Part shown: in pieces, positions 1-64,000 of the stretch
Position numbering within the stretch: the stretch's first letter is position 1
Layout: every line of letters starts with the position of its first letter
Assembly (NCBI GenBank): GCA_016871315.1
Contig: VFZE01000004.1
Location: forward strand, 62,001-126,000
DNA: 64,000 nt
Direction: 5' to 3'
Origin: Acidimicrobiia bacterium
Lineage (GTDB): Bacteria; Acidobacteriota; Terriglobia; Bryobacterales; Bryobacteraceae
Translations under genes and position numbers: made by a program
The notes under the pieces: model-generated
Seen by the model: the letters and a program-made list of their open reading frames with translations, nothing else
What the model was told of the DNA's origin: nothing
Database searches by the model: none

Positions 1-822
1 AAGCGAGCAAAGCAAAAACAGCGTCAGCAGACCGCCGTGGAGGAGGCTGAGGAGAGTGAGAAAGGGAATGAGAACGGCGATAAATGCGGTGATGCGGTCC
101 CGCCAGCGGAAATTGAGGTCGGTCGGTAGCCCGTGACGGAACATCAGCTCGGTCCAGGGGAGCGCGCGATCGATGAGATCGGTCCGGATCATGCCGGCGA
201 GGCTCCACTGCTTATGGTGGGTGATCTGGATGGCGGGGTCCAGCTGCATGCGGCCGCCATCCTGTGCAAGGCGCACGCCGAACTCGACGTCCTCAATGCA
301 GGGGCGGCGATAGGTTTCGTCGAAGCCGCCGAGTTGCAGAAACCGGTGGCGGCGAACCGCGCCGCAGCCAGTCCAGAAGGTGCCGGCCTTGCGAGAGGAT
401 CGGTGGTGAACGTAGGCGTGGAGAAGATTGCGGAAGCTGGCGACAACGCCGCGGACTTTTGGCGTGGTGTCGTAGGAGCCCATGATGCTGTCGAGTTCGG
501 GATCACTATGAAACGCCTCCGCAAAACGCGCCAGCGTATCTTGATGCACGGTTACGTCGGAATCAAGAAAGACGAGAACGTCGCCGGCGGCTACTCCTGC
601 CGCCGCGTTGCGGGCCGCGGCAGGACCGCTGCGCGTGTGAAGACGAACGAGGCGGGCATGGTGGCGGGCGGCGATTTGGGAGAGACCTTCGGCATCCGGG
701 GAACCGTCATCGGCTACCAGCAGTTCATAATCCTGGAAGCTGGAGCCGCGGACACTGGCAAGGCAAGCTTCGATGGATTCGGGCTTGCCGAATACGGGAA
801 CGATGACCGAAAGCAAGGGCAT
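1..822 (-). CDS. Family 2 glycosyltransferase, 3' end outside the window
   Basis: The minus strand reads from an ATG at 822 through the window edge (274 codons, no stop), so the C-terminus is missing. The protein begins MPLLSVIVPVFGKPES, the classic GT-A nucleotide-sugar fold start. It continues with LLVADDGSPD, a VFLDSDV metal-binding DxD motif, WTGCGAVRR and CIEDVEFGVRL, the acceptor-side ED motif. A hydrophobic stretch near residues 250-272 suggests a C-terminal membrane anchor. Family knowledge: it transfers a sugar from a nucleotide donor to a lipid or polysaccharide acceptor at the inner face of the inner membrane; the substrate cannot be read from sequence. A stop codon lies a few codons upstream in the same frame, which makes the ATG at 822 the only good start. 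The family call is secure, the exact role unknown. Confidence 0.88.
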   Translation of the reverse strand, partial: MPLLSVIVPVFGKPESIEACLASVRGSSFQDYELLVADDGSPDAEGLSQIAARHHARLVRLHTRSGPAAARNAAAGVAAGDVLVFLDSDVTVHQDTLARFAEAFHSDPELDSIMGSYDTTPKVRGVVASFRNLLHAYVHHRSSRKAGTFWTGCGAVRRHRFLQLGGFDETYRRPCIEDVEFGVRLAQDGGRMQLDPAIQITHHKQWSLAGMIRTDLIDRALPWTELMFRHGLPTDLNFRWRDRITAFIAVLIPFLTLLSLLHGGLLTLFLLCSL

Positions 823-1012
823 CTCAGGCTTTTCGTGGCCAGGGAACTTCAGCGATGCTCAGCAAGGCAACGAATCTAATCTCCTCCTATGCAATTTCAC
901 CAGCCAATGTAAGCCGGCAAACGGTTGTTATGGGATTACCTTAGCAGAGGATAACGGAAATAGGAAGCGTGTGCATGCAAGTGAAGTTCTATTCCCCGCA
1001 CTTCAATACTGG

Positions 1013-2350
1013 CTAGCACGGCAGAAACGTGAACACCACGCTTCCAATGAGGAACCAGATGGCGGCGAAAATCAGCCCGTAGCCGAAGAATCCGCGAAAG
1101 TCGACGTTGGTGATACCGGCGACGACGACATACCAGAAGGGGGAGGTGAGGTTGCCCATGTGATCCCCTACGCTCAGGCTGAGGATGCCCCGCTGCACAG
1201 AGACACCGACCGACTCGGCCACTTTGGAGGTCACATAGCCTTGCACGGCCCACTGGCCGCCGCTGGAAGGAATAAAGATGGCAAAGACGGCGCTGACGGC
1301 GGCGGTGAGCACTGGGAAGCTGAGCGGGGTGGCGATGTGGGAGATAAGACCGGCAAGCCTTTCGCCGGTGGAGGTGAACTGGACAAGCCCGGCGACGCCG
1401 GCGTAAAGATGATAGACGACCATCACGGCCCAACCCGTGGAGGCCGCCTTCTGAAGAGCGCGCGTGAAGGAATGCACGTTGCCGTGCAGCAGCAGGCAGG
1501 CCAGTAGCAGCGTAGTGTTCAGGGAATTGATATCGAGGCTGGCGCCCTTGGCGATGAAATGGAACCAGAGCCATGCGCAGAGCGCGGCGCTGAGAACAAC
1601 GGTCCAGAAGCTGTTGCGCTCGGCACGTTCGGAAAAGGACTGCGGGGCTGCGAGTTCGGCGGGCCCTGGTTCCAACAGGACGCTAGTGCCGGGGAATTCG
1701 GAAACAGGCCGGCATTTTGAGGGCATCAGCCAGCATCCGGCGATCATGACGGCAGCCAAAAAGACAACCTCGTGTACGAGGGCGGCCGGCGACCAGATGG
1801 TAGTCTTCAGGGAAACGATGCCGATTTCTTTCTCCAGAAAATGTCCGGGCGTGGCCACCAGCAACGGAGCGGAGGCCGAGAGGCCGAACTGCCAGACTGC
1901 GTTGGCGGCCCAGATCACGGCAAGAAAGAAGAGAAAGTCGATCTTGAGGCCTTTGCGTTCGGCCTCACGCGCAAAGTAGACGGCGACAATCGGGCTGAGT
2001 GCGATGCCGAGTCCCCAGTAGAGATAAGCGGCGGCGGCGCTGACAGCCACCGCGAGGATGACCACCTGGTTGCGCGTGGAAGGGAGGCGCGAAAGGGCGA
2101 CGATGGCGCGACGGAACATCGGAGTGGCGCCGAGCACGGCGCTGAGCACAATGATGAGGGTCATCTGCATCGTAAACGGGAGCAGCATCCAGAGACCCTT
2201 GTAGTAGGCTTCGACGGTTTGCGACGCGGTGTTGCCGAGAGCGACGGCGACGCCACACAGAACAAGCATCAGCATGATGGATGCCGTGATGGCATCCGGA
2301 ACGGCCCGCCCCATGCCCCGCGCGAACTTCTCCAGCTTTGAGCTGTCCAT
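1013..2350 (-). CDS. atoE: Short-chain fatty acid permease, AtoE family
   Basis: A 445-residue polytopic membrane protein matching the AtoE/short-chain fatty acid transporter family by its start MDSSKLEKFARGMGRAVPDA, its many hydrophobic segments and the glycine-serine-rich C-terminal part (IPSSGGQWAVQGY, then LSLSVGDHMGNL). Family members import acetoacetate, butyrate and similar acids across the inner membrane. I start it at the ATG at 2350 rather than further upstream because an AAAGGAG ribosome site lies directly before it and the extra N-terminal residues look like untranslated leader. No ato degradation genes are next to it, so the physiological substrate is open. Confidence 0.88.
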   Translation of the reverse strand: MDSSKLEKFARGMGRAVPDAITASIMLMLVLCGVAVALGNTASQTVEAYYKGLWMLLPFTMQMTLIIVLSAVLGATPMFRRAIVALSRLPSTRNQVVILAVAVSAAAAYLYWGLGIALSPIVAVYFAREAERKGLKIDFLFFLAVIWAANAVWQFGLSASAPLLVATPGHFLEKEIGIVSLKTTIWSPAALVHEVVFLAAVMIAGCWLMPSKCRPVSEFPGTSVLLEPGPAELAAPQSFSERAERNSFWTVVLSAALCAWLWFHFIAKGASLDINSLNTTLLLACLLLHGNVHSFTRALQKAASTGWAVMVVYHLYAGVAGLVQFTSTGERLAGLISHIATPLSFPVLTAAVSAVFAIFIPSSGGQWAVQGYVTSKVAESVGVSVQRGILSLSVGDHMGNLTSPFWYVVVAGITNVDFRGFFGYGLIFAAIWFLIGSVVFTFLPC

Positions 2351-2417
2351 CGAGCTCCTTTCGAATCGTTCCAGGGTATCGCAACGCGTGTGGCGGGAAG
2401 GTGATAGCCTAACGCAA

Positions 2418-2448
2418 AGGCCCGGCTGGGTCAACACCAGCCGGGCCC
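2418..2448 (-). terminator. Rho-independent-type hairpin
   Basis: An 11-bp perfect inverted repeat (GGCCCGGCTGG / CCAGCCGGGCC, 7-base loop) sits between the DUF465 gene and atoE, both on the minus strand. Read on the minus strand it is followed by TTTGCGTT, a short T-rich tract. It probably ends the upstream DUF465 transcript and separates it from atoE. Confidence 0.7.
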
Positions 2449-2487
2449 TGAATAGTTCACGCAGATCTAACTGCGCACCTGCTGAAG

Positions 2488-2724
2488 CTACATTACCTGT
2501 TCGGTCAAATGGCGGCTAATGATCTGCCGCATCTGATCCTTGGCGTGCAACTTGAGCTTCTTTAAACGGACCTCTTCCAACTGCTCATCTTCGGTGAGAT
2601 GATGCCTGGATTCCAGGTCAGTGAGGATGCGGTCATATTCGGAATGCTTTTCCGACAGTGACCGGAACTCCTCGTCGCTTTTCAACAGATGCGCCTTCAG
2701 TTCCTCTTCGCGCAATTTCTCCAT
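2488..2724 (-). CDS. Small coiled-coil protein, DUF465/YdcH family
   Basis: A 78-residue, highly charged protein (MEKLREEELKAHLL...). The middle shows the YdcH/DUF465 pattern: a helix, then H-x-L-T-E-D-E-Q, then a lysine-rich LKKLKLHAKDQM segment, consistent with a short antiparallel coiled coil. The ribosome site AAGGAGG precedes the ATG at a good distance. Members are common and cytoplasmic and have no settled function. It appears to be a single-gene unit closed by the hairpin at 2418-2448. Confidence 0.82.
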   Translation of the reverse strand: MEKLREEELKAHLLKSDEEFRSLSEKHSEYDRILTDLESRHHLTEDEQLEEVRLKKLKLHAKDQMRQIISRHLTEQVM

Positions 2725-2870
2725 GAGCGTAAGCCTCCTTGGGGTAGTAAGGTCGCCACGCCGAGTCTTGGGTCTTTGAGGATTATGGCTCGGTGGGTGA
2801 TCGAAAATGCCATCGTGCTATCTGACAAGTGGTTGCGGTCTCCCTGGGGGGAACCGTTCCCGTATAAACC

Positions 2871-4943
2871 TTAACAAAATCTCAGCCGCATCACAATAGC
2901 CGGTTCCGGGGGATTCTCGTAGTACCCGGGCCGTAGTCCCGTAACCTGAAATCCGCAGCGGCGATAGAGCGTTTGGGCGGCGATATTCGAGGCTCTTACC
3001 TCAAGAAACATTTCCCCTTCCATCTGTTCCAGGACGGCGGCAAGCAACTGGCTGCCCATTCCCTGACGCCGCCAATCGGGGTTGACGGCGAGGTTAAGAA
3101 GCTCCCATTCACGTGGCGCGGTTTGGCGGAATGCGGCGAAGCCGGCGGGACGGTTCTCAAACTCGGCAAGCAGGCATTGCTGGTTCAGATAACTTGCAGG
3201 GTCCCAGGTGGAGGCTTCTGGGCTTGCGGCTTGGAGGGAGGCAATGGCGTGGAGATCGGCGGGTTCGGCTGGGCGGATGACGACGGGCGGCGGGGCCAGC
3301 TGGCGGAGCAGATCGCGCTGGAGCGCGCCGAGCCGGCGCCAGCTGAAGCGTTGTTCGGCGAGAAGCCTTGCGTTGGCGGCCAGGGAGCGTCGAAGAGTTT
3401 GATCTTGAAGCAGCGTGAGGCAAGCCTCCAGGAAATCATCGGGACTGTCGGCGATCCAGACCGACTCTGCGTGGCGGAGCCCGAGACCGGCGCAGCCGCT
3501 GGAGGTGGAGACAACGGCGCGCTCCATGGCCATGGCTTCCAGCAGCTTGATGTTGGTGCCGGCGGAGACGAGCGTGGGGACAATAACGAGGTTGGCGCGT
3601 TCATAGAGCGGTTTGACGTCAGCAACGAACTCAAGCAGCTGGAGTCCCGGGGCAGAGGGAAGCGCCCGTTCAGGCCAATACAAGGCGGCATCGGGGCCGG
3701 CGACGGCAGTGAATTCGGCCTCGGGCAGCGCCTGTCGCAGCCGCTGCCATACTTCCCCAAGGAAAAAGCGGAAGGCGCCCACGTTAGGGAAATGGCGAAA
3801 GGAACCGATGAAGAGAATGCGGCAGCCGCCGGGTTCCGGCACGGTCGTGAAGCGCTGGAGATCGACGCCATTGGGAATGACGGTGGCCCAGGGGTGCTGG
3901 CTTAGGGCGGCGTCCTTGTCCGACATGACGACGGCAATGCGGGCGTTGCGGAGTGCGCGGCTCTCAAAGCGTCGCCAGCGCCACAGGTCCCAGGCGCAGG
4001 AGAGAGTTTGCCGGCGGTTGTGCACCTGGAGGAAGAGGTCGAAGGTGATGTCGTGCTCGACGAGAATATCGCCACCGTAGGAGGCAAGTTGGGTGTACTC
4101 GGTTTGCAGGGGGCGAGGTGCGGCTTGAAGCGCGTGCTGCATGGCGGGGGAGCGGTACTCGCAGACTTCCGGGGGATCAAGACTGGCCCAGCGCGGCTCG
4201 CGGTAGCGTGGCTTGGGGACGAGGGTGATGCGGGCGCAGAAGGCGAGCAGCGGCGTCAGATCAGCGGGTTTGTCATCTTCGATGAATGCGAAGAGGAAGA
4301 TGTCGTGGGTGATGGCAGCTTCGCGCAGCAGGTGGAACATGCGAACCGCGCCGCCATGAGATAGCGGGTAGGGGACGTAGGGGCTGAGCACGGAAACCTG
4401 GGCACGGGAGGGGGAGGTGGGGCGGCCTTCGAGAATCTCCACCGTGTCGGGAGTAGTGGAACGTTCCCGCCGGCCGGGCCAGCCGCGTGGGCGCAGCCAA
4501 ATGCGGTCGAGCGGAACCCCTAGGAAGAAGAGCAGGCTGGCGAGGGCGCAGCGGAGTTGGAGATGGTGCCGTTCCAGACGCGAATTGTAGGCGAGGATTC
4601 GCGTGGGGGAAAAGAGAAATGCGGCGGCGCGCAGCGAGTGGTGACGGGAGTCGCCGGTGAACAGCACCGGGGCCATGCCGACGCGCAGCCCGCGCAGGGC
4701 GTGGCGCAGTTGCAGGTACAGGTCGCCGGCTGTTCCGCCGCGCAGGCCGATCAGGTTCCGGGTTGGATCCGATTCTCCGATGTGGACCAGGTAATGGCGG
4801 CGATCCGGGATGAGTTGGCGGGCCTCCTCGGTCATGGAGCGGAACAGGCCATCATCGCCGGTGGCGTAGCAGACAACAACCGCCTCGGGATCGACACCGC
4901 GGAGGCTGAACCAGAGTTTCATCAGGACCGCGCGCCAGCTCAC
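2871..4943 (-). CDS. Glycosyltransferase (GT4) fused to a RimI-like acetyltransferase
   Basis: A 690-residue multidomain protein. Residues about 1-180 form a region I do not recognise. Residues about 190-535 are a GT-B glycosyltransferase: LSPYVPYPLSHGGAVRMFHLL at its start, FIGSFRHFPN, and the C-terminal donor-site block YERANLVIVPTLVSAGTNIK followed by LEAMAMERAVVST. Residues about 547-690 are a GNAT acetyltransferase with the acetyl-CoA loop RRQGMGSQLL and the RimI-like ending ASNIAAQTLYRRCGF followed by YYENPPEPAIVM. RimI normally acetylates the N-terminal alanine of ribosomal protein S18. The start overlaps the stop of the MFS gene by 4 bases, so the two are translationally coupled. Domain identities are clear; what the fused acetyltransferase modifies is unknown. 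Confidence 0.85.
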   Translation of the reverse strand: MSWRAVLMKLWFSLRGVDPEAVVVCYATGDDGLFRSMTEEARQLIPDRRHYLVHIGESDPTRNLIGLRGGTAGDLYLQLRHALRGLRVGMAPVLFTGDSRHHSLRAAAFLFSPTRILAYNSRLERHHLQLRCALASLLFFLGVPLDRIWLRPRGWPGRRERSTTPDTVEILEGRPTSPSRAQVSVLSPYVPYPLSHGGAVRMFHLLREAAITHDIFLFAFIEDDKPADLTPLLAFCARITLVPKPRYREPRWASLDPPEVCEYRSPAMQHALQAAPRPLQTEYTQLASYGGDILVEHDITFDLFLQVHNRRQTLSCAWDLWRWRRFESRALRNARIAVVMSDKDAALSQHPWATVIPNGVDLQRFTTVPEPGGCRILFIGSFRHFPNVGAFRFFLGEVWQRLRQALPEAEFTAVAGPDAALYWPERALPSAPGLQLLEFVADVKPLYERANLVIVPTLVSAGTNIKLLEAMAMERAVVSTSSGCAGLGLRHAESVWIADSPDDFLEACLTLLQDQTLRRSLAANARLLAEQRFSWRRLGALQRDLLRQLAPPPVVIRPAEPADLHAIASLQAASPEASTWDPASYLNQQCLLAEFENRPAGFAAFRQTAPREWELLNLAVNPDWRRQGMGSQLLAAVLEQMEGEMFLEVRASNIAAQTLYRRCGFQVTGLRPGYYENPPEPAIVMRLRFC

Positions 4944-6133
4944 CGGGCGCGCCCTGTGATCCGCAGCACGGCCCAGGCGGCCAACGGAAATACCGAGATC
5001 ACGGTACAGACAGGGGCGAAACCGTGTTTGACGATCAGCTCGCCGACGACCGCCGAGAAAACCGTCTGCATGGCGCCGTAGGCGAAGGTGAGGGCGGCAA
5101 TGCCGGAGGCGGCGCGGGCGGGGCCGAAGTAGTCGATGGGCAGCGCATAGAGGTTGACACTGAAGGCGACGGCCCAGAAGAAGCTCCAGCAGATGGCGGC
5201 GGTGGCAAACAGTTCATTGTCGAGCTGCGGAGCGGCGGCGGTGGCAAGCAACGCAATCGCGGCGATTAGAGCCACTTTCATGCGCGCGGCAGGCAGGTTG
5301 GAAGAGGCGGAAGCGAAGCGGAGCGAAATAGCGCCGCCGGTCAGCCCGCCGAGCGCGGCGAAAAGAGGCGGTATCCAGGCCAGGCGCAAGTTTGCCTGCT
5401 CTTGTGTGAGGCCCTGCGTCTCCACCAAAAAGACGGTGGTCCAGTTCATCCACAGACTGTAGATGGTCATCACCAGCATGTTGGAGAAGATCAGACCCCA
5501 CAGGCGGCGGTCGGTGGCCATCTGGCGGATGCCTTCCCCGGGCTTCGGCGGTTCCGCCGCCTGCGCGGGGATGCGCGCGGAGACCCACAGCCAGACGGGA
5601 ATCCAGACGAAGCCAAGCAGTCCGGCGACGACAAAGGCCGAGCGCCAACCGTAGCGGATGGCTAGCGCGCTGGCCAGCACCGGAGCGCCGACCATGCCGA
5701 TGGAGATGCCGATTTGGCCGAACGCGGAGCCGAGAGCGCGCTCCTGCGGCCGAAGGTAGATGGCAACTGCCTTGCCGCTGGCGGGGATGCCACCGGATTC
5801 GGTGAGCCCGAGAGCGCCGCGGCAGAAGAGCAAGGAGCGGAAGCCGCCGACGAAGCCGGTGGCGATGCCGACGAGCGACCAGAAACCAACCGACAGACTG
5901 ATGCCCAGGTTCAGCCCGACGCGGTCAATAAACCAGCCGGCGAGGGGCGCCGCGAGGGCGTAGGTAAAGGAGAAGGCGGCGAGCAGGTAGCCGTACTCCT
6001 TGTTCGAGATGGCGAATTCGGTCTTGATGGTGGGGGCGAGCGCGGCCAGCACCTGGCGGTCGAGGAAACTCAGAGAAGCGGCCAGCGTGAACACAACCAT
6101 GGCCACCCAGCGGTAACGGTCATCTGTCTGCAT
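4940..6133 (-). CDS. Major facilitator superfamily transporter
   Basis: A 397-residue protein with about twelve hydrophobic segments. The loop 2-3 motif is GWFIDRVGLNLG, and the first helix contains SLSFLDRQVLAALAP, which resembles the anion:cation symporter branch (hexuronate/phthalate type). Such proteins import organic anions with protons or sodium. It lies 3 bases after the TPR gene and overlaps the glycosyltransferase-acetyltransferase gene by 4 bases, so all three are probably one transcript. The substrate is not predictable from the sequence. Confidence 0.85.
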   Translation of the reverse strand: MQTDDRYRWVAMVVFTLAASLSFLDRQVLAALAPTIKTEFAISNKEYGYLLAAFSFTYALAAPLAGWFIDRVGLNLGISLSVGFWSLVGIATGFVGGFRSLLFCRGALGLTESGGIPASGKAVAIYLRPQERALGSAFGQIGISIGMVGAPVLASALAIRYGWRSAFVVAGLLGFVWIPVWLWVSARIPAQAAEPPKPGEGIRQMATDRRLWGLIFSNMLVMTIYSLWMNWTTVFLVETQGLTQEQANLRLAWIPPLFAALGGLTGGAISLRFASASSNLPAARMKVALIAAIALLATAAAPQLDNELFATAAICWSFFWAVAFSVNLYALPIDYFGPARAASGIAALTFAYGAMQTVFSAVVGELIVKHGFAPVCTVISVFPLAAWAVLRITGRAR

Positions 6134-6136
6134 GAG

Positions 6137-7774
6137 TTATTGGAATTCGATAACGGCGACTTCACCGGCGGTGGCCAGCTTGGCATCAGGTTTTGGAATG
6201 TAGTCGATCTTGAGGCGGCGCGGAGGCTTCTGCGCGCCGCAGCCGAGTGAGTGTTCGCCGCCGCCGGCCAGCACGATCTTGGAAGGGTCGGGAATGAGGT
6301 ATTGAGTGAGCTTGGAGTCCGGCGTGCGAAGGGCGAGGCGGAGCCGGCCCTGGAGACAGTCGACGCGCTCAAGCACACCCGTGGCAGAGCCCGAGGGACG
6401 CGGACCGTCCCACCATTCGACGACTTTCGCGGGGGCGGCGCCTCCGGATGCGGCGCGTGCGCGGTCTTCGGCGGCGCGGATGTTGGCCAGCGCTTCCTCC
6501 TGCAGTTTCTCGAGCTCTTTCTGCTTTTCCTCTTCCTGGCGGCGGCGCTCGGCGATCTCGAGATCGATGCGGCGCTTTTCAAACTCGCGCTGGCGCGCCT
6601 GCAGGCGTTCGCGCTCCTGCTCGGTGGTGGCGGTGCGTGCGGCGGTGCGAAAGCTCAGGCCGGCGCCGTCAAAGTCCTTCGCCTCCAGCTGGGTTTCGGC
6701 GAGTTTTTCCCATAGGGCGGTGTTGCGCGGGTCGAGCTCGGCGGCTTTTTTGTAGTAGGGGTAGCGGCGGCCGGCTGTCGGCTCAAGATCGCCCAGGCGG
6801 AGATGAGGCTCAGGCCAGCGCGGGTTGAGCTGTGCGGCGCGCTGAAAGGCCTCACGGGCTTTGGGGGGCGCTTTGAGAGCAAGCCCGTGGCGCAGCCAAG
6901 CCAGCGCGTTCTTGCTGCCGTTCTCGACCGCCTCCGCATGGAGACCGGCGCCGTCGAAGGCGTCAGGGTCCTTGCTGCCGGCATTGAGCACGCCCTGGTA
7001 CATTTTTCGAGCCTCAGCGCCTTCCAGCAGATCGGCCAGCAGAACTTGTGCACGTTGTGCGTCAACCGCACGCGGCCGGTAGTCGCGCTCGGGGTTGAGG
7101 GGCTTGCCGGCGATGGTTTCCGGAAGGAACTGGCCGGCGGCGAAGTAGCTATTCAGAATGTCTTCCATTTCCTGCTGGCCGCTGCCGAAGGAGTTCCGGT
7201 AAGCGACTTCGAGGCCGGAGTCGTTGTGGAGGTTGGAGAAGAACACACGAGCCCGGCCCATGTATTCCTCATCCAGGGCGAACAGGCGGATGCGGGCCCA
7301 ATCTCTGTTGCGTTGGGCCGCCGGCGGCGCCAGCACGGTGATCTTGTTGCCATCCACCTCCACGTGCGATAGGGCGGTGATGAGGCCGTTTTCGATGATG
7401 GCAGGCAGCGGCGGGGTGTCGTCGCGAAGCAGCAGGGTGACGAAGTCGCGCAGCAGCGCGGTGGGAACAGGCTGCCCGGCCAGCAGGCCCGCGGTGTAGG
7501 CGTCGCGCCGTGGTGCAAGCTTCTCCGATTTATAGGGAGAGTTGCCCCGATTGGCTTGGACCACAATGAGCCGGATGGGCCAGAGCGGCTTGATTTCCTC
7601 GCGGCCGAGCAACTTCGCGGTCAGCCAGAGCGTCTGGTCAAACGTGGCCAGCACTTGGCGTGCGTCCTTTTCTGTGTTCGAGAGAACCTCGATGGGTTCG
7701 GAGCGGAACAGCGCCCAGTCCACCGCCGGCGCGGTGCCGGCGAGAGCCAGCACAAGGATGAACAGCCGCCTCAC
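6137..7774 (-). CDS. Secreted TPR protein
   Basis: About 545 residues. I start it at the GTG at 7774 because it yields a clean signal peptide (VRRLFILVLALAGTAPA); a longer reading frame upstream lacks secretory features. The N-terminal 200 residues resemble the gluzincin-like region seen in acidobacterial TPR proteins, but I see no HExxH, so any enzymatic role is unsupported. Helical TPR-like repeats follow at about 230-400 (ALAWLRHGLALKAPPKAREA, then RRYPYYKKAAELDPRNTALW). A strongly charged coiled coil (ERERLQARQREFEKRRIDLE and onward) and a C-terminal beta-rich region complete it. It is the first gene of the run ending at 2871 and is divergent from the next plus-strand gene. Confidence 0.7.
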   Translation of the reverse strand: MRRLFILVLALAGTAPAVDWALFRSEPIEVLSNTEKDARQVLATFDQTLWLTAKLLGREEIKPLWPIRLIVVQANRGNSPYKSEKLAPRRDAYTAGLLAGQPVPTALLRDFVTLLLRDDTPPLPAIIENGLITALSHVEVDGNKITVLAPPAAQRNRDWARIRLFALDEEYMGRARVFFSNLHNDSGLEVAYRNSFGSGQQEMEDILNSYFAAGQFLPETIAGKPLNPERDYRPRAVDAQRAQVLLADLLEGAEARKMYQGVLNAGSKDPDAFDGAGLHAEAVENGSKNALAWLRHGLALKAPPKAREAFQRAAQLNPRWPEPHLRLGDLEPTAGRRYPYYKKAAELDPRNTALWEKLAETQLEAKDFDGAGLSFRTAARTATTEQERERLQARQREFEKRRIDLEIAERRRQEEEKQKELEKLQEEALANIRAAEDRARAASGGAAPAKVVEWWDGPRPSGSATGVLERVDCLQGRLRLALRTPDSKLTQYLIPDPSKIVLAGGGEHSLGCGAQKPPRRLKIDYIPKPDAKLATAGEVAVIEFQ

Positions 7775-7816
7775 GCCGGAAAGGGTAACATAACCGCTGA
7801 TAGACTGGTACTTCCC

Positions 7817-9319
7817 TTGACAACCCGCACGCTCAATCCAGTTGCGAGAGCCGCCTTGGCGGTTGTGCTGCCATTTCTTGCCTTGGCGCAGGCGAACCGT
7901 CCGAGGCCGCAGGAGCGCGCCCAACTCGACGCGAGCCAGGCGCTATTCACCGTGCTGGCGGCGATCAATGCGGCGGGCTATGACGATGGCATGGATAGCT
8001 CGTGGGCGCATCCATTGCGGAAAGCGATTCGTGAGGAGATCGCGCGCCGCAATCCGGCGGTGCTCGACAAGATCCGCGATTTCCGGCGGGAGCACCGGCA
8101 GGAGAACGCTGTACTGGAACTGCAACTGTACATTTCCTATGGCTTGTTGGTGGATGATCCGCCCAGCTTCGCGTTCCGGTACCCGGAGTATCAGCTGCCG
8201 CCGGACGTGGCATCGCTGAAGGAGTTCGCGCCGTTGTTGAAGACGTTTTATGAGCAGGCGGGTATCGAGGATTTATGGCGGCGTTCGCAGCCGGCGCTGG
8301 AGGAGATGATCGCGCGTTATCATGAGCCGGCATCAAAAGCGGTGCTGGAGGTGTCGGCCTATCTGCGCGCGCCTTCGACGGGCATGTATCCGGGCAAGCG
8401 GTTCCAGATTCTGGTGGACCTGTTGGGGGCGCCGAACCAGACGCACGTGCGCACCTACTTCAACGACTATTTTCTTGTGGTGACACCATCGGCTGAGGTT
8501 CACCACAACGAGATCCGGCAGGCTTATCTGCATTACATGCTGGATCAGCTGGTGACCAACAACCAGGACAAGCTGGAGCCGAACCGCGGGTTGATCGATT
8601 ACGCGCAAGGCGCGCCGCACTTGGCCGATCATTTCAAGGACGATTTCCTGTTGCTGGCCACGCGCAGCCTGATTCGTGCAATTGAGTCGCGGCTGGCTCC
8701 ACTGGCGCGGCGGCAAGCGATGGTGGATGAGGCGATGGGCGAGGGCTTCGTGATGACGGCTCACTTCGCGGAACAACTGCCGTTGTATGAAAAGCAGGAA
8801 CAGGCAATGCGGTTTTATTTTCCTGAGCTGATCAAAGCCATCGATCTCAGGAAGGAAGCGGTGCGGCTGGACAAGCTTGAATTTGCGCGCGCCAAGCGGG
8901 TGCGGAAGGTGCGCGCGGCGCCCGCGCCGCCTCCACCGCTACCGGCAGAGAAGGGCCTGGAAGATGCCGAGCAGCTGTATCAGAAACGGGAGCTGGAAAA
9001 GGCTCGCGAGCTGTTCCTGAAGGCGGCTGATGCGGGGCAAGAGCGCAGCGTGCGCGCCCGCGGCTACTATGGTTTGGGGCGCATTGCGGCTTTGAGCCGC
9101 GACCCGGAGCTGGCATTGAAGATGTTCGAACAGGCGCTGGAACTGGAGCCGCCGCCGGCGGAGAAATCCTGGACGCTGGTGTATCTTGGCCGGTTGGCGG
9201 AGGCGATGGGGGACCCGGATGCGGCGGCGAGGCGCTACCGGGAGGCTTTGACCGTGGAAGGGGCATCGGCGCAGGCGCGCCAGGCGGCGGAAAAAGGCCT
9301 GCAGGGAAAGGTAAAGTAG
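7817..9319 (+). CDS. Secreted protein with C-terminal TPR repeats
   Basis: About 500 residues. The start is uncertain: a TTG at 7817 directly precedes a plausible signal peptide (TRTLNPVARAALAVVLPFLA, then LAQ), and no better start is visible, although no strong ribosome site is present. The central 300 residues belong to no family I recognise. A linker APAPPPPLPAEK is followed by two or three TPR units (EDAEQLYQKRELEKARELFL, then GYYGLGRIAALSRDPELALK). It is divergent from the minus-strand TPR gene, with only about 40 bases between the two starts, and is followed 15 bases later by another TPR gene. A role in envelope protein assembly is possible but only inference. Confidence 0.65.
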   Translation: MTTRTLNPVARAALAVVLPFLALAQANRPRPQERAQLDASQALFTVLAAINAAGYDDGMDSSWAHPLRKAIREEIARRNPAVLDKIRDFRREHRQENAVLELQLYISYGLLVDDPPSFAFRYPEYQLPPDVASLKEFAPLLKTFYEQAGIEDLWRRSQPALEEMIARYHEPASKAVLEVSAYLRAPSTGMYPGKRFQILVDLLGAPNQTHVRTYFNDYFLVVTPSAEVHHNEIRQAYLHYMLDQLVTNNQDKLEPNRGLIDYAQGAPHLADHFKDDFLLLATRSLIRAIESRLAPLARRQAMVDEAMGEGFVMTAHFAEQLPLYEKQEQAMRFYFPELIKAIDLRKEAVRLDKLEFARAKRVRKVRAAPAPPPPLPAEKGLEDAEQLYQKRELEKARELFLKAADAGQERSVRARGYYGLGRIAALSRDPELALKMFEQALELEPPPAEKSWTLVYLGRLAEAMGDPDAAARRYREALTVEGASAQARQAAEKGLQGKVK

Positions 9320-9334
9320 AGGGAAGGAGTTTTC

Positions 9335-10096
9335 ATGAAGAAGCTTGGTTTGTTGATGTTGTGCATGGCTTTGGTGTCGGCCGCTTACGCTCAGGGGCAG
9401 AAGCAGCCGCAGGCGAAGTCGCAGAAAGAAATGGAAGCGGTGCAAGCGATCTTTGCGGCGCCGGACGCCGCGGCGCGGATCAAGGCGGCAGATGACCTGC
9501 TGCTGAAGTTCGCCGACACGGAGTTCAAAGCGGTGGCGCTACAAGTTGCGGCTGCATCGGCACAGGAAATGAACGACTTCGAAAAGATGGTGCTGTACGC
9601 CGAACGGACGCTGGAAGTGGACCCGAAAAACTATGCTTCGATGCTGATGTTGGCCAGCGGGATCGCGCAGCGGACGCGTGAGCACGATCTGGACAAGGAA
9701 GAAAAGCTGGCCAGGTCGGAAAAGTACGCCAAGGAAGCACTGGAGATTCTAAACGCGGCGCCGAAGCCGCGGCCGGACATCACCGATGAGCAGTGGGACG
9801 CGGCGAAGAAGGATTTCATGGCGCAGGCGCACGAAGCGATGGGCCTTTCGGCGATGGTGCGCAAGAAGTACGACGACGCCATCACGCAGTTCAAGACGGC
9901 GGTGGAGATGGGCGCCACGCCTGATCCCGCCACCAAGGTGCGGCTGGCTTCGGTGTACAACTCGGCGGGCAAGTACGATGAGGCGATCGCGGTGCTGGAT
10001 GCGCTGCTGGCCGAACAGGATCTCCACCCGACGATCCGGCAGTTCGCTTCCCAGGAGAAGCTGAAGGCCGCCACGGGCAAAGCGCAAAAGAAATAG
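9335..10096 (+). CDS. Small secreted TPR protein
   Basis: A 253-residue protein with a textbook signal peptide (MKKLGLLMLCMALVSAAYAQ) and a good AAGGAG ribosome site. It carries at least three TPR-like helical pairs, for example KMVLYAERTLEVDPKNYAS, KKYDDAITQFKTAVEMGATP and GKYDEAIAVLDALLAEQD. TPR arrays bind peptides or partner proteins; this one should act in the periplasm. It sits between another TPR gene and rnc with 12-16 base gaps and is probably co-transcribed with both. Confidence 0.75.
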   Translation: MKKLGLLMLCMALVSAAYAQGQKQPQAKSQKEMEAVQAIFAAPDAAARIKAADDLLLKFADTEFKAVALQVAAASAQEMNDFEKMVLYAERTLEVDPKNYASMLMLASGIAQRTREHDLDKEEKLARSEKYAKEALEILNAAPKPRPDITDEQWDAAKKDFMAQAHEAMGLSAMVRKKYDDAITQFKTAVEMGATPDPATKVRLASVYNSAGKYDEAIAVLDALLAEQDLHPTIRQFASQEKLKAATGKAQKK

Positions 10097-10108
10097 TCGA
10101 ACCGGACA

Positions 10109-10828
10109 ATGGAAGACAATCTGGATGGCCTGGAGTCCAGGATTGGTTACCGCTTCGTTAACCGCGAGCTGTTGAGCCGCGCGCTGACGCACAAGTCCCG
10201 GGCGTTTGAGTCCGGCACGGGCCAGGGCGCCTGCTCCGGAGACAACGAACAGCTGGAATTTCTGGGGGACGCCATTCTGGGTTTCCTCATCAGCGAACTG
10301 CTGATGAGCCGTCACCCGAACTTTCCCGAGGGGCGGCTATCGAAGCTGAAGGCGTATCTGGTGAGCGCGAATCATCTTTACCATGTTGCGCAAGGCATCC
10401 AGCTTGGCAAGCACCTGTTTCTGGGCAGAGGCGAGGAGCTGAGCGGCGGGCGCGAGAAGCGCGCTCTGCTGGGGGATGCGCTGGAGGCCCTGCTGGCGGC
10501 CATGTACATGGATGCAGGATTGGAACAGGCCCGCAGTTTCGTGCTGAAGTACGTGGTGGGGGATTTTGATTCCAGCAAGAGCGAGGATGAATCGCTTGTG
10601 GTGGACTACAAGAGCGCGCTGCAGGAGGCGGCGCAATCGATGGGCTTGGCAATGCCGCGTTACGTGATTGTGAAAGAGTCCGGACCGGAGCACAAGAAGA
10701 TGTTCCTGGTGGAGGCGCGGATCGGGCAGAATTATTCGGAGCGGGCGGAGGACACGTCCAAGAAGGCGGCGGGGCAGAAGGCGGCGCAATTGCTGCTGGC
10801 GCAGCTGAACAGCTTGCAGGAAGCTTGA
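10109..10828 (+). CDS. rnc: Ribonuclease III
   Basis: A 239-residue protein of the usual bacterial length. The signature NEQLEFLGDAIL supplies E47, E50 and D54. E74 follows in the FPEGRLSKLK helix, and D123 and E126 in LLGDALEALLAAMYMDAG; these match the metal-binding and catalytic residues of E. coli RNase III. The C-terminal third is a double-stranded RNA-binding domain (DYKSALQEAAQSMG to KKAAGQKAAQLLL). It processes rRNA precursors and structured mRNAs in the cytoplasm. Its company here, downstream of two secreted TPR genes, is unusual; lepB, era and recO are the common neighbours elsewhere. Confidence 0.96.
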   Translation: MEDNLDGLESRIGYRFVNRELLSRALTHKSRAFESGTGQGACSGDNEQLEFLGDAILGFLISELLMSRHPNFPEGRLSKLKAYLVSANHLYHVAQGIQLGKHLFLGRGEELSGGREKRALLGDALEALLAAMYMDAGLEQARSFVLKYVVGDFDSSKSEDESLVVDYKSALQEAAQSMGLAMPRYVIVKESGPEHKKMFLVEARIGQNYSERAEDTSKKAAGQKAAQLLLAQLNSLQEA

Positions 10829-10932
10829 GCGAGCCTCGGCGGGCATTCATTCATTGAAGTCCGGAGATTTTCCTTGACGTCGTACAATAATCCGCCTGCC
10901 TGGCGCGTCATGGAGAATGAGGTGACCGCATA

Positions 10933-11488
10933 ATGTGGCCGGCGTTCAGAGCGCTCGATTCCTGGTGGTTGGATGTCAAGCTCGGCATCCGGATGCTGAT
11001 CAAGTACCCCGGTCTAACGCTGGTTGGAGGAAGCGGCATCGCGGTAGCCGTAGCGATTGCCGCCGGCGCTTTCAGCGTCATTTACGGCAACTTCCTCGGT
11101 GTTTCGCTGCCGATCGAGGAAGGAGACCGCATTGTATCGATCGAGGTTTGGGACACCGCCGCGAGCAAAGCGGAGCGGCGCATCCTCTTCGACTACCAGG
11201 TCTGGCGGGAAGAGTTGAAATCGCTTCAAGATTCGGATGGCGCTGGGCGCCGACTGGAAGAGCATCGTCGCGAGCCTCTTCTCCAGGGTGCTCGGACAGC
11301 TCGGCGCCGGCGCTGCGCTAGGCATGGCCACTTGAGCCGTGATCGGGAAAGATCTCATGCGCGGCAATGAGGCAATCATCCTGCCGGCCGTGGTTCTCTT
11401 CCTGATGGCTGTCGGCTTGCTTGCAGCGTCTGGACCTGCCCGCCGATGCCTGCGGATCCAGCCGACTGAGGTGCTGAGGGAGCAATAG
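10933..11488 (+). pseudogene. Collapsed ABC permease of the acidobacterial ADOP (MacB/FtsX-like) family
   Basis: The start is intact: the first 90 codons read WWLDVKLGIRMLIKYPGLTL, then a first transmembrane segment and the beginning of the periplasmic domain. Near 11230 the frame changes and the sequence jumps to the last part of the family: FKIRMALGADWKSIV, then LGQLGAGAALGMA, an in-frame TGA near 11329, and then VIGKDLMRGNEAIILP with the typical ending ARRCLRIQPTEVLREQ. Family members are about 800 residues long, so roughly 600-650 residues of the centre are missing. Both ends fit one parent gene, so I read this as one internal deletion plus later decay. No protein of the full family can be made. 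Confidence 0.85.
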
Positions 11489-11499
11489 TCTCGTAGTTA

Positions 11500-12306
11500 C
11501 TACCTTGGCGGTAGAGGGGCGGCAGTGGTACCGCCCAGGCCCGCGTAGGCGTCCTTCACCTTCACCACCTTGTCGCCTTTGAAAGTGACGAAGGTGATCT
11601 TGCCCGGCGGCTCGCCGTAGATCCACTCTTCCAGTTCCTCGCCGTCCTTGGTTTCACGCATCTTGTGGCGCGGGCGGCCGATGGCGATCATCACCTGCTC
11701 CTTGTTCATGCCCTCGACGGCGCGCTTTTCCTTGATGGCGGCCTGGATCGGCTCGGGTAGCGACTCGACATAGTTCTCGGTGGCGCTGCGCTTCTCAAAA
11801 TCCAGAATCGGATCGAGGATCTTTTTCACGTCGGCGACGTCCATCGGCGGTACGTGTTTCGGGAAGACGATGGCAATGTTGGTGCCGGCGGTGGGAGTGC
11901 CTCCCTGGCCTATGGGCGTGGTGCGCGTTCCTGTTCCGACCTCGATCCGTTCGTACCACTTGCGGCCGCTCTTGACGCCGCCGTTGAATTCCAGCTTGAT
12001 CTGGTCTTTTTCGAATTCGACCTTGGTGATTTGAACCAAGTCGCCGACGCGCGCGGCGGGGCCGAATTCGCGGCCCGCCTCGTTCCAGGCGCTTTTGTCG
12101 TATTTGCCGTCGCTCATGAACGGGAGGTGCTTTTTGGAGCGCGGCAGGAAGACTTTCACAGTGGCGTATTCGGCGGTGAGGCCTCGGATCAGGATGATGC
12201 GGTCTTCGTCGGTGAGTTTGGGATCGGCGCCCCAAGCGAGGCAAGGCAGGATCAGGGCGGCTACGGCCGCGGCCCACAAACCGGGTTTTCCACGCGGTTG
12301 TCTCAT
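11500..12306 (-). CDS. Secreted protein with BamE/SmpA-like C-terminal motif
   Basis: A 268-residue protein. The ATG at 12306 gives a signal peptide (RGKPGLWAAAVAALILPCLA) and overlaps the stop of the CPBP protease gene as ATGA, which decides the start. The middle has no family I can name. Near residues 205-255 the pattern GMNKEQVMIAIGRP, EELEEWIYG, VTFKGDKVVKV follows the BamE/SmpA fold, in which a helix with G-M-x-x-x-x-V and a beta-hairpin contact outer-membrane assembly partners. The role is therefore envelope-related by inference. Confidence 0.65.
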   Translation of the reverse strand: MRQPRGKPGLWAAAVAALILPCLAWGADPKLTDEDRIILIRGLTAEYATVKVFLPRSKKHLPFMSDGKYDKSAWNEAGREFGPAARVGDLVQITKVEFEKDQIKLEFNGGVKSGRKWYERIEVGTGTRTTPIGQGGTPTAGTNIAIVFPKHVPPMDVADVKKILDPILDFEKRSATENYVESLPEPIQAAIKEKRAVEGMNKEQVMIAIGRPRHKMRETKDGEELEEWIYGEPPGKITFVTFKGDKVVKVKDAYAGLGGTTAAPLPPR

Positions 12307-13193
12307 GGTTCCTTCTGCCTCGGACTTGCCAGCGGAAGATGCTGCCTGCGGATGGGAGCCTTGATGAGAAAGGCGATCATGACCAGAAGCACTGCGGAGC
12401 ATAAGATGCCGGCTTCGGGTCCATATTCGCCACCGCTCCACAACTCGCCGACGCTCCAACGGTAAGCGTAGCCCGTTACTTTTATTTTAAACCCGCTGAC
12501 CTCAACGCCGAAAAGCGGCAGCGTCCAGTTCCAGCCGAAGTGGATACCGATAGCGAGCCAGAGGTCGCCGCTCCGCAGGACGGCATAGCCTAGAAGGACG
12601 CCCCAGGCCATGGTGTTGAACAGGGCAAGGTTGGTGACGTTCTGGTTGGTCGAGTGGGCCGCACCGAACAGCACGCCCATGGGCAGCACGGTGGCCCATG
12701 TTCCGAAAACAGGCACCAGTACCTGGAAGGCGTAGCCGCGGAAGAGCACCTCCTCGGCGACGACGCCGAATAGGAGCACGAAGGTGACGAAGGCGAAGGT
12801 TCCCCACGTAGGAGTGGGTTCCGTGGACGGAGCCAGAGTGGCGATGCCGAACATCAGCGGCGGGGCCAGGATCAGGGCGGCAGCCCCGCCTCCTCCGGCG
12901 AATCCCATAAGCAGGTGGCGGGCGGAGATGGCGTTCCAAAAGAGGCCGATTTCGGTTAGATGAGCGCGCTCATAGATGCGGAGGGACAGGACGTTGGCGA
13001 CGGCTCCGGCGGCGAAAGTGCTGAAGACCGCGGTGAGCAGATAGCCGAGCGGGGAAAGCAGCGGGGTGAAGATCAGCAGCCCGGTGAAGGCCAAGAAAGC
13101 GAAGACTCCGGCGCGGAGCAGGACTCCGCCGCGGGAGCGGGTTTCAAGTCGAGGCGGGTCCGTGTTGGCGGTTTGCGGCGCGGCTGCCTCCAT
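12303..13193 (-). CDS. CPBP-family intramembrane metalloprotease
   Basis: A 296-residue membrane protein with the three CPBP (CAAX protease/bacteriocin-processing) motifs: EEVLFRGYAF with E147, E148 and R152; FGAAHSTNQ with H180; and IHFGWNW with H218. Glutamates and histidines of this family form the active site inside the membrane. Substrates of most bacterial members are unknown; roles in prenyl-protein processing and bacteriocin immunity are known for a few. Its stop overlaps the start of the BamE-like gene, so the two are expressed together. Confidence 0.88.
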   Translation of the reverse strand: MEAAAPQTANTDPPRLETRSRGGVLLRAGVFAFLAFTGLLIFTPLLSPLGYLLTAVFSTFAAGAVANVLSLRIYERAHLTEIGLFWNAISARHLLMGFAGGGGAAALILAPPLMFGIATLAPSTEPTPTWGTFAFVTFVLLFGVVAEEVLFRGYAFQVLVPVFGTWATVLPMGVLFGAAHSTNQNVTNLALFNTMAWGVLLGYAVLRSGDLWLAIGIHFGWNWTLPLFGVEVSGFKIKVTGYAYRWSVGELWSGGEYGPEAGILCSAVLLVMIAFLIKAPIRRQHLPLASPRQKEP

Positions 13194-13244
13194 GAAGGCA
13201 TCTTACTGCACAGGCGGGCATGCTAGACTTCCCCCCAGAACTCT

Positions 13245-15398
13245 ATGCGGTATCTGCTTCTGGTTCTCACCCTGACTGCTGGTCTGTGCCAGCAGACCGC
13301 CGACAAGATCAAACAGGGCCATTCGCGGCACGGAGAGGCATTCGACAGCGGGCCGCGGGCGCGCCCCTGGGAGATGAAGGGTACGGGGCAGGTTTCCTTC
13401 CCGATTACCGCGAAGAATCCGGAAGTGCAGAAGTGGTTCAACCAGGGGATCGTGCTGTTGCACAGTTTTTGGGAATACGAAGCCGAGCGGGCGTTCCGAT
13501 GGTGCCTGAAGCTGGAGCCGGACAACGCGATGGCGTGGTGGGGCCTGGCGAGGGCGACAAGCGGGGAAAGGTCCGAAGAGTTTGTGCGGGAGGCGGCCAA
13601 GCGAAAGGCGTCCGTGAGCGAGCGGGAACGGCTCTACATTCAAGCGCTGGAGGCGCTGCACCAGAGGAATCCACTCCGCGACCGCGGCGACGACTACCGC
13701 GAGCGGGAGGGCGAGTACCGTAAGGTGCTGGAGTCCATCTCGGTGAAGTATCCGGACGATATGGAAGCGCGGGCGATGCTGGCGCTGTCGGGTTTGGGCG
13801 AGAACCGTTACGGGACCGAGCGCATCGTGCGCGAGATTCTCGCCGCGCAGCCGGATCATCCGGGCGCGCATCACTACCGCATCCACAACTGGAACTACCA
13901 TGAGCCGGAGCAAGCGCTGGAAAGCTGCCGTAGGTATGGCGAGATCGCGCCGGGAGTGGGCCATGCGCTACACATGCCCGGCCACGTCTACGCCACGGTG
14001 GGAATGTGGCACGAGGCGGCGATCAGCATGAACTCGGCCACCCGCGTTGAGATCAAGTACATGCAGGACCGCCTGGCTTTTCCGTTCAACAACTGGAACT
14101 ACGGCCACAACCGGAACTACCTGAGCTACATCCAGGAGCAACTGGGTATGGCGGATGCGGCGATACTGGGCGCCAGGCAGTTGATCGACGCGCCACTCGA
14201 TCCGAAGTTCAACGCCGATGCCGGATACTCGAGCCATTCCCAGGGTATCCGCGCGATGACGCGCGCGCTGATCAAGTTCGAGCGATGGGACAAGCTACTG
14301 GATTCGCGCACGATTCCCTGGCGAGATACGTTCTCCGACAAGATGCACCGGGCTTACGCGGAGGCGCGGGCGCATTTCGGAATGGGCAAAGCCGATAAGG
14401 CGGTGAAGCCGGTCAAGGCGCACGCGGATCTCAAGAAGGATCTGGAAAAGAACAAGGGATTGGAAAAGCTCTACGAGATTCAGGCGGCGGAACTAGCTGC
14501 CCGTACCGCGTTGGCGGAGGGCGATTCGCTGCGCGGACTTGCGCTGCTGGGGGATGCGGCGGCAAAGCAGTTCCAGCAGCAGAAGTCGGACAACGACCCG
14601 CCGAGCTTCCCACAGGTTCTTTACATCGAGCTGGGCAAGGAGTATCTGAAGGCGGGCGCTCCGGCGCTGGCGGTGAAGTCGTATGAGAAGGCGCTGGAGC
14701 TGACGCGGAATGATTGCTTCGCGCGGGCGGGCCTGGTGGAGGCTTGGGCGGCTTCGGGTGATAAAGAGAAGGCCGCCGATGCGATGGCGCAGCTGCTGCA
14801 TGTCACCTCCGATGCCGACGCCGGGCTTCCGTTTCTCGAGCGCGCCAAGGCCACCGGCATCAAGGCGCGACCGCGCGATGTCTCGCCTATGCCGCAGCGC
14901 AGCTATCAGCAAGTCGCGCTAGGCAAGTTCGGGCCGGCGGTGTGGGAACCGTACGGCGCGCCGAAGCTAGAGGCGGTGGATCACGAGGGCAAACCGGTGG
15001 CGTTGGAGGAATACCGCGGCAGGAACGTGATTCTGGTCTTCTATCTGGGCAAGGAGTGTTTGCATTGCCTGAGTCAGTTGCGCGACATCGATAAGAGGAA
15101 GAGCGATTGGGAGCGGCTGCAGACCGTGGTGCTGGCGGTGAGTTCCAATAAGCCCGCTGACAATGCGGAAAGCCTGAAGAGCATCGCCGCGCCGGTGGCG
15201 CGGATCCTGTCCGACCAGGAGTTCGAGAATGCGCGGCGGTTCCACTCCTACGACGATTTTGAGGAGATGGAGATCCACTCGACCATCCTGATCGATAAAA
15301 AAGGCCGCGTGCACTGGGCGCGGTCCGGCGGCGAACCGTTCACGGACATGGGTTTCCTGGTGAAGCAACTGGAGCGGATGAACGCCGCGGTCGAGTAG
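13245..15398 (+). CDS. TPR protein with C-terminal peroxiredoxin-like (redoxin) domain
   Basis: A 717-residue secreted protein with signal peptide MRYLLLVLTLTAGLCQQ. Residues about 55-550 contain TPR-like helices (NQGIVLLHSFWEYEAERAF, APALAVKSYEKALELTRN), and the first repeat block resembles the conserved WF-x-QG TPR proteins of many soil bacteria. Residues about 570-717 are a thioredoxin-fold redoxin (RGRNVILVFYLGKECLHC, then IHSTILIDKKGRVHWAR) with C605 and C608 arranged as CxxC. It would act in the periplasm on thiols or peroxides; the TPR part may bind the partner. The sulfatase begins 4 bases later, so co-expression is likely. A link to formylglycine formation is conceivable but unsupported. 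Confidence 0.8.
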   Translation: MRYLLLVLTLTAGLCQQTADKIKQGHSRHGEAFDSGPRARPWEMKGTGQVSFPITAKNPEVQKWFNQGIVLLHSFWEYEAERAFRWCLKLEPDNAMAWWGLARATSGERSEEFVREAAKRKASVSERERLYIQALEALHQRNPLRDRGDDYREREGEYRKVLESISVKYPDDMEARAMLALSGLGENRYGTERIVREILAAQPDHPGAHHYRIHNWNYHEPEQALESCRRYGEIAPGVGHALHMPGHVYATVGMWHEAAISMNSATRVEIKYMQDRLAFPFNNWNYGHNRNYLSYIQEQLGMADAAILGARQLIDAPLDPKFNADAGYSSHSQGIRAMTRALIKFERWDKLLDSRTIPWRDTFSDKMHRAYAEARAHFGMGKADKAVKPVKAHADLKKDLEKNKGLEKLYEIQAAELAARTALAEGDSLRGLALLGDAAAKQFQQQKSDNDPPSFPQVLYIELGKEYLKAGAPALAVKSYEKALELTRNDCFARAGLVEAWAASGDKEKAADAMAQLLHVTSDADAGLPFLERAKATGIKARPRDVSPMPQRSYQQVALGKFGPAVWEPYGAPKLEAVDHEGKPVALEEYRGRNVILVFYLGKECLHCLSQLRDIDKRKSDWERLQTVVLAVSSNKPADNAESLKSIAAPVARILSDQEFENARRFHSYDDFEEMEIHSTILIDKKGRVHWARSGGEPFTDMGFLVKQLERMNAAVE

Positions 15399-15402
15399 AG
15401 CA

Positions 15403-16740
15403 ATGCTTTCCCGCCGTGAATTTCTCGCGACTGCCGCCCTGCTGCCTGGCCAGAGCGCGAAGCCGAAGCCGAACATTGTCCTGATCCTGGCCGACGACCT
15501 CGGTTACGGCGACCTTGGCTGCTACGGCAACAAGGGAAACCGCACGCCTCATCTGGACCGCATGGCGGCCGAAGGCCTGCGCTTCACCGACTTTCACAGC
15601 AATGGGCCGATGTGCACGCCGACGCGGGCGGCGCTGCTGACCGGGCTCTATCAGCAGCGGTTCGGACGGCAGTTTGAATCGGCGCTGGGCGGCGCGGCGG
15701 GGTCGCCGGGTGGTCTGCCGCTTGAGGTGGTGACACTTCCCGAGCGGCTGCGGGAGGCGGGCTACGTTTCCGGCATGTTCGGCAAGTGGCACCTAGGCTA
15801 CGCACCCCCGCTGTTGCCGACGCGGCAAGGCTTTGATGAGTTTCGCGGACTGACATCCGGCGACGGCGATCACCACACCCAGATTGACCGCAGCGGCGGC
15901 AAGGACTGGTGGAACGGCGAACGCATCGAAATGGAGAAAGGCTATACGGCGGACTTGCTCACGGGGCACAGCGTCAGTTTCCTGGAGCGGCATGCGGACC
16001 GGCCTTTTTTCCTCTACGTGCCGCATTTGGCGATTCATTTCCCCTGGCAGGGTCCCGATGATCCGCCGCACCGGCTGAAGGGCCGCGACTACTCGGACGA
16101 CAAGTGGGGCGTGATTCCCAACCGCGGCAATGTGGCGCCGCATGTGAAGGCGATGGTGGAGTCGCTCGACCAGAGCGTGGGCCGTATTCTAGGCGCGCTG
16201 CGCCGGCTGAAGCTGGAGGAGAACACGCTGGTTATCTTCACCTCCGACAACGGCGGCTACATCAACTACGCGGGGGGTTTTGAGAAGATATCGAGTAACG
16301 GTCCGCTGCGGGGTCAGAAGACGGAGATGTTCGAAGGAGGGCATCGCGTGCCGGCGATGATGCGCTGGCCCGGACGGATCAAGCCCGCAGTCAGTCACCA
16401 AACGGCGATGACCTTTGATCTGAGCCGGACCATTCTGTCGCTCGCAGGTGTGCACGCCGAAAACCTGGACGGGGCCGACCTTGGCCCGCTGCTGTTCTCT
16501 GGCAAGCCGCTTCCGGAGCGAACCCTGTTCTGGAGAATGAGAGAAAACAAGGCCGTGCGCCGCGGTCCGTGGAAGCTGGTTTCACTTCAGGGCCGGGAAC
16601 CGATGCTGTTCGACCTGGCATCCGATATCGGTGAGAACCGGGATCTTGCCACAAGGAGACCGGAGATGGTGCGGGAACTCACGGGTACGCTGGCAGCGTG
16701 GGAAGCCAATGTTGGGCGTGCTCATTCCCCGGCGCGCTGA
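15403..16740 (+). CDS. Type I sulfatase (arylsulfatase A family)
   Basis: A 445-residue enzyme. It starts MLSRREFLATAALL, a Tat-type twin-arginine export signal. Metal ligands appear in NIVLILADDLGYGDLG (D31, D32). The sulfatase signature CTPTRAALLTG carries C71, the cysteine that the family converts to formylglycine. The third block is SDNGG with a downstream lysine-rich region. The enzyme hydrolyses sulfate esters, probably from polysaccharides, in the periplasm. No formylglycine-generating enzyme gene is nearby. Its 3' end overlaps the convergent sugar-kinase gene by 19 bases. Confidence 0.92.
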   Translation: MLSRREFLATAALLPGQSAKPKPNIVLILADDLGYGDLGCYGNKGNRTPHLDRMAAEGLRFTDFHSNGPMCTPTRAALLTGLYQQRFGRQFESALGGAAGSPGGLPLEVVTLPERLREAGYVSGMFGKWHLGYAPPLLPTRQGFDEFRGLTSGDGDHHTQIDRSGGKDWWNGERIEMEKGYTADLLTGHSVSFLERHADRPFFLYVPHLAIHFPWQGPDDPPHRLKGRDYSDDKWGVIPNRGNVAPHVKAMVESLDQSVGRILGALRRLKLEENTLVIFTSDNGGYINYAGGFEKISSNGPLRGQKTEMFEGGHRVPAMMRWPGRIKPAVSHQTAMTFDLSRTILSLAGVHAENLDGADLGPLLFSGKPLPERTLFWRMRENKAVRRGPWKLVSLQGREPMLFDLASDIGENRDLATRRPEMVRELTGTLAAWEANVGRAHSPAR

Positions 16741-17732
16741 ACGCGAACGCCGCGAGTGGCTACTTGCACATCCAACACCCGAGCGCCGAGGCGGGTGAGC
16801 GTCTCCTGCACACGCGCCTTCGCATCCGGCTCCACCAGGAAGAAGACACAGCCGCCGCCTCCGGCTCCACAGACTTTCGCGCCGCGGGCGCCGGCTTTGG
16901 CCGACGCGAGGATCAGCTTGTCGATAGCCGGGGTGCTGATGGTAGGCACGTTGCGTTTGCGATGGGCCCACTCTTCGCGCAGCAGGCGCGCCACCTCGCG
17001 CCAGTCCGCCCTTTCAAGGGCCACACGCATGGCGGCGGCGATGGAGGCGATGAAATCGAAGTTTCGCTGCACACGGCGGTTGCCGCCGATGTGGGCCTTC
17101 ATAACCTCCCAGTTATTAATGCCGGAATTGCGTGGCTCACCGGTGTAGGCCAGCACAGCGCGTGAATTGAAATCGGCCAGATCAGCCGGAATGGCCTTGC
17201 GGTGGATGCCGTCCACGCGCAGCTCAATGGCGCTGAGGCCGCCATACATGGCCGGATAGTAGTCCTGCGGGCCTGTGGGCACACGGATGATCTGCGCTTC
17301 GATGTTCTGGCAGATCTGGCGCAAGGTTTCCGTGGAGTAGCCGGTGTTCAACAGGCGGTTGAACGCGTGGGCGACGGTGATGATCAGGGACGAGGAACCG
17401 GCGATGCCGGCGCCGGCGGGAGCTTCGGAGTGCGTCTCGAGCTCAATGCCCATGGGAGGCTGGAAGAACCGGATGATCCAGGCATGCAAGGGCAACTTGT
17501 ATTCCGGCGCGGAGATGAGTTGCTTCAGGGAGCGGAAGGATTCGCGCGTCTTCTGGTCATGGGAGCGAAGCAGGATGCGGTCGTCGGCGCGCGTTGCCAG
17601 GGTGCAGCGAGTATAGCGGTCGACGGCGAAATTCACGGTAAGGGAGCCTGCGTGATAGAGATAAAGCGGCCAGATGTCGAGTGTGCCGCCGGCCATGTCC
17701 ACACGGCAGGGAGATTGGGAGCTCAGTTTCAT
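16722..17732 (-). CDS. GHMP kinase, heptose-7-phosphate kinase-like
   Basis: A 336-residue kinase with the three GHMP motifs: the N-terminal PCRVDMAGGTLDIWPLY (substrate side), the phosphate-binding loop PAGAGIAGSSSLI, and the C-terminal CGAGGGGCVFFL. The start and the segment RVPTGPQDYYPAMYGG resemble HddA-type kinases, which make D-glycero-D-manno-heptose 1,7-bisphosphate, and related sugar kinases (L-fucose, galactose). No other heptose genes are adjacent, so the exact sugar is uncertain. The gene starts by overlapping the stop of the upstream membrane-protein gene (ATGA). Confidence 0.82.
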   Translation of the reverse strand: MKLSSQSPCRVDMAGGTLDIWPLYLYHAGSLTVNFAVDRYTRCTLATRADDRILLRSHDQKTRESFRSLKQLISAPEYKLPLHAWIIRFFQPPMGIELETHSEAPAGAGIAGSSSLIITVAHAFNRLLNTGYSTETLRQICQNIEAQIIRVPTGPQDYYPAMYGGLSAIELRVDGIHRKAIPADLADFNSRAVLAYTGEPRNSGINNWEVMKAHIGGNRRVQRNFDFIASIAAAMRVALERADWREVARLLREEWAHRKRNVPTISTPAIDKLILASAKAGARGAKVCGAGGGGCVFFLVEPDAKARVQETLTRLGARVLDVQVATRGVRVQRAGE

Positions 17733-18430
17733 TTCGATGGGACGGGACCACTATAGCGCGGATGGCGAATCACCAACACAATCGTGAGTATGGTGGCGGC
17801 GGCAAGCGCAAGCGAGCCGTAGCCGCACAGCCGCGAGATGCCTTCCGCGGTGAGCAAGGAGGTGAAGGCTTCTCGCCATTCCAGCAATCCAAAGCGGGCG
17901 AGAATGATGAGCGCGATGAGAATCCAGGCGTAACCACGGCGGAGGATGGTCTTGATGGACTTGGGCGCCTTCACCGACAATGCCAAGGCGGCGGCCAGCG
18001 CCACTGTGAAGAGGCTGAGCGAAAGCCCCAGCATGGCGATCCAGGCCAGGAAGGATGCTTCCGGCAGCACCGAGGTTTGCTGAGGCTGGTGGAAATTGAT
18101 CGTGGCCAATCCCATGGACAGCAGCACAAGGCTGGACGTCCAACCAAACAGCGACGAGGTGATGACCTTGCCGGCGAGCACGGTGAGTGTGGAGGGTTCC
18201 TGGGAAGGCTCGCCGAAGGACTCGGCCACCACGGAGGAAATAAAGAATGGCGCCGAGCAGGCATACATCAGCAAGAGGTGAGGGTCGAGAAAGTCGTAGC
18301 CCATGCCGGCGGGAAGCAGGTAGCCGAACACGGCCAGCATGATGAGGTAGAACCAAGCTCCGGAGCCGCTGCCGAGCCGCTTCGGCAGAAGCGAGCATTC
18401 GGAGGTGACCACCGATATCAGCGATGCCAT
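17729..18430 (-). CDS. Multi-pass membrane protein of unknown function
   Basis: A 233-residue protein with about six or seven hydrophobic segments, for example WFYLIMLAVFGYLLPAGMGY, FLAWIAMLGLSLSLFTVALA and YGSLALAAATILTIVLVI. I choose the ATG at 18430, since the longer frame would need a TTG start with no ribosome site. No catalytic motif is seen. It overlaps the sugar-kinase gene by 4 bases and is divergent from the RraA-like gene, with about 45 bases between the starts. Confidence 0.62.
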   Translation of the reverse strand: MASLISVVTSECSLLPKRLGSGSGAWFYLIMLAVFGYLLPAGMGYDFLDPHLLLMYACSAPFFISSVVAESFGEPSQEPSTLTVLAGKVITSSLFGWTSSLVLLSMGLATINFHQPQQTSVLPEASFLAWIAMLGLSLSLFTVALAAALALSVKAPKSIKTILRRGYAWILIALIILARFGLLEWREAFTSLLTAEGISRLCGYGSLALAAATILTIVLVIRHPRYSGPVPSK

Positions 18431-18474
18431 AAAAAGGTAGAATGACACAGAATTCAAAACGAAGGAGAAAAGCA

Positions 18475-19221
18475 GTGAAGCGGTTCCGATGGTCAGGGGT
18501 TGGCGTGGTGGCGCTCATGGCGGCACTGGGATTCGGATTTCAGGCTGCCAGGAAGGGCGGCGGATCGCCTGATCCGCTCATTGCCGGATTCGAGAAAACA
18601 ACGGTGGCGTCGGTGGCGGATTCGGTGGACCAGATCGTGGGACGCCGTGGTTTCATGAGCCATGACATGCGGCCGCGGGTGGAGGGCAAGTTCGTGGGCC
18701 GGGCCGTGACGGCGCTGATGCGGGAGGCGACACCGGACAAGGCGACGCCGCAGCTGAGCGCGCGCCATTCGGTGGGAATGATCGACGCCGCCAAGCCGGG
18801 CGAGGTAGGAATCATTGTGATTGAGAACGGTCTGGACGTGGCGGGGCTGGGCGGGCTGATGGCAACGGCGGCCAAGGCGCGCGGCATGGCGGGCGTGGTG
18901 ATCGACGGGGGCGTTCGCGACGTGCCGGAAGTGAGGGGTCTCGGGTTGCCGGTCTATGCGCGCAGTGTCGTGCCGTCCAGTTCTGTCAGCCGGTATGCCA
19001 CCGTGGCCAACCAGATCCCTGTGTTGTGTGCCGGGGTGGAGGTGAAGCCGGGCGACATTGTCGTGGCCGGGGAGGACGGTGTGGTGGCGGTGCCGCAGGA
19101 GAAGGCGGAGGAGGTGTTGAAGCGGGCGCAGGAAATCGACGAGCGTGAGTCGAAAATGGTACCCTTAATTCAAAAGTTGAAGGCGTTAGGGAAAGCGATC
19201 GAACAGTTCAACCGGATTTAG
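18475..19221 (+). CDS. Membrane-anchored RraA-like protein (HMG-aldolase fold)
   Basis: A 248-residue protein. I start at the GTG at 18475, which follows a strong GAAGGAG site, not at the upstream ATG. The first 25 residues (VKRFRWSGVGVVALMAALGF) form a signal peptide or anchor, unusual because RraA and its aldolase relatives are cytoplasmic. The fold motifs are present: GIIVIENGLDVAGLGGLMA (GG-x-M), GVVIDGGVRDVPEVR, the divalent-metal/arginine motif, and GDIVVAGEDGVVAVP. Relatives cleave 4-hydroxy-4-methyl-2-oxoglutarate or bind RNase E. Because of the export signal an RNase E role is doubtful. Confidence 0.78.
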   Translation: MKRFRWSGVGVVALMAALGFGFQAARKGGGSPDPLIAGFEKTTVASVADSVDQIVGRRGFMSHDMRPRVEGKFVGRAVTALMREATPDKATPQLSARHSVGMIDAAKPGEVGIIVIENGLDVAGLGGLMATAAKARGMAGVVIDGGVRDVPEVRGLGLPVYARSVVPSSSVSRYATVANQIPVLCAGVEVKPGDIVVAGEDGVVAVPQEKAEEVLKRAQEIDERESKMVPLIQKLKALGKAIEQFNRI

Positions 19222-19318
19222 CCGGTGTCGTAGGTGGAGCGCTGGAGGATGAATAGGGTGAAAAACTCTGTTCCGGCGTCTCTAATCCTTTCCTTGGCCA
19301 ACGCCGATATGAGGGTAT

Positions 19319-19684
19319 ATGGACGAAAGGCGTTCAGAGCCTCGTTTGCTGTGTGCGGACTTGGTGGAAGTGGTTTGGAAAGACAAGTCTGGCAAGAGCC
19401 GGCGGGCTGTGGCTAACCTGGAGGACATCTCTTCTTCCGGGGCCTGCCTTCAACTGGATGTGGCGATTCCGCTACACACAAACGTCAAGGTGAACTACAC
19501 GGCTGGTGAGCTGACCGGATCGGTCCGTTACTGCGTGTATCGTGAGATCGGTTACTTTGTCGGGATACAGTTCGGAAAAGGGATGAAGTGGAGCCAGAAA
19601 GAGTTCCGCCCGCTTCACCTGTTCGATCCCCGGCGGCTGGCATCCAAGACGCCAGGCCCTACCAGCAACAGCGGACCGAACTAA
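19319..19684 (+). CDS. PilZ-domain protein, probable cyclic di-GMP binder
   Basis: A 121-residue protein consisting of one PilZ domain. The N-terminal MDERRSEPR contains the RxxxR motif (R5, R9), and DISSSGACL is the (D/N)xSxxG motif; together these two motifs wrap cyclic di-GMP in the family. The C-terminal strand is YFVGIQFGKG. The effector partner is unknown; regulation of motility or polysaccharide export is typical. The stop overlaps the convergent aminotransferase stop by 4 bases. Confidence 0.85.
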   Translation: MDERRSEPRLLCADLVEVVWKDKSGKSRRAVANLEDISSSGACLQLDVAIPLHTNVKVNYTAGELTGSVRYCVYREIGYFVGIQFGKGMKWSQKEFRPLHLFDPRRLASKTPGPTSNSGPN

Positions 19685-20811
19685 GCTTGCAGTAGCTCGC
19701 GCAAGCCATCTGCCAGCCGGGCCAGATCCTGCTCGCCATTGTAGAAATGCACGGATACCCGGAGGTTTCCGTGCCGGGCGGAAACCAGGATTCGCTTCTC
19801 CCGCAGTTGCCGCGCCAGATTGGAGGCCTCCACTCCTGGCCAGCGAGCGGCGACAATCGGCGACTCAAAGTGCGGCGCTTCATCATAAAGCAGCAGCCCT
19901 CCTAAGTCTCGGAGCATTTCGCGTAACTGACTGGCCAGGGAAAGCACGCGCTGTTCGATGCGCTCGGGGCCCAGCTCAAGAATCAATTCCAATGAAGAGC
20001 CCATCGCGTAGAGCGACGGGAAGGGAAGCATGCCGCCTTCATACTTTTCGGCTGTTTCCTTGAAGTCCGGCGCGCCGTGGTGGAGCTGATCGACGTCGCG
20101 CCAGCCGTGATGGCTGCGCCATCCAATGACGTTGGGCTTCAGATTGCGCCGCTGTTCCGGGTGGACATAGGTAAAGCCGGCGCCGTTCGGGGTCATCAGC
20201 CACTTGTAGGCGTTGACGGCCATCATTGCCGGCTGTATGGCGCCGACGTCCATCCGCAGCGCTCCCACGCTCTGAGTCCCATCGATGTAAAATGTCACGC
20301 CTCGCGCACGCAGGAACTGGGCGATCTCGTCCAGCGGCGGCCGGAAACCGTTCGTATAATTCACGGAGCTCAGGGCGACCAGGCGGGTGCGATCCGAGAT
20401 GGCGTCGTAAAAACCGTCCCAGGAGGTTTCGACGAACTCCACTTGGCGTTCGGCCAGCAGCGCCGGGTAGTAAAGGTTGTTGGGAAACTCGTTATGCAGC
20501 GTGACCACGCGGTCGCCCGGCGCCCACTCCATGCCTCCCAGCAGCAGAGACAGCGCGGCAGAAGCGGTTGGCAGCAGCGCGATGTCCTCCGGCGCGGCGT
20601 TCACCAGCTGGGAGGCTTGGGCGCGGATGCGGTCGGCGTCGTCGAACCAATCCAGGAAGTCGGAGCAGGCGAACCGGTTGCGGCGGGCGAAGTGCTCGCA
20701 GGCGGCGTCAATTCCACGAGCCGGAGTCTGGCCATAAGTGGCGGTATTCAGAAAGGTCCAGTCGCGCAGGGCGGGGAATTCGCGCCGCACATCATCCCAA
20801 TCACGATGCAC
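19681..20811 (-). CDS. Class V aminotransferase (cysteine desulfurase-like)
   Basis: A 376-residue PLP enzyme of fold type I. Visible landmarks are FLNTATYGQTP at the start, the aspartate of FYIDGTQSVGA (D177, which pairs with the pyridine nitrogen), and AYKWLMTPNG with K203 as the Schiff-base lysine. Relatives include cysteine desulfurases, isopenicillin-N epimerase-like proteins and other transaminases or lyases. No catalytic cysteine loop typical of IscS is evident, so sulfur mobilisation is uncertain. The start overlaps the 3' end of the ProRS-like gene by 11 bases, which implies coupled expression. Confidence 0.83.
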   Translation of the reverse strand: MHRDWDDVRREFPALRDWTFLNTATYGQTPARGIDAACEHFARRNRFACSDFLDWFDDADRIRAQASQLVNAAPEDIALLPTASAALSLLLGGMEWAPGDRVVTLHNEFPNNLYYPALLAERQVEFVETSWDGFYDAISDRTRLVALSSVNYTNGFRPPLDEIAQFLRARGVTFYIDGTQSVGALRMDVGAIQPAMMAVNAYKWLMTPNGAGFTYVHPEQRRNLKPNVIGWRSHHGWRDVDQLHHGAPDFKETAEKYEGGMLPFPSLYAMGSSLELILELGPERIEQRVLSLASQLREMLRDLGGLLLYDEAPHFESPIVAARWPGVEASNLARQLREKRILVSARHGNLRVSVHFYNGEQDLARLADGLRELLQA

Positions 20812-22440
20812 CCAGTTGCTCCTTCAGTTTCTCAGCGGCTTGGCTCACCGGGATTTCGGTTGGCGATCTTTCCCGCCGGCGCACGAGTTCAACCGCACCC
20901 GCGAGGAGCTTCTTGCCCACGGTGATTCGAAAAGGAATGCCAATCAGGTCGGCATCCTTGAACTTCACCCCGGGGCGCTCATCCCGGTCGTCGAGCAATG
21001 CATCGAGCCCAACGCGCAGGCAATCCCGATAGATGGACTCAGCGGCGCAACGCTGGGCCTCATCGGCGATGTTGGCCGGAGTGATCACGACGGTGAACGG
21101 GGCGATTGTTTCCGGAAGCACGATCCCGTCATTGTCGCAATGCTGCTCCACGGCCGCGCGCAGGATGGCGCGGATGTCGAGCCGTGCGGCGCCCATCGCG
21201 GGTTGAACTTCGCTGCCCTCATGGTTGCGCACGCGAAATCCAGGACAATCGACGTGGCGAATGGAGCCAAGCTGGATCGCGCTGGCGAAGCGCAAGGGTC
21301 TGCCGGTCTGCCGGCAACGATCTCCTTCAGCCACCTGCCGTAAGTCGTGATACGTGTGATGAAAATCCCTGTCAGGAGAGACATGGCGGAGATGATAATC
21401 GTCCCGGTTGGCGCCGCTGATCATATTTCGGCGGCCCTCTAAGGCCAGGTCGGCCAGGATGGGCATGGAGGTGACGCCCAGCGGTCCAAGCGAGCCGGCA
21501 TCGGCGCCAAGCCAGCCGCGAATCTCATCCGGAAATGCCGCCCGGGCATCGTCCCGGCCCAGTACGCGGGCGAGTTTCGTTTCGTTTAGAGCGTGGTCGC
21601 CACGCAGCAGCACCATCACCGGGCCGCTGCCGCATACCATCACCAGGCTCTTGATGAGGGAGGTCTCCGGCAAAGCCGCGAAGGCCGACAATTCGGCGAT
21701 GGTCTTGACGCCCGGCGTGTGGAAAGGCTCCGGCGCGGGTTCGCCATCCGGGTCGGCAATCGAGGGAGGCGCCGGTAGGGAAACGGCCATCTCCAGAGTA
21801 GCCGCATAACCGCCATCGCCGGCCACCACGATTTGCTCCGTGCCGCTTTCGCTTTCCGCGACAAACTCGACGGAAGCATCGCCTTGCGCCACCAGGCAGG
21901 CAACCTGGCACAAATCCAGCACACGCGAAAAGGTCTCGCTCTGCCTGCGAGCGGCCGCTTCCCTCCCCGCCGCATCCATGTCAAACGAAAACGATTCGAT
22001 GTTCACCTGTTGCCGCCGCCGGCGCTGGCCTGCTTTCCTGTCGTATAGTTCCGGGTAGCTGGTTTGGAACTGGAACCAGATTTGAGGCATCTGTTTGTAG
22101 CTGCGAAGCTCTCCGCTTGCCACGGCTCCAGCGGTTGCGGCAGGCTCGACGGAAGAGACGAGGGATACCTCTTGCGCCCCGATAGCTTCCATCTGGCGGC
22201 GGGCGATGGCTTGAATCTTTCCGATCACGCGTTGCGCCGGGGCCAGGAAGTGGTAAATGCCATGCGAGGAGGGCCGGATGTAGCCGGCGCGCACCATCAG
22301 CGCGAGTGCGGGCGCTAGCGCCCCGGCCGGAGACTCACGAAGAGTAGGGATAAACAGGGAACTCCAACGCATAGCTGAACTCTCAATGTAGGGCAAAACA
22401 GCTGCACAATTCCAGCATGCTAAAATCAGTTACTCCGAGA
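19700..22440. other. GC-skew transition zone
   Basis: On the plus strand G exceeds C to the left of about 20 kb and C exceeds G to the right of about 22 kb, in genes of both orientations. Inside this zone single lines are balanced. The sign change from plus to minus is what a replication terminus region shows. I find no convincing dif site in the gaps at 19222-19318 or 22373-22439. Confidence 0.45.
20801..22372 (-). CDS. Prolyl-tRNA synthetase paralogue with eroded catalytic core and intact editing domain
   Basis: A 523-residue homologue of bacterial ProS (E. coli ProS is 572). The start at the ATG at 22372 gives the normal ProS N-terminus (TLRESPAGALAPALALMVRA). From memory alignment with E. 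coli ProS, about 40 residues that include the proline-binding THEE loop are absent. The motif 2 block FRDExRPR is replaced by YPELYDRKAG, and the motif 3 block GIGVTR is replaced by ARLDIR. The GIEVGH block reads RFASAI. In contrast the YbaK-like insertion domain is well kept (TSLIKSLVMV with the editing lysine, and LLRGDHALNETK). The anticodon-binding end is kept too (LLDDRDERPGVKFKDADLIG). I infer no aminoacylation but possible editing of mischarged tRNA-Pro; this is not proven. Confidence 0.8.
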   Translation of the reverse strand: MRWSSLFIPTLRESPAGALAPALALMVRAGYIRPSSHGIYHFLAPAQRVIGKIQAIARRQMEAIGAQEVSLVSSVEPAATAGAVASGELRSYKQMPQIWFQFQTSYPELYDRKAGQRRRRQQVNIESFSFDMDAAGREAAARRQSETFSRVLDLCQVACLVAQGDASVEFVAESESGTEQIVVAGDGGYAATLEMAVSLPAPPSIADPDGEPAPEPFHTPGVKTIAELSAFAALPETSLIKSLVMVCGSGPVMVLLRGDHALNETKLARVLGRDDARAAFPDEIRGWLGADAGSLGPLGVTSMPILADLALEGRRNMISGANRDDYHLRHVSPDRDFHHTYHDLRQVAEGDRCRQTGRPLRFASAIQLGSIRHVDCPGFRVRNHEGSEVQPAMGAARLDIRAILRAAVEQHCDNDGIVLPETIAPFTVVITPANIADEAQRCAAESIYRDCLRVGLDALLDDRDERPGVKFKDADLIGIPFRITVGKKLLAGAVELVRRRERSPTEIPVSQAAEKLKEQLGAS

Positions 22441-22891
22441 TGAAAGTATCCATCGCGGCCGATCACGCCGGCTTTGCTCTCAAGCAGAAGCTGCGCGACC
22501 GTCTGGTCGCGGAAGGCCATCAGGTGACAGACCTCGGACCGGAGCAGAGTGACCCTGTCGATTATCCCGACTATGCGCTGGCGGTGGCGCGCGAGGTTGC
22601 GGCCGGACGAAGCGACCGCGGCATTCTGGTCTGCTCCAGCGGCGTAGGCATGTCGATCGCCGCGAACAAGGTGCGCGGCGTTCGCGCGGCCCTGGGTACG
22701 CACGCCGAAGAGGTCCGGCTCACGCGGGCGCATAACGACGCCAATGTACTGGCCATCGGGGCCAAGTTCACCGCCGAAGAGGCGGCTCGCGAGATGGTGG
22801 ATACGTTTCTCAACACCGAGTTCGAAGGCGGACGTCACGCGCGGCGGGTGGCGAAGATCACCCTCATCGAACAGCAAGAGGAAAAACTAGG

Positions 22892-22895
<4 letters not shown>
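22440..22895 (+). CDS. rpiB: Ribose-5-phosphate isomerase B
   Basis: A 151-residue RpiB/LacAB protein beginning [18 protein letters not shown]. The active-site block [17 protein letters not shown] supplies C65 as catalytic base and the anion hole. It interconverts ribose 5-phosphate and ribulose 5-phosphate in the pentose phosphate pathway. The stop overlaps the glyA start (ATGA), a gene order seen in many bacteria, and both feed one-carbon and nucleotide synthesis. Confidence 0.93.
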
Positions 22896-24190
<1,295 letters not shown>

Positions 24191-24212
24191 GCGCCGCTAG
24201 GGGGCCGGGCCA

Positions 24213-25376
24213 ATGAGCTTCCGCATCGTGATCGACGGACGGCATTTCCGCGACTTCGGCATCGGCACCTATATCCGCAATCTGGTGCAGGGCCTCGGGC
24301 GCATCGACGCCGCCAACCGCTATATCGTCGTCTGCCTGGAATCGGATCAGCGGGAATTCTCCGGCCTGCCAGCCAACTTTCAGACCATTCCGTACCGCCA
24401 CACCGATACGGAAAAGATGGATCACATCGCTTTCCCGGCGTTTTTGCGCCAGTTTGCCGCTGACCTTTACCACATCCCGCTGAACCGCGTGCCGTGGTGG
24501 ATGGTCCGGCCTTATGTCGTGACGATTCACGACATGAGCCGCCAGTTGTTCGGCAGCGGGCTGCGTAATCATCTGAGCCTCTATCGAGCCCGCCGCAGCC
24601 TGATGCGCGCTGCCAGGGTGATCGCCGTCAGCTCCGCTACGCGCCGCGCGGCGGAGACATTGCTCGGTATTCCCCCCGGCCATATCCGGCGCATCTACAA
24701 CGCTCCGGACCCCAGGCTGATGGAAGAGAAGATGCCCGCCGATGCCCGGGCCGCAGGGCCCGGCGCCTGGGAGCATGAACGCAGGCGAATCCTGGAGCGC
24801 TACCAGGTGAATTATCGGTACCTGTTGTATACCGGCAATATTCGTCCCCAGAAAAACATCCCCAAACTCATCGAGGCTTTTGCTGTTTTGCGCGGGGAGA
24901 TGGCATCGCATCCTGAGTACGGCGATCTGCGGCTGATCATCATCGGCGATGAGATCAACCAGTTTCCCGACGTCCGCCTGGCCGCGCAAAAGACGCGGCT
25001 CGGTTCGGCGGTGCGCTTCCTTGGCCACGTGCCGTTCGATACGTTGCGGGCATTTTATGAATCTGCCGAACTGTTTGTATTTCCCTCCCTGCACGAGGGG
25101 TTCGGATTGCCACCGCTGGAGGCGATGTCCTGTGGCACGCCGGTGGTCACCTCCAACGTCAGCTCACTGCCTGAAGTGGTGGGTGAGGCGGCGATGCTGG
25201 TGAATCCGGAAAATGTCTTTGAAATTGAGCGCGGGATGCGCGAGGTGCTGTTGGACCGGGATCTGCGGCGGGAACTGATCGAACGCGGTTATCAGCAGGC
25301 GGGCAAATTCAGCTGGGACCGCACCGCGGCTCAGGTCTTGGAGACGTACTTGGAAGCCGTGCGCGAATCCAGCTGA
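24213..25376 (+). CDS. Family 4 glycosyltransferase
   Basis: A 387-residue GT-B enzyme. It opens RIVIDGRHFRDFGIGTYIRN, a glycine-rich acceptor loop seen in mannosyltransferase-like members. The centre has LLYTGNIRPQKNIPKLIEAF, and the donor-site motif is ESAELFVFPSLHEGFGLPPL with the E-x7-E pair ahead of EAMSCGTPVV. It transfers a sugar from a nucleotide donor to a cell-surface glycan precursor. It starts 22 bases after glyA and its last 46 bases overlap the convergent XRE gene. Confidence 0.9.
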   Translation: MSFRIVIDGRHFRDFGIGTYIRNLVQGLGRIDAANRYIVVCLESDQREFSGLPANFQTIPYRHTDTEKMDHIAFPAFLRQFAADLYHIPLNRVPWWMVRPYVVTIHDMSRQLFGSGLRNHLSLYRARRSLMRAARVIAVSSATRRAAETLLGIPPGHIRRIYNAPDPRLMEEKMPADARAAGPGAWEHERRRILERYQVNYRYLLYTGNIRPQKNIPKLIEAFAVLRGEMASHPEYGDLRLIIIGDEINQFPDVRLAAQKTRLGSAVRFLGHVPFDTLRAFYESAELFVFPSLHEGFGLPPLEAMSCGTPVVTSNVSSLPEVVGEAAMLVNPENVFEIERGMREVLLDRDLRRELIERGYQQAGKFSWDRTAAQVLETYLEAVRESS

Positions 25377-25639
25377 GAGCGGATCTCGCTGCCGGGGCCC
25401 TTCCGCACCACCAACTCTCCGCTCTCATCCACCAGCAGATCCAGAATTGAGACTCTCATGTGACGCAGAATCTTGTCGGCCACCTCCGGCGTCATGCCGC
25501 GTGCGCCCTTCAGCACATTGTGGAGATGCGATTGGGAGAGTCCCGTCTTGCGCGCCAACCCGCGCTCGGTGATCTCTCCGCTGCGGATGCGGCGCGTCAA
25601 ATGCTGGCGAATCAGTAAAAGCAGGTCGTGAACTAGCAT
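25331..25639 (-). CDS. XRE-type helix-turn-helix regulator
   Basis: A 102-residue protein. A helix-turn-helix of the Cro/C1 type occupies residues about 25-70: ERGLARKTGLSQSHLHNVLK, then PEVADKILRHM. The tail (VDESGELVVRKGPGSEI) is not recognised. It could repress its own promoter or a neighbour; no operator is evident. The 3' end overlaps the convergent glycosyltransferase by 46 bases. Confidence 0.75.
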   Translation of the reverse strand: MLVHDLLLLIRQHLTRRIRSGEITERGLARKTGLSQSHLHNVLKGARGMTPEVADKILRHMRVSILDLLVDESGELVVRKGPGSEIRSQLDSRTASKYVSKT

Positions 25640-25677
25640 CGCGAGAAGTCTCAGGCAGCCACGTGATAGCTCCTAGA

Positions 25678-25707
25678 AATATAGCGCGGGCAAAGAGAGG
25701 TGTGCAA
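25678..25707 (-). promoter_or_regulatory. Candidate sigma-70 promoter for the XRE gene
   Basis: On the minus strand TTGCAC, an 18-base spacer, and TATATT stand about 40 bases before the XRE start. The -35 hexamer matches four and the -10 hexamer five of six consensus positions. The surrounding gap (25640-25862) is strikingly AT-rich for this genome and otherwise holds nothing I can name. Confidence 0.45.
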
Positions 25708-25862
25708 GGAATTAGGATTATGATTAACGTAAATTAATACTATTTCTTATACGGAACATCTAATGTGAAATCAGCTGTCTGCCGATAATCTGCCCCCGAG
25801 ATTGGATGCTGCTGAAGAGAATATGTCTCTCCGTTCTTGACCATTTTCCAATCCCCGCTAGC

Positions 25863-26522
25863 ATGAACACAATGAACGCGGCGCTCACTAGAGAGACGGA
25901 AAGCAAAATCGGGCGCCCGAAGGACATTGTCGAGCCTATGGAATGGAATCGATCCGAAACGCTGGCGTTAGCCGCTCCTGCCTGCACCCGCTGCCATGGT
26001 GTGGGCATCATCCGAACGCGCAGGTCTTCTGAGCCCTGCCACTGCGTGCTGCGCAGCATCTTTCGCGCCTGTTACGCGCGGTTTCGTCATTGTGTCACGA
26101 AGGAGAAGTTCATGAGCAAGGCCTCGCTGGAGGCCACCGCGTTCGGCCATCACCGGCGCGAAGTCTGGGGCCGCAAGGACGAGGAGTACATTGCCGACTT
26201 CGCGCTGGTCAGCAGGAGGTACCTGGAGGAGGCCGAATACCGGATCTTCAAATTCCACTTCCTGCTCGGCGCGGACTGGCGGCTCTGCTGCCGCCGCCTG
26301 AAAATGGACCGCGGAAACTTCTTTCATATGGTCTATAACATTCAGCAAAAGCTCGGACGTGTGTTCCGCGAACTGCAGCCTTTCGGTCTGTATCCGCTGG
26401 ACGAGTATTTTCAGGGCACCACGCGAGTGGATCCCGTGCTGCTCCGCTCCAACCACAGTCCGATTCCGATCCGCAGCTGTACTCCTCTGCCCGTAGTCCC
26501 GCCCCTTGAACGTGCCGCCTGA
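25863..26522 (+). CDS. Unknown protein with one DnaJ-type CxxCxGxG motif
   Basis: About 219 residues from the ATG at 25863 (MNTMNAALTRETES); an upstream ATG at 25806 is in frame but its extra residues look like leader. Near residue 43 the segment CTRCHGVG, followed by CHC, resembles one zinc repeat of DnaJ (CxxCxGxG); a single knuckle could bind one zinc only with additional ligands. The centre (YLEEAEYRIFKFHFLLGADW, then RRLKMDRGNFFHMVYNIQQKLG) is helical and looks like a sigma-factor region 4-type helix-turn-helix, which is inference. No assigned family; it sits ahead of rpoN. Confidence 0.55.
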   Translation: MNTMNAALTRETESKIGRPKDIVEPMEWNRSETLALAAPACTRCHGVGIIRTRRSSEPCHCVLRSIFRACYARFRHCVTKEKFMSKASLEATAFGHHRREVWGRKDEEYIADFALVSRRYLEEAEYRIFKFHFLLGADWRLCCRRLKMDRGNFFHMVYNIQQKLGRVFRELQPFGLYPLDEYFQGTTRVDPVLLRSNHSPIPIRSCTPLPVVPPLERAA

Positions 26523-26643
26523 TCATCCCGCCCGCCCTAGTGGCGTTTCCTTCCTCTCGGCCGCCGGTCTTCGGACTGGCGGCCGCTTGCCCTTTCCGCC
26601 TCGATTCTCTCCTACTCCGGCCAATCGGAAAGCGCTCGAGACG

Positions 26644-26649
26644 TATAAT
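26644..26649 (+). promoter_or_regulatory. Weak candidate -10 box before rpoN
   Basis: A perfect TATAAT lies 8 bases before the rpoN start. No convincing -35 hexamer lies 16-18 bases upstream, and the predicted transcript start would fall almost on the ATG, giving a nearly leaderless message. It may be coincidence. Confidence 0.25.
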
Positions 26650-26657
26650 GGGAAGCG

Positions 26658-28199
26658 ATGAGTTTGCTCTCGCAACGGCTGCAATTAAAGGTCTCGCAAA
26701 AGCAGATTCTGACTCCTGGGCTCGTCCAGATGGTCACGGTGCTCCAGCTGAACCGGCAGGAGTTAAAGGACTTGATCGCACAGGAGATCGCCCAGAATCC
26801 TGTCATCGATGAAAGCGTAGAAGGGGGCGAGGAACTGACGCCGGCCGAGGTGCAAGTGGCCATGGAGGCCGAGCGAGTCTCCAATCCGGCCGATGAGAGC
26901 TTCCTGGAAGCCAGTCATTCGTCCGCCGCCCTGTCGCCAGGGACCGCTGGGGAGGAGGCGGCTGCGGCCGAGGCCGCGCCTGCCGCCGATCCTGAACCAC
27001 AGGTTTCCGATCCCTTCGACGAGATCGATTTCGGCACTTTTTTCGACGATTATTTGGATCCCGGCTTCAAATCTCCTGCTCAGGAAACCCCGGATAAGCC
27101 GTCTTTCGAGACTTTCCTCTCCGCGCCGGTCACCCTCAGCGACTATCTGCAAAGCCAGTTGAGCCTTGTGGTGATTCCGGAGCCGGTTCGCGAAGCCGCC
27201 GATCTGATCATCGGGAACTTGAACGAAAACGGCTACCTGATTGATTCCCTCGAAGAAATTGGGATGGCCACGGATACGCCGCTAGAACTGCTCCAAGAAG
27301 CGCTCAACGTGGTCCAGACGTTGGATCCGGCGGGGGTAGCCGCGCGTAGCGCGCAGGAGTGTTTACTGCTGCAGTTGGGAAGCCGCGGTGGCAAGGGCGG
27401 AGTGGCGTGGCAGATCGTTGCCGATCATCTCCAGTTGCTCGAAGCCAAGCAATACAAGGAATTGGCCAAGGCGCTGAACCGGCCGATGGAGCACATCCAG
27501 ATCGCCCTGAGTGTGATCCAGCACTTGGATCCGCGGCCCGGCCTGCGCTATTCCGGACCCGGCGCCCGCCAGATCGAGCCCGACGTCTACATCACCAAAG
27601 AAGGCGACGACTTCATCATTCAGCTCAACGATGACGACATTCCGACGCTGCGCCTGAATCCGCAGTACCGCCGCCTGCTCGACCGCGACCAGGAGCCGAA
27701 TAAGGAAGTCCGCCATTACGTGAAGGAGCGTTTCACCTCGGCGCTGCTGTTGATGAAGAACATCGAGCAGCGCAAGAAGACCATCATGCAGGTCTGCCAG
27801 TCCGTGGTGAACCGGCAACGGGATTTTCTGAACAACGGCATCGATGAATTGAAGCCGATGATGATCAAGGACCTCGCCGAGGAGATCGGTGTCCATCCAT
27901 CCACGGTCAGCCGCGCCGTCGCGAACAAGTACGTTCACACTCCGCAGGGCGTCTTCGAGCTCCGCTTCTTCTTTTCCGAGGCCGTGCAGGGCTCGGCGGG
28001 CAGCGAGACTCCGCTGCTGGTGTTGAAGCGCAAGGTGAAGAAAATGATTGAAGAGGAAGACAGCAGGCATCCGCTGACCGATGATCAGATCACGACAATG
28101 CTGCGGGCCGAAGGCATCAAGGTGACGCGGCGCACCGTCGCCAAGTACCGCGAGGATATGAAGATCCCCTCCACGCACCAGCGCCGTGTCCGCAATTGA
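26658..28199 (+). CDS. rpoN: RNA polymerase sigma-54 factor
   Basis: A 513-residue protein with the full sigma-54 layout. The N-terminal glutamine/leucine activator-interacting region is LKVSQKQILTPGLVQMVTVL. An acidic linker follows at about 55-130. The core-binding domain comes next, then the helix-turn-helix (IGVHPSTVSRAVANKYVHTP). The RpoN box TRRTVAKYRE occupies residues 490-499 and recognises the -24 element. It directs transcription dependent on AAA+ activators. The order rpoN-hpf-rapZ is widely conserved. Confidence 0.97.
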   Translation: MSLLSQRLQLKVSQKQILTPGLVQMVTVLQLNRQELKDLIAQEIAQNPVIDESVEGGEELTPAEVQVAMEAERVSNPADESFLEASHSSAALSPGTAGEEAAAAEAAPAADPEPQVSDPFDEIDFGTFFDDYLDPGFKSPAQETPDKPSFETFLSAPVTLSDYLQSQLSLVVIPEPVREAADLIIGNLNENGYLIDSLEEIGMATDTPLELLQEALNVVQTLDPAGVAARSAQECLLLQLGSRGGKGGVAWQIVADHLQLLEAKQYKELAKALNRPMEHIQIALSVIQHLDPRPGLRYSGPGARQIEPDVYITKEGDDFIIQLNDDDIPTLRLNPQYRRLLDRDQEPNKEVRHYVKERFTSALLLMKNIEQRKKTIMQVCQSVVNRQRDFLNNGIDELKPMMIKDLAEEIGVHPSTVSRAVANKYVHTPQGVFELRFFFSEAVQGSAGSETPLLVLKRKVKKMIEEEDSRHPLTDDQITTMLRAEGIKVTRRTVAKYREDMKIPSTHQRRVRN

Positions 28200-28239
28200 A
28201 ATCTGAAGCCGTTCACGATTATTCGAAAGAAACCACACG

Positions 28240-28776
28240 ATGAAAGTCACCTACACAGGCAAGATTGAAAAGCTCAGCCCCCCCATGGAAAAAAAGCTTA
28301 CAGCGCGCTACGCCAAGCTCGCCAAGTTTCTTGACCGCGGCGCCGAGAAAGAGGCGCACGTGATTCTAACCGCGGAGCGCCACAAAAAGCGCGCGGAAGT
28401 CACCGTAAATTACTACGACCACCCGCTGGTGGGCACCGATTTAGCCGCAGACTCCTTCACCGCGCTGATGGGCGCCATCGACAAGTTGGAAAAGCAGGTC
28501 CGACGCCACCAGTCCAAGTGGCGCGACACCAAGCGCGGCGAGGGCAAGGGTCTCAAGGCCAAGGTGATGAGCGAAATCGCCAGCGTTCCGGCGGAGACTC
28601 GGAAGCGTGTCTTCCGGGTCAACAGCCGCAGCAAGCACAAGCCCATGTCGCTGGACGAGGCTCTTCTGACCATCGGCGACAAGCGTGATTACCTGGTCTA
28701 CCGCGATCTGGAAACCGACCGCATTTCAGTTCTGTTGCGGCGCAACGACGGCAATTTTGATCTCGTCGAAGCCTGA
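28240..28776 (+). CDS. hpf: Long ribosome hibernation promoting factor (HPF/YfiA)
   Basis: A 178-residue protein. The N-terminal domain (MKVTYTGKIEKLSPPMEKKL, then GTDLAADSFTALMGAIDKLE and KQVRRHQ) is the S30AE ribosome-binding fold. After a basic linker, the C-terminal HPF domain (HKPMSLDEALLTIGDKRDYL, then VYRD) marks the long form, which both inactivates and dimerises ribosomes to 100S in resting cells. It lies 40 bases after rpoN. Confidence 0.93.
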   Translation: MKVTYTGKIEKLSPPMEKKLTARYAKLAKFLDRGAEKEAHVILTAERHKKRAEVTVNYYDHPLVGTDLAADSFTALMGAIDKLEKQVRRHQSKWRDTKRGEGKGLKAKVMSEIASVPAETRKRVFRVNSRSKHKPMSLDEALLTIGDKRDYLVYRDLETDRISVLLRRNDGNFDLVEA

Positions 28777-28785
28777 AAACCCTGC

Positions 28786-29658
28786 ATGTCCACAGACGCG
28801 CGGCCCGAACTGGTAGTGATTACCGGCCTGAGCGGTTCGGGCAAGGGCACTGTCCTGAAGTGCCTGGAGGATCTCGGCTACTATGCGGTGGACAATCTGC
28901 CCATCGGGCTGATCCCGAAATTCGCCGAGCTGACCAAGGATTCACCCAGTATCCGCCGCGCCGCGCTGGTGGTCGACATACGCGAACGAGACGGGCTGGA
29001 GAATTTTCCCGATCTCTACGCCAAGCTGCGCCGCAAGATCGCCACGCGGTTGATCTTCCTGGAAGCCGATGCGGACACCCTGGTCCGCCGCTTCTCGGAA
29101 ACCCGCCGTCCACACCCGCTGGGCTCGGAAGAATCGGTGGCCGCCAACGTCCGCCGCGAGCAGCGCCAGATGGAAAAGACCCGCAAACTGGCCGACCACA
29201 TCATCAATACGTCGAAGTTCAACGTGCATGAGCTGCGCGACCTGATCAAGGACAAGTTTCAGCAGGGGCCGGCGGAGGAAAAGATCCGCGTCTATATCAC
29301 CAGCTTCGGCTACCGCCACGGTTTGCCCGCCGACAGCGACTTGGTCTTCGACGTCCGCTTCCTGCCCAATCCCAACTACCTTCCGGAGTACAAACCTCTC
29401 ACCGGCCGAGACCCGCGCGTGGCGCGCTATATCCGCTCCTTCCCGCAGACCATCGAGTTTATGGACCGGATTTCGCAACTGCTCGTTTACCTTCTCCCGC
29501 ACTACATTCAGGAAGGCAAGAGCTATCTCACCATCTCCTTCGGCTGCACCGGCGGCCACCACCGCTCTGTCATGATCGCCGATGAGATCCGCAAGCGGCT
29601 TTCCAAGGCCGGCTTCAAGGTCAAAGCGACGCACCGGGATTTGACCAAGCCGGTTTAG
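28786..29658 (+). CDS. rapZ: RNase adapter / nucleotide-binding protein RapZ
   Basis: A 290-residue protein with Walker A loop GLSGSGKG (residues 14-21), CLEDLGYYAVDNLP, SFGYRHGLP and the C-terminal ISFGCTGGHHRSVMIAD. These are the hallmark segments of RapZ/YvcJ. In enterobacteria RapZ guides RNase E to the GlmZ small RNA; elsewhere it senses cell-wall precursor supply. It ends the rpoN-hpf-rapZ block. ptsN and hprK, common members of this block in Proteobacteria, are absent here. Confidence 0.95.
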   Translation: MSTDARPELVVITGLSGSGKGTVLKCLEDLGYYAVDNLPIGLIPKFAELTKDSPSIRRAALVVDIRERDGLENFPDLYAKLRRKIATRLIFLEADADTLVRRFSETRRPHPLGSEESVAANVRREQRQMEKTRKLADHIINTSKFNVHELRDLIKDKFQQGPAEEKIRVYITSFGYRHGLPADSDLVFDVRFLPNPNYLPEYKPLTGRDPRVARYIRSFPQTIEFMDRISQLLVYLLPHYIQEGKSYLTISFGCTGGHHRSVMIADEIRKRLSKAGFKVKATHRDLTKPV

Positions 29659-29707
29659 CCTCAATGCCGCGGCTGGGGAAGTATGGCGGGGGCGCGCCGG
29701 CGCCAAT

Positions 29708-30103
29708 TCAACGTTTGAGAATCTGAAAGCCCGCAGCGACGAAATGGCGGTCAAAAGTGTAGGCTTGGCGTAGCCTCATCCGTCGCATAATGGCGAAGCT
29801 GGTGCAGTCCACCACGCCTGCGCCTGCGGGGCCGTACCGTGCCATTAAATCCCATCCCTCCGATTGAAGGGCGGAGTCCGGAACCACGATCTCCACGTGG
29901 GAAGAGGCGCGAATCTGTTGGAGGAACATGAGCGCTGCCGGGAAGAACCCCCGAGCCTGCAGCAATGAAACGGTCTCGTTGACTACGAGCGAGGACGTCA
30001 CCGCGCGTCCCGAGGGATCGGCCGCGCGTTTCGCCAGCCGGTGCCATTGATCCCGCGGTGAGATCCGGGCGTAGAAAAACGACGTGTCGAGAAAGACGGT
30101 CAT
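29708..30103 (-). CDS. vapC: VapC-type PIN-domain ribonuclease toxin
   Basis: A 131-residue PIN domain. The ATG at 30103 is chosen because it overlaps the antitoxin stop (ATGA) and gives MTVFLDTSFF. Acidic residues of the site are D6 (FLDTSFF), a glutamate in VVNETVSLLQ, and an aspartate in VVDCTSFAIMRR. Family members cut tRNA or rRNA when freed from VapB. The pairing with the 78-residue gene upstream supports the call. Confidence 0.86.
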   Translation of the reverse strand: MTVFLDTSFFYARISPRDQWHRLAKRAADPSGRAVTSSLVVNETVSLLQARGFFPAALMFLQQIRASSHVEIVVPDSALQSEGWDLMARYGPAGAGVVDCTSFAIMRRMRLRQAYTFDRHFVAAGFQILKR

Positions 30104-30336
30104 TCTCCGTAAAGGATTTCGTCGATCCGGGAACTCACGCCGGGCTCGTCGTCCACTTGAATTTGATCGAGCCATGCCAGCGGGCCGGCTTCGTTGACAC
30201 GCTTGCGGCTCGCCCTCAGTTCGCGCTGCATGGTATTCCGGATGAACTCCGCGACAGGGATATCCCGCCGCCCCGCTTCGAGCCGGAGCTCAGTGAACAG
30301 GGGCTCGGGTAGGGTTACTTGGAACTTGACGCTCAT
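30100..30336 (-). CDS. vapB: VapB-type antitoxin
   Basis: A 78-residue protein. The ATG at 30336 gives MSVKFQVTLPEPLFTELRLE, a ribbon-helix-helix DNA-binding start, followed by RRDIPVAEFIRNTMQREL. The acidic tail (VDDEPGVSSRIDEILYGE) fits a toxin-clamping extension. It overlaps vapC by 4 bases. An 18-base palindrome just upstream is a plausible operator. Confidence 0.85.
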   Translation of the reverse strand: MSVKFQVTLPEPLFTELRLEAGRRDIPVAEFIRNTMQRELRASRKRVNEAGPLAWLDQIQVDDEPGVSSRIDEILYGE

Positions 30337-30342
30337 CAGTAG

Positions 30343-30360
30343 CAGTATATCATGATACTG
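30343..30360. promoter_or_regulatory. Palindromic operator candidate of vapBC
   Basis: CAGTATATCATGATACTG begins 7 bases before the vapB start. It has perfect 6-bp half-sites (CAGTAT / ATACTG) around a 6-base centre. On the minus strand it covers TATACT, a -10-like hexamer, so VapB binding would block the promoter. Autoregulation by the antitoxin is the family rule. Confidence 0.62.
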
Positions 30361-30486
30361 GCGGCGAATCAGGCTATGCATCTTCAGTTCCGGCCCGACA
30401 CAAAAGAGCTAGTTCCGGAACGTAAACTTCCGGCGCGCTGAAAAGGAGCATCGAGCGGAGCCCCGGTCAGCCTCGTGTCACGGCCG

Positions 30487-31332
30487 CTAAATAACCGTAT
30501 TGCGTTTAGCCGCGCGGCTCCGCCGCGCCGCCAGCTCCGCGCCAGACAGCACCACCATCGAGGAAATGAAGCCCCAAAGCACGATCGTCGCCGAGTAGAC
30601 GAACGGGCCGTACTCCCTTTCCAGTTTCGCCCGAAGGTACGGCCACGTGAACAGGTTCAAGTATTTCAACACTTCAAGCACCACGCCTACCAGAACCGAA
30701 ACGGGCAACAGCTTGCCTGCCGGAATCCGGCCGTTCGGAAGCAGCCAGTAGACCAGAAACAGCAGCAGGATCGAGACCGGCACCGCCGCCATCTTGTAGA
30801 ACACCATGTTCATCCACTCTGCAACGCCGGCCGAGCCCGTGCGCGACCAGAATTCCTGGCTGAAGGCGGTGAACACGGTCGACAGAAGCGCCAGCGAGCC
30901 GCAGGCCAGGATCAGCGCCAGGCTCACCAGTTGGTTCCGGAAGTAGCTACGGTTGGTGGTGATGCCCCAGGCGCGGTTCAGCGCGACTTCCAGCGGCTCG
31001 AAGATTCCGTTGGCGGTGAACAGCAGCAGGAACAAGGAGACGATCTGCAGCGGGCCACGGGAATTCACCGTGTGCTTCAAGTTCCGCTCAATGAAGTCCC
31101 CCAAGGGGCCGGGAAAATAGTCGTTCAGAGCGAGGTAAATCGCCTGCTCCGCCGCGGCCCAGCCCAGCACGTACCGGCACAGCGACACCATCACGATCAG
31201 GAAAGGAAAAAAACTGAGCAGAATGTTGGCCGCCATCGAGAAGGCGTAGACGTGCGCCTCCACCTGCATCAGGTAACGCGCGGTGGGCCCGATGCGCTCA
31301 AGGGTGCTGGAATGGGGCAGCTGTTTGAACAA
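30487..31332 (-). CDS. YihY/BrkB-family membrane protein
   Basis: A 281-residue protein with about six hydrophobic segments. The start (VEAHVYAFSMAANILLSFFP, then FLIVMVSLC) and NRAWGITTNRSYFRNQLVSL match the YihY/BrkB family, once called virulence factor BrkB and also ribonuclease BN by error. The function is unsettled; lipid or solute transport has been proposed. No operon partner is seen; it is divergent from the 87-residue gene. Confidence 0.85.
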   Translation of the reverse strand: MFKQLPHSSTLERIGPTARYLMQVEAHVYAFSMAANILLSFFPFLIVMVSLCRYVLGWAAAEQAIYLALNDYFPGPLGDFIERNLKHTVNSRGPLQIVSLFLLLFTANGIFEPLEVALNRAWGITTNRSYFRNQLVSLALILACGSLALLSTVFTAFSQEFWSRTGSAGVAEWMNMVFYKMAAVPVSILLLFLVYWLLPNGRIPAGKLLPVSVLVGVVLEVLKYLNLFTWPYLRAKLEREYGPFVYSATIVLWGFISSMVVLSGAELAARRSRAAKRNTVI

Positions 31333-31392
31333 GGCCGTGACGAACCTCTTAGCTTAGCTGAGATAGGATAAGGATAAGAAGGAAGCCAGCCA

Positions 31393-31656
31393 GTGTTCAG
31401 CCTTGCCAAACAGTTTCTCGGCCACGTCATTCCCGGCGTCATTAAGCCTCTCCGCGTGCTCTGGAATGAGGTGATCGGCTTTGTATTCATCGCTTTTGGC
31501 GTGGTGGCCGGCTTTTCCACCTACCGCCACTTGTCCCGTTTTCAGGGCGACATTGAGGGGCTGATGATGCTGATCCTCGGTGGCGGCTTCGTCCTGATGA
31601 TGCTCGGCTTCGGCGTCCATTCTTTCTGGCGCGCGCGCAAGATCAACCGTTCATGA
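31393..31656 (+). CDS. Small two-helix membrane protein
   Basis: An 87-residue protein starting at a GTG (31393) behind a purine-rich AAGGAAG site. Two hydrophobic segments are visible: [20 protein letters not shown] and the glycine-rich [19 protein letters not shown]. No family recognised. Its stop overlaps the start of the methylmalonyl-CoA mutase gene by 4 bases, so the two are translationally coupled, but a functional link is not evident. Confidence 0.6.
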
Positions 31657-33143
31657 GCCTGCCCGGCGAGTTTCCCTACACGCGGGGCATCTTCCCCGAA
31701 ATGTACCGGAGCCGGCTGTGGACCATGCGCCAGTACGCCGGCTTCGGCACGGCGGAGGAGAGCAATCAACGCTACCACTACTTGCTTTCCCAAGGCATCA
31801 CCGGACTCTCGGTTGCCTTCGATCTTCCGACGCAAATGGGAATGGACCCCGACCATCCGCTGGCTGCGGGCGAAGTGGGCCGCGTCGGCGTTGCTATCTG
31901 CTCGCTAGCCGACATGGAGCGGCTGTTCGCCGGCATCCGCCTGGACGAAGTCACCACCTCGATGACCATCAACTCCACCGCCGCCATCCTGCTGGCGTTC
32001 TATGTGCTCACGGCGCGCCGCCAGGGCATCGATGCCGCGAAGCTCTCGGGCACGATTCAGAACGACATTCTCAAGGAGTACATCGCTCGCGGTACCTACA
32101 TCTACCCGCCGCGCCCCTCGATGCGCATTATTACGGACCTGTTCGCCTGGACTTCGCGCGAGCTGCCGCAGTGGAACAGTATCTCCATCAGCGGCTACCA
32201 CATCCGCGAAGCCGGCTCCACCGCGGTGCAGGAAGTTGCCTTTACGCTGGCCAATGGCATCGCCTACATCGAAGGCGCGCGTTCGGCGGGTCTTGCTGTG
32301 GATGACTTCGCCCCGCGTCTATCATTCTTCTTTAACAGTCATAATGATTTTCTTGAGGAGATTGCCAAATTCCGAGCCGCGCGGCGCCTCTATGCGCGCA
32401 TCATGAAGGAACGCTTCCAGGCGAAGAACCCGCGCTCCCTGATGCTTCGTTTTCACACGCAGACCTCCGGCGCTTCGCTCCCCGCGCAGCAGCCGGACAA
32501 CAACCTAGTCCGAGTCACCATGCAAGCCCTCGCCGCCGTGCTCGGCGGAACGCAATCGCTCCATACGAATTCGCGCGATGAAGCGCTTGCGTTGCCGACG
32601 GAGGAATCGGCCCGCCTGGCGCTGCGCACCCAGCAGATCATCGCGCATGAGAGCGGTGTGACCTCAACCGCCGATCCGCTTGGCGGCAGCTTTCACATCG
32701 AAGAGCAGACGGACCGCATCGAACAGGAAGCCATGGCCTACATCGAACGCATCGACGCCATGGGCGGCATGTTGCGCGCCATTGAAAACGGCTATCCGCA
32801 ATCGGAAATCGAATCGGCCGCGTACCGCTACCAGCGTACGGTGGAATCGGGCGAGCAGATCGTCGTCGGCGTCAACCGCTTTGAGATGCAGCAAAGCGAG
32901 CCGATCCCCACGTTCCGGCTGGACCTGGCGATGGAAGAAGCGCAAAAGCAAGCCGTCGGGGAAGTGCGCGCTGGCCGCGATGCGAAAGCCGCCGCCCGCG
33001 AACTAGCTGCTCTGGAACTAGCCGCCCGCGGCACCGACAACCTGATGCCTCACATCCTGGCCTGCGCGGAAGCGATGGCCACGCTAGGAGAGATTTCCGA
33101 GCGTCTCCGCACAGTCTTTGGCGAGTACCGCCGCGCTGCCTGA
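31653..33143 (+). CDS. Methylmalonyl-CoA mutase large subunit, catalytic domain only
   Basis: A 496-residue acyl-CoA mutase. The barrel shows [71 protein letters not shown] and [11 protein letters not shown], all strong family segments. The tyrosine of RQYAGF matches methylmalonyl-CoA rather than isobutyryl-CoA mutases as I recall them. The C-terminal B12-binding domain is absent, as in split mutases, and should be encoded elsewhere. It isomerises (R)-methylmalonyl-CoA to succinyl-CoA. pgi begins 4 bases after its stop. Confidence 0.92.
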
Positions 33144-33147
33144 AATC

Positions 33148-34788
33148 ATGACCATGCTGATCCAATCTCCCGCCTGGAAGGCCTTGATGAAGCATCAGGC
33201 CGAGGCCGCGGCGCTGCAGATGCGCAGCCTGTTTGAAGCAGATCCTCGGCGCTTTGAGAAATTCTCCCTCCATCTGGACGACATCCTGTTCGACTATTCC
33301 AAGAACCGCATTACCCAGACTACGCTCGAACATCTATTGAACCTCGCACGGCAAGCGAACCTGGATCGCTTCATCGCGGCCATGTTCGGCGGCGAAAAGA
33401 TCAACGTGACCGAAGGGCGCGCCGTGCTCCATGTGGCGCTCCGCAACCGCTCCAACCGGTCGATTCTTGTCGATGACACCGACGTCATGCCGCAAGTGAA
33501 CGCGGTGCTCGCCAAGATGCGCACTTTCAGTGATGCGGTCGGTTCCGGCGAGTGGAAAGGCTATTCCGGCCGCTCTATCACGGACGTTGTGAACATCGGG
33601 ATCGGCGGCTCCGACCTAGGTCCCAAAATGGTGTGCACCGCGCTGCGGCCCTATGCGCGTCCGAATCTGCGGGTGCACTTTGTTTCCAACGTCGATTCCA
33701 CCGATCTTGTCGAGACTCTTAAGAAGTTGAATGCGGAAACCGCGCTGTTCCTGGTGGCTTCAAAAACCTTCACGACCCAGGAAACGATGCTCAACGCGCA
33801 CTCGGCGCGCCAGTGGCTGCTGAAATCCGCTCCCGACGCAACGGCCGTCGCGAAACACTTCGCCGCTCTTTCCACCAACGCGAAGGCGGTGGGAGAGTTC
33901 GGCATCGACACCGCCAACATGTTCGAGTTCTGGGACTGGGTGGGTGGCCGCTATTCGCTCTGGTCGGCCATCGGTTTGTCGATCGCGCTTTCCCTGGGCA
34001 TGGATCAATTCGAGGAACTGCTGGACGGCGCACACCGCGCCGACGAGCATTTCCGCACCGCGCCGTTTGAGGCCAACATCCCGGTGATCATGGCAATGCT
34101 GGGCGTCTGGTACAACAATTTCTTCCACGCCCATACGCACGCGATCCTGCCATACGATCAGTACTTGTCGAGCTTCGCCGACTATTTCCAGCAGGGCGAC
34201 ATGGAGAGCAACGGCAAAGGCGTCACGCGGGAAGGGGAGCCGGTGGACTACCAGACCGGGCCCGTCATCTGGGGCCAGCCGGGCACAAACGGCCAGCATG
34301 CCTTTTATCAGTTGATTCACCAGGGCACCAAGCTCATCCCTTGCGATTTTCTCGCCGCGGCGCAAAGCCAGAATCCGCTCGGGAGCCACCACCCGGCGCT
34401 GCTTGCCAACTTCTTTGCGCAGACCGAGGCGCTGATGAAAGGCCGCACGCGTGAGGAGGCCCGCGCGGAACTGGCTGCGGGCGGGCTTTCCGGACAGCAG
34501 CTCGACCGCTTGGCGGAAGCGAAGACCTTCGAGGGGAATCGCCCCACCAACTCCTTGCTTTACCGGAAACTCACGCCGCGCACGCTAGGCACCCTCATCG
34601 CGCTCTATGAGCACAAAATCTTCACACAAGGTGTGATCTGGAACATCAACTCCTTTGACCAGATGGGGGTCGAGCTGGGGAAACAGCTTGCCGGGAGGAT
34701 TTTCCCGGAGCTAGAAGGCCCCGGCGCCATCGCCTCTCATGACTGCTCCACCAGCGGTCTGATCAACTATTACAAAAAAATACGTTAA
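33148..34788 (+). CDS. pgi: Glucose-6-phosphate isomerase
   Basis: A 546-residue enzyme of the long family. I start at the ATG at 33148, just after the mutase stop. Signature parts are [36 protein letters not shown] and the C-terminal [15 protein letters not shown]. It interconverts glucose 6-phosphate and fructose 6-phosphate in glycolysis and in sugar-nucleotide supply. Confidence 0.97.
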
Positions 34789-34843
34789 GCCGGCGCATCT
34801 GTGATATGCTGCTCGCCAAGAAACTGGTTTCAGGAGGTCTGTT

Positions 34844-37800
34844 ATGCGAAATCTCGCGGCCCTGCTCCTTTTGGCGAGCCTGCCCGCCGCGGCACAAACC
34901 ACATTCGCCACGATTACCGGCACGGTAACCGACTCCACCGGCGCAGCCATCGCCGGCGCCTCGATCATCGCCACGCACGCGGCCAGCAATTACCGTTACA
35001 CGGCGCAGTCCAATGATGCCGGAGCTTACACGGTCCCGCAGTTGCGCGAGGGCGAGTACACCGTGCGCGTCACCACAGCGGGATTCAAGGAATTCGTCAT
35101 CCAAAATCTGCAACTGATCGCGCTCGATGTCCGCCGTATCGACGTGCGGCTGGAAGTTGGCGCGGTGGAGACGAAAATCGAAGTCTCCGCCGGAGCTACG
35201 TTGATTGAAACCGAAACCGCGCGCATCAGCGACTCCAAGAACAGCCGCCAGCTGAACACGCTGCCTTTGAACACCAGGTCGCTTTGGAATTTCGTCGGCT
35301 TGTCGCCGGGCGTCGTGCAGGCGGGAGCCGGCTCCTCCACGCGCCGCTTTGCCGGTAGCCGCGCCAATCAGTCTGACGCCTCGATTGACGGCATCACCAC
35401 CTCCAACCAGTTCGACGGCACGCAGATCTCACCTCTCGTCTCCCAAATTGAGAGCTTCGAAGAGTTCCGGGTCGACCTCGCCAATAACACCGCCGAATTT
35501 GGCGGCATCGGCCAAGTGACCATCGTGTCCAAAGGCGGCGCTAACGACGTGCACGGTTCCGCGTTCGATTACTACGCCACGCCCTTCTTCCGCGCGCGCA
35601 ACACGTTTGCCGCGCAGCGTGGCACCGGCGTGCGCCACAACCCCGGCGCCAGTGTGGGCGGCCCCATCTTTGTTCCGAATCTCTACAACGGCCGCAACCG
35701 CAGCTTCTTCTTCTTTTCGTTTGAAACCACCCGCGGCTCACAGGTCCTTTCCAACCGCAACGCGACGGTCCCGCTGGCTCCGTGGCGCGAAGGCGATTTC
35801 TCCCGCGAAGCCGCTATTCGCGACCCGTTCGCCAATAACGCACCCTTCGCCGGGGGGCGCATTCCTGCTTCCCGGATCAACCCCGTATCGCAAAAGATCC
35901 AGCAGCGGTTTTATCCGCTCCCGAACTTTGGCGACACGTCTGTCATCCGCGCCAACAATCACCGCATTCAGAATCAGCGCCCCTTTGATCCCAACACCTA
36001 CTGGACCACACGCTTGGACCACCGCTTCACCGAAAAGCATTTCGTCTTCGGCCGTTACACCTGGAATCGTTCCCATTCGCGCGATTTTGACAGCCCCCTG
36101 CCGGCAATCGGCCGCCGCTGGCAAACGCGCGACACCCGCGCCATCAACCTCTCCTATACCGCCACTCTTCGCTCCAACCTCATCAATGAATTCCGTTATG
36201 GCTACGCCTGGAACGACAACCCCCGTAACGGCCCCCTGATGGGACTGGAGATCGTCAAAGAACTGGGCCTTACCGGCCTTTCGCCTGATCTTCCCGATGT
36301 CAACGGTGTTTTCCAAGTCTCCTTCGCGCAGTTGGGAATCACCGGCATCTCTCAGACCCAGTGGCGCCATCCGGGATTCCTGAACTTCGCCCAGCAATTC
36401 CAGGAGCACCTTAGCTGGTTCCGAGGCCGGCACAATTTCAAAGCCGGCGTCATCGCTGGCCGCACGCTCTTCCAGGACTGGCAGATGCCCTCCAACTTGT
36501 TCGGCAACGCAAGTTTCTCCAACCGCTTCACTAACCATCCCTACGCCGATTTTCTGCTTGGCGTTCCCACAACCTCCTCGCGTGCGGCCGCCAATCTCTT
36601 CCTGGACCGTCTCCGCTGGAACTGGGATTTTTTTGTCACCGATGAATGGAAGGTTCGTTCCAACCTGACTTTCAACCTCGGGTTGCGCTATGAGTTCCAC
36701 CCCTCCTGGCGCGAGGCCTCCGGCCAGCAGGCGGCCTTCGACGTGACCTCCGGCAAAGTGGTGGTGCCCGACGGCTCCCTTAACAAGGTGAGCCCCCTGC
36801 TTCCGCGCGGCTACGTGGATGTCGTCGAAGCCTCGACGCTCGGCTACCATCCCACCAAGCTCATCAGCAACGAGTACAACAATTTCGCACCGCGCATAGG
36901 CATCGCGTGGCGGCCGTTCGGGGACCGCACCGTATTCCGCACCGGCTTCGGCATCTTCTACGACATCGTGCCGCGTTCGGTTTCCGCCGGCAGCGCTCCG
37001 TTTGTAATCAATGAGCCGAACTTCACCAATCCGCAGCCGGTCCCAACCGTCATTCTGCCCGTCGTGTTCCCGACCTCGGTTGCCGGACCAACATCCATCA
37101 CTCTGCCCAGCGCCGTCCGCCGCGACCTGCGCAATCCCTACTCGATGCAGTACAACTTCACCATCGAGCATCAGCGCTGGGATACCGGCTTCCGCATCTC
37201 CTACATCGGCACCAACACCCGCCAGGGTGAATTCAACTACAACATCAACCAGCCGCTGCCGGACAACCGACTGTTCGTCGACAAGGCGCGCGCCTTCCCG
37301 CGCTATCCCAACATAAACTACCTCTCCAACGGCGCCGGGCATCAGTACAACTCGCTGACTCTGGAAGCCGAACGAAAATGGGCAAACGGCCTCGCCTACC
37401 AGGTCTCCTGGGTCTGGGCCCGGGACATCGGTGATCTGGAGCGCGGCGAGGCACCGGAGAACGCCTATGACCGCCAGCGGGAACGCAGCGTCTGGCTCGA
37501 CATCCCCACGCATCGCGTGACGGGGAACCTCATTTACGAGTTCCCCTTCGGCAAAAACAGCACGGGTCTCAAACGCACGCTGCTGCGCGGCTGGGAATGG
37601 AACTCGGTCTACAGCTTTTTCTCCGGTGAATTCCTCACGCCGCAGTGGACCGGGGCCGATCCCACAGGCACTGCCTTCACCAACAACCGCACGCCGGCGC
37701 AGGTAACCATTCGCCCCAACCATCTCCGTGACGCGAATATTCCCGTCAGCCAGCGCACTACCGGCGCCTGGTTTGACATTGCTGCTTTTGCCGCGCCCGC

Positions 37801-38080
37801 GCCGGGCTTCTACGGTACTTCCGCGAAGGGTGTCATCAAGGGGCCTGGCTCGAAGGTGGTGAACGTTGGCTTAGCCAAGACCTTCTCCGTGAGCGAGCAC
37901 CTCCGCCTGCGCTGGGAGATGACGGCTACGAATTTCTTTAACACCCCCAACTACAACAACCCCGGAACGAACATCGTCTCTGTTGCCTCTGCCGGCGCCA
38001 TTACCGGCGCGGGTGGCGAGCAGGACCTGGACGCCGGAGGTCCGCGTAATTTCCGAATGGGCATCCGCGTGGAGTGGTAG
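34844..38080 (+). CDS. Oar-like TonB-dependent receptor with carboxypeptidase-like N-terminal domain
   Basis: A 1078-residue outer-membrane protein behind a strong CAGGAGGT site. A signal peptide (MRNLAALLLLASLPAAAQ) is followed by a CarboxypepD-regulatory beta-sandwich (TGTVTDSTGAAIAGASIIAT, then YTVPQLREGEYTVRV). A plug-like region comes next (NTLPLNTRSLWNFVGLSPGV), and then a long barrel rich in aromatic residues and asparagine. In Acidobacteria this class is strongly expanded and is thought to import plant-polymer oligosaccharides, but substrates are untested. The truncated regulator gene at 38143 lies 60 bases after its stop. Confidence 0.87.
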   Translation: MRNLAALLLLASLPAAAQTTFATITGTVTDSTGAAIAGASIIATHAASNYRYTAQSNDAGAYTVPQLREGEYTVRVTTAGFKEFVIQNLQLIALDVRRIDVRLEVGAVETKIEVSAGATLIETETARISDSKNSRQLNTLPLNTRSLWNFVGLSPGVVQAGAGSSTRRFAGSRANQSDASIDGITTSNQFDGTQISPLVSQIESFEEFRVDLANNTAEFGGIGQVTIVSKGGANDVHGSAFDYYATPFFRARNTFAAQRGTGVRHNPGASVGGPIFVPNLYNGRNRSFFFFSFETTRGSQVLSNRNATVPLAPWREGDFSREAAIRDPFANNAPFAGGRIPASRINPVSQKIQQRFYPLPNFGDTSVIRANNHRIQNQRPFDPNTYWTTRLDHRFTEKHFVFGRYTWNRSHSRDFDSPLPAIGRRWQTRDTRAINLSYTATLRSNLINEFRYGYAWNDNPRNGPLMGLEIVKELGLTGLSPDLPDVNGVFQVSFAQLGITGISQTQWRHPGFLNFAQQFQEHLSWFRGRHNFKAGVIAGRTLFQDWQMPSNLFGNASFSNRFTNHPYADFLLGVPTTSSRAAANLFLDRLRWNWDFFVTDEWKVRSNLTFNLGLRYEFHPSWREASGQQAAFDVTSGKVVVPDGSLNKVSPLLPRGYVDVVEASTLGYHPTKLISNEYNNFAPRIGIAWRPFGDRTVFRTGFGIFYDIVPRSVSAGSAPFVINEPNFTNPQPVPTVILPVVFPTSVAGPTSITLPSAVRRDLRNPYSMQYNFTIEHQRWDTGFRISYIGTNTRQGEFNYNINQPLPDNRLFVDKARAFPRYPNINYLSNGAGHQYNSLTLEAERKWANGLAYQVSWVWARDIGDLERGEAPENAYDRQRERSVWLDIPTHRVTGNLIYEFPFGKNSTGLKRTLLRGWEWNSVYSFFSGEFLTPQWTGADPTGTAFTNNRTPAQVTIRPNHLRDANIPVSQRTTGAWFDIAAFAAPAPGFYGTSAKGVIKGPGSKVVNVGLAKTFSVSEHLRLRWEMTATNFFNTPNYNNPGTNIVSVASAGAITGAGGEQDLDAGGPRNFRMGIRVEW

Positions 38081-38142
38081 AACTCCTGGAACCCAGAGCC
38101 GCACCCGCCCCGGTGCGATACTCTTCACAGTGATTCAGGTGA

Positions 38143-38484
38143 ATGGTGGTGGTGAACCTGTCAGTCAGTGAGGAGCGGCAGGAACTGGAGAGGGTGATCC
38201 ACTCCCCACAATTCCGCCGCGCCCCGCAACTGCAAAGATTCCTGGTCTTTATCTGCGAGAGTCATTTTCAAGGCGCCGCCGAGCAGTTGAGCGAGTTTCA
38301 AGTCGCCACCGAGGCCTTCGGCCGTAGCGGAGACTTCGATCCCGCGCAGGATTCCATCGTCCGTGTCCAGGCGCGCGAGGCGAGAAGGCGGCTCCGCGAA
38401 GTCACTGGTCCCTGCTGTTATTCGGCGTCCACTCCTGCGGCACGCAGGCGGCCGCCGAGGCGGTCACCGATGAGCGCTGTTTGA
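38143..38484 (+). pseudogene. Truncated winged-helix/propeller-type regulator, N-terminal part only
   Basis: The first 85 codons (RVIHSPQFRRAPQLQRFLVF, then ATEAFGRSGDFDPAQDSIVR, then VQAREARRRLREV) match the conserved N-terminus seen on many acidobacterial TolB/TPR-type regulators, as I recall them. After REVTGP the frame degrades into CCYSAS and a basic tail and stops at 38484. Another frame is open from there to about 38640, but its sequence has no family I know. I take it as the start of a once longer gene. It could still be a short expressed protein. Confidence 0.6.
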
Positions 38485-38611
38485 GCCAACTTCAGTGGCC
38501 AGGGAAGCCCTTTCCATCCAGCTTTCAGATTCTGCTACGCGTCAACATTCAGGACGGAGTACCGGCTAAGCCGGAACCGGTCTCCGTCCACGTGCCTGGA
38601 ACGTGTGCCGT

Positions 38612-41600
38612 TCAGAACAGGAACTTCGCGGTCAGCTGCGTCCGCCGCGGGTAGTTGGCCTGGGTGGATGCTACCGCCTGGCCGAATGCTCCCGAAGTCG
38701 GTGTCGTGTTCGGCGAAGGGAATAGCGGATGGTTGAAGGCGTTGAGGAACTCCGCTTTGAACTGGATGTTCAGCCGTTCCCGCACGCGCGTGTTCTTGGT
38801 CAGGGACAGGTCGTAGTTGGAGATGTTATCCGCGCGCAGAAAGCTGAAACGAGGTGCGAACCAGCGCACGTTGCTTGCGGGCTGAAACGCCGCGCGGCGC
38901 TCAAATCCGGCGTCCGTGTTGAACCATCGCTCCACGGTCCGCTGCCCGTCAGGTAGCAGAATGTCTTGCAGATTCCCGAGGAAGATAATGTTGCCGAAAT
39001 TGATGGGTGCACCGGTCTGGTAGGTGTAGACTCCAGAGAGCTGCCAGCCGCCCAGCAGCCCGTTCAGCACAGGGTGCATCGCCGGCGCCCAGCGCTGTCC
39101 CTTCCCGAACGGGAGTTCCCAGATTCCGTTGAACACGAAGCGGTGCGGCCGGTCGAGATCGGAGAGCGCTTCCACCGGGCGCGGGTCGTTGGTGTTCAGT
39201 GTTTCGGAAGCCTGCATGAACTTCGAGAACGTGTAGCTGGCTCCGAGCGTGTAGCCCTTGCTCGAGCGCCGCTCCATCGAGAACTGCATCGAGTGGTACC
39301 ACGAGTAGCCGTCAAAGCGGGAGGCATTCACGGCGTCGAAATGTGGGAAGGGACGCAGCAGGCGTTCCCGTGGCAGGTTCGCGTTCAGGAAGACTCCACT
39401 GGCTCCCGTCGGCAGAATTCCGCGCAGTGGGTTGGGCAGATTCGCGCTCAGGTAGTTGATTCTGTCGTTGTCCCGAAGCAGGTTCTGGCTCAGGTATTGC
39501 AGCGGGGTGGCGTTATAATTCTGGCCGATTTCAATCGCCGTGCCCCGGTTGCCCACGTAGGACAGTTCGCCAACATAGCCGTGACCAAGTTCGCGCTGGA
39601 AGCCGAACTGCCAACGCTGCATGTATGGCCGCAGCGGCTCGGGGTTGAAGAAGGTAACGCTGTTTCCGACGAACGTCTGATAGCCCTGGCCGGCTCCTAC
39701 GGGAGCCAGCACTCCTTCAGGGAATGGATTGGTCAACGTGTTGGTGAAGGTCAGGCCGTTGTTCAACGTAGGAACAAACGGCGTATTGCGGCTGAACCCG
39801 GTCTGAACCACGTCGCCGCGGCGCTGACCGAGGAAGCCGTAGAAAATACCGTAGCCGCCGCGCAACACGGTCTTGGTGCCCAATTGGTAGGCCAAGCCGA
39901 GGCGGGGCATAATATTGGTCTTGGGGACGCTGTAAAGAGCTCGAGGCTCACCGCCGAGGCCCGCGAACGTCAGCCCGCCGCGAGTGGTGAATTGTGAGGC
40001 AGGAACTTCCGGTGTCGGACTGGCGGCATAGGCGGCGCGGGCAGCGGCTTCAAAGGGCTGCGAATAATTGACATCGAAATTCCGCACGCTACGATTGAAC
40101 CGTTCTGTCAGGGCGCCGTCGTATTCCCAGCGGAGGCCGAGATTCAGTGTCAGTCTCCGCGACACTTTCCAGTCGTCATGGATGAACAAGGAATAGGAGT
40201 TGGACTGCTCGGCGTAACTGTCGGCGCGGACGATATGGCTAGCGGCCGTCGGCAGGCCGAGGAGGAAGGAAGCGACCGACTGGCCCAGTTGACTCGGTGA
40301 AGTCGGCGAATCGTCACGCGGGCCGCGTGTCCAGGTGGCGTCGAAAATAAAGCGTCCCGTCTGGTCGTTGCCGAAAAAGCGGCTTGTCTCCCGGTAAGAG
40401 CGGAACTCCATGCCGGCGCGCAGGGAATGCTTGGACTGCATTTTGCTGACAGTCGCCGTGATATTGTGCGTGTCGTTAGGCCGGTTTTCGCCGCCTTGCG
40501 CCGTTCCCTGATACCCGGCGATGTCGAACCGCGGGAAGCGGCGGATGTCGGGCGATGTAAGGTCGTTGAAGGACGCCGGGAAACCAAGTGAAGTCTGGTC
40601 GAATCCGATGTTTTTCTGTTTGCCGTCGGTTTTGCGGATGAAGCGGTTGTACCCGTAACGCACGTTCAGCACCGTGGTCGGGCCTAGCGTCCAGACGTCG
40701 TCAAACACCGCCGCCTTGGAGATAAACCAGAAAAAGGTTCCCGTGGAATCGTTATTGAAGTAGTCGTTGTAGGTGCTGGTGCGGTCATACCAGCTGTAGC
40801 GCACGTATAATCGATTGGCGTCGGTGACGTTGTGATCCACGCGAACCGTGTTGGACAGGTACGCCGCCTCTTCCATGAGCTCCGGACGGAGATAGTTGTT
40901 GGTGCCGTCCGCGTTCCCGGTTTGCAGCGGGTTCGGGTAGTAGGTGTCCAGCACCTTTTTCGCGACAGGATTGAAGAGCGAGGCGGGAATGCGGTTGCCT
41001 GGGAACGGATCCTGTTCAAACCGGCCGCCGGCGATCGCCCGCCGCGTGAACGGGTTGTAGATCTGGAAACTGCTGTTTGCGCTGAGCAGCCGCGAGAAAT
41101 CGCCGCCACGCATGGCTTCCGTTGGTACCGTCGGCGTGCCGTTGTTTCGCGGACGCCCTTCGCGGATGCCTTCCATGCCCCACTGGAAGAAGGTGCGGTT
41201 GCGGCCGTTAATCAGCTTCGGGATCCTGATCGGTCCGCCAAGGGAGCTGCCATAGCGGTGATAGAAAAAGTCCGGCCGCGCGATGTTGCTGCGGTTCGCG
41301 AAGTAGTCGTTGGCAAAGAGCTTCGGCGTCATGTTGGTGTAGTAGCCGGTGCCGTGGAACTCGTTGGTGCCGGATTTGATGCTGATGTTGGTTACTCCGC
41401 CCTCGGTCTGTCCGAACGCCGCATCGAAGGTCGCCGTTTGCACCTTGAACTCCTGCACAATGTCGGCTGGAGGAACGTAGGAAGAGATCACCTCTCCGTT
41501 GTTCGCCGTAGCCGTGCTCACCGCGCCGTCAATCGTCACATCGCTTCGATTGGCTCGGGTGCCGTCCATTGCGTAACCCACAATATGGGTCGGTTCGAAG

Positions 41601-42115
41601 GGGCGGTCCAGCCGCGGATCGCGCGTGAACGACACGCCTGCCGCAAGTCCGATCAGGAAATACGGATTACCATGCGGAATGGGCAACTCCGTCACCCGCC
41701 TGGCATCCACTACCGCGCCCAGCGATGCCGACTCGGTATTCAGCAGTGGAGTTTCCCCTACCACCGTGATACTCTGCTCGGCCGTTCCCACCTCTAGGCG
41801 CGCGTTCACTTCAATACGGTCGTTCACCCGGACTTCGATGTCCTCGCGTAGGAATCTCTTGAAGCCTGCCATATCCACACCTACCAGGTAGACTCCGGGA
41901 ATCAGGAACGGCGCCGAATAGACGCCAGCCTCGTTGGTTGTCAGGGCCAACTTCGTACCCATCGCCTTGTTCGTCACTTCCACCGTGGCCCCGGGAATAG
42001 CTGCGTTTGATGCGTCAGTCACAATCCCGATAATGGTGCCGCGCGGATCCTGGCCCAATCCGGCTGACGCCAGCAGGCCCAGGATCATGAATACAGATGT
42101 AATCCGAATCCTCAT
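38612..42115 (-). CDS. Second Oar-like TonB-dependent receptor
   Basis: A 1167-residue outer-membrane protein, preceded by AAAGGGG. The layout equals the first receptor: signal peptide (MRIRITSVFMILGLLASAG), CarboxypepD-like domain (GTIIGIVTDASNAAIPGATV, then YSAPFLIPGVYLVGVD), a plug region (LPIPHGNPYFLIGLAAGVSF) and an asparagine-rich beta-barrel ending in AKFLF, a C-terminal phenylalanine as in outer-membrane proteins. It is divergent from the winged-helix/propeller gene at 42253, and the gap between them holds a promoter and an inverted repeat, so regulation by the neighbour is likely but unproven. Confidence 0.87.
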   Translation of the reverse strand: MRIRITSVFMILGLLASAGLGQDPRGTIIGIVTDASNAAIPGATVEVTNKAMGTKLALTTNEAGVYSAPFLIPGVYLVGVDMAGFKRFLREDIEVRVNDRIEVNARLEVGTAEQSITVVGETPLLNTESASLGAVVDARRVTELPIPHGNPYFLIGLAAGVSFTRDPRLDRPFEPTHIVGYAMDGTRANRSDVTIDGAVSTATANNGEVISSYVPPADIVQEFKVQTATFDAAFGQTEGGVTNISIKSGTNEFHGTGYYTNMTPKLFANDYFANRSNIARPDFFYHRYGSSLGGPIRIPKLINGRNRTFFQWGMEGIREGRPRNNGTPTVPTEAMRGGDFSRLLSANSSFQIYNPFTRRAIAGGRFEQDPFPGNRIPASLFNPVAKKVLDTYYPNPLQTGNADGTNNYLRPELMEEAAYLSNTVRVDHNVTDANRLYVRYSWYDRTSTYNDYFNNDSTGTFFWFISKAAVFDDVWTLGPTTVLNVRYGYNRFIRKTDGKQKNIGFDQTSLGFPASFNDLTSPDIRRFPRFDIAGYQGTAQGGENRPNDTHNITATVSKMQSKHSLRAGMEFRSYRETSRFFGNDQTGRFIFDATWTRGPRDDSPTSPSQLGQSVASFLLGLPTAASHIVRADSYAEQSNSYSLFIHDDWKVSRRLTLNLGLRWEYDGALTERFNRSVRNFDVNYSQPFEAAARAAYAASPTPEVPASQFTTRGGLTFAGLGGEPRALYSVPKTNIMPRLGLAYQLGTKTVLRGGYGIFYGFLGQRRGDVVQTGFSRNTPFVPTLNNGLTFTNTLTNPFPEGVLAPVGAGQGYQTFVGNSVTFFNPEPLRPYMQRWQFGFQRELGHGYVGELSYVGNRGTAIEIGQNYNATPLQYLSQNLLRDNDRINYLSANLPNPLRGILPTGASGVFLNANLPRERLLRPFPHFDAVNASRFDGYSWYHSMQFSMERRSSKGYTLGASYTFSKFMQASETLNTNDPRPVEALSDLDRPHRFVFNGIWELPFGKGQRWAPAMHPVLNGLLGGWQLSGVYTYQTGAPINFGNIIFLGNLQDILLPDGQRTVERWFNTDAGFERRAAFQPASNVRWFAPRFSFLRADNISNYDLSLTKNTRVRERLNIQFKAEFLNAFNHPLFPSPNTTPTSGAFGQAVASTQANYPRRTQLTAKFLF

Positions 42116-42146
42116 AGTTGTTCCCCTTTGGTTAGTTCAACTCACC

Positions 42147-42167
42147 AGCGCAGACCTCAACTGCGCT
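42147..42167. promoter_or_regulatory. Inverted repeat, operator candidate
   Basis: AGCGCAG, 7 bases, CTGCGCT: a perfect 7-bp inverted repeat in the gap between the second receptor and the winged-helix regulator. It sits just downstream of the predicted -10 box of the receptor promoter, the position where a repressor would act. Winged-helix proteins of this type often bind such half-sites, but the pairing is inference. Confidence 0.5.
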
Positions 42168-42169
42168 AC

Positions 42170-42198
42170 ACTATAGACCACAGCCTCAGGATCGTCAG
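42170..42198 (-). promoter_or_regulatory. Sigma-70-type promoter of the second receptor
   Basis: On the minus strand CTGACG, exactly 17 bases, then TATAGT. The -35 box matches four and the -10 box five of six consensus positions. It lies about 55 bases before the receptor ATG, leaving room for a short leader that contains the inverted repeat. Confidence 0.55.
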
Positions 42199-42252
42199 AT
42201 TGGGTCCGTTCACACAAGGGTGCGGGCATGAGAAGTTTCTAAGAAATTCCTA

Positions 42253-44358
42253 ATGCCGAAGGGTAACGTCTTGGAAAACCACCAGGTCTACGGATTTGGC
42301 CCCTTCCGGTTGGACGCCGCCGCTAAAGTCCTTTTTAAGGAGGACCAGCCGCTCCATCTGACCAGAAAAGCCGTGGAAACCCTGGTCATACTAGCCTCCC
42401 GCTCGCCTGAGGTCGTCACCAAGGATGAATTGCTCCACGCCGTCTGGCAGGGCAGAGTCGTCGACGAGGCCAACCTTGCACAAAACGTCGCCGTTATCCG
42501 CAAGGCGCTGGGAGCGGGGAAGGGTGATCCCGCCTATATCGAGACCTTTCCGGGGCGTGGCTACCGCCTCCATGGGCCGGTCTCTCTTGTCGCACCCCTG
42601 GGACCTCAGCCGGTACGGCCGGAGGTCCTATCCCCTCATGGCCGTCGGATCCAGGCAAGCGCTTGGCTGGCCCTGGCCGCCGCTTCGATTCTCTTGGTTC
42701 TTGGCGCCGCCGTGCTCATGACCCGGACGGAATCTGTAAAGGACGCCCTCGCCGTCACCTCGGTAACCAGGCTTGCGGGAATGGAATACCAGCCTGCAAT
42801 TTCTCCCGACGGTTCACAAGTCGCCTTTGTCTGGCAGCAGGACGAGCGGCAAATGCCTGGAATCTGGATTCAGAAACTGACAGAATCGACGCCACGACAG
42901 ATCACCCAGCCTGGCTTCGCATGGTACAGCCCTTCCTGGTCGCCCGATGGCGCTTCCATTGCCGGCATCCGTTTCGGACCAACCTCCGGAGACATCGTCA
43001 TCCTGCCGGTAAACGGCGGTCCCACCCGTACAGTGGCCCCCATCCTTCCTACCCGCTTTGGTCTCCCGCATTTTCACCTCGACTGGTCGCCCGATGGCAA
43101 GATGCTCGCCGTGGATGATTCACCTTCTTTGAGCCAGCCTCTTTCGATTTTTCTCTTGAACCTGGAGAGCGGCAAGAAAACCCGCCTGACGCAGCCGGAG
43201 GAGCTGATCATCGGTGACCTGGCTCCACGGTTCTCTCCTGATGGCCGCACTGTTGCATTCATCCGCGCGTTTCACCGCAGCCAGCAAGAACTGTATACCG
43301 TTCCGGTATCCGGTGGCACGGCGTCGCCTGTAACTCCAAACTCGCTTCAGGTCTCTTCTGTGGATTGGGCCGGCGCCGACCTGTTGTTCGGCCAGTCCCG
43401 CGGCGGTGAATTCCGGATCTGGCGCTACTCCTCAGGCAAGGCCCCGGCTCCTACCAGCGTTTACGCAGAGTTTCCCATTCAATTCACCCTTGCCCGGAAG
43501 TCTTCCCGGCTTGTCTACTCCATTGCGCAGAACGACCCTAACATCTGGCGTCTCAGCCTCTCAACCACGCCGGTCTGGACTCGCGTCGCGGCCTCCTCCG
43601 GCCAGGACGCATCTCCACAGTATTCCCCTGATGGAAGCCAAATCGCGTTCCGCTCAGACCGTTCGGGCTCGGAACAGATCTGGACGTGCAGTACCGACGG
43701 TTCCAACCCCGTGCAGGTCACCCGCGGCGCCGCAAGGCCCTCAGTGCCTCGCTGGTCTCCAGACAACCGCAGCATCGTTTTCAATGACACCGCCTCCACC
43801 GAGATCTTTCTCGCGCAGTGGGGCGGAGCAGGATGGAGCGTCAAGCCGTTCGGCGCCCGCGGAGTGCATCCGGTCTTCTCCCCCGATGGCCGGTTCATCT
43901 ATGCCGCCGCCGCAGGCTCCGTTCTTCGTCTTCCCGCCGAGGGAGGACAACCAGCCGTCGTGACTCCAACCCGCGGACTTTCGCTGGATGTCTCACCGGA
44001 CGGAGAGTACGTCTACTTCGTCCGCGAACCGGCTGATACGACTCTATCCCGGGTTCAGGTTGCCACAGGCCGACTGGAAACGATTCTACAAGGACTGGTA
44101 CCCTACTGTACTTCCTGTTGGGCGCTGTCCGAGCAAGGTATCTACTATCTCGGGGTCCGCCCGAAATCTCCCAATCAGCAGTCGATTTACTTCATGGATC
44201 TTCGTTCTCGTTCCACAAGGCAGGTTGCCGAATATCCGGAACCGGTTCTGCCTATCGGAATGGGTCCATTCTCCCTTTCCCCGGACCGCAAAAGCCTGCT
44301 GACGGTACGGGTCGAACCATCCAATTCCGACATCCAGCGCGTGGACAATTTCCGCTGA
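42253..44358 (+). CDS. Winged-helix regulator with TM segment and TolB-like propeller
   Basis: A 701-residue ToxR/CadC-like protein. Residues about 12-108 are an OmpR-type winged helix (LFKEDQPLHLTRKAVETLVI; YIETFPGRGYRLHG). One membrane span follows at about 135-156 (AWLALAAASILLVLGAAVLM). The periplasmic remainder is a PD40/TolB-like beta-propeller with repeats such as QPAISPDGSQVAF, PSWSPDGASIAGI, PRFSPDGRTVAFI and PQYSPDGSQIAFRSDR. It probably senses a periplasmic ligand and controls nearby genes, the divergent receptor being the obvious candidate. Confidence 0.85.
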   Translation: MPKGNVLENHQVYGFGPFRLDAAAKVLFKEDQPLHLTRKAVETLVILASRSPEVVTKDELLHAVWQGRVVDEANLAQNVAVIRKALGAGKGDPAYIETFPGRGYRLHGPVSLVAPLGPQPVRPEVLSPHGRRIQASAWLALAAASILLVLGAAVLMTRTESVKDALAVTSVTRLAGMEYQPAISPDGSQVAFVWQQDERQMPGIWIQKLTESTPRQITQPGFAWYSPSWSPDGASIAGIRFGPTSGDIVILPVNGGPTRTVAPILPTRFGLPHFHLDWSPDGKMLAVDDSPSLSQPLSIFLLNLESGKKTRLTQPEELIIGDLAPRFSPDGRTVAFIRAFHRSQQELYTVPVSGGTASPVTPNSLQVSSVDWAGADLLFGQSRGGEFRIWRYSSGKAPAPTSVYAEFPIQFTLARKSSRLVYSIAQNDPNIWRLSLSTTPVWTRVAASSGQDASPQYSPDGSQIAFRSDRSGSEQIWTCSTDGSNPVQVTRGAARPSVPRWSPDNRSIVFNDTASTEIFLAQWGGAGWSVKPFGARGVHPVFSPDGRFIYAAAAGSVLRLPAEGGQPAVVTPTRGLSLDVSPDGEYVYFVREPADTTLSRVQVATGRLETILQGLVPYCTSCWALSEQGIYYLGVRPKSPNQQSIYFMDLRSRSTRQVAEYPEPVLPIGMGPFSLSPDRKSLLTVRVEPSNSDIQRVDNFR

Positions 44359-44361
44359 ATT

Positions 44362-46413
44362 CTACTCCAGTGTCATCCGTTGCACGCAGAAGGCATCATA
44401 GTTGACGCTCGGCAGCCGAACCCCGCTGAAGATCAGCCACATCGTGCGGCCGCCGGCGCTGATCCATTTGGAGGGAAGGCGGTAGCCGTGTGTGCCGCCC
44501 AATCCCCAAGCCTCCGTGTGGAAGGCCGTGCTCCAAGGTCCCCACGGTTCCGGCGCTTCATAGATGCCCCACCCACCGCTGTGGTTGTAACCGGCTGCCA
44601 GCAGATACCGCTTCAGCCCCGAATTGTAGACGGCGTCGACGCGCTGGATGCGCGCGAGAAACTGGAACACACCACCGCGGCGGGCAACCTCTTTTGTCCA
44701 CACGGGCTTTCCGGAGGAATCGAGCCGCTCGAAATACTCATAGCCGGCCGGATCCAGCATCCGCTTGCGATGCGCGCGCAGCATGACGATCCGGTCATTG
44801 GATTCATACGCGCTGGGCCCATCCTGCGAATAGGAGTAAACGTAATCGTCCCGGGCGCCGGCGTAGTTCTTCCCGAAGTTGAGAAAGGCGGGCGAACCGA
44901 AGCTGGTGGTCAGCTTGAAGCCCCATTCCCACGTGCGGCCCTGGTCACGCGAATAGACAAGCTGGGCATTTCCGGTATTGCGCACCCACATATAAAGCAC
45001 ACCGTCCACCATCAACATGCCGCTGGCCTTCGCTCCCCGGGCGCCATCTCCGGGCCGTTCGCCGCTCTCCGAGCGCAGATTCACGCCGCGAAAATCCTCC
45101 GGGCCGCCCGAGATTCGTGCAAAGCCCATGCTCAGCTTCTTTTCAATCCGCGGATCGAATCCCCAGCCGTCGCCGTAGGAGGTGTAGAGATCACCGTCAT
45201 CGGCCCAAGTGACTGGCCAGTTGTCGCTGTCCACCGCCTCGCAGCGGATGCTGGAAACAGGAGCGAAGCGCACTTCCCGGATCACTTGGCTCTGCGGGTA
45301 CGGCGGATCGCTCTCCACCGCCTCCATGAGCGGGTTGAAGAGTTCTCTCTCCATCGGCGTCCAGAAATGATCGCGGGTCTGTGTGCCGCGCAGATCGCCG
45401 CCGTTGCGAACCAGGATCAGCTCAAGACTGGGGATCGCCAGCAGCACCTGGTGTCCAGCACCCGCTCCGGCGAAGGCGTCCCGGGGCACCTTCTCCCAGA
45501 CGCCATCGAAGTTCGTGTACCAGGCTAGGCCGGAAGCAGGCGCGGGATGCCCGCCGCTGCGATCCGGCAAGGGCGTGCCGGCATAGGCGAGCGCCCTCAT
45601 GACAGCATTGCCGCGAACGACCGGCTTGCCTTTCCATCGGCCTCCGGCCATCATTAACTCCGCGACGCGGGCCACCGCCCGTGGCGTGAAGGAGCCGCCG
45701 CCCCAGTTTGCGTAAAGCCGCAAACCGTCCACTTCATAAGCGCGGCCGTAACCGATTGACCAGTCCGGCTCCGGGACGCCGAGCGGCTCCATCAACCGGT
45801 TGCGCAGTAGTGCGTCCAGGTCCGTCCTTGCAGCCGCTGTCACAGCATATGCCAGCGCCGCCATGCCGGGATTGCTGTAGTGATAGCGGGTGCCGGGATC
45901 GTAGAGCACTGGTGAGTGATGAATCGCGATCGAAAACGGATCGGGCTCCCGCCGCCAGAATGCCCCCTTCCATCCCGGCAGCTTCTCATGCGGCAACCCG
46001 TCCTGTTCGGCATCCTCAAGGCCCGAAGAGTGCGTCGCCAAATGGCGGATCGTGATGATGTTCTTTTTCTGATCCTCGCGCCAGGCGGGGATGAAACTCG
46101 CCGCCCGGTCGTCGGCGGAGATCCGGCCATCCGCCATCGTCAGCAGCAGTGACATTCCGCCGACCACTGCCTTGGCCAGCGAGGCGCTGCCATGGCGCGT
46201 CGCGGCGCTGACGCCCGGGGCATACCATTCATAGGCGATTTTGCCATGCCGCACGATGATCAGCGCCCGTGTGTTCCGGGCTGCCAGATCATCGCGAAGC
46301 CGGTCCAGCCTTTCCGGGCGCAGCCGGGCCTCGCGGGCCGATATTCTGTCATACGAAGTCTGCGGCCAAGCCGCTGTGGGGAGAACAAGCAGAATCAGGA
46401 GTTGTCTGTACAT
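44362..46413 (-). CDS. Beta-lactamase-fold serine hydrolase fused to a propeller-like domain
   Basis: About 683 residues; the ATG at 46413 gives signal peptide MYRQLLILLVLPTAAWPQ. Residues about 20-360 are a class C beta-lactamase/DD-peptidase fold: SLAK is the SxxK nucleophile motif (in GSASLAKAVVGG), YSN the YxN motif (YHYSNPGMAAL), and ATHSSGLED a known loop. The second half (LYTSYGDGWGFDPRIEKKLS, then VYSRDQGRTWEWGFKL) resembles a DUF4185-like or BNR propeller. The substrate is unknown; it is a peptidase/esterase family, and antibiotic resistance should not be assumed. Its stop lies 3 bases from the convergent regulator stop. Confidence 0.8.
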   Translation of the reverse strand: MYRQLLILLVLPTAAWPQTSYDRISAREARLRPERLDRLRDDLAARNTRALIIVRHGKIAYEWYAPGVSAATRHGSASLAKAVVGGMSLLLTMADGRISADDRAASFIPAWREDQKKNIITIRHLATHSSGLEDAEQDGLPHEKLPGWKGAFWRREPDPFSIAIHHSPVLYDPGTRYHYSNPGMAALAYAVTAAARTDLDALLRNRLMEPLGVPEPDWSIGYGRAYEVDGLRLYANWGGGSFTPRAVARVAELMMAGGRWKGKPVVRGNAVMRALAYAGTPLPDRSGGHPAPASGLAWYTNFDGVWEKVPRDAFAGAGAGHQVLLAIPSLELILVRNGGDLRGTQTRDHFWTPMERELFNPLMEAVESDPPYPQSQVIREVRFAPVSSIRCEAVDSDNWPVTWADDGDLYTSYGDGWGFDPRIEKKLSMGFARISGGPEDFRGVNLRSESGERPGDGARGAKASGMLMVDGVLYMWVRNTGNAQLVYSRDQGRTWEWGFKLTTSFGSPAFLNFGKNYAGARDDYVYSYSQDGPSAYESNDRIVMLRAHRKRMLDPAGYEYFERLDSSGKPVWTKEVARRGGVFQFLARIQRVDAVYNSGLKRYLLAAGYNHSGGWGIYEAPEPWGPWSTAFHTEAWGLGGTHGYRLPSKWISAGGRTMWLIFSGVRLPSVNYDAFCVQRMTLE

Positions 46414-46649
46414 TCCGGTTAGTTCCAAATGTAACATTCATAGGGTACTTTCCCGGAAACACGGTAGGTATTTCCTTTGACAACGGCGAAAAACTCTGGC
46501 AGTATGGGGGGCAACACTGAAAGTGTGAGATTGGCCTGCGCTCGTGATCGAGGATCCCTTTTTCCCCCGACTCCCTTTGTTGACCGGCTCTTCTTCCAGT
46601 GTGCGTAGATTACAGCGACGGCCGAGTTCGGGCCGGCAAAGGAGCAGCT

Positions 46650-46964
46650 ATGAGGTTGTACGTGGGGAATCTCCCTTTCAAAGCGACGGAAAACGACGTG
46701 CAGGATTTTTTTCAGGAAGCCGGTGTAACTGTCGATAACGTGACGGTGGTGAAGGACAAGTTCTCGGGTGAGCCGAGAGGCTTTGGTTTTGTCGAAATCA
46801 CTCGCAGCGAGGATGCTGAAGTTGCGATACGCAACTGCAACGGCAAAGAGATGATGGGCCGCGCGCTGGTAGTCAATGAAGCTCGCCCGATGACCTCCGG
46901 CGGTGGGGGCGGAGGCGGCCGGCGCCAAGGCGGATTCAACCGCGATCGCGGTCCGCGCTACTAA
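46650..46964 (+). CDS. Glycine-rich RRM RNA-binding protein
   Basis: A 104-residue protein; AAAGGAG precedes the ATG at 46650. A single RNA-recognition motif has RNP2 (LYVGNL, residues 3-8) and RNP1 (RGFGFVEI, residues 43-50), followed by a glycine/arginine-rich tail (GGGGGGGRRQGG). Such short bacterial proteins, first known from cyanobacteria, bind single-stranded RNA and are often cold-induced. The stop is 6 bases from the convergent permease stop. Confidence 0.92.
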   Translation: MRLYVGNLPFKATENDVQDFFQEAGVTVDNVTVVKDKFSGEPRGFGFVEITRSEDAEVAIRNCNGKEMMGRALVVNEARPMTSGGGGGGGRRQGGFNRDRGPRY

Positions 46965-46970
46965 CCTCCT

Positions 46971-48194
46971 CTAAATCACGTCCGCAAAGCTTCGCTGAAG
47001 CCTTGTGAACCAGGCGTGTGCGGCCAGACATCCGGCTGCGCACAATCCCGTCAGCGCCGCCAACGCCTGCAGATCCGGAGCACGGGCTTCCAGCAAAACA
47101 GCCCGGTAGGCCTCCACCAGCACATAGATCGGGCTCTTTGACAGGATGGGCACTGCAGCCGCAGGCAGTGACGCTTCCGGGTAGCAGATCGGTGTCAGAA
47201 AAAAAAGTACGGTTAGCCCGAAGCCCGTAACTTGGCCCAGATCCCGCAAATAAACTCCCACCGCGGCCAGCGTCCAGCAGATGGCTAGGGTGAGTAGCAG
47301 TTGTGGCACGATTATCAGCGGCAGCCATAGCGCCGTCAGCGGTATCGATCCGCGGGTTGCCACCAGCAGAAACGCGAAAATCCCCAGTCCGAAACCCTCG
47401 CCCACAAGCCCCGCAAGAACTGGATTCACCGGAAGAATCTCCACCGGGAACAACAGTTTCTTTACGAAGTTGCGATTCTCCAGGATGATGCCCGGCGCGC
47501 GCGCGGCCGCGTCGCTGAAGGCCAGCCACGGCAGCATTCCGGCCAGGAAATACAAGACAAAGCCGGAACGGCTCGGGTCCTGCCCGAAACGCGCTTGCAG
47601 CACAATGCCGAACACGAAAAAGTAAGTCAGCATTAGCAGCAGCGGGTGCATCAGCGTCCAGAGAAGATCTCCGAAAGAACCACGGTAGCGGCTGGCGATG
47701 TCACGGCGGGTCATGGAGCCGATCAGCGAACGGTTGCTCCACAGGCTTTTCACCGGCTCGGTGAACGCTCGGCCTAGTTTGTATCCCAGTTCGCGGCGGC
47801 GCAAACTGCCGCGCGTGGCCACTTCCACCTCTTCCACGCTGCAGCGGCGCTCTTCCACATGCGAGCTGACCAGAAGAAAAGGCCATTCCTTCAGATAATG
47901 CCAGCCCTCATCATCTGAGCGGGGAGAAATGTAGACGTGATAACGGCCGGGTTCGGGCGGCATCGGGATGTGCAAGCTGACTGCGGTCTGCCCTTCCGGA
48001 GGCAGTGGCTGTGGCAGTCTGTGCCAGTCACCCTCGGAAATGAACAGCGAGGTTTCCGGATCAAAAAGCTGCCAGCCCAGGCAGAACCCGCGTCCGGAAT
48101 CCCAGGACTCCCCCGAGAGGTTCTGCAGCCGGAACTCGACGCGAAGATCCAGCCCGTCGGTTGCCGCCCGCGGCTCCTGAAATCCGGCGCTCAT
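46971..48194 (-). CDS. Polysaccharide-export ABC-2 permease with fused N-terminal beta-sandwich
   Basis: A 407-residue protein. Residues about 10-115 (FRLQNLSGESWDSG, FLLVSSHVEE) resemble the beta-sandwich that caps Wzt-type ATPases. Residues about 140-407 are an ABC-2 permease (SLIGSMTRRDIASRYRGSFG, then LLWTLMHPLLLMLTYFFVFG, then PICYPEAS) of the Wzm/KpsM type. It would export a glycan across the inner membrane. No ATP-binding partner gene is in the window, so the ATPase must be elsewhere. It is the last gene of the operon and overlaps the preceding gene by 4 bases. Confidence 0.85.
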   Translation of the reverse strand: MSAGFQEPRAATDGLDLRVEFRLQNLSGESWDSGRGFCLGWQLFDPETSLFISEGDWHRLPQPLPPEGQTAVSLHIPMPPEPGRYHVYISPRSDDEGWHYLKEWPFLLVSSHVEERRCSVEEVEVATRGSLRRRELGYKLGRAFTEPVKSLWSNRSLIGSMTRRDIASRYRGSFGDLLWTLMHPLLLMLTYFFVFGIVLQARFGQDPSRSGFVLYFLAGMLPWLAFSDAAARAPGIILENRNFVKKLLFPVEILPVNPVLAGLVGEGFGLGIFAFLLVATRGSIPLTALWLPLIIVPQLLLTLAICWTLAAVGVYLRDLGQVTGFGLTVLFFLTPICYPEASLPAAAVPILSKSPIYVLVEAYRAVLLEARAPDLQALAALTGLCAAGCLAAHAWFTRLQRSFADVI

Positions 48195-50158
48195 GAGTAC
48201 AACCAGGCAGGATACCGGACGCTCACCGGTCCCTCCTTCCGGCCCACCGCGTAGATGCCGTCACCCCGCAGCTCCGACGGTAGCTTGTAGCGCCGCATCA
48301 GATCCTCCACCCAAATCAGCTCCGGTTTGGGCTCTTCCAGAAACTCGCCCGTTTCCAGCTTCTCTACCTCAAAGCCGGCATCGGCCAGCAGCAGCTGAAT
48401 CTCGCCCGGCGTATATTCGCGGTTATGGCGCGCATCGCACATCACGCCGTCCTCGTTGGGCCGCAGGTAGGAAGGAAAAAAGCCCGGATGATAGCCCTGC
48501 AAGATGGCCGAGACCGCACGCAGCGAACTGATGTTAGGCGTGGTGAGAAGCAGGTGACCGCCGGGCTTCAAGATGCGGTTGATCTCCGCCATCATGTGCA
48601 TCGGATCGTTGGGCAGATGCTCCAGCAACTCGCAGCACAGCACTGTGGAAAAGTATTCATCCTCGTAGGGAAAGCGGTCCTTCTCCGCGTCAAACAGATC
48701 CAGCTCGCAGGCAAACTCTTCTCCGTGGGAGGAGACAGCTGCCTTCCTGTCCGCGTTGCCGGCCGGGCCGTAGTAGCATCCGCGAACCTCGCCATAGCCG
48801 AGCTTCAAGCGCAGCGCCGGGGTGATTTGCAGGTACGCGCCCATTTCCAGAATGCGGTCCTCGGCTTTTCCTGGCGGCACCAACTCCAGGGTGCGGCGCA
48901 GCCTTGTGATGTGCGTCTCCACATATCCACGCGATTCATCCGTTTGCGCCCAGCTTCGGATATAGCCGGGTTCGACGCTCACCGGCTCGGCAGGTTCGGC
49001 TCCCTCGAGCACCGGACGACTCCATTCGCCGCCCGCGGCAACCGATTCGAGAAACGAATGGTACAGCGCGGCGGTGCGACTCCAGGAGCATTCCCTCTCC
49101 ACCCACCCCCTCGCGCGCGCTCCCATCGCTTGCGCCAGGTCCGGCCTTTGCACAAGCAGCTGCATGTAATCCGTGAGCAGATCCTCCTCGCTAGTATCCA
49201 CCGGCACCTTCAGGCAAGTGTCATCGGGGAATTCCGCGAAAGCGCCGACGGAGGAAACCAGCACCGCTTTCCCCAGGCTCATCGCCCGCAGTAGCGTGCC
49301 CGAGGTTTCCCCTACCGTCGGGTATCGCAGGTTGAGAATGACGTCGCAGGCCGCCAGGTAACTGGTGAACTCTTCAATCTCCGTGCGCCCGATCAGCCGA
49401 ACCGAGCCGCGCAGGTCCATGCGCGTCAGCATCGACTCCAGCGCAAGATCCTGATGGGGCTCCCCGACTAGGATCATGCGTGGCCGCGGATCGGTGCGTA
49501 GCAGCCGCTGAAACGCACGCAGCGATTCCACGATCCTCTTGTAGGGCTTCAAATGTCCGAAAATGCCAATCAGCGGGGTGTTGGCGTCAATACCAAGCTG
49601 CTGCCGGAACTCCATTCTTTGCGCCGGCATCGCCGATTGCCCCACCCACGCCCCGTGCGGGATCCGCGCCGCCGGTCCCTTGTATCCAGCCTCGCGCGCC
49701 GCCGCGATCACGTATTCGCTATGCGCGATCAAGCCGCGCGCGGAACCCACTAAGCGCCGCAACATCGGGACTCCGTCATAATCCGGCCCTGCTTGCAGCG
49801 CTCTCACCTTCGCCGCATAGGCAAGCGCCGCCGCGCCTCCATCAAACTCCACCTCCCGCATGTAGGCGTCCCAGTCACCGGGGCGAATCGTCATCTCCGC
49901 GATCAAGTGATGCAGGTTAGCCTCGTGCAGCACTACTACTCCGGGATGCCGCAGCGCAGTGCGGTAGGCATGCTCGTGCCACGGGTTGTTGCCGATCTGG
50001 TAGAGACAGATGTCGAAGCCGGATGGAGTGCATCCGCCGCGCTCTCCGGTGACCACCTCCACTTCGCACAGCCTCTTCAAGGGTTCCAGCAAGGCGGCCG
50101 AATAGTCGGCAATCCCGCTGGGAGACGGCGGCAGAGGAGTGAAGCAGGCGACGCGCAT
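48191..50158 (-). CDS. Glycosyltransferase-methyltransferase fusion
   Basis: A 655-residue two-domain enzyme. Residues 1-370 are a family 4 glycosyltransferase (MRVACFTPLPPSPSGIADYS; IGIFGHLKPYKRIVESLRAF; NLRYPTVGETSGTLLRAMSL). Residues about 430-640 form a Rossmann-fold SAM methyltransferase (EDRILEMGAYLQITPAL, then YFSTVLCCELLEHLPNDPM, then EINRILKPGGHLLLTTPN). The pairing suggests sugar transfer followed by methylation, perhaps to cap or stop chain growth, which is inference. It sits 2 bases after the DUF3108 gene in the operon. Confidence 0.88.
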   Translation of the reverse strand: MRVACFTPLPPSPSGIADYSAALLEPLKRLCEVEVVTGERGGCTPSGFDICLYQIGNNPWHEHAYRTALRHPGVVVLHEANLHHLIAEMTIRPGDWDAYMREVEFDGGAAALAYAAKVRALQAGPDYDGVPMLRRLVGSARGLIAHSEYVIAAAREAGYKGPAARIPHGAWVGQSAMPAQRMEFRQQLGIDANTPLIGIFGHLKPYKRIVESLRAFQRLLRTDPRPRMILVGEPHQDLALESMLTRMDLRGSVRLIGRTEIEEFTSYLAACDVILNLRYPTVGETSGTLLRAMSLGKAVLVSSVGAFAEFPDDTCLKVPVDTSEEDLLTDYMQLLVQRPDLAQAMGARARGWVERECSWSRTAALYHSFLESVAAGGEWSRPVLEGAEPAEPVSVEPGYIRSWAQTDESRGYVETHITRLRRTLELVPPGKAEDRILEMGAYLQITPALRLKLGYGEVRGCYYGPAGNADRKAAVSSHGEEFACELDLFDAEKDRFPYEDEYFSTVLCCELLEHLPNDPMHMMAEINRILKPGGHLLLTTPNISSLRAVSAILQGYHPGFFPSYLRPNEDGVMCDARHNREYTPGEIQLLLADAGFEVEKLETGEFLEEPKPELIWVEDLMRRYKLPSELRGDGIYAVGRKEGPVSVRYPAWLYS

Positions 50159-50160
50159 CT

Positions 50161-50838
50161 TCAGCGAAGCAGGTCCATGGAAATGGTTCCCACCGAAAGC
50201 GGCAGTTTCACTTGAACCAGCGTGCGAACCGGGTCGCGTGCGAAAAACACCTCGAAGCTGATCTCAGCCTGTGGACCTTTGATCATCGCCGTGAGCCGGT
50301 CCGCCTCCACGCGCGTATCCTGCGTCACCACTTGGTGCAGCCCGCCGTATTGCAGCTTCAGCTGGTAGGCCGCGCCATAGTAGACGGTCTGCGAGGCCGG
50401 CAACCGCCCCTGTTGCAGCTCCTTGCGCAGGAAAAAGATGAAGGCCAGCGCATCGCGCGCGCAAGGGCCGGTTGCCACCTCCGACTTGCCGCCGCCGGAG
50501 GTTTCCCTCACCAGTTTGCCCGCTTCCAGATCAAACGTCGACTTCTCCGAGGTTTTCCGCGCCCCCAAAGTGTTTTCCCTGTGAAACTCCAGGGAACACC
50601 CATCGGCATTCACACGCGACCGAAACTCCCCCCGCACGGGAACGCCGGGGAGCGCCGCCTCCATCGTCATTTGATATTCGAATCCGCCCGCGGCCGGCTT
50701 GGAGCTGATCTGCGCTTCCCCGAGGCTCAACCCGCTGGGCCAATTGATGGAGTAGAGCAGCGTCTCCTCGTTCCATGCCAGCGCGGCCGGCGTGAGCAGT
50801 AAGCCGGCGGCAACGATCCAATTGCGCCGGAGGGTCAT
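50161..50838 (-). CDS. Secreted DUF3108 protein
   Basis: A 225-residue protein with a signal peptide (MTLRRNWIVAAGLLLTPAAL). The body shows DUF3108 features: LLYSINWPSGLSLGEAQIS, then DALAFIFFLRKELQQGR and TVYYGAAYQLKLQ, consistent with a lipid- or glycan-binding beta-barrel in the periplasm. The function is unknown. It overlaps the downstream end of the preceding glycosyltransferase gene by 4 bases. Confidence 0.78.
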   Translation of the reverse strand: MTLRRNWIVAAGLLLTPAALAWNEETLLYSINWPSGLSLGEAQISSKPAAGGFEYQMTMEAALPGVPVRGEFRSRVNADGCSLEFHRENTLGARKTSEKSTFDLEAGKLVRETSGGGKSEVATGPCARDALAFIFFLRKELQQGRLPASQTVYYGAAYQLKLQYGGLHQVVTQDTRVEADRLTAMIKGPQAEISFEVFFARDPVRTLVQVKLPLSVGTISMDLLR

Positions 50839-52004
50839 TTCAGCGAACGCGCCGCCACAGCTCCTGGCTTGGCCGCCGCCGCCGACCGCGCCGCTGAGGC
50901 CACTTCATAGTAAACCTCCAGAGTCTTGGAAGCTGCGTCCTTCCACTGGAAGCCGGTGGCGCGTTGGTATCCGAGCCTTTCCATACGTGTCCGCAGTTCT
51001 GCATTCAGCAGCAGATCACGCAGCGCCCGGAACATCTGCTCACCGGATTGCGGATCGAAAACGATCGCAGCACCGTCGGCAACCTCCAGCATCGCCGAGG
51101 AGTTGGAGCAGGTCACCGCGCGCCCGCATGCCATCGCCTCCAGGATCGGAATCCCGAACCCTTCATAAAAGGACGGGAAAGCGAACACGTCGCAGCCTCC
51201 GTACAATTGAACCAGTTCGTCGTCGGTCACGAATCCCGTGAAGTGGATGCGATGGGCGCAGGAAGAGTCGGCCGCAGCCCGCCGCACCCGTGAAGCGTAC
51301 CAGCTATCCTGTCCTACCAGCACCAGGTGATGGGGCAACTCCGGGTGCTGGCGCACCAACTCCTCAAAGGCGTGAATCAAACCCGTCTGATTCTTGCGCG
51401 GCTGGAGGTCGCCTACCATCAGCACGTAGGGAACGGGTACGCCCAGCCGGCCGCGGACGGCGGCCCTGGCCTGTTCCCTCGACATGGGCCGGAACGAGGA
51501 GCTGACCGCATTGGGCACCACCGTAACCTTCTCCTCCGGCAAATTGTAGGCTCTCCGGATCGCCTGGGCGGAGAATTCGCTGGGAGTGAGAATGCGGGCG
51601 GCGCGCCGAACGGTGCGGCGCACCGTGAGCTGTAGCTGTGCGGCGCGAGCGGGAGGAAAATACTCGGGCCGTTCCAGGAAACTGATGTCGTGCACGCTCA
51701 CCACCACCGGCGCAGGGCAACCGAGCGGCGCCGTGTACTGCACGTGGAACAGATCCGGCCGATCCTCCCGTAGCCGCCGCGACAGGTCTAACCCCAGCCG
51801 GACGAACGGATTCCCGGAAACCTGCCGGCATTGAAACCGCTCCGGGACGTAGTTCTCCGCGCCGGGTTCGGAAACGTAGGCGATGAAATCCGAAGTTTGA
51901 TCCAGTTCGGCGAAGCTCCGCAACAGGTTTCGGATGTAAACCTCGTTCCCCGTCAGGTTGCGCCCAATGGCGTGTGCGTCGACACAGAAACGCATGCGCG
52001 TCAT
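50835..52004 (-). CDS. Family 4 glycosyltransferase
   Basis: A 389-residue GT-B enzyme; I start at the ATG at 52004, after which FCVDAHAIGRNLTGNEVYIR resembles the acceptor loop of the enzyme at 24213. Later blocks are LMVGDLQPRKNQTGLIHAF and YGGCDVFAFPSFYEGFGIPI, followed by EAMACGRAV. It transfers a sugar inside the operon's glycan pathway; the donor is not predictable. It lies 10 bases after the preceding glycosyltransferase. Confidence 0.88.
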   Translation of the reverse strand: MTRMRFCVDAHAIGRNLTGNEVYIRNLLRSFAELDQTSDFIAYVSEPGAENYVPERFQCRQVSGNPFVRLGLDLSRRLREDRPDLFHVQYTAPLGCPAPVVVSVHDISFLERPEYFPPARAAQLQLTVRRTVRRAARILTPSEFSAQAIRRAYNLPEEKVTVVPNAVSSSFRPMSREQARAAVRGRLGVPVPYVLMVGDLQPRKNQTGLIHAFEELVRQHPELPHHLVLVGQDSWYASRVRRAAADSSCAHRIHFTGFVTDDELVQLYGGCDVFAFPSFYEGFGIPILEAMACGRAVTCSNSSAMLEVADGAAIVFDPQSGEQMFRALRDLLLNAELRTRMERLGYQRATGFQWKDAASKTLEVYYEVASAARSAAAAKPGAVAARSLK

Positions 52005-52014
52005 TCCAGTATAG

Positions 52015-53196
52015 TCAAATCCCCAGTCTATCCAGAGCCTTCCAGCCCGCTGCCCAGGTAAATTTTTCCGCGAGTAGCGATCGGCCCTGCTCAATGAGGG
52101 ATCCCCGTAACTTAGGCGAGTCTAGCAAAGAGCCGACCGCATCCGCAAAATCCTGCACATTATCCGCTAATAAGAGATGTTTTCCGTGCTCGGCGGCCAG
52201 TCCTTGCGCACCGATCGCGGTCGATACCACCGGCGCTCCCGCCCCCCATGCCTCCAGTATTTTGATCCGCGTTCCGCTTCCGGAGCGCAACGGAACAATA
52301 GCGGCCGACGAACCGGCTAGTTCTGTCCACGTATCGGGGATCTCTCCGGTCAGGCGCACGCCTGGTGAACTCCTGACATACTTCCTCACCGCTTCCGGAT
52401 TCTTCCCCGCCAGCACCCATTCCAAACCCGGATACCGCTCACAAAGTAGCGGCCAAATCGAAGATGCGAACCAGCCGACTGCGGCCTGGTTGGGATGGTA
52501 CGCCAAGTTGCCGGTGAACACGATCTGGTTCTTTACCGTCACGCAGGGAGCCTCACGTTCTGGAATGGCGTTCGGGTACACGTGCGCAATCGCCTGAGAG
52601 GAGATCCGCCGCGCCAGTTCCCGGTCCTCGTCGCTGGCCGTCAGCACGATGTCAAACTGCGGCAGAAACTCCGCCTCCAGCCGCCGGCAAGCTGCTGCGA
52701 AGCGCCGGTGTCCTGCTCCCACCGGTCCAGGCTCCACTTGTGCGCTCAACTCGTGTAGCCTCGATTCCACGTTGTGCAGATTGAGCACCGTGCTGTCGCT
52801 GAATTCTCCCAGCAATGTGCGGTAGGGCGCTGTCCAAAAATGTTCCAGCACCACCACATTCCACCGGTGGCCCTTGCAAAACCGCTCGATGGCTGCCTCA
52901 TAACCCGCGAACCGGTCCACCAGCGGCGGCACATCACGGCGCAGCCGCTTCAAGTTCCGCCACACCCTGGCCAGCCCGCCGCGGCGATGATAGGGCAGAT
53001 CGATCAACAGGTTTTCCTGAATCAGTCCGGGCGGCAAGGCCGCGCGCGGGTCCGGAGAGCCACGTTCCCGGAAAAGTATCGCATCCAGTGGGTAGCGCTG
53101 CGCCAGATAGTGGAGCATCGATGCTGTACGGATCGCGCCGCCGCCGTATAGTGGATAGGGCGCCTCCGGGCAAACAATCAAGGCTCTAGCTTGCAA
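52015..53196 (-). CDS. Family 4 glycosyltransferase with TTG start
   Basis: A 393-residue enzyme (LIVCPEAPYPLYGGGAIRTA; VFTGNLAYHPNQAAVGWFAS; GSGTRIKILEAWGAGAPVVS). The only good start is the TTG at 53196, preceded by AGGAGG at a proper distance. It overlaps the end of the upstream gene by 11 bases. Longer in-frame N-terminal extension is arginine/cysteine-rich and unlike protein. It closely resembles the N-terminal half of the first-fusion enzyme at 2871-4943 in its LYGGGAIRTA-type start. Confidence 0.85.
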   Translation of the reverse strand: MQARALIVCPEAPYPLYGGGAIRTASMLHYLAQRYPLDAILFRERGSPDPRAALPPGLIQENLLIDLPYHRRGGLARVWRNLKRLRRDVPPLVDRFAGYEAAIERFCKGHRWNVVVLEHFWTAPYRTLLGEFSDSTVLNLHNVESRLHELSAQVEPGPVGAGHRRFAAACRRLEAEFLPQFDIVLTASDEDRELARRISSQAIAHVYPNAIPEREAPCVTVKNQIVFTGNLAYHPNQAAVGWFASSIWPLLCERYPGLEWVLAGKNPEAVRKYVRSSPGVRLTGEIPDTWTELAGSSAAIVPLRSGSGTRIKILEAWGAGAPVVSTAIGAQGLAAEHGKHLLLADNVQDFADAVGSLLDSPKLRGSLIEQGRSLLAEKFTWAAGWKALDRLGI

Positions 53197-54202
53197 AGCG
53201 ATCGATCGCCTCCTGGTACACGGCCCGCATCCTCCGCGCCGTCTTGTCCCAACCGAACATCGCCGCCCTATGCAGTCCCTTTTCCGACAGCTCTTTTCTG
53301 AGCGGCGTGCTTTCCAACACCGTCCGCATAGCCTCCGCCCAGGCCTTTCTATCGTTTGCCGCAACGTGCAGCGCCGCGCCCCCCGAGACTTCCATTAGCG
53401 CCGCGTCTTTGCTCGCGATCACCGGCGCTCCGCATTGCATCGCTTCCAGCAAGGGAAGGCCGAAGCCTTCATAACTGGATGGAAACACCACAGCCGTTGC
53501 GCCGGAATACAGCGCCGGCAGCTCGTCCTCGGACACCATTCCCGCAAGTCGCAGCCCGGGCTCCGGCCGCGGCGGCTCAAAGTCCTCTCTCATCCGGCCG
53601 GCAAGCACCAGATCGACATCATGAAGGCGTTTCACTTGACGCCACGCTTCCATCGCCACTCCCAAATTCTTGCGCGGCTCCAGCGTTCCCACGAATAGAA
53701 AGTAAGGTGCGGCCGCTTCGCTTCTCTCCATGCGCCGGAAATGTGATCCGGCAGCCAGCGGCACGGCCACCGTGCGGGACGGATGCAAGCCAAAATGTTC
53801 GATCGCCTGCCGGCGGATCACCTCCGTTGGCGTCACCACGATCGTCGCCAGACCAAGTCCTACAAGAAAGGGAGTGCGGCGGCTTACCCGCGCGCTCACA
53901 CCGGCCGGTCTGCCCGGCAAAAACGGACTGAGGTCGTGCACTGTGATTACGCTCGGCTTCAGCGGCAGGTACGGCACCGCAAAGTCCGTGCCATGGAACA
54001 GGTCAAACCCGCGCCGGTACAAATGAACCGGCAGGCCGATGGACCACCATCGCCGCATCAGAGCATTCGAGCCATGCTGCAGGAGCAGGCTGAAGCTATC
54101 CTCGGGAAACTCCTGTTGCAGGGCTGAAGCAAGTTCCACGGTGTATCGCGCAATCCCGCCCGTCGGCACGCTCAGCGGCGTCGCATCCAGTGCCACCTTC
54201 AT
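53186..54202 (-). CDS. Family 4 glycosyltransferase
   Basis: A 338-residue GT-B enzyme (MKVALDATPLSVPTGGIARY; FLFVGTLEPRKNLGVAMEAW; SGATAVVFPSSYEGFGLPLL, then EAMQCGAPV). It is short for the family but complete in both halves. It overlaps the esterase gene by 4 bases and the next glycosyltransferase by 11 bases. Confidence 0.88.
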   Translation of the reverse strand: MKVALDATPLSVPTGGIARYTVELASALQQEFPEDSFSLLLQHGSNALMRRWWSIGLPVHLYRRGFDLFHGTDFAVPYLPLKPSVITVHDLSPFLPGRPAGVSARVSRRTPFLVGLGLATIVVTPTEVIRRQAIEHFGLHPSRTVAVPLAAGSHFRRMERSEAAAPYFLFVGTLEPRKNLGVAMEAWRQVKRLHDVDLVLAGRMREDFEPPRPEPGLRLAGMVSEDELPALYSGATAVVFPSSYEGFGLPLLEAMQCGAPVIASKDAALMEVSGGAALHVAANDRKAWAEAMRTVLESTPLRKELSEKGLHRAAMFGWDKTARRMRAVYQEAIDRFAS

Positions 54203-55074
54203 GGAACAGCCGCGCCAAAAACTTCTCGATAAAAAGCCCAGACGGGTTCGCCCATCTGGCGGTAGAACTGGCCGCCGTTGTGCCCCACTCCCGGCACGAG
54301 GAAAAACTCATTCTTCAGGCCGAGGTTTTCCAGCAGCTCATGATACTGACGGTTCCAGTCCTTTAGCTGATCCTCGCCGCCGACCCCAATGCGAACCCGC
54401 GTGCCTTTGGCCGCCGCCGCTTTCTGTCCGGCGATCGTCCACGGGCTGTGCTCCTTGTAGTATGCCTTGTCGCCACCGTAGATCTGCTGGAAGATCGCGG
54501 CACGGCGCTCCGCCAGCGTATCCTCGGTGTGCAGCGCGCCGGCCATCACCGATACAGCCCCGAACAACTCCGCGTACTTCAGCCCCAGCCGCGCGGCGCC
54601 GAACCCGCCCATCGAATAGCCCTCAATCGCCCGCCCCTTCCGATCCGCGATCGTCCGATAAGTCCCATCCACATGGGGAATGAGATCCTTGATGATCACC
54701 TGCTCCATCGGCAGCGATCCGTCCTTGGCGTTCGTGTACATGCTGTTGTTCATTCCATTCACCAGCACCACGATCGCCGGTGGGGCCTTGCCCGCCCGCA
54801 TCGCTTCCACGCCCATGCCGAGGAACACCTGTCCGGAACGCTGATTTCCTCCCAGCCCGTGCAGCCAATACACGACCGGGAAACGCTGTTCCGCGCTGAC
54901 CTCGTATTCCGGCGGCAGATAGATCAGGTAACTGGACTCACGGTCAATCGTCTTGCTGAAAAAACTCACATAGCGGGAACCCGCCGGCGCGGCCTGTACC
55001 GGATCCATCCACTCTGCCTGCTGACTCCAGCCCAGGCATCCCAAGAAAATCCACAGCAGGCCGCGGCGCCTCAT
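54199..55074 (-). CDS. Secreted esterase of the alpha/beta-hydrolase (esterase D/PHB depolymerase) type
   Basis: A 291-residue protein; the ATG at 55074 overlaps the epimerase stop and gives signal peptide MRRRGLLWIFLGCLGWSQQ. Blocks are YLIYLPPEYE, FPVVYWLHGLGG and the nucleophile elbow GYSMGGFGAARLG with its serine; GVGHNGGQFY supplies the histidine. It would deacylate a glycan or ester in the periplasm. Its place in the operon suggests action on the product polysaccharide. Confidence 0.86.
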   Translation of the reverse strand: MRRRGLLWIFLGCLGWSQQAEWMDPVQAAPAGSRYVSFFSKTIDRESSYLIYLPPEYEVSAEQRFPVVYWLHGLGGNQRSGQVFLGMGVEAMRAGKAPPAIVVLVNGMNNSMYTNAKDGSLPMEQVIIKDLIPHVDGTYRTIADRKGRAIEGYSMGGFGAARLGLKYAELFGAVSVMAGALHTEDTLAERRAAIFQQIYGGDKAYYKEHSPWTIAGQKAAAAKGTRVRIGVGGEDQLKDWNRQYHELLENLGLKNEFFLVPGVGHNGGQFYRQMGEPVWAFYREVFGAAVP

Positions 55075-55904
55075 CGCAGTTCCTCCAGCACTTGTGGACG
55101 CGACGGTCTCCATCCCAGCACCCGCGCCGCTTTGGTGCTGCCCACCTTCTGATCGATGATCAAGGCCTCCGCAATCGGGCCCAGCAGCTTGCGCGCCTCC
55201 TCCAGACTCAGACTCTTCTCGCATCCTGCTGCCAGCGCCACGTCCTTCCACAACTGCGGTGCGCCGTGCGCTGCCAGGTAAAGTTCACCGGGTCCTGAGT
55301 TCTCCAGCGCCAAAACATACAAATCGGCCAGATCATCCACGTGAACGAAACTCCAGTGGTTCTCACCGCCGCCGATGAGAGGCAGCTCGCCGCTCTTCAG
55401 CCGGTGAACCGCGCCTCCGCCACGCCCGTACACCATCGCCGGCCGGACCACGATCCCGCGTATCCTCCGGTCGCCCGCTTCCAGCACCAGCCGCTCTACC
55501 GCCGGCCGCCAGGCCACAATCGACGCGGGCTTGAGCGGGAACATCTCCCCAGCCAGCCGCCCTTTCGTATCCCCCATCACCCAAACACCGCTCGTATAGA
55601 GGAAAGTCTTGCCTGTTCCATCCAGTGCGTCCAGTACCGACTCCACCACCGCCCGGTCCATAACGCCGCTGTTTGTGCCCCAACTCATTGCCGTGTGGAC
55701 CACGGCGTCGCAAGCCCCGGCCGCCTGCCGCCATGCACCCGGATGCTCCAGATCGCCGCGGCAGATCTCCGCCCCCCATGACGCCAGCTTCTGCGCCGAT
55801 TCTTCCGACCGCGCCAGCGCCTTGACTCCATGTCCCTTCTGTTGGAGCCGGTCCAGTACCGCGGAGCCGATGTAGCCCGTGGCCCCGGTCAGGAAAACTT
55901 TCAT
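55071..55904 (-). CDS. NAD(P)-dependent epimerase/dehydratase-like protein
   Basis: A 277-residue Rossmann protein. The nucleotide loop is LTGATGYIGSAV; the acidic block is ICRGDLEHP. The extended-SDR YxxxK pair is not evident at its usual place (TSGVWVMG), so catalysis may differ from typical epimerases. C-terminal parts (FVHVDDLADLYVLAL) are family-like. It probably modifies a nucleotide sugar or related compound for the operon's glycan. Confidence 0.8.
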   Translation of the reverse strand: MKVFLTGATGYIGSAVLDRLQQKGHGVKALARSEESAQKLASWGAEICRGDLEHPGAWRQAAGACDAVVHTAMSWGTNSGVMDRAVVESVLDALDGTGKTFLYTSGVWVMGDTKGRLAGEMFPLKPASIVAWRPAVERLVLEAGDRRIRGIVVRPAMVYGRGGGAVHRLKSGELPLIGGGENHWSFVHVDDLADLYVLALENSGPGELYLAAHGAPQLWKDVALAAGCEKSLSLEEARKLLGPIAEALIIDQKVGSTKAARVLGWRPSRPQVLEELR

Positions 55905-56896
55905 GGCTGATTCGACGGCCGCAGTCCTTCATCGGCCCCAAGACCACGGTCCAGCCAGCCCGGATACCATCGGAACACGTTCCCCGTCAGGCTGCCGATG
56001 AAGATCAGCTTCTCCGGAGTCACGTGAATCCAATGTCCGGGCGATTCCATCGCGCCCACGATCCGGCCCGTGCCCAGATCTACCTTCATGATGCGCCCTG
56101 CCAGCGTGTCGTAGGTGATGTTTTCGATATTGTTGCGGTGTGTGATCACCCACGCTTCATCGTCTCCAGTGATGAAGATGTTCTGCGTTGCGCCAAGATG
56201 GGTCCACTGCTTCAGGAACTTCCCCTCGCTATCGAAAATCTGGATGCGGTTGTTCTCGCGGTCGCTCACATACACCAGACCCTTGCTGTCCACCGCCACC
56301 GAATGCACGGTGTTGAACTCGCCCGGCGCCGTCCCATGCTTCCCCCACGCCTTCACGTATTTTCCGTCGTAGGTGAATTTCACTACGCGCGCGTTCCCAT
56401 AGCCGTCGGACACATAGAAATGCTTCTGATCGGGGGAGAAGGCGATATCCGTCGGCCGGTAGAAATGCTTGTCGTCGGCCGCGTTCTTGCCACGGACGCC
56501 CAGGGTCAGCAGCAGTTTCCCCTCGCGGCTGAACTTCATCACCAGGTGATCGCCGTTGTCCACAGCCCAGACGTTGCCGCCGCGGTCAATGCGCAGTCCG
56601 TGCGGATTGCCGAACAGTCCCTTGCCCCAGCCGCGGACATATTTCCCCTTCCCGTCAAAGACCACCACCGGTTCGGCCTTCTTCCCGCGGTGGAAAACGT
56701 ACACTTCTCCGGAAGCATCCGCGGCCACCGCCGACACCCGCCCGAACTTCCATCCGTCCGGCATCGTATCGGGCTCCTCCCCGAAACGGATCTGCACACG
56801 GTACTTCAGCAACCCACCTTCGTGCGGGTACCAGCCTTGTTCGGCCGCCAGCGCCAGCGCCGCCACCATCGCCAGTGTCAACATCGCCACTTTCAT
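55901..56896 (-). CDS. Secreted NHL-repeat (six-bladed propeller) protein
   Basis: A 331-residue protein; the ATG at 56896 follows AAGGGAG and gives a signal peptide (MKVAMLTLAMVAALALAAEQ). Repeats such as GLFGNPHGLRIDRGGNVWAV, GTAPGEFNTVHSVAVDSKGL and VYVSDRENNRIQIFD form an NHL propeller, close to peptidylglycine alpha-amidating lyase-like proteins. It is the first gene of the glycan operon and overlaps the epimerase by 4 bases. A binding role is more likely than catalysis, which remains open. Confidence 0.82.
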   Translation of the reverse strand: MKVAMLTLAMVAALALAAEQGWYPHEGGLLKYRVQIRFGEEPDTMPDGWKFGRVSAVAADASGEVYVFHRGKKAEPVVVFDGKGKYVRGWGKGLFGNPHGLRIDRGGNVWAVDNGDHLVMKFSREGKLLLTLGVRGKNAADDKHFYRPTDIAFSPDQKHFYVSDGYGNARVVKFTYDGKYVKAWGKHGTAPGEFNTVHSVAVDSKGLVYVSDRENNRIQIFDSEGKFLKQWTHLGATQNIFITGDDEAWVITHRNNIENITYDTLAGRIMKVDLGTGRIVGAMESPGHWIHVTPEKLIFIGSLTGNVFRWYPGWLDRGLGADEGLRPSNQP

Positions 56897-56926
56897 GTGA
56901 TTTCTCCCTTCCCTTGGGATGCAGCA

Positions 56927-56932
56927 ATCATA
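56927..56932 (-). promoter_or_regulatory. Weak -10 box of the glycan operon
   Basis: In the 88-base divergent gap between the NHL gene and the kinase, the minus strand reads TATGAT about 30 bases before the NHL start, after a run of A. No clear -35 box is found at 17 bases, so this is only a candidate. The kinase promoter in the same gap could use TTGCAA and TACGCT, with a 19-base spacer. Confidence 0.3.
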
Positions 56933-56984
56933 CCTTTTTTGCAAATTCTTCGCCTTGGCATGCTACGCTCGAAAAGATCCGGCG

Positions 56985-59609
56985 ATGCAACCAGGCCAGC
57001 GCATTTCCCGGTACGAGATCTTGTCGCTGCTGGGCTCAGGCGGCATGGGAGAAGTTTGGCTGGCCCGCGACGCCCAACTCGGCCGCAATGTCGCTGTCAA
57101 AGTGATCCACAAACGGTTGGCCGAAGATCCTGACCGGCTCAAGCGTTTTCTCCAAGAGGCCCGCGCTGCCGCCGCCCTCACTCATCCCAACATCGCTCAA
57201 GTCCATGAGCTGTGTGAGGAAGGCCCGCTGCCCATGATCGTCATGGAGTACGTGCAAGGGCGCACCCTCGCCGAGCGCATCCGTGAAGGCGTCCTTCCCC
57301 TCGATCGCATTCTCGACATCGGCATTCAGTCCGCATCGGCTCTCGAGGAGGCTCACTCCAAGGGCCTCGTCCACAGGGACATCAAGCCCGGCAATATCAT
57401 GCTCAACGCCCGTGGGCACGTCAAGGTTCTTGATTTCGGCGTCGCCAAGCTGGTAGAAGGCCCCGGCGAATCCACTTTGACGGTGGAATTCACCGAACCG
57501 GCAACCCTTCCTGGACAGGTTTGCGGAACCCTCCGCTACATGAGCCGCGAGCAGTGCACCGGCGGCGACCTGGACCTCCGCTCCGACATTTTCAGCCTCG
57601 GTGCAGTGCTTTATGAAATGGCCACCGGCGAACCTGCCTTTCCAGGAGCCACATCCGCCCTCGTCTACGACGCAATACTCAACCGAACTTCGCCTCCGCC
57701 CTCCACGCTCAATTCCGCAATCCCACCGGAATTCGACAAGCTAATCGCTCGCGCTCTCCAAAAGAACCCCGATCACAGGCACCAGTCTGCCGCGCTGCTC
57801 CGCCAGGACCTCGAGTGGGTCAAGAGCCGGACTCCGGGCGCTCCCATTAGAAGGCCAGTGCCGTCGCGATGGAGGTCCTATGCCATCGTGGTTGCTCTTG
57901 TTGTGCTGGCCGCGGCCGTCACCTGGTTCGGGTTCCAACGTCAGGGCAGCCAAGCGCCACTGGTGCTGACCGCCACTCCCCTTACCTCTGCCCAGGGAAC
58001 CGAAAGCCAACCCAGCTTTTCGCCGGACGGAAACCAGGTAGCATTTGCCTGGAACGGGGATAACGAAGAAAACTGGGATATCTACGTCAAGATGGTCCAG
58101 GGCGGACCTTCCTTGCGGCTCACCAACGACCCCGCCACGGACTACAGCCCTGCCTGGTCACCCGACGGCGCCACCATCGCCTTCCTCCGCAATTCCCAAA
58201 CCGAAGGCTCTGGCTTCTTTCTCATTCCCGCCTTGGGCGGCACCGAGCGCAAACTTTCCAGCGCCTCCTCCTCGCGCACTGGAGTCGAAAGCCCCTTCCT
58301 CGCCTGGTCTCCCGACGGCAAACAGCTTGCCATCGCCGACAAGAAGGAACCCGGCGAGCCGATGTCAATCCAGTTGCTCGATCTCACTACCGGCGCCCGG
58401 CGCACCCTCACGACGCCCCCTGAAAACACCTTTGGCGACAGCGGCATCGCTTGGGCGCCTGACGGCGAAACCGTTTTCTTCGTCCGCAGCAACGGCATGG
58501 GCATCCAAGACATCTATTCCGTCCCGTCCAAGGGCGGCGAAGCCACAAGGCTCACGTTCGACAACCGCCGCATCTACGGACTCTCCTGGAACTATGCCGA
58601 TGGCCGCCTCCTGTTTGCCTCCGGCCGTAGAGACAATGCCCGCCTCTGGCGTCTCTCTCCCTCCGGTGGCGAGCCCCAACGCATCCTCGGCATCGGTGAC
58701 GGCGCGTCCTTTCTAGCCGTTTCCCGGCAACGCAACCGGCTCGCTTACACCCGCTCCAACGTGGATACCAACGTCTGGCGCTACTCTCTCGACGGACAGA
58801 ATCCGCCCGTGCGGCTCGTCTCCTCAACTCGGCTGGAGCAGGGGCCCCAGTACTCTCCCGAGGGCAAGCGCATCGTGTTTGCCTCCACGCGGACCGGAGC
58901 CTGGGAGATATTCACCTGCAACTCCGACGGCCAATCCGTCCTTCAGCTCACTTCTTTTCGCGACAAGCCCGCCGGCAGCCCTCAATGGGCGCCCGACGGC
59001 CAGCACGTCGCCTTCGACGCCAGGCCCGGCGGCAACGCCGACATTTACTCGCTCCACCTCGCTGGAGGCAGTCCCGTCCGCATCACCTCCCACCCCGCGC
59101 AGGACGCCGTCCCCAGCTACTCCCGCGACGGCCGATTCATCTATTTCGGTTCAAATCGCACCGGCCGCTTCGAGATCTGGAAGGTTCCCTCCGGCGGGGG
59201 AGAAGCGGTTCAGGTTACCCGCAACGGCGGCTTCTATGCCACCGAATCCCCCGATGGCCGCCACCTCTATTACGCCCGTGCGCTCGATCAACCTGGCCTC
59301 TTTCGCATGCCAACGTCTGGCGGGGCCGAGACCTTGGTTCTCGAGAATCTTAAGTCTGGATACTGGGGCTACCGCGTCGTCACCGCCTCCGGCATCTACT
59401 ATGTCGTGGAGGAACAGGTCCCTGATGTCGGTTTGCAGCATTGGCTTTATTACCACGATTCTGCCTCAGGAAAATCCTCCAAGGTGCTGCGTTTCGCCAA
59501 CCGCCCGTTCAACGCCGGACTCGCCTTGTCCCCCGACGGCAAGCAGATCCTCTATACCCAGGCTGACCGCTCCGACACCGACATCCTCCTGGTCGACGGA
59601 TTCCGTTAA
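56985..59609 (+). CDS. Ser/Thr protein kinase with TM segment and TolB-like propeller sensor
   Basis: An 874-residue receptor-like kinase. The ATG at 56985 gives MQPGQRISRYEILSLLGSGG. Glycine loop GSGGMGEV is at 17-24, K39 binds ATP, catalytic D132 lies in HRDIKPGN, and DFG is at 150-152. A membrane span follows at about 298-316 (YAIVVALVVLAAAVTWFGF). The periplasmic part is a PD40 propeller (PSFSPDGNQVAFAW; PAWSPDGATIAFLR; PQYSPEGKRIVFAST). It probably phosphorylates cytoplasmic targets on periplasmic signals. It is divergent from the glycan operon. Confidence 0.93.
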   Translation: MQPGQRISRYEILSLLGSGGMGEVWLARDAQLGRNVAVKVIHKRLAEDPDRLKRFLQEARAAAALTHPNIAQVHELCEEGPLPMIVMEYVQGRTLAERIREGVLPLDRILDIGIQSASALEEAHSKGLVHRDIKPGNIMLNARGHVKVLDFGVAKLVEGPGESTLTVEFTEPATLPGQVCGTLRYMSREQCTGGDLDLRSDIFSLGAVLYEMATGEPAFPGATSALVYDAILNRTSPPPSTLNSAIPPEFDKLIARALQKNPDHRHQSAALLRQDLEWVKSRTPGAPIRRPVPSRWRSYAIVVALVVLAAAVTWFGFQRQGSQAPLVLTATPLTSAQGTESQPSFSPDGNQVAFAWNGDNEENWDIYVKMVQGGPSLRLTNDPATDYSPAWSPDGATIAFLRNSQTEGSGFFLIPALGGTERKLSSASSSRTGVESPFLAWSPDGKQLAIADKKEPGEPMSIQLLDLTTGARRTLTTPPENTFGDSGIAWAPDGETVFFVRSNGMGIQDIYSVPSKGGEATRLTFDNRRIYGLSWNYADGRLLFASGRRDNARLWRLSPSGGEPQRILGIGDGASFLAVSRQRNRLAYTRSNVDTNVWRYSLDGQNPPVRLVSSTRLEQGPQYSPEGKRIVFASTRTGAWEIFTCNSDGQSVLQLTSFRDKPAGSPQWAPDGQHVAFDARPGGNADIYSLHLAGGSPVRITSHPAQDAVPSYSRDGRFIYFGSNRTGRFEIWKVPSGGGEAVQVTRNGGFYATESPDGRHLYYARALDQPGLFRMPTSGGAETLVLENLKSGYWGYRVVTASGIYYVVEEQVPDVGLQHWLYYHDSASGKSSKVLRFANRPFNAGLALSPDGKQILYTQADRSDTDILLVDGFR

Positions 59610-59639
59610 ATTTAATAAATCTTTGCCCGGGCCTTCCGC

Positions 59640-59662
59640 CACAAAGCCTACAATATATATAG
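59640..59662 (+). promoter_or_regulatory. AT-rich promoter candidate
   Basis: Ahead of the DUF1549 gene the plus strand contains TACAATATATATAGG, a good -10-type sequence, after TTGCCC about 20 bases upstream. The spacer is long and the -35 weak. A short GCCCGGGC palindrome near 59627 has no T-run and is not called a terminator. Confidence 0.3.
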
Positions 59663-59681
59663 GGATTCACACCGATCTTAT

Positions 59682-61541
59682 ATGATGCGCTTCCGCTCGA
59701 GCGGCCCCTGCGCCGCTACTCTCCTTCTCGGCTTCTCCTCTGGCTTGAGCCTTCTCACGGCCGCTGATTGCAGCCTCCGCCCCGAACAAGACAAGCGTCT
59801 CGCACGGGAAGCACAGGCCCGTCTGCGCCTTTATGAGGCCGCCTCGAAGTTCAATGCTAGGCAAGCCTCGGCTCACGGCCTACCCGCCGCCGAAATCCCG
59901 CGCCGCAACTTCATTGACGAGGAGATCTTCGGCAAGCTGCAAAGCTTGGGATTGCCGAGCGCTTCGTTGACAACTGACGGCGAGTTCGTGCGCCGTATTT
60001 ACTTCGATCTAACCGGCCACCCGCCCTCGCCGGAAGATATCCGGTCCTTCCTGAACGATTCCAACCCCGGCAAGCGCCGTGAGCTGATCGACAAACTGCT
60101 CTACTCGAAAGAATTCGTCGATAAGTGGACCCTTTGGCTTGGCGATCTGTTGATGAACGTGGCTTTCCCGCAGAACTTCGACCGCCAGTATTTCGCGCGC
60201 AACGCCTACTACGAGTGGATGAAGCTCGCCATCGCGAACGAGAAGTCCCTCAAGGAGATCGCCTTCGAATCGATTGCGGCCACCGGCAACAGCTACGACA
60301 ACTGGAATGGCGGCACAAACTTCATCCTCAACGGCATTGTGGCGATGGGGCCCATTCAGGACCGTTACGACAACATGATGCGCGTGAGCACTACTACGTT
60401 CCTCGGCCTCAGCCATTATGATTGCCTGCTTTGCCACGACGGCCGCCGGCGCCTGGATCAAGTGAGCCTGTGGGGATCCCGGATGACGCGTCTGGAGGCT
60501 CAGCGCATGGCCGCTTTCTTTGCCCGCACCAACCTGGCAAAGCCATCGCTGCCCACCACCGAGTATTACTACAACAGCTACAACATCACCGACCGAACCA
60601 CCGGCAACTATGATTTGAACACCAACTTCGGTAACCGGCCGGACCGCTTGCCGATCGGCGAAATGCGGTTCCTCACTCCCGAATACCGCGATGGGGCAAA
60701 GCCTGCCGACGGCAATTGGCGCGCCGCCTTCGCCGCCTCCATGGTCCACGATCCTCTCTTCCCCATCAACATGGCCAACCGGTTTTGGAAGGAGTTCTTC
60801 GGCCTTGCCCTCATTGATCCGGAAGACAGCATTGACCCGGCCCGTCTTGACCCCGCCAACCCGCCGCCGGCCCCATGGGCTTTGCAGGCCTCCCACCCCG
60901 AGCTGATTCTCAAACTGGCCGACGCCTTTGTCGAAGGCGATTATAATCTGCGCGAATTTCTGCGGATCCTCGTCGAATCCTCCGCCTACCAGCTAAGCTC
61001 CCGCTATGAAGCGGAATGGAACATCACCCACCTTCCCCTGTTTGCGCGCCACTATCCGCGGCGTCTGGAAGGCGAAGAGATCCACGACGCCATCGTGAAG
61101 GCCAGCGGCATGCGCACCATGTACACCATCCGCGGCCTCGACGACACTCCCTGGGCGATGCAGATGCCGGAGCCCGTGGAACCCCGCTCCAACGGATCGT
61201 CAACCAACTTTATGATCGCCTTCTTCCGCGGCAATCGCGACTCGCAGTTTCGCATCCAGGATGGCTCCATTCAGCAGCAACTGAACCTGATGAACGACCC
61301 CTTCGTACTCAACCGAATCAGGCTCACCAACTCGGCCAATATGCGCGCCGTGGCCGCTATTACCGATGATGCGGCTGCGGTCGAAGAACTGTTTCTGCTC
61401 TTCCTCAACCGCAAGCCCGATTCACGCGAACTGAAAATCGCCGCCGATTTTCTCTCCCGGGCTGGCAACCAACGCAACACCTACCTGGAAGACCTCGCCT
61501 GGGTGCTCATCAACAAGACGGACTTCCTCTTCAATTACTAA
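59682..61541 (+). CDS. DUF1549/DUF1553-type protein with a CxxCH motif
   Basis: A 619-residue secreted protein (signal LLLGFSSGLSLLTA). The DUF1549 block is RNFIDEEIFGKLQSLGL, then FVRRIYFDLTGHPPSPEDIR and KRRELIDKLLYSKEFVDKW; DUF1553-like sequence follows (MANRFWKEFFG, LREFLRILVESSAYQLSSRY). The segment CLLCH (C248, C251, H252) could bind heme c. In planctomycetes and Acidobacteria this family is linked to extracellular polymer or choline-sulfate use, but no function is proven. It is followed 14 bases later by DUF1501. Confidence 0.85.
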   Translation: MMRFRSSGPCAATLLLGFSSGLSLLTAADCSLRPEQDKRLAREAQARLRLYEAASKFNARQASAHGLPAAEIPRRNFIDEEIFGKLQSLGLPSASLTTDGEFVRRIYFDLTGHPPSPEDIRSFLNDSNPGKRRELIDKLLYSKEFVDKWTLWLGDLLMNVAFPQNFDRQYFARNAYYEWMKLAIANEKSLKEIAFESIAATGNSYDNWNGGTNFILNGIVAMGPIQDRYDNMMRVSTTTFLGLSHYDCLLCHDGRRRLDQVSLWGSRMTRLEAQRMAAFFARTNLAKPSLPTTEYYYNSYNITDRTTGNYDLNTNFGNRPDRLPIGEMRFLTPEYRDGAKPADGNWRAAFAASMVHDPLFPINMANRFWKEFFGLALIDPEDSIDPARLDPANPPPAPWALQASHPELILKLADAFVEGDYNLREFLRILVESSAYQLSSRYEAEWNITHLPLFARHYPRRLEGEEIHDAIVKASGMRTMYTIRGLDDTPWAMQMPEPVEPRSNGSSTNFMIAFFRGNRDSQFRIQDGSIQQQLNLMNDPFVLNRIRLTNSANMRAVAAITDDAAAVEELFLLFLNRKPDSRELKIAADFLSRAGNQRNTYLEDLAWVLINKTDFLFNY

Positions 61542-61555
61542 CCACGGGGAATCGA

Positions 61556-62944
61556 ATGAAGGACCGATTTGGGATCGACTGGAAGAGAATCGCCGAGGAC
61601 CACGGCCCCGGCTCGCCGTTCTGGCGCCGCCCTGCCCTCACCAGGCGCAACTTCTTCCGCCACGCCTCGGGCGCCGTCGGCGGTTACTTCCTGTTGCCGG
61701 AACTGAATACGGAGACCATCGCTCGCGCGCAGCCCACTTTGATGGGAACCGCCAAGAACTGCATCTTCATCCTGATGCGCGGCGGCCCCAGCCACATCGA
61801 CACCTTCGATCTCAAGGAAGGCTCGTGGACGCCACGTGAGTTGGAGCCGACCACCTTCGGCAACATCCGCTGGCCCCGCGGCCTCATGCCCAAGCTGGCC
61901 GATCAGATGGACTCCATCGCGCTCGTGCGCTCCGTCAAGGCCTGGGCCCTCGTACACGGTCTCGCGCAGGTATGGGCGCAGATCGGCCGCAACCCCGTCG
62001 CCGGCTCCTCCAAGATCGCCCCCCACATCGGTTCGGTGGCCGCTATCGAACTTTCCGGCCAACAGCAGGACGCCACCCTGCCCGCCTTCGTCTCGCTCAA
62101 CGTCACCTCCGGTATCGGCCAGGGTTACCTGCCACCGGAAAACGCGCCCTTCTTCTCCGTGCCCAACGGCAGCGGCTTAGGTAACTCGCGCCACAACGAC
62201 GGCAACGCCCGCTACGACCGGCGCTACGGCCTCCTGCTCGAAATGGACTCTCCCCTCCGCAGTTCTCCGGAACTCGGCGCCGCGCCCTACCAGACCGGAA
62301 CCTACAATTTGGCCGCCAGGAAGCTTGTCTACAACTCCAAGGTCGACGAGATCTTCACCTTCGATGCCCAGGAGCGCACCCGCTACGGCACAACCAATTT
62401 CGGCAACTCCTGCATCGCCGCCCGCAACATGCTCCGCGCCCGCTCCGGCGCCCGCTTCATCCAGATCACCACCACCGATTGGGATCACCACGATAACATC
62501 TGGGGCTCTCCTACTACCGGCCACTACCTGCGCGCCCGCGAATTCGACCCCGCTCTCGCCGCCTTGATCGAGGACCTCAAGTCCGACGGCCTGCTCAACG
62601 AAACCCTCATCGTCGCCATGGGCGAATTCGGACGCACCGTCGGCAACCTCACCGCCACGCGCGGCCGCGATCATCTTGCCCAGCAGGCCGTCCTTTTCGC
62701 CGGCGGGGGTATCCGCGGAGGGCGCGTTCTCGGCTCCTCAAACGCCGCCGGCAACGGCACTGCCGAGCCCGGCTGGTCCGGCAGCCGCGATATCCGCGCC
62801 GAAGATATCGAGGCCACCATGTACTCCGCGCTCGGTATCGACTGGACCACCATCCGCCGCGACGATCCCCTAGGCCGTGGTTTCGAGTACGTCCCCGGCG
62901 GCGCGGCCGGAATCTACAAGCCTATCCATGAACTCTGGACGTAG
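61556..62944 (+). CDS. DUF1501-family protein, Tat-exported
   Basis: A 462-residue protein. The twin-arginine signal is LTRRNFFRHASGAVGGYFLL. Further family blocks are FILMRGGPSHIDTFDLKEG, WDHHDNIWGSPTTGHYLRAR and VAMGEFGRTVGNLTATRGRD. The fold resembles sulfatase/alkaline phosphatase relatives, but I see no formylglycine motif, so activity is unproven. DUF1549 and DUF1501 genes travel together in many Acidobacteria and Planctomycetes. Confidence 0.88.
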   Translation: MKDRFGIDWKRIAEDHGPGSPFWRRPALTRRNFFRHASGAVGGYFLLPELNTETIARAQPTLMGTAKNCIFILMRGGPSHIDTFDLKEGSWTPRELEPTTFGNIRWPRGLMPKLADQMDSIALVRSVKAWALVHGLAQVWAQIGRNPVAGSSKIAPHIGSVAAIELSGQQQDATLPAFVSLNVTSGIGQGYLPPENAPFFSVPNGSGLGNSRHNDGNARYDRRYGLLLEMDSPLRSSPELGAAPYQTGTYNLAARKLVYNSKVDEIFTFDAQERTRYGTTNFGNSCIAARNMLRARSGARFIQITTTDWDHHDNIWGSPTTGHYLRAREFDPALAALIEDLKSDGLLNETLIVAMGEFGRTVGNLTATRGRDHLAQQAVLFAGGGIRGGRVLGSSNAAGNGTAEPGWSGSRDIRAEDIEATMYSALGIDWTTIRRDDPLGRGFEYVPGGAAGIYKPIHELWT

Positions 62945-62947
62945 GTT

Positions 62948-63458
62948 ATGTGGAGGGTCCGCTATTCGGTTGCGGTGAGCCTCGACGGCTACATCGCCGG
63001 ACCCAATGGAGCAAGCGATTGGATCGTCATGGATCCGGAGATCGACTTTCGCGCCCTCATGCAGCAGTTCGACACGATCCTGCTCGGCCGCAAAACGTAC
63101 GAGGCGGCGCACCAGCATGGCGGCGGCGGGATGCCTGGCATGCTGGCCTACCTTTTTTCCAAGACCCTGCGCCAGGAGGATTGCCCCCAGGTTATCCTCT
63201 CCGCGGACCCTCGGAAAACCGTCGCTGAAATCAAGGCCAAACCCGGCAAGGATATCTGGCTCTCCGGCGGCGGCTCGCTCTGCAAGCTTGCTTGAGCTCC
63301 GCCTTGTTGACCGTGTCGAAGCCGCCATCATCCCCGTCATGCTCGGCGCCGGCATTCCTCTGCTGTCAGGTAATCAGATTCCCGCCATACTCAAGCTGGC
63401 CGCGCACAAGGTCTATCCGAAAACCGGCACGGTTTCGCTTGAGTATGAAGTGGCCTGA
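62948..63458 (+). pseudogene. DHFR/RibD C-terminal-like gene with a frameshift
   Basis: The first frame reads YSVAVSLDGYIAGPNGASDW, then FDTILLGRKTYEAA and IWLSGGGSLCKLA, and stops near 63295. The second frame continues the family as LLELRLVDRVEAAIIPVMLG, then AGIPLLSG, to the stop at 63458. The protein would be whole with one frame change near 63285. It is either decayed or an assembly error; the rest of both frames is well conserved. Relatives reduce pteridine- or pyrimidine-like substrates. Confidence 0.8.
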
Positions 63459-63461
63459 CCC

Positions 63462-63634
63462 TTAGCGCTTCCCCGGCATCAAGCCTACTCGCCGGATTCC
63501 TGCCCCATGGATCACGCGATAACCCTCGCCACCTCTCCATACTCAAGCTCCGCTTCGCCATCCAGAAACACCGTGGCCCCGGGCCGCCCGTGAAACACCG
63601 CGTGCAGACGCTCGGGAAGCTCCGCGAGCTTATC
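63462..63634 (-). pseudogene. ExbD C-terminal remnant, frameshifted
   Basis: Read on the minus strand, KLAELPERLHAV, then TVFLDGEAELEYGEVARVI, then after a frame change VIHGAGIRRVGLMPGKR and a stop. This follows the C-terminal half of ExbD/TolR proteins (acidic residue, YG-x-V-x-x-V, then AGI-x-R-V-G). The N-terminal transmembrane half is absent. The first half is in frame with the transketolase sequence upstream, so a deletion has probably joined two genes. Confidence 0.7.
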
Positions 63635-64000
63635 CTCCGCCGTCACAATGCAACCTGTCTCCTCCGCCGCTTGTACAATCTCCCCGCGGTCGATCGGCTT
63701 GATTGTGTGGCAATCGAGAACTCGCGCCTGCACTCCTCCCCGTTCCAACTCACCCGCTGCCAGCAGCGCCTGCTCCACCATGTTTCCCGTCGCGATCAGC
63801 GTGACGTCCCGTCCCTCGCGCAACCGGATCATCTTCCCGATGCGAAACTCCACATCCTCCGTATGGAGCACCGCGGCCGGTTGCCGTCCCAACCGGATAT
63901 AGACAGGACCTTTCATCTCCCACGCCGCCATCGTCGCCAAACGCGTTGTCACCGGGTCCGACGGCGACAGCATCGTCAGGTTCGGAAACGTGCGCAGAAT
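63512..64000 (-). CDS. Transketolase C-terminal half, 5' end outside the window, chimeric 3' end
   Basis: The minus strand enters the window in frame (ILRTFPNLTMLSPSDPVTTR). It carries the transketolase C-terminal subunit as GPVYIRLGRQPAAVL, then VTLIATGNMVEQALLAAGEL, then VLDCHTIKPID and GCIVTAED. Normally a glycine-rich HxxxGGLG segment follows VTAE; here ExbD-like sequence begins instead and the frame stops at 63512. Thiamine-pyrophosphate binding lies outside the window. Either the gene is truncated or the fusion is recent. Confidence 0.75.
   Translation of the reverse strand: MLRTFPNLTMLSPSDPVTTRLATMAAWEMKGPVYIRLGRQPAAVLHTEDVEFRIGKMIRLREGRDVTLIATGNMVEQALLAAGELERGGVQARVLDCHTIKPIDRGEIVQAAEETGCIVTAEDKLAELPERLHAVFHGRPGATVFLDGEAELEYGEVARVIA

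Follow-up and report, generated by a model that had tools for sequence, protein, structure and literature searches.

The window analysed here, a 64,000-nucleotide stretch of DNA (C4:62001-126000 of the acidobacterial source genome), contains a set of nine genes that are all located on the minus strand between positions 46971 and 56896. From first to last, these genes encode an NHL-repeat protein of 331 aa (I, 55901..56896; PF01436, E 8.9e-23), an NAD-dependent epimerase/dehydratase of 277 aa (H, 55071..55904; PF01370, E 8.1e-24), an esterase of 291 aa (G, 54199..55074; PF00756, E 4.3e-27), a GT4 glycosyltransferase of 338 aa (F, 53186..54202; PF00534, E 2e-28), a GT4-like glycosyltransferase of 393 aa (E, 52015..53196; PF13692, E 4.5e-23), a further GT4 glycosyltransferase of 389 aa (D, 50835..52004; PF00534, E 3.7e-31, and PF13439), a DUF3108 protein with a signal-like N terminus that is probably periplasmic (C, 50161..50838; PF11306, E 1.2e-10), a 655-aa fusion of a GT4 glycosyltransferase and a class I methyltransferase, which is a candidate chain-capping enzyme (B, 48191..50158; PF00534 at residues 182-351, PF13489 at residues 421-600), and a 407-aa Wzm-type ABC-2 permease with an N-terminal Ig-like domain (A, 46971..48194). 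Pfam places Glycos_transf_1 in B, D, E and F, and Methyltransf_23/11 in the C-terminal half of B. Successive junctions from I to A measure -4, -4, -4, -11, +10, -4, +2 and -4 bases. None of the nine translated genes contains an internal stop, and with the start codons that we chose, gene E begins with TTG and the other eight with ATG, the Pfam search having been run on the longest open reading frames. Translation, junctions and Pfam matches confirm the coupled nine-gene layout and the protein families of the original prediction, which had also described an operon devoid of an ATPase; this is borne out by a PF00005 scan of the genome, which gives no ABC ATPase inside the window.

Comparison with 80 loci from relatives reveals that the operon is not kept as nine genes. 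Common to the relatives is a core of six, encoding three GT4 glycosyltransferases, the DUF3108 protein, the GT4-methyltransferase and the permease. Gene B precedes the permease gene in 76 of the 80 loci (67 of the 68 with at least 2 kb of upstream sequence) and DUF3108 was found in 62 of the 66 loci with room for it. Best-hit tallies, in which loci at contig ends count as lacking the gene, place D in 63, E in 49 and F in 40 of the 80 loci; plain counts include cross-matches among the GT4 enzymes. The NHL and epimerase genes were each found in none of the 80 loci, 42 of which reach as far upstream as I and have room for genes I to G, and the esterase gene was found in one. A single esterase match was likewise obtained in a 20-locus set, which derives partly from the same genomes as the 80 loci (e.g. 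L074, L097) and is hence not independent of them. Judged by this distribution, the NHL, epimerase and esterase genes look like local additions to a conserved core. Whether the trio are passengers outside the glycan pathway is evenly balanced, since their rarity beside the core in relatives points that way, but their gene junctions overlap in the window, and the epimerase and esterase are plausible as sugar-tailoring enzymes.

The membrane part of the permease matches PF01061 (ABC2_membrane) above the cut-off, over residues 158-367 only (E 2.5e-15), and phmmer aligns residues 154-404 with nearly all of the 256-residue chain of 6m96 (E 5.5e-23), which we take to be Aquifex Wzm. The permease core is homologous to a solved glycan-export permease and is of the Wzm type. 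The AF2 model of the whole permease has a pLDDT of 86.5, and that of the N-terminal domain (residues 1-120; 47835..48194, minus strand) has a pLDDT of 94.9, a pTM of 0.87 and eight strands of at least three residues. The domain is thus real and confidently predicted as a beta-sandwich, and we take it to be an addition that the Wzm of this bacterial class has acquired. It had been proposed that the domain resembles the cap-binding domain of Wzt, a resemblance that holds for the fold but not by sequence. The best Foldseek match of the model is 6o14, the carbohydrate-binding domain (CBD) of Aquifex Wzt (E 7e-5, TM 0.61), and 8dl0 matches with a TM of 0.64; this similarity is non-specific, however, since other Ig-like folds also match, including the Ig-like domains of dextranase and GH2 proteins and the FW domain of ILRUN (Z 9.9-10.5). 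No Wzt entry occurs among the best 50 VIA-align matches listed (Z at least 8.9), an absence that excludes nothing.

At the sequence level, none of Pfam, hhalign or the PDB profile search establishes membership of the domain in Wzt_C (PF14524). Pfam gives no Wzt_C match in the window permease, and Wzt_C matches one of 54 N-terminal domains, at E 0.17; hhalign against 19 Wzt_C domains aligns 55 columns with a pairwise E of 0.0015 and a probability of 17%, and the domain profile finds no PDB sequence at E<=10. Weak phmmer matches in the PDB to immunoglobulin and one other protein (E of at least 0.08) were dismissed as chance. The nearest sequence family of the domain is the FW/NBR1 Ig domain (PF16158), which matches 33 of the 54 N-terminal domains at E<=10, the best at 9.6e-6. 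The window domain itself gives E 0.068, and proteins with a domain related to it reach 43.5 and 45.8 bits. These profile relatives occur as extra domains attached to O-antigen ligase, sulfatase and methyltransferase proteins, as found in a scan of 10 of 29 loci in which the longest of five offsets was taken as the minus-strand frame. The structure alignments drew on 53 of the 80 loci, hand-picked for near-complete N termini. In 95 of 99 family genomes, the permease match starts before residue 80 and extends into the N-terminal domain, and this retention argues for a real function, which our best explanation leaves vague. The domain is missing in six permeases examined (L260-L262 and L269-L271). 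Conserved residues include G83, Y85, W98 and F106, and the domain is the fastest-evolving part compared, with a mean identity of 0.42 versus 0.66 for the membrane part in 10 genomes for which all loci were available, a choice that favours good matches.

The ATPase that most plausibly drives this permease is encoded on another contig. The ATPase that adjoins the permease in relatives has as its ortholog in the source genome an orphan Wzt (G000:C2:138320-139585), which would lie at least about 212 kb from the permease gene if the contigs abut, and which contains a complete Wzt_C domain (PF14524, E 3.1e-35); the Wzt_C profile of the family matches 8dky at E 4.2e-18. In 12 loci of relatives, 11 from other families and one without a family assignment, the gene that comes immediately after that of the permease encodes such an ATPase. 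The adjoining ATPase is 48-54% identical to the query ATPase P0003 in L260, L261, L262, L266, L267, L268, L272, L273, L274 and L278, 53% identical in L088 and 55% identical in L124, where the adjacency was checked by sequence and the stop and start codons overlap (TAATG). An automated survey of the 80 loci scored no adjacency, probably because the ATPase match in L124 starts ahead of the stop codon of the permease. An ATPase located after an A-like permease in L276 was left out of the 12, both proteins being 36% identical to the queries and the C81 type being closest. The permease does not have this ATPase beside it in the 18 loci examined from the window's own family or in L089, which belongs to the same family as L088, and among 69 loci with at least 1 kb of downstream sequence the two adjoin in L124 only.

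Permease and C2-type ATPase co-occur across 121 family genomes, with 86 containing both, 13 the permease only, 3 the ATPase only and 19 neither (Fisher p 5e-11, relatedness ignored). A strong ATPase match is missing in 13 of the 99 permease-bearing genomes, where some copies are cut or diverged, and the C2-type ATPase is present in 3 of the 22 genomes that have no permease. The orphan Wzt C81 is less tied to the permease (87, 12, 15 and 7 genomes in the same order; p 0.045). Presence was called at a best E of <=1e-85 for the permease, 1e-130 for the ATPases and about 1e-60 for the pseudo-Wzt described below, thresholds that were set after the tables had been seen, with counts or lists of genomes transferred manually. 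Genome context pairs the permease with a Wzt, and the motor of the operon is most likely the orphan C2 Wzt, encoded elsewhere and retaining its own cap-reading domain. Further Wzt-like ATPases in the genome (C81, C39 or C33) could in principle drive the window permease, but this is very improbable given that C39 and C33 each adjoin a permease of their own, that in L277 a homolog of C81 lies next to a permease of the C27 type and that co-occurrence favours C2.

In Aquifex, Leu300, Thr346, Ala348 and Trp362 belong to the methyl-cap pocket of the CBD (PMC9445017). In 29 family orthologs of the C2 ATPase, the equivalent positions, located by moving the numbering by hand with a one-residue offset, are L in 28 and T, A and W in all 29. 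In the C81-type control, A and W are likewise invariant (29 of 29), the T position is occupied by S and the L position mostly by M. Position 323 is M in eight of 10 adjoining ATPases, and conservation of the pocket in the C2-type ATPase is only partly specific. These findings bear on the central claim of the original prediction, in which the cap-reading domain had moved from the ATPase to the permease and the ATPase would lack its usual cap domain. A partner ATPase with its own complete cap domain had been named at the outset as evidence against that claim, and the likely partner, to which both adjacency in the 12 loci and co-occurrence point, has a complete Wzt_C and a conserved pocket, leaving the claim unsupported. 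The second result named in advance as contrary evidence, an N-terminal fold that differs from Wzt-C, did not emerge, although the fold match is non-specific. We regard such a transfer as highly unlikely: the Foldseek match to the Aquifex CBD, the columns aligned by hhalign and the residues G83, Y85, W98 and F106, which in our reading recall the Y...W...F of Wzt_C, have to be set against the solitary Wzt_C match, the low hhalign probability and the relatives that have no N-terminal domain, for five of six of which a cap-bearing ATPase was found. Since the partner ATPase likely keeps its own sugar-reading domain, the N-terminal domain is probably no replacement for the usual reader.

Capped ABC-dependent O-antigen systems employ a chain terminator with a coiled-coil molecular ruler. 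Most of B is taken up by its two enzymatic domains, glycosyltransferase and methyltransferase, leaving no visible room for such a ruler, and Pfam finds no kinase match in this protein. The gene content supports the glycan assembly and ABC export originally envisaged, with the GT-methyltransferase beside the permease as a potential capping enzyme. Divergence of the N-terminal domain correlates with that of the B methyltransferase (r 0.70), the membrane part of the permease (r 0.60) and the CBD of the ATPase (r 0.52; 45 pairs from 10 genomes). A possible, if tentative, role for the N-terminal domain is to dock B, or some different protein, onto the exporter, thereby coupling capping to export. 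B is a near-constant neighbour of the permease, its methyltransferase is the part whose divergence the domain tracks best, and by analogy the FW domain of Nbr1 binds a protein partner (PMC9233695); the sample is, however, small and non-independent, the differences in r are small, and B is kept in relatives that have no N-terminal domain. It is doubtful that the ATPase CBD reads the cap while the N-terminal domain also binds glycan nearer the channel gate, giving two readers. In favour of this, each of the two domains is a beta-sandwich with a probable cytoplasmic location, and profile relatives of the N-terminal domain are found on the ligase, sulfatase and methyltransferase proteins mentioned above; against it, the N-terminal domain evolves fastest, and any ligand site in it is putative.

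A more surprising by-product of the analysis is a degenerate, family-specific pseudo-Wzt with a conserved cap pocket, represented in the source genome by P0008 (G000:C16:26661-27593). This protein has lost the ABC signature and the helical region but kept the pocket, and its cap domain is more conserved than that of the live ATPase. It is also present in 5 of the 22 genomes without the permease, and divergence of its cap domain is uncorrelated with that of either the permease or the live ATPase (r -0.11 to 0.05). Very long open frames suggested pseudo-Wzt fusions; in L284 the extra part crosses an oppositely oriented neighbour, and such frames were therefore not treated as fusions. We consider it unlikely that, in this acidobacterial family, the FW-domain permease, the relocated Wzt and the predicted ATPase-dead pseudo-Wzt form a three-part reader, a reading opposed by the permease-free genomes and the uncorrelated divergence. 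The pseudo-Wzt would in that case attach to capped chains, by itself or in a pair with the live Wzt, and act in quality control or in setting chain length. At the gate, the Ig domain of the permease would accept the glycan or the enzyme that caps it.

The account that we favour, with a probability of roughly three in four, is that genes F to A assemble and export a capped chain of the O-antigen type, that an ordinary, distantly encoded Wzt reads the cap and that the N-terminal domain is auxiliary. Weighing against it are the lack of adjacency in the window's own family, the genomes that have only one of permease and ATPase, the partial specificity of the pocket, the missing space for a ruler in B and the wide retention of the N-terminal domain. 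Genes F to A would provide the cytoplasmic assembly and inner-membrane export arm for an ABC-transporter-dependent surface polysaccharide, whose lipid-linked chain would be built by the four GT4 enzymes. Methylation of the growing chain end, which would serve as a stop-and-export cap, probably falls to the methyltransferase half of B, and the chain would leave through the Wzm-type permease, driven by a Wzt ATPase that reads the cap through its own Wzt_C. The gene for this ATPase would be the one that lies immediately behind the permease gene in several families elsewhere in the class and at a separate site in the window's family. The FW/NBR1-like domain of the permease, probably cytoplasmic, most likely helps to keep either the glycan or the GT-methyltransferase close to where the channel opens.

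The lack of an ATPase gene in an operon can, then, mean gene relocation rather than new transport logic, and a candidate partner can be named in this case. For a group of soil bacteria, the analysis brings to light a Wzm permease that bears an Ig-like domain and a pseudo-Wzt that is widely conserved; if either the extra domain or the pseudo-ATPase takes part in reading the chain end, cap reading would be spread over more components than in the prototypes described so far. Among the literature matches listed, we found no Wzm permease described as having an Ig-like domain, no pseudo-Wzt and no dedicated O-antigen study of this bacterial group. The operon is a variant of Wzm/Wzt export that is new within the literature searched.

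Of the known systems, WzmWzt of Aquifex aeolicus, whose CBD binds the methyl cap (PMC9445017; 7k2t, 8dku, 6o14), shares with the operon a homologous permease and partner CBD, and the methyl-cap pocket residues are conserved in the likely partner ATPase. Unlike in the Aquifex system, an Ig-like domain precedes the membrane part of the window permease, whose match to 6m96 starts only at residue 154, and the likely partner ATPase is encoded at a distance. As in the E. coli O9a WbdD/Wzm-Wzt system (PMC3482155), a methyltransferase is the candidate terminator and Wzt has a C-terminal carbohydrate-binding module, whereas the methyltransferase of the window forms a fusion with a GT4 enzyme and has neither a kinase match nor a visible coiled-coil ruler. 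With regard to the N-terminal domain, Wzt_C (PF14524) provides the best match at the level of fold but no convincing sequence match. The FW (four-tryptophan, NBR1/ILRUN) domain PF16158 is the best sequence family, and the ILRUN FW structure matches with Z 9.9 and 21% identity, but the window domain differs from known FW domains in reaching 14.2 bits against the curated cut-off of 28 and in being fused to an ABC permease.

The nine-gene operon (56896 to 46971, minus strand) lies in the window at positions 62001-126000 of contig C4 of a 6.25 Mb draft genome (G000), and the GC skew of the window (1-64000) is positive to ~26 kb, mostly negative thereafter and more strongly so past ~52 kb. Re-derivation of starts and junctions gave spacings, from first gene to last, of -4, -4, -4, -11, +10, -4, +2 and -4 bases, and the domains agree with the original prediction, which is accurate; in order, the genes encode NHL, epimerase, esterase, three GT4 (F, E, D), DUF3108, GT4-methyltransferase (B) and Wzm-type permease proteins. 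The operon is also ATPase-free as claimed, with zero ABC ATPase domains found within the window. We compared gene order in 20 relatives' loci of 16-20 kb and 80 loci of named genomes (genomes overlap between the sets), the relatives being MAGs found by similarity and labelled Acidobacteria, Terriglobia, Bryobacterales, Bryobacteraceae, Solibacter and similar. Across these loci one arrangement keeps returning, GT4-GT4-GT4-DUF3108-(GT4-MT)-permease, with some genes not seen in individual loci: B precedes the permease in 76 of the 80 loci (67/68 where at least 2 kb upstream is available), 62 of the 66 loci long enough to show it contain the DUF3108 gene, and best hits to D, E and F are present in 63, 49 and 40 of the 80, contig ends not being allowed for. 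Since the epimerase and NHL genes occur in none of the 80 loci and the esterase gene in one, 42 of the 80 extending far enough upstream, the conserved unit is the six genes from the first GT4 to the permease, and the first three genes look local.

The own genome encodes four Wzt_C proteins above cut-off and nine ABC2 permeases, and two of its Wzt ATPases are permease-less, on contigs C2 (P0003, 422 aa) and C81 (P0004, 454 aa). A C2-type ATPase (48-55% identity) directly follows a window-type permease in 12 relatives' loci (the ten L260-L262, L266-L268, L272-L274 and L278, plus L088 and L124), permease stop and ATPase start overlapping as TAATG in L124; 11 of the 12 come from other families of the class and L124 is without a family assignment. 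No C2-type ATPase adjoins the permease in the loci from the window's own family (L071-L087 and L090) or in L089, from the family of L088, and among 69 named loci with at least 1 kb downstream L124 alone has this adjacency. The simplest reading is that the ATPase gene was relocated within the window's family; in the own genome it lies at least 212 kb from the permease even if contigs C4 and C2 abutted. Across 121 family genomes, permease and C2-type ATPase occur together in 86, permease only in 13, ATPase only in 3 and neither in 19 (Fisher p 5e-11, kinship ignored), compared with 87, 12, 15 and 7 for the C81 type, a weak association (p 0.045); in L277 a C27-type permease has a C81 homolog as its neighbour. 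Beside the candidate partner gene, with a 4-base overlap, is a proteasome-type AAA ATPase gene (L009:3723-5321, G000:C2) whose best NCBIfam match is pup_AAA (E 1e-66, below cut-off). The genome also carries a separate permease/ATPase pair on contig C33 (L006:3923-5949), with a 240-aa ATPase lacking a Wzt_C match.

P0003 matches the Wzt_C family PF14524 at E 3.1e-35. In Aquifex, the pocket for the 3-O-methyl cap in the cap-binding domain (CBD) comprises Leu300, Thr346, Ala348 and Trp362, and capped chains are not exported when the transporter lacks a functional CBD (PMC9445017). The predicted equivalents in P0003, mapped by alignment with numbering carried by hand at a one-residue offset, are Leu323, Thr371, Ala373 and Trp384; among 29 family orthologs L is kept in 28 and T, A and W in all 29, and ten permease-adjacent ATPases from other families retain T, A and W throughout, with M at the first position in eight. 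As a control, 29 C81-type proteins all have A and W, but T is replaced by S and L mostly by M; the pocket is therefore specific only in part. That the candidate partner has its own Wzt_C domain, complete with the pocket residues, argues against the proposal that the cap reader had shifted from ATPase to permease.

A third Wzt_C protein, P0008 (L011:6659-7594, G000:C16:26661-27593), has an ATPase part that has degenerated but a Wzt_C pocket that is intact and, judged by its sequence, is a dead Wzt. In 30 copies the ABC signature and the helical region are missing throughout (2 of 65 residues of the latter align in each), the Walker-B glutamate is replaced by H (22), Q (7) or R (1), K stands at the Walker-A lysine position in 9 and the H-loop histidine is kept in 26; pocket T, A and W are retained in all 30. 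In the tree their CBDs fall into a single clade (92/85), placed with the C2 type rather than with C81. Among 151 class genomes, orthologs (~E 1e-60 or lower) are confined to the window's family, matches in other families being the C2 type itself. The P0008 type is present in 72/99 permease-bearing genomes versus 5/22 permease-less ones (p 3e-5; contig-end fragments in G006, G087 and G101 scored absent), and its CBD is better conserved than that of the live ATPase in 43 of 45 genome pairs. Its CBD divergence does not track that of the permease or live ATPase (r -0.11 to 0.05), which counts against a tight partnership with either. In 14 of the 30 loci (L280-L309) this pseudo-Wzt gene has next to it a gene resembling the one for the 453-aa protein encoded beside P0008 in the own genome, a putative signal-bearing right-handed beta-helix protein.

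Permease residues 1-120 are predicted as a beta-sandwich (pLDDT 94.9, pTM 0.87; alignment from 53 of the 80 loci). Foldseek ranks the CBD of Aquifex Wzt first (E 7e-5, TM 0.61; TM 0.64 in 8dl0), with GH3 and other Ig-like domains close behind, and the VIA-align ranking has Z scores of 9.9-10.5 for the FW domain of ILRUN, for GH2 domains and for a dextranase domain. Across 54 N-domains, the N_BRCA1_IG (FW) profile matches 33 at E<=10 (the lowest value being 9.6e-6, with 0.068 for the window's permease) and the Wzt_C profile one, at E 0.17; hhalign against Wzt_C gives a probability of 17% (E 0.0015). As the domain stands before the first helices, with no earlier membrane span, it is probably cytoplasmic by homology to Wzm. 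Permeases without it occur in L260-L262, where a cap-bearing ATPase directly follows, and in L269-L271; G012 and G111 (sources of L269 and L270) encode a cap-bearing ATPase away from the permease, and G109 (source of L271) has no such match at E<=1e-60. A profile search of the whole phylum found N-domain matches in 110/396 genomes, own genome included. Related domains (L311-L339) turn up throughout the phylum in O-antigen ligases, sulfatases and methyltransferases, some of which carry tandem copies. Among ten host proteins scanned from 29 fetched loci, four are methyltransferases, O-antigen ligases and sulfatases account for two each, and the remaining two match no Pfam family; from this range of hosts the N-domain gives the impression of a module added repeatedly to glycan-related enzymes in this phylum.

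The original interpretation is half right: capped Wzm/Wzt export by this system is likely, but the results speak against relocation of the cap reader to the permease. In the probable mechanism the GT4 enzymes would build a lipid-linked chain, B would methylate its end, the CBD of the distant Wzt would recognise it and the permease would export it; the N-domain would assist at the gate by binding the glycan or B. Its divergence correlates slightly better with that of the B methyltransferase (r 0.70) than with that of the membrane part (0.60) or the ATPase CBD (0.52) in a sample of only ten genomes, a weak hint of docking on B. The extra N-terminal domain makes the architecture of this permease a new variation on the known Wzm/Wzt plan.
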